From positions 1-8,522 of the forward strand of contig NZ_CAMLGT010000167.1 of NCBI RefSeq assembly GCF_946479605.1: 8,522 bases of DNA. Reading direction: 5' to 3'. The DNA is from an uncultured Lacibacter sp. Its GTDB lineage: Bacteria; Bacteroidota; Bacteroidia; Chitinophagales; Chitinophagaceae. Shown here piece by piece: positions 1 through 8,522 of this stretch. The notes under the pieces are model-generated. The model saw only the letters and a program-made list of their open reading frames with translations, did not search any database and was not told the DNA's origin. The first letter of the stretch is position 1; every line of letters starts with the position of its first letter. Made by a program: the position numbers and the translations under genes.

Positions 1-834
1 TACCTGTTGTTTTTTCTGCTGACCGATTTCACTTCCGCTGAGTATGTTTCTTAACTGTTGGGCGGTGTGAATTTGTCCGCTGTGTGGACGGATGGTTTGA
101 ATTTTTTCGTGAAAGGGTTGATCGATACAATCAAATGCATCAAATGAAATCGCTGCAATGAGATCGGCCCATTGCATTAACCGTTCGGCCTGTACCAAAC
201 AGTACATGCCATAGGCACTCATGAATTGTGTTCCGTTGATGAGTGCCAGGCCTTCTTTGCTTTTTAAAGCGATCGGTTGCCAGTTGAGTTTGTTGAGTAC
301 TTCCTGTGCCTTGTACCTTATTCCTTGATAGTTGACTTCGCCCATACCAATTAATGGCAAACTCAAATGACTGAGTGGAGCAAGATCACCACTTGCGCCC
401 AATGATCCCTGCTGATAAATAACGGGCAGCACATTGTTGTTGTGCATGTCCATTAACCGCTTCACCGTATCTACCTGCACAGCACTGTAACCATAGCTCA
501 ATGATTTTATTTTTAAGGCGAGCATGAGCTTTACAATTTCTTCCGGCACTTCTTCGCCCATACCGCAGGCATGGCTCATCAACAGATTATTCTGCAGTTG
601 TTCTAACTGATCATCAGCAATGATCACATTCTGCAGAAAACCAAAACCGGTGTTGATGCCGTAGAAGGGCGTATCGCTTTCGGCTACTTTCTGATCAAGA
701 TAGTTTCTGCATGTTTCGATCTTATGGTGTGCACGGAATGTTATCGAAACAAATTGTTTGAACTGCAGGTAATTCTTCACTTCATCGAAGGTTAGTTGCT
801 GTTCGTCGAGGGGGAGATAATTGTATTCGGTCAT
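1..834 (-). CDS. hutH: Histidine ammonia-lyase, N-terminal 278 residues (cut by window edge)
   Basis: The protein deaminates L-histidine to trans-urocanate, the first step of histidine degradation, in the cytoplasm. The open frame starts at ATG 834-832 and runs off the left edge with no stop, so 278 of the roughly 500 residues usual for the family are present. YGINTGFG at residues 58-65 carries the catalytic Tyr58. SLGASGD contains Ala147-Ser148-Gly149, the triad that cyclises to the MIO electrophile. SH at 87-88 and NGTQ at 200-203 match the substrate-binding His and Asn of Pseudomonas HutH with a constant offset of five residues. The RPHSGQ stretch near the cut end is also HutH-like. Some Bacteroidota tyrosine ammonia-lyases share the SH pair, so a tyrosine-active relative is a less likely alternative. 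No other hut gene is visible in the window. Confidence 0.9.
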   Translation of the reverse strand, partial: MTEYNYLPLDEQQLTFDEVKNYLQFKQFVSITFRAHHKIETCRNYLDQKVAESDTPFYGINTGFGFLQNVIIADDQLEQLQNNLLMSHACGMGEEVPEEIVKLMLALKIKSLSYGYSAVQVDTVKRLMDMHNNNVLPVIYQQGSLGASGDLAPLSHLSLPLIGMGEVNYQGIRYKAQEVLNKLNWQPIALKSKEGLALINGTQFMSAYGMYCLVQAERLMQWADLIAAISFDAFDCIDQPFHEKIQTIRPHSGQIHTAQQLRNILSGSEIGQQKKQQV

Positions 835-851
835 AGTTATTGCAATCGGGA

Positions 852-882
852 CGAATGTAGGAAATTATGGAGAGAAAGCGAA
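852..882 (-). promoter_or_regulatory. Possible hutH promoter (degenerate)
   Basis: On the minus strand TTCG (882-879) is followed after 19 bases by TACATTCG (859-852). Each box has one T-to-C change from the Bacteroidota consensus TTTG / TAnnTTTG. It would start transcription a dozen or so bases before the hutH ATG. The match is imperfect in both boxes, so this is tentative. Confidence 0.3.
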
Positions 883-987
883 CTGGTGTTAGTGAGAAGT
901 ACGGGGAATGAAGTACGAAACTACCTGAGCGATTAAGGTTATGAGAAATGTCTGGCTTGTTGTTTGGGAAGAGTGTGATTTGTTTCT

Positions 988-1052
988 GTTCTTTTTGCTT
1001 GTCCAAAAAGAACCAAAAAAGACCCCGATTTCGAATGACGGCCCGAAATCGG
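988..1052. repeat. Two adjacent perfect inverted repeats
   Basis: The first has arms GTTCTTTTTG (988-997) and CAAAAAGAAC (1004-1013) around a 6-base loop. The second has arms CCGATTTCG (1025-1033) and CGAAATCGG (1044-1052) around a 10-base loop. Only 11 bases separate them. They do not sit at the end of a gene: hutH starts about 150 bases to the left, and the plus-strand gene starts about 130 bases to the right. A terminator role is therefore not obvious. From memory, similar CTTTTTG...CAAAAAG palindromes are scattered between genes in many Bacteroidota genomes, so this is probably a copy of a dispersed repeat. Confidence 0.65.
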
Positions 1053-1148
1053 AATGTTCCCTGATTGGGCATTTGTGCTACTGTGGTGAATGACACTTGT
1101 ACTTACACTGTCATACTCTGTGCAACATCATGCGTTTTTTTGTTACGG

Positions 1149-1178
1149 TTTGATTTTTGCCTGGCTAACGTACATTTG
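1149..1178 (+). promoter_or_regulatory. Bacteroidota-type promoter of the Asp-box protein gene
   Basis: TTTG at 1149-1152 is followed after 18 bases by TACATTTG at 1171-1178, a full match to the TTTG / TAnnTTTG promoter recognised by the Bacteroidota primary sigma factor. The -7 box ends only five bases before the ATG at 1184, so the transcript should begin within a few bases of the start codon. Confidence 0.65.
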
Positions 1179-1183
1179 AACAT

Positions 1184-2176
1184 ATGAAACAACTTTTTCT
1201 TTTCGCTTTTCTGATTGTTGCCGGTTCTGTATCGGCGCAAACCATTCAACTGCTTGATAGCGGTAAAACAACTTCCATTCGTGGATTGAGTGTGGTGAAT
1301 GACAATATTGTTTGGGTGAGTGGTGCCAATGGAATGGTGGGTCGATCGATTGATGGTGGTGCAACATTCAAATGGAATAAGGTGGATGGCTTCGCCAAAA
1401 CTGATTTCAGAGATATTGAAGCATTTGATGCCAATACGGCCATCATTATGGGTATTGATACACCGGCTGTGATCTTAAAAACAACTGATGGTGGTATTAC
1501 GTGGAAGATCGTTTTCCAGGATAAACGAGCGGGTATGTTTTTAGATGCGATGGAATTCTTCAGTAAAGAAAGTGGTATGGTCATCGGCGATCCGATCAAC
1601 GGAAAAATTTTTATGGCCGTAACTGTTGATGGTGGCAATACCTGGCGTGCCATGCCGGAGGGGGTTGCCCCAGCTGCAGAAAAAGGTGAAGCGATGTTTG
1701 CCAGCAGTGGTACCAATATTCAGGCTGTTGGTAAGAATGAATTGTTTTTTATTACAGGTGGAACGTATTCAAGATTGTTTATCCGCAATGATAAAATTGT
1801 GTTGCCCATCATACAGGGAAAAGAAACAACCGGCGCCAATTCTTTAGCGGTATGGGATAAAAAAACATTTGCTGTGGTGGGTGGTGATTTTAATGATGCC
1901 ACATCAACAGAAAGGAATTGTGTGTTGAGTAAAGATGCCGGTAAGAGTTTTATCAGCCCCACTACTCCACCCTTTGGTTATCGCAGTTGTATTGAATACT
2001 TATCCAAATCAAAACTCATCACTTGTGGTTTAACGGGTGTTGATGTGAGTGAGGATGGCGGTATGAACTGGCGGAACATTTCTGCAACCGGTTTTCATGT
2101 GGTGCAGAAAGCAAAGAAAGGAAAGGCTGTTTATTTAGCTGGCGGTAAGGGAAGAGTGGCGAAGTTGGTATGGTGA
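1184..2176 (+). CDS. Secreted Asp-box (BNR/YCF48-like) beta-propeller protein
   Basis: This is a 330-residue protein with a clear Sec signal peptide: Lys2, a hydrophobic core at residues 4-14, and probable cleavage after SVSA (18/19). The start is fixed by the signal peptide. Five Asp-box motifs (S/T-x-D-G/A-G-x-T/S-F/W) occur at residues 55-62, 100-107, 147-154, 249-256 and 289-296. Such motifs mark hairpin turns in the blades of sialidase- and YCF48-like beta-propellers. Bacteroidota carry many such proteins, usually annotated as oxidoreductase or photosystem II stability factor-like. No sialidase FRIP motif or catalytic residues are visible, so enzymatic activity is unsupported. It should act in the periplasm or outside the cell, and no C-terminal sorting domain is attached. 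It stands alone, divergent from hutH, with its own promoter. The precise role is unknown. Confidence 0.85.
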   Translation: MKQLFLFAFLIVAGSVSAQTIQLLDSGKTTSIRGLSVVNDNIVWVSGANGMVGRSIDGGATFKWNKVDGFAKTDFRDIEAFDANTAIIMGIDTPAVILKTTDGGITWKIVFQDKRAGMFLDAMEFFSKESGMVIGDPINGKIFMAVTVDGGNTWRAMPEGVAPAAEKGEAMFASSGTNIQAVGKNELFFITGGTYSRLFIRNDKIVLPIIQGKETTGANSLAVWDKKTFAVVGGDFNDATSTERNCVLSKDAGKSFISPTTPPFGYRSCIEYLSKSKLITCGLTGVDVSEDGGMNWRNISATGFHVVQKAKKGKAVYLAGGKGRVAKLVW

Positions 2177-2193
2177 TGACGATTGCCGTCATC
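2175..2193. repeat. Short hairpin overlapping the Asp-box gene stop codon
   Basis: GATGACG (2175-2181) and CGTCATC (2187-2193) form a perfect 7-bp stem with a 5-base loop. The first arm includes the last two bases of the TGA stop. No T-run follows, so it is not a standard terminator. Its GATGAC/GTCATC core is the same as the ends of the palindromic repeats starting at 2207, so it may be a decayed relative of them. Confidence 0.45.
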
Positions 2194-2202
2194 GGTACAG
2201 AT

Positions 2203-2284
2203 TAGCTGTCATCCCTAGGTACGAGGGATCTGTTGGGCAGCGATGCAATAGTTGAGCAGATTCCTCCTTCGTTGGAATGACAAA
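2203..2284. repeat. 82-bp palindromic repeat, copy 1
   Basis: The copy consists of a left half (2207-2232), a 24-base centre, and a right half in inverted orientation (2257-2282). The two 26-base halves match at 20 positions, both beginning TGTCAT and ending ATCTG. Each half can also fold alone: the left pairs ATCCC with GGGAT, the right pairs ATTCC with GGAAT. It differs from copy 2 only at 2216 (T for G) and 2243 (A for G). Confidence 0.9.
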
Positions 2285-2290
2285 TGGCTC

Positions 2291-2320
2291 AGCAGATCCC
2301 TCCTAACGTCGGGATGACAG
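2291..2320. repeat. Extra half-unit of the palindromic repeat
   Basis: This 30-base stretch, starting AGCAGATCCCTCCT and ending GGGATGACAG, is a further half-unit in the same orientation as the right half of copy 1, one base longer in the loop. It keeps the 5-bp stem ATCCC/GGGAT. It lies between copy 1 and the GIY-YIG start codon and could sit in the leader of that gene. Confidence 0.75.
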
Positions 2321-2352
2321 GAGATTTCAGCTTTTGTATTATTTTCAACTGC

Positions 2353-2667
2353 ATGAAACCTATCGGAACACACAACTACTTCGTGTACATCACTACAAAT
2401 CAAAACAAGACTGTTCTGTACGTAGGCGTTACCAACGATCTCTATACAAGACTTCTTCAACACAAAGAAAACGCTTCGCCTTTTACACATACCAGCTTTG
2501 CCGGAAAATACAATGCTTACTTTTTGATTTACTATGAACGCTTTGGCCAAATAGAACATGCGATTGAACGGGAGAAAGAGTTGAAAAGCTGGCGAAGAAG
2601 TAAGAAAGAAGAGCTGATCAATTCGTTTAATCCTGAATGGCGGTTTCTGAATGATGATATTGAATAA
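2353..2667 (+). CDS. Small GIY-YIG endonuclease (YhbQ/URI-like single-domain)
   Basis: This 104-residue protein is essentially one GIY-YIG domain. The GIY and YIG motifs appear as VYI (11-13) and YVG (23-25), ten residues apart. Arg33 in the following helix (DLYTRLLQHK) fits the conserved catalytic Arg, and Glu74 in the EREKELK segment fits the metal-binding Glu. The C-terminus has the LINSFNPEW signature common in stand-alone Bacteroidota members. Such enzymes cut DNA with a divalent metal; the target here is unknown. An upstream ATG at 2284 in the same frame would begin inside the repeat and add 23 residues unlike the family, so I place the start at 2353. No DNA-binding domain is fused. The gene is flanked on both sides by the same palindromic repeat, suggesting that the repeats and nuclease travel together. 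Confidence 0.85.
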   Translation: MKPIGTHNYFVYITTNQNKTVLYVGVTNDLYTRLLQHKENASPFTHTSFAGKYNAYFLIYYERFGQIEHAIEREKELKSWRRSKKEELINSFNPEWRFLNDDIE

Positions 2668-2683
2668 ACACAAAAGATCAATA

Positions 2684-2765
2684 TAGCTGTCATCCCGAGG
2701 TACGAGGGATCTGTTGGGCAGCGGTGCAATAGTTGAGCAGATTCCTCCTTCGTTGGAATGACAAA
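2684..2765. repeat. 82-bp palindromic repeat, copy 2
   Basis: This is a direct copy of 2203-2284, starting 17 bases after the GIY-YIG stop codon. Its halves are at 2688-2713 and 2738-2763. Identity to copy 1 stops abruptly at both ends. It retains both half-hairpins. Confidence 0.9.
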
Positions 2766-2772
2766 AAATCAA

Positions 2773-2786
2773 CAGCAGGATGACAG
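2773..2786. repeat. Truncated half-unit remnant after copy 2
   Basis: CAGCAGGATGACAG looks like the half-unit at 2291-2320 with about 16 internal bases missing: the outer AGCA and GGATGACAG parts remain. It lies at the same relative position after copy 2 as the intact half-unit after copy 1. Confidence 0.5.
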
Positions 2787-2900
2787 GAAACTTTCAACTG
2801 ATACCTTACATTTTTTTCTGACAACAATCACCCCGTTTTTTGACTACAGGCATACAAGGCCAACTGATACAGGAATACCTTTAACATTAAAGATTATTGT

Positions 2901-3305
2901 ATGCATATTCAACTACACGATGAAATAACACTGAAAGAAATCAAGACTGTTTTTTCTCACTTCTACCCATACCTGAAACTTGAGTTCTATAACTGTCCGC
3001 ATAAACTGTTTGAAGCATGTTGTGAAAATGATGTACTGCCGGATGAGGTGCAGCTGAAAACTGTAAAACCGGAACACACGAACGGCATCATTGATATACA
3101 GCCCACAGAAATTGTTGCCGATCTTGAACAGGAATTTCAACAACGTTTTGGAATACCTGCACAGGTGTTATGGCTTGAGCATGGCGAATGGAAACAAACA
3201 ACCGGAATGGATAGTTTCAGTTTAAAAGAGGTGAATGAATTCAGCCAGAACGATTCGGATGAATACATTGTTGGCAACTACGAAGAAGGATTTGAAGAAG
3301 CCTGA
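2901..3305 (+). CDS. Conserved Bacteroidota protein of unknown function
   Basis: This is a 134-residue soluble protein with no signal peptide or membrane segment. Visible features are an N-terminal MHIQLHDEITLKEI opening, FYPYLKLEF at 21-29, a predicted helix with DLEQEFQQRFGIPAQVLW around 74-91, and an acidic C-terminal tail (DSDEYIVGNYEEGFEEA). From memory this matches a family of short hypothetical proteins widespread in Bacteroidota that share the FPYLK-EF and LE-F---FG--VQV patterns, for which I know no function. Cys32, Cys40 and Cys41 lie close together but do not form a recognised metal-binding motif. It follows the repeat cassette and ends nine bases from the convergent DUF486 gene. 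I see no strong promoter directly upstream. Confidence 0.75.
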   Translation: MHIQLHDEITLKEIKTVFSHFYPYLKLEFYNCPHKLFEACCENDVLPDEVQLKTVKPEHTNGIIDIQPTEIVADLEQEFQQRFGIPAQVLWLEHGEWKQTTGMDSFSLKEVNEFSQNDSDEYIVGNYEEGFEEA

Positions 3306-3314
3306 GCGAAACCT

Positions 3315-3647
3315 TTATTTCTTAAACATAAAGTACACTGCTCCCAGCAGGAACAGAAAACTCACAATATATTTCCAGTGAAAGGGTTCTTTCAGGTACA
3401 TGACTGCAAACACGCCAAACACTACGAGTGTAATTACTTCCTGTATCATCTTTAGCTGAAACGCATTAACGCCGCTCTGGTAACCGATGCGGTTGGCGGG
3501 CACCATCAAACAGTATTCAAAAAAAGCAATTCCCCAGCTGATGAGTACCACTTTCCACAACGGCACATTCTGCTGCCGCAAATGCCCATACCACGCAATG
3601 GTCATGAAGATGTTGGAAAACAGCAGGAGCAGGATTGCACGGATCAT
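3315..3647 (-). CDS. DMT-superfamily DUF486 membrane protein
   Basis: This is a 110-residue inner-membrane protein with four hydrophobic segments at about residues 2-20, 33-51, 68-85 and 93-108. The family signatures are clear: FMTIAWYGHL near the N-terminus, SWGIAFFEYCLMVPANRIGY across segment two, and IQEVITLVVF in segment three. DUF486 (DMT_6) proteins are small relatives of drug/metabolite transporters, but no substrate is established. The ATG lies five bases after the pyrB stop, so it is probably co-transcribed with pyrB. Whether it transports a pyrimidine-related compound cannot be said from sequence. The length is normal for the family. Confidence 0.88.
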   Translation of the reverse strand: MIRAILLLLFSNIFMTIAWYGHLRQQNVPLWKVVLISWGIAFFEYCLMVPANRIGYQSGVNAFQLKMIQEVITLVVFGVFAVMYLKEPFHWKYIVSFLFLLGAVYFMFKK

Positions 3648-3652
3648 GTCAG

Positions 3653-4585
3653 TTAGTTTTCAGATCGTTTGCCTGCCAGTAAATACAATGCAGCCATACG
3701 CACTGCCACGCCATTCTCCACCTGTTGTAAAATGATGGATTGCTTACTATCGGCTACATCGCTATCCAGTTCCACACCACGGTTGATGGGGCCGGGATGC
3801 ATGATGACAATTTCTTTATTCAATGAATCGAGCAGCTTACGGTTAATACCATACGCTAAATTGTATTCACGCAAAGAAGAGAACAAGGGCTGGTTCTGGC
3901 GTTCGAGTTGGATACGCAGCACATTGGCCACATCGCACCACTTCAATGTTTCTTCAATGTTGTAAGAAACGTTTACACCAAAAGCCTGTTGTAAATATTT
4001 TGGGATGAGTGTGGGCGGACCTGCAACGGTTACTTCTGCCCCCATTTTCTTCAACAGGTAAATATTGCTGAGTGCCACACGGCTGTGCATGATATCGCCA
4101 AGGATAGCGATCTTCTTTCCTTCCAGTGTGCCTAATTTTTCTCTTATAGAAAATGCATCAAGCAATGCCTGTGTAGGATGTTCGTTGATGCCATCACCTG
4201 CATTTACAATAGCTGCCGGAATATGTTTGGCGAGAAAATGCGGTGCTCCACTGGCGCTGTGTCGCATCACCACCAGATCAACCTTCATGCTGAGGATATT
4301 ATTCACCGTATCGAGGAGGGTTTCGCCTTTTGCAGCCGATGAACCTGATGCGGTGAAATTGATGGTATCGGCACTGAGTCTTTTCTCTGCCAGTTCAAAG
4401 GAAATACGTGTACGGGTTGAGTTCTCGTAAAAAAGGTTTACAATCGTTACATCACGCAACGAAGGAACTTTCTTAATGGGTCGTTGTAAAACTTCTTTGA
4501 ATTGAGCGGCTGTATCGAGGATGAGCTGGATATCCTGTGCCGTGAGATCTTTAATGCCGAGCAGATGTCGAGTGGATAGTTGCAT
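3653..4585 (-). CDS. pyrB: Aspartate carbamoyltransferase, catalytic chain
   Basis: The enzyme condenses carbamoyl phosphate with L-aspartate to N-carbamoyl-L-aspartate, the committed step of de novo pyrimidine synthesis, in the cytosol. At 310 residues it is full length. The carbamoyl-phosphate site shows STRTR at 56-60, and Lys86 in SSAAKGE reaches across from the neighbouring subunit. Arg108-His109, HPTQ at 136-139 and Arg169 in MHSRV follow. The aspartate side has Arg224 in LRIQLERQ, and the HPGPINRG loop is at 263-270. The HPGP form, rather than the HPLP of Escherichia coli, fits the Bacillus-type branch that works without a regulatory chain, and no pyrI is present here. The neighbour upstream is a four-helix-bundle gene that separates it from pyrR, and the downstream neighbour is DUF486. 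It appears to have its own promoter at 4593-4623. Confidence 0.96.
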   Translation of the reverse strand: MQLSTRHLLGIKDLTAQDIQLILDTAAQFKEVLQRPIKKVPSLRDVTIVNLFYENSTRTRISFELAEKRLSADTINFTASGSSAAKGETLLDTVNNILSMKVDLVVMRHSASGAPHFLAKHIPAAIVNAGDGINEHPTQALLDAFSIREKLGTLEGKKIAILGDIMHSRVALSNIYLLKKMGAEVTVAGPPTLIPKYLQQAFGVNVSYNIEETLKWCDVANVLRIQLERQNQPLFSSLREYNLAYGINRKLLDSLNKEIVIMHPGPINRGVELDSDVADSKQSIILQQVENGVAVRMAALYLLAGKRSEN

Positions 4586-4592
4586 TAAAAAG

Positions 4593-4623
4593 CAAAGCTA
4601 AGGTTCAGGAACGAAAACCCAAA
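4593..4623 (-). promoter_or_regulatory. Candidate pyrB promoter, partly inside the repeat tract
   Basis: On the minus strand TTTG (4623-4620) is followed after 19 bases by TAGCTTTG (4600-4593), a full match to the Bacteroidota TTTG / TAnnTTTG consensus. The -7 box ends seven bases before the pyrB ATG, so the leader would be almost absent. The -33 box lies at the edge of the AAATCC-rich tract, which on this strand is full of TTTG; chance matches are therefore more likely than usual. Confidence 0.5.
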
Positions 4624-4716
4624 ATTGAAAACCAAAAGGCAAAATCCAAAGATCAAATCCCAAAATCCAAAAGACAAAATCCAAAGCAAAATGTGAAAAC
4701 CCAAAATCCAAGGGAA
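4614..4716. repeat. CAAAATCCAAA low-complexity repeat array
   Basis: This is a roughly 100-base A/C-rich tract built from irregularly spaced copies of CAAAATCCAAA at 4640-4650, 4661-4671 and 4675-4685, with a near copy (last base G) at 4702-4712. Partial copies such as AAAACCCAAAATT lie between them. It occupies much of the 177 bases between the four-helix-bundle stop and the pyrB start. The complementary motif appears on the other side of that gene. Confidence 0.8.
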
Positions 4717-4762
4717 AACAACATTCAAATGAGAAAAGCCAGAAACTAACGCTGGACTCTTA

Positions 4763-5116
4763 TTATTTTCCGTCTAGCTTTTTCAAGATGGCTGAGAATA
4801 TTTTCCTGAGCTGTTCCGCTTCATCAATCAGCCTCATTCTTTCGGGCTCTAATTCCGCTTTTTTACTCTCAATATGCAACAACCTTAACCAGCGAACAGA
4901 TTCTTTCGATTCTTTTCTTGAAATCCGTATCCGCATACGTAAATCTGCAGGGCCAAGATTTTCATTCGCTTCTATATAATTGGCCCCAACAGAACCGCTG
5001 GAACGAACCAGCTGTTTAATGTCTTCCAGGTTAATTACATCCCAGGTTAGCTTTCTGCAAAAATTTCTTACATCGTTGGCAAAATGATAAGTTCTTTCTT
5101 CCAGTTCGGCAGACAT
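4763..5116 (-). CDS. Four-helix-bundle protein (23S rRNA intervening-sequence / S23 family)
   Basis: This 117-residue helical protein carries the family signatures: an ERTYHFANDVRNF opening (7-19), QLVRSSGSVGANYIEANE at 35-52, and KESKESVRWLRLL at 68-80, ending in a Lys/Glu-rich helix. The family is named from ORFs inside 23S rRNA intervening sequences of Leptospira and others. Homologues also occur alone in Bacteroidota, and the Avd protein of diversity-generating retroelements is a distant relative. The function of the stand-alone proteins is not established; a basic surface for nucleic-acid binding is inferred. No rRNA, reverse transcriptase or template/variable repeat lies in the window. 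The gene sits between pyrR and pyrB with AAATCC-type repeats on both sides in opposite orientation, which suggests a later insertion into a pyrR-pyrB pair. Confidence 0.87.
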   Translation of the reverse strand: MSAELEERTYHFANDVRNFCRKLTWDVINLEDIKQLVRSSGSVGANYIEANENLGPADLRMRIRISRKESKESVRWLRLLHIESKKAELEPERMRLIDEAEQLRKIFSAILKKLDGK

Positions 5117-5171
5117 AAGCAGGTGTTTTTTGATTAAACATGTTCAATCGATTTGGTACAGCTGCTGTCTT

Positions 5172-5206
5172 ACTTTGGGTTTTGGATTTTTCTTTTTGGA
5201 ATTTAT
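5172..5206. repeat. Inverted counterpart of the CAAAATCC array
   Basis: The tract reads TTTGGGTTTTGGATTTTT followed by CTTTTTGGAATTT. Its TTTTGGATTTT (5180-5190) is the exact reverse complement of AAAATCCAAAA at 4662-4672. Together with 4614-4716 it brackets the four-helix-bundle gene as low-complexity inverted repeats. It abuts the pyrR stop codon at 5211-5213. Confidence 0.65.
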
Positions 5207-5210
5207 GCTT

Positions 5211-5720
5211 TTATAGCAACACAACTTCCGGTTTTTCCCAATCAACTGTTACCTTTTGGCTGAGGATGGAATCAATTGCCTTTCCTGTATAATCGGGCTG
5301 GATGGGAAGCTGGCGGTTGAAGCGGCGATCGACTAATACGAGTAATTCCACTTTTGCCGGGCGGCCGAAATCGACCAATGCATCCATAGCAGCACGGATG
5401 GTGCGGCCGGTGTACAATACATCGTCAATGAGAATGACATTTTTATTTTCGATATCGAAGTCAATGGTTGTTTGATTGGCAACATGCAATTCCTTGTGCG
5501 CATCATCACGATAAAAAGTAATATCGAGCTTTCCGTAATGGAGTTTTATATCAGGATAGTTGGTCCTGATGGTATTTACAATTTTATCGGCCAGTAAAAT
5601 ACCCCTGGGCTGTAAACCAACAATCACCGTTTCAGTAAACGGGTAATGGTTTTCGATCAACTGGTGGCTGAGGCGTTGTATAGTAAGTTGCAGTTGTTCG
5701 TTTGATAAGATCGTCTTCAC
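5211..5720 (-). CDS. pyrR: PyrR regulator / uracil phosphoribosyltransferase
   Basis: At 169 residues it matches PyrR, which makes UMP from uracil and PRPP and, in Firmicutes, binds pyr mRNA to control attenuation. The PRPP-binding motif VILIDDVLYTGRT is at 95-107. GLQPRGILLA (35-44), LDITFYRDD (65-73), VDRRFNRQLPI (130-140) and YTGKAI (144-149) are also characteristic. The start codon is GTG (5720-5718): the nearest upstream ATG is out of frame with an immediate stop, and no in-frame ATG occurs before residue 112. No PyrR-type attenuator hairpin with a T-run is seen between pyrR and pyrB, so RNA-based control of pyrB is not supported here. Transcription continues toward the four-helix-bundle gene 94 bases downstream. 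Confidence 0.93.
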   Translation of the reverse strand: MKTILSNEQLQLTIQRLSHQLIENHYPFTETVIVGLQPRGILLADKIVNTIRTNYPDIKLHYGKLDITFYRDDAHKELHVANQTTIDFDIENKNVILIDDVLYTGRTIRAAMDALVDFGRPAKVELLVLVDRRFNRQLPIQPDYTGKAIDSILSQKVTVDWEKPEVVLL

Positions 5721-5799
5721 TCGCTTAAATTTTCATAAAAATACTCACTTCGGACTAAACTAAGTCAGTAATACATCACACAATCTTTTATTCAAAGAA

Positions 5800-5829
5800 A
5801 AAGAGCTGTACCGAAATGTACAGCTCTTT
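5800..5829 (-). terminator. Rho-independent terminator of the porin gene
   Basis: A perfect 12-bp stem, AAAGAGCTGTAC (5800-5811) with GTACAGCTCTTT (5818-5829), encloses a 6-base loop. On the minus strand the stem runs into a T-rich stretch (TTTTTCTTTG). It lies about 20 bases beyond the stop of the minus-strand beta-barrel gene. It also shields pyrR from read-through. Confidence 0.9.
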
Positions 5830-5849
5830 AAACCTCACTTTTACCTCTG

Positions 5850-6422
5850 CTAATATTTATGTTTGAATACGTAGAACAGTCCAACCTGAATGTTCCTGTT
5901 ATACAGGTTTACAGAACTGGCATCGTTGATATTTGTAAATCCGTAATTATATCGTGCATCAACACCAAGGCCTGATTCGCCAACAAAACTTGCACCAACT
6001 GTCCAACCCATGTCAACAGGTTTGAATGAATTTTTCACATCCACTTTTGTATCGCCTTGCTGCATGTTTGCACCGGCAAGTATCCCCACCTGTGGTCCTG
6101 TATGAATACGGAAACCACGGTCGAACATATATTGCAATTGCACCGGCACATTTACATAATGCAGCCTTGTTTTTGAATTACTGGTTTGTGCACCTTGTCC
6201 CGAATAGGATACTTCCGGTTGCAAAGCCCATGATTTACTAAGGTGTATATGTGCTAACCCGCCTGCATGAAAACCAGCCTTGGCTTCATACCCTGCGTTG
6301 GGTGAACTTGCAATAGTTGATACGTTCAAACCGCCTTTCAATCCAACATGTATATTGCTATGCTGTGCATGGCTAAATCCGGCCGCAAGTAATAATGCCC
6401 CTGAAATAAATAATGCTTTCAT
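5850..6422 (-). CDS. Outer-membrane beta-barrel (porin family) protein
   Basis: This is a 190-residue precursor with a signal peptide (MKALFISGALLLAAGFSHA, cleavage about 19/20). The mature part begins with the GLKGGLN motif (27-33) typical of the Bacteroidota OMP_b-brl_2 (PorT-like) family, followed by alternating strands such as WALQPEVSYSGQG, HYVNVPVQLQYMF and GWTVGASFVG. The length suits an eight-stranded barrel in the outer membrane. The conserved YVNVPVQLQY and GPQVGILAGA segments (89-98, 109-118) support the family. Function is not established for most members; general structural or adhesion roles are guesses. It forms a single-gene unit: a consensus promoter upstream, a strong terminator downstream, and a TAG stop. 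Confidence 0.9.
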   Translation of the reverse strand: MKALFISGALLLAAGFSHAQHSNIHVGLKGGLNVSTIASSPNAGYEAKAGFHAGGLAHIHLSKSWALQPEVSYSGQGAQTSNSKTRLHYVNVPVQLQYMFDRGFRIHTGPQVGILAGANMQQGDTKVDVKNSFKPVDMGWTVGASFVGESGLGVDARYNYGFTNINDASSVNLYNRNIQVGLFYVFKHKY

Positions 6423-6459
6423 TGTAATTGATTTTAATGAACAATATCGCCGGCGAAGA

Positions 6460-6489
6460 CAAACCTACCCTTTAAAAAACCGTGCCAAA
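6460..6489 (-). promoter_or_regulatory. Bacteroidota-type promoter of the porin gene
   Basis: On the minus strand TTTG (6489-6486) and TAGGTTTG (6467-6460) are separated by 18 bases, a full consensus match with the same spacing as the promoter at 1149-1178. The leader to the ATG at 6422 would be about 30 bases. Confidence 0.7.
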
Positions 6490-6531
6490 ACAATTGTTCA
6501 GGCTTTTATAAGCATCTGTATCAAATTAAAA

Positions 6532-6553
6532 AAGCCGCCCTCACGGGCGGCTT
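6532..6553 (-). terminator. Rho-independent terminator of pruA
   Basis: A perfect GC-rich 9-bp stem, AAGCCGCCC (6532-6540) with GGGCGGCTT (6545-6553), has a 4-base loop. On the minus strand it is followed by a run of T. It lies 25 bases past the pruA stop. Confidence 0.93.
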
Positions 6554-6578
6554 CTGCAAATTTATTTTGCCTGATTAT

Positions 6579-8210
6579 TTATTCTTCTGAAAGAAACGGA
6601 TAACGGTAATCTGTTGGCGGGTTGAATGTTTCTTTAATGGTGCGTGCACTTAACCAGCGATAAAGATTAAGAATAGAACCTGCTTTATCGTTGGTACCAC
6701 TTGCACGTGCACCACCAAAGGGTTGCTGACCAACCACTGCACCTGTTGGTTTATCGTTGATGTAGAAGTTACCTGCACTGTTGCGCAATTTAGCAGTAGC
6801 CAGTTCAACTGCATAACGATCCTGTGCAATGATGGATCCTGTTAATGCATAAGGTGAAGTTGAATCAACCAGTTCCAATGTTTTTTCATACTCATTGGCA
6901 GGATACACATAGATCGTTAATACAGGCCCGAAAATTTCTTCGCACATGGTTGTGTATTTCGGATCAGTTGTTTCAATAACTGTTGGCTGAATAAAGTATC
7001 CTTCTTTTTTATTGCATTCGCCACCTACCAAGATGCTTGCTTTCTTTGAACGTTTTGCGCCATCGATGTATGACTTGATCTTATCGAAACTCTTCTCATC
7101 AATCACCGCATTCACAAAATTGGTAAAGTCTTCCACTGTACCTACTTTAAAACTGTTGACACCAGCCACGAGTTTCTTCTTTACTTTTTCTGCAATGTTT
7201 GATGGCAGATAAGCACGTGATGCTGCCGAACATTTTTGTCCCTGGTATTCAAACGCACCACGTAACAAAGCAGTTGCCACTACATCTGCATCGGCACTCT
7301 TGTGCACCATCACAAAATCTTTACCACCTGTTTCGCCCACAATACGTGGATAAGAACGATACATGCTCATGTTCTTACCAATGGTTTCCCACATGTTGTT
7401 GAACACGCCTGTTGAACCGGTGAAGTGTACACCTGCAAATTCTTTATGTGTAAAACAAACTTTACCTACCGTTGGGCCATCCACATAAATGAGGTTGATG
7501 ACACCATCGGGTAAGCCTGCTTCTTTTAAAATTTTCATGAACATTTGTGCACTGTAGATCTGTGTATGCGCCGGTTTCCAGATCACCACATTCCCACACA
7601 TCGCAGCACTTGTTGGCAGGTTACCACCAATGGCAGTAAAGTTGAACGGCGTTACTGCCAGTACAAAACCTTCGAGCGGACGATACTCCATACGGTTATG
7701 CATACCCGAACCGCTGATGGGCTGCTGACGATAGATCTCACTTAAGAAATGAACATTGAACTTCAGGAAATCGATGATCTCACAAGCAGCGTCAATCTCT
7801 GCCTGGAACGCATTCTTGCTTTGGCCGAGCATGGTTGTACCATTCATGTATGGACGGTACTTTGTTGCAATGAGATCAGCTGCACGTAAAAAAATATTTG
7901 CACGGTTTTCCCAACTCATATTGGCCCATGCTTCTTTTGCGTTTAATGCCGCATCAATTGCCTGCTGCACATGTTTCTCTTCGCCTTCGTGGTAATAACC
8001 CAGCACATGCCTGTGTTCATGAGGAGCAGTTAATTTATATTTTTTATTGGTACGGACTTCTTTTCCGCCGATGTACATGGGCACATCCACTTCCGTACTT
8101 TTTAATTCAGCCAATACTTCTTTTAAACGTTTTTTTTCGGCAGAACCGGGGGCGTAATTTAATACAGGTTCATTGGCCGGTAATGGATAACTGAAATAAC
8201 CAAGATTCAT
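6579..8210 (-). CDS. pruA: 1-pyrroline-5-carboxylate / glutamate-semialdehyde dehydrogenase
   Basis: The enzyme oxidises L-glutamate gamma-semialdehyde to glutamate with NAD+, the second step of proline breakdown. At 543 residues it matches the stand-alone ALDH4-type enzyme rather than the fused bacterial PutA. Visible motifs are TPFNFTAI (187-194), KPA (212-214) and HFTGST (262-267) for NAD binding, GETGGKD with general-base Glu293 (292-298), catalytic Cys327 in YQGQKCSAASRAY, EEIFGPV (424-430), PFGG (497-500) and GTNDKAG (505-511). The N-terminal extension before residue 45 is normal for this branch. It is flanked by terminators on both sides, so it is probably transcribed alone. No proline dehydrogenase gene is adjacent in the window, and no clear consensus promoter was found in the 100 bases upstream. 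Confidence 0.96.
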   Translation of the reverse strand: MNLGYFSYPLPANEPVLNYAPGSAEKKRLKEVLAELKSTEVDVPMYIGGKEVRTNKKYKLTAPHEHRHVLGYYHEGEEKHVQQAIDAALNAKEAWANMSWENRANIFLRAADLIATKYRPYMNGTTMLGQSKNAFQAEIDAACEIIDFLKFNVHFLSEIYRQQPISGSGMHNRMEYRPLEGFVLAVTPFNFTAIGGNLPTSAAMCGNVVIWKPAHTQIYSAQMFMKILKEAGLPDGVINLIYVDGPTVGKVCFTHKEFAGVHFTGSTGVFNNMWETIGKNMSMYRSYPRIVGETGGKDFVMVHKSADADVVATALLRGAFEYQGQKCSAASRAYLPSNIAEKVKKKLVAGVNSFKVGTVEDFTNFVNAVIDEKSFDKIKSYIDGAKRSKKASILVGGECNKKEGYFIQPTVIETTDPKYTTMCEEIFGPVLTIYVYPANEYEKTLELVDSTSPYALTGSIIAQDRYAVELATAKLRNSAGNFYINDKPTGAVVGQQPFGGARASGTNDKAGSILNLYRWLSARTIKETFNPPTDYRYPFLSEE

Positions 8211-8314
8211 ACTTACAAGTTTTGCTTTTTTACGATCCTGTCTTTTGGCAGGTTTGAGATGGGCGCAAGGTACAAACTATCCGTTATATGCTTTGCGCTT
8301 CCGTTTGCACAAAA

Positions 8315-8341
8315 AAATACCCTCACATAGTGAGGGTATTT
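8315..8341 (-). terminator. Rho-independent terminator of prfB
   Basis: A perfect 12-bp stem, AAATACCCTCAC (8315-8326) with GTGAGGGTATTT (8330-8341), has a 3-base loop. On the minus strand it ends in a T-run complementary to the A-tract at 8311-8317. It lies just past the prfB stop and separates prfB from pruA. Confidence 0.93.
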
Positions 8342-8358
8342 GTATAGAACAGTCAGTT

Positions 8359-8522
8359 TTAATTTGATTCTGCATCTTTTTCGCTCATGAGATAAGCTTT
8401 GATAAATCCATCGAGTTCACCATCCATCACAGGGCCCACGTTACCTACTTCATAATCGGTACGGTGATCTTTGATCATCTTGTAGGGATGGAATACATAG
8501 CTGCGGATCTGGCTGCCCCACT
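8359..8522 (-). CDS. prfB: Peptide chain release factor 2, C-terminal 53 residues (cut by window edge)
   Basis: The visible end of the frame begins [18 protein letters not shown] and continues [26 protein letters not shown] before an acidic tail and a TAA stop. This is the conserved C-terminal part of RF2, just after the GGQ-containing domain. RF2 reads UGA and UAA stop codons on the ribosome and triggers peptide release. The GGQ motif, the SPF recognition motif and any programmed frameshift site lie beyond the right edge. The HPYKM and DGELDGFI signatures favour RF2 over RF1. Confidence 0.93.

Follow-up and report, generated by a model that had tools for sequence, protein, structure and literature searches.

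A GIY-YIG nuclease gene paired with its own type of REP palindrome in Lacibacter and distant relatives

We investigated whether a small GIY-YIG nuclease gene that lies between near-identical palindromic repeats encodes the enzyme that acts on and spreads these repeats. The gene was found in a stretch of 8,522 nucleotides from an uncultured Lacibacter sp. of the family Chitinophagaceae (contig NZ_CAMLGT010000167.1; hereafter, the window). REPs are small palindromes present in high copy number in some bacterial genomes, and species with several REP families have repeat-specific RAYT enzymes (PMC3733652). GTAG REPs have RAYTs. CGTC-tagged REPs (CGTC-1 to -4, Neisseria dRS3, and Rickettsia RPE-4/-6) were described in 2013 as apparently without a dedicated enzyme, no tyrosine transposase gene being flanked by them (Di Nocera et al. 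2013; PMC3733652). Our results make it probable that the nuclease acts on and spreads its own repeats, gene and repeats forming one REP–nuclease–REP mobile cassette.

The order at the window locus is dimer A, a single half-unit, the gene, and dimer B. An earlier note, made from the sequence alone, had placed the gene between two direct 82-bp repeats with inverted, TGTCAT-ended halves, and the open reading frame, the PF01541 match, and the repeat comparison confirmed this arrangement: positions 2203–2284 and 2684–2765 are identical at 80 of 82 positions (98%), with two differences. The half-units of the dimers are 26 bases long, inverted, and TGTCAT-ended, and take the form TGTC-arm-n-arm-CTG, with ATCCC arms in one half and ATTCC arms in the other. 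The third half-unit (2293–2319) and a possible remnant (2776–2785) come in addition to the repeats that the note described. The features are as follows.

1184..2176, + strand: YCF48/BNR-type gene, flanking and outside the element, anchor for the empty-site comparison (profile search, synteny).
2203..2284, no strand: REP dimer A, two inverted TGTC-tagged half-units, tags outward (80/82 to dimer B).
2207..2232, + strand: half-unit TGTCATCCC...GGGATCTG of dimer A (read from the sequence; same-arm hairpin on both sides of the gene).
2257..2282, − strand: half-unit TGTCATTCC...GGAATCTG of dimer A (read from the sequence).
2293..2319, − strand: third half-unit, TGTCATCCC...GGGATCTG on the − strand, tag towards the gene (sequence; L. 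luteus alignment).
2353..2667, + strand: single-domain GIY-YIG nuclease gene, 104 aa (PF01541 E 3.1e-15, catalytic positions, model).
2684..2765, no strand: REP dimer B, two inverted TGTC-tagged half-units, tags outward (repeat comparison).
2688..2713, + strand: half-unit TGTCATCCCGAGGTACGAGGGATCTG of dimer B (read from the sequence).
2738..2763, − strand: half-unit TGTCATTCC...GGAATCTG of dimer B (read from the sequence).
2776..2785, − strand: possible remnant of a further half-unit, CAGGATGACA (repeat family D10; inference).
2901..3305, + strand: 134-aa ORF without a Pfam match, outside the element, conserved across the empty sites (profile search, synteny).

Elsewhere in the window, a decayed AAAATCCAAA array (4615–4706) lies beside a gene on the − strand (4763–5116) that encodes a four-helix bundle protein (TIGR02436; weakly, 23S rRNA-intervening-sequence protein) and is located between pyrB and pyrR.

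The predicted nuclease matched PF01541 with 56.7 bits against a curated cut-off of 22.6 (profile search, E 3.1e-15). Among 40 aligned nuclease sequences (rows with stops left out), Y12, R33, E74, and N93 were invariant, and Y23, G25, and H37 were conserved in at least 90%; we take the Tyr, Arg, Glu, and Asn positions to be catalytic. The AlphaFold model (pLDDT 91.4) had no match at E ≤ 0.001 among solved structures in Foldseek; its top match was the UPF0213 protein 1zg2 (E 1.8e-3), and Slx1, whose entry titles refer to the processing of branched DNA, was also among the nearest. UPF0213 GIY-YIG proteins, among them YhbQ, resemble the window protein in size and fold, and we know of no repeat association in print for them. 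The single match of a PDB sequence search, a mitochondrial ribosomal protein, was taken as spurious. One in-frame stop was present in each of 9 of 80 nuclease relatives (L009, L017, L020, L034, L039, L048, L065, L069, and L077), as expected of decaying selfish genes.

The tie between the repeat and GIY-YIG genes that the earlier note suspected was found in many genera. We analyzed the window together with the best 80 of 187 confirmed relatives, picked by likeness to the window protein. TGTCAT/ATGACA occurred within 300 bp of the gene on both sides at 70 of these 81 Bacteroidota loci (one side at 10, none at 1), and its density was 8.07 per kb near nuclease genes vs 0.63 elsewhere in the same loci. 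With no motif assumed, the similarity of upstream and downstream intergenic flanks reached at least 18 at 62 of 73 nuclease loci (8 of the 81 were dropped because their intergenic flanks were too short), compared with 17 of the 281 other genes in these loci. Hairpins that carry a GTC tag and share one 5-bp arm across the gene were found on both sides at 55 of 81 nuclease loci (of the remainder, 7 had them repeated on one side and 19 on neither) and at 10 of 588 other genes, 7 of which lie within 1.5 kb of the nuclease. Among GTCA sites up to 300 bp from a nuclease gene, 301 of 587 had a paired 5-bp arm, vs 214 of 2805 at distances above 1.5 kb, and 24 arm words occurred. This indicates that pairing is kept, and not one sequence. 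Folded alone as single-stranded DNA, the window hairpins were weak (5–6 bp arms; z of −0.2 to −1.7 for four window stretches), and the case for a real hairpin lies in comparison between loci, not in single-sequence folding.

Pairing was weaker in a wider Chitinophagaceae set that includes distant relatives: the strict hairpin rule was satisfied on both sides at 33 of 94 loci, with repetition on one side at 9 and none at 52, and flank similarity, scored at 92 loci, reached the 99% level of cross-genome pairs at 56 of them. Part of this shortfall arose because the strict rule misses other palindromes. Among 13 loci inspected, those evident by eye and missed by the rule included CGTCATTTCGA (L094, L099), TGTCATTTCGA (L092), CGTCATTGCGAGG (L109), CGTCCTTGCGAGC (L111), CGTCATAGCG (L106), and TGTCCTCCTGA (L026); at L110, no clear palindrome was seen on one side of the gene.

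Two other kinds of neighborhood were seen among distant GIY-YIG genes. One group lies next to tRNA genes, and part of a tRNA sequence recurs beside the GIY-YIG gene as judged by eye (L120, L126, L129, L196, L204, L206, L208, L280, L285, L291, and L295; four such genes in genome G069), and these look like tRNA-targeting cassettes. Others (L190, L193/L279, L194, and L201) are flanked by TTCGAC...GTCGAA / GAGC...GCTC palindromic repeats.

The window repeat is also multi-copy; the earlier note had named occurrence at this locus alone as grounds for refutation. In the genome of Lacibacter luteus, the 82-bp unit was matched 14 times (E ≤ 0.001), and the half-unit pattern had 19 matches vs 0 for the pattern read backwards (1 match over all 147 genomes). 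Repeat matches in L. luteus also occur in pairs, in keeping with inverted dimers. The note's expectation that repeat-rich genomes carry a related GIY-YIG gene held in part: among 147 Chitinophagaceae genomes, a close nuclease (E ≤ 1e-14) was found in 23 of the 30 genomes rich in either kind of repeat vs 27 of the 117 others (p = 9e-8; this and the other genome-level p values treat genomes as independent, though they are related, and take no account of genome completeness), and it was absent from seven repeat-rich genomes (G002, G021, G044, G065, G069, G111, and G134). These seven contain 21 PF01541 places. Twelve are in open frames of at least 284 aa, which by their length are UvrC-like or other long proteins; the 9 stand-alone loci, from five of the genomes, lie beside tRNAs, beside other repeats, or beside neither, and none has the searched REP patterns. 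Of the 50 genomes with a close nuclease, 27 had no searched pattern in 5 copies or more; some of these have other palindromes. Genomes G065 and G111 contain 46 and 43 repeat copies, respectively, and a REP-flanked GIY-YIG gene was found in neither. Possible reasons are that their REPs are orphans, that the assemblies are incomplete, or that another enzyme is at work.

Such repeats could in principle be REPs of the RAYT/IS200 type moved by a Y1 transposase, and PF01797 (Y1) matches did occur in 107 of the 147 genomes. However, Y1 genes were not significantly enriched in repeat-rich genomes (25 of 30 vs 82 of 117 others, p = 0.11), and the searched REP patterns were missing within 500 bp of all 30 Y1_Tnp loci read in the same genomes, 2 of which satisfied a loose same-arm hairpin rule with other sequences. 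Together with the published finding of no tyrosine transposase gene flanked by CGTC REPs (PMC3733652), this makes a Y1 enzyme as the spreading agent extremely improbable.

We then compared repeat types with nuclease lineages. The tree comprised 113 nucleases from 190 loci; of 115 repeat-labelled loci, L083 (same place as L001) and L112 (untypical label) were dropped. Repeat labels required 58 changes on this tree vs a shuffled mean of 79.0, and 0 of 200 shuffles were as low, although near-copies favor overall clustering, labels such as ATCCT, ATTCC, and ATCTC do not cluster when taken singly, and resolution of the tree is weak, with 14 of its 110 inner branches starred. One clade (SH-aLRT 95) contained every labelled nuclease with ATTGC/ACTGC arms, 11 in number and from 10 genomes. 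The REP type CGTCATTGC belongs to a nuclease lineage other than that of the window. Among the 147 Chitinophagaceae genomes, at least 5 CGTCAYTGC copies were present in 7 of 14 with the ATTGC/ACTGC clade vs 3 of 133 without it (p = 1.4e-6), whereas the TGTC pattern had no such link to this clade (p = 0.41). The co-variation of repeat family and nuclease lineage that the earlier note had proposed is thus present across the tree, and it also appears between paralogues of one genome. In G133, five REP-flanked paralogues have distinguishable repeats (TGTCATGTTGAGC, CGTCATTTCGAAC, CGTCATTGCGACG, CGTCATTGCGAGG, and CGTCACTGCGAGG), the last three of which share one general type; L. luteus has one ATCCC-type and one ATTGC-type nuclease, and both repeats are multi-copy (19 and 28 pattern matches). 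Because paralogues within these two genomes differ in their repeats, host descent alone is insufficient to explain the match. The same observation, along with the Y1_Tnp genes that lack these REPs in the same genomes, argues against the absence of any functional link, with REP clusters being recombination hot spots that gather a small mobile gene by chance. Insertion of some IS has indeed been reported to be associated with REPs (PMC1525189), but we consider chance gathering very improbable here.

Relatives with their own repeats were not confined to Bacteroidota. A protein search of a plasmid collection yielded 33 records, and we read 15, one of them from Bacteroidota (Spirosoma). Tagged palindromes were seen by eye on both sides of the gene in 13 of the 15 records and on one side in 2 (Photobacterium and Rhizobium tumorigenes); a strict script applied to the same records found them on both sides in 9, repeated without a same-arm match across the gene in 2, and none in 4. 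CGTC/TGTC-tagged palindromes, including the Neisseria dRS3 type, adjoin the proteobacterial and cyanobacterial relatives; in Sinorhizobium C101, the tag is CTC. The repeat type at the nuclease was CGTCATCCTCGGGCTTGACCCGAGGATCCA in S. meliloti, Shinella, and Neorhizobium, CGTCATTCCCGCGCAGGCGGGAATCC in Neisseria gonorrhoeae and Aeromonas, CGTCACCCCGGG... in Sphingobium, and TGTCATTCTGAG... in the cyanobacterium Planktothrix. A narrower proteobacterial pattern had too short a gap and missed most repeats, and a loose pattern with a wider gap was therefore used on 8 records. The repeat type found was that flanking the record's own nuclease in 7 of the 8; the Novosphingobium record had no match with this loose pattern.

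Copy numbers in these records ranged widely. Matches, variants included, numbered 96 in N. gonorrhoeae, 11 in Sphingobium TomTYG46, 9 in Azospirillum, and 9 in Shinella WSC3-e. Rhizobium CIAT894 had 6, all within 2.5 kb around the nuclease; the Neorhizobium record had 2, both at the nuclease; the S. meliloti Ak57 record had 4, of which only 2 were of the nuclease type, both at the nuclease; and the Aeromonas record had 2, both at the nuclease (narrower pattern). A search for hairpins with 7-bp arms in 50 kb of S. meliloti 1021 pSymB gave 10 single matches and no repeated REP. These counts, from copies at the nuclease only up to 96, suggest that the ends move together with the gene, with multiplication as a possible later step. 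They also bear on the possibility that the nuclease is a homing passenger, that is, a selfish free-standing Seg-like endonuclease that cuts REPs and is copied into them while the REPs spread otherwise. In Ak57, Neorhizobium, and Aeromonas, the only repeat copies found flank the nuclease, and in CIAT894 they lie close around it; these records thus gave no sign of an earlier REP field as a homing target.

Sites with and without the cassette bear on the same alternative. Syntenic loci that lack it, as the earlier note had envisaged, exist for L. luteus and a further close relative, genome G084, at the window site and for Azospirillum relatives between sufB and sufC, so a nuclease gene-less allele occurs at the same site in both groups. 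In L. luteus (G001; locus L210) and G084 (L211), the BNR gene, whose products are 85% identical to the BNR protein of the window, and the downstream ORF enclose REP units and no nuclease. The L. luteus nuclease, 89% identical to that of the window, lies elsewhere (L001), and window positions 2294–2715 match L001 positions 5943–6365 at 82.5%; this common stretch includes the half-units on either side of the gene and ends with them, its left end being the third half-unit (2293..2319). The cassette is present at the BNR site in a more distant MAG (L002), so loss by direct-repeat recombination in L. luteus and G084 is as possible as gain in the window line. In either case, the comparison points to a dispensable gene with REPs as its borders. 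No target-site duplication was definable in the window–L. luteus alignment, where the junctions lie inside repeats, or in Azospirillum, where inspection by eye did not place the junctions; at the window it is ambiguous because the site itself is a REP array.

Azospirillum lipoferum carries dimer, gene, and dimer between sufB and sufC, and Shinella PSBB067 also has a cassette between these genes. The three sufB–sufC sites read in A. ramasamyi, A. oryzae, and B510 contained neither the gene nor a tagged REP, that of B510 having an untagged hairpin. Of 11 records listed for Sphingobium Tom strains, 7 match the whole stretch including the cassette (2 read) and 4 lack the cassette (all read). At the cassette site, TomTYG64 and TomTYG74 (L275 and L274, ~725–760) have one palindrome tagged at both ends, namely CGTCACCCCGGG-TCAAG-CCCGGGGTGACG in TomTYG64 and the same with changes in TomTYG74, and TomTYG72 and TomTYG65 have no tagged REP. 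The fused palindrome resembles a join of the outer half of one flanking REP to that of the other, and may be either an excision scar or a target.

If the gene homes into REPs, sites with REPs and no gene, like those of L. luteus and G084, are to be expected. The in-frame stops of 9 of 80 genes are in keeping with the decay of a homing gene, and REP-rich genomes without a close nuclease exist. Nevertheless, the three Azospirillum empty sites that were read lack a tagged REP, and taken with the record-level copy counts, this leaves homing into REPs that spread by other means as an unlikely explanation. We also considered that the nuclease may serve the host as a domesticated structure-specific enzyme, without mobility, either resolving REP cruciforms or being autoregulated by a hairpin. 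The nearest folds, UPF0213 1zg2 and the branched-DNA nuclease Slx1, and the conserved catalytic positions are compatible with such a role, but presence is patchy with several paralogues per genome, positions differ in related genomes, the cassette is variably present among Sphingobium plasmids, and some genes carry in-frame stops. We therefore regard a host-serving role as improbable, and return to a nuclease that spreads its own repeats.

The GIY-YIG nuclease fold is known from homing and DNA repair, and free-standing GIY-YIG homing endonuclease genes are represented by the Seg type of phage T4. The window gene resembles the latter in its fold, in being a small gene between other genes, and in having empty alleles; unlike them, it is flanked by its own palindromes, which are often multi-copy, and there is no self-splicing element. 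MITEs are short inverted-repeat-ended offspring of insertion sequences that have an enzyme gene, and the gene-less repeats here likewise appear as short inverted-repeat-ended offspring of an enzyme-bearing element, but the enzyme fold differs and no target-site duplication is established at the nuclease cassettes. REP/REPIN–RAYT systems (REPtrons) share a single enzyme gene between tagged palindromes, gene-less REP dimers throughout the genome, and an enzyme lineage matched to repeat type; they differ in having a Y1/HUH enzyme and a GTAG tag, instead of GIY-YIG and [CT]GTC. The window system works like REP–RAYT but is none, because its enzyme is GIY-YIG and the 30 Y1 loci lack these REPs.

As for the repeat itself, CGTC REP families 1–4 are described as having a CGTC/TGTC/CCTC tag, an 8–9 bp stem, a loop of 4–5, a CCA tail, and inverted dimers (PMC3733652). 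The window repeat agrees in its tag (TGTC), the AT at the stem start, and the inverted dimers, but has a 5-bp arm, GA/GA positions, and a CTG tail; because stem length and tail differ, we keep it out of CGTC-1 to -4. The CGTC tag occurs in relatives, and the repeats of several proteobacterial relatives fit the described stem, loop, and tail. No report that joins GIY-YIG with REPs was found among the matches listed in a search of open-access PMC full text. The pairing of GIY-YIG nucleases with REPs is real and general and, as far as seen, undescribed.

How might such a cassette work? We infer binding, cutting, and transposition, with the nuclease as the cause of spread. The nuclease would recognize the hairpin type that flanks its own gene and nick or cut there, most likely by binding an extruded hairpin or cruciform and cutting near the tag, which would explain both the conserved pairing and the free stem sequence. 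Repair or copying would then move the whole cassette, or the palindromic ends or a dimer alone, to new intergenic sites. The scattered REPs would be non-autonomous offspring of the cassette, as REPs are for RAYT, an unrelated enzyme, and orphan REPs would remain once the gene is lost, as could happen when the flanking direct repeats recombine. Copy counts suggest a corresponding life cycle, with possible stages of few copies, all found at the gene (Neorhizobium, Aeromonas, and S. meliloti), of tens to a hundred copies together with the gene (L. luteus, G010, G110, and N. gonorrhoeae), and of presumed orphan REPs after gene loss (G065 and G111).

The anatomy supports an element with REP hairpin ends and a GIY-YIG nuclease as its only gene, and the occurrence of relatives with their own repeats in three phyla makes the nuclease a good candidate for what spreads a large class of bacterial repeats. 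We lean, with less assurance, toward the broader view that GIY-YIG nucleases with REP ends form an autonomous mobile element class of their own, in at least Bacteroidota, Pseudomonadota, and Cyanobacteriota, that supplies the missing enzyme of the entire superfamily of CGTC/TGTC-tagged REPs, including dRS3, and moves by hairpin-directed cleavage and copying, a way of movement that we know of for no GIY-YIG enzyme. The nuclease is thereby a candidate for the published gap, the enzyme of CGTC REPs. If it is the missing enzyme, the question of where many intergenic palindromes come from, dRS3 arrays included, becomes directly testable, and the lineage-matched pairs of nuclease and repeat offer a natural series for studies of hairpin recognition. 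The GIY-YIG fold would then gain a role in making bacterial repeats.
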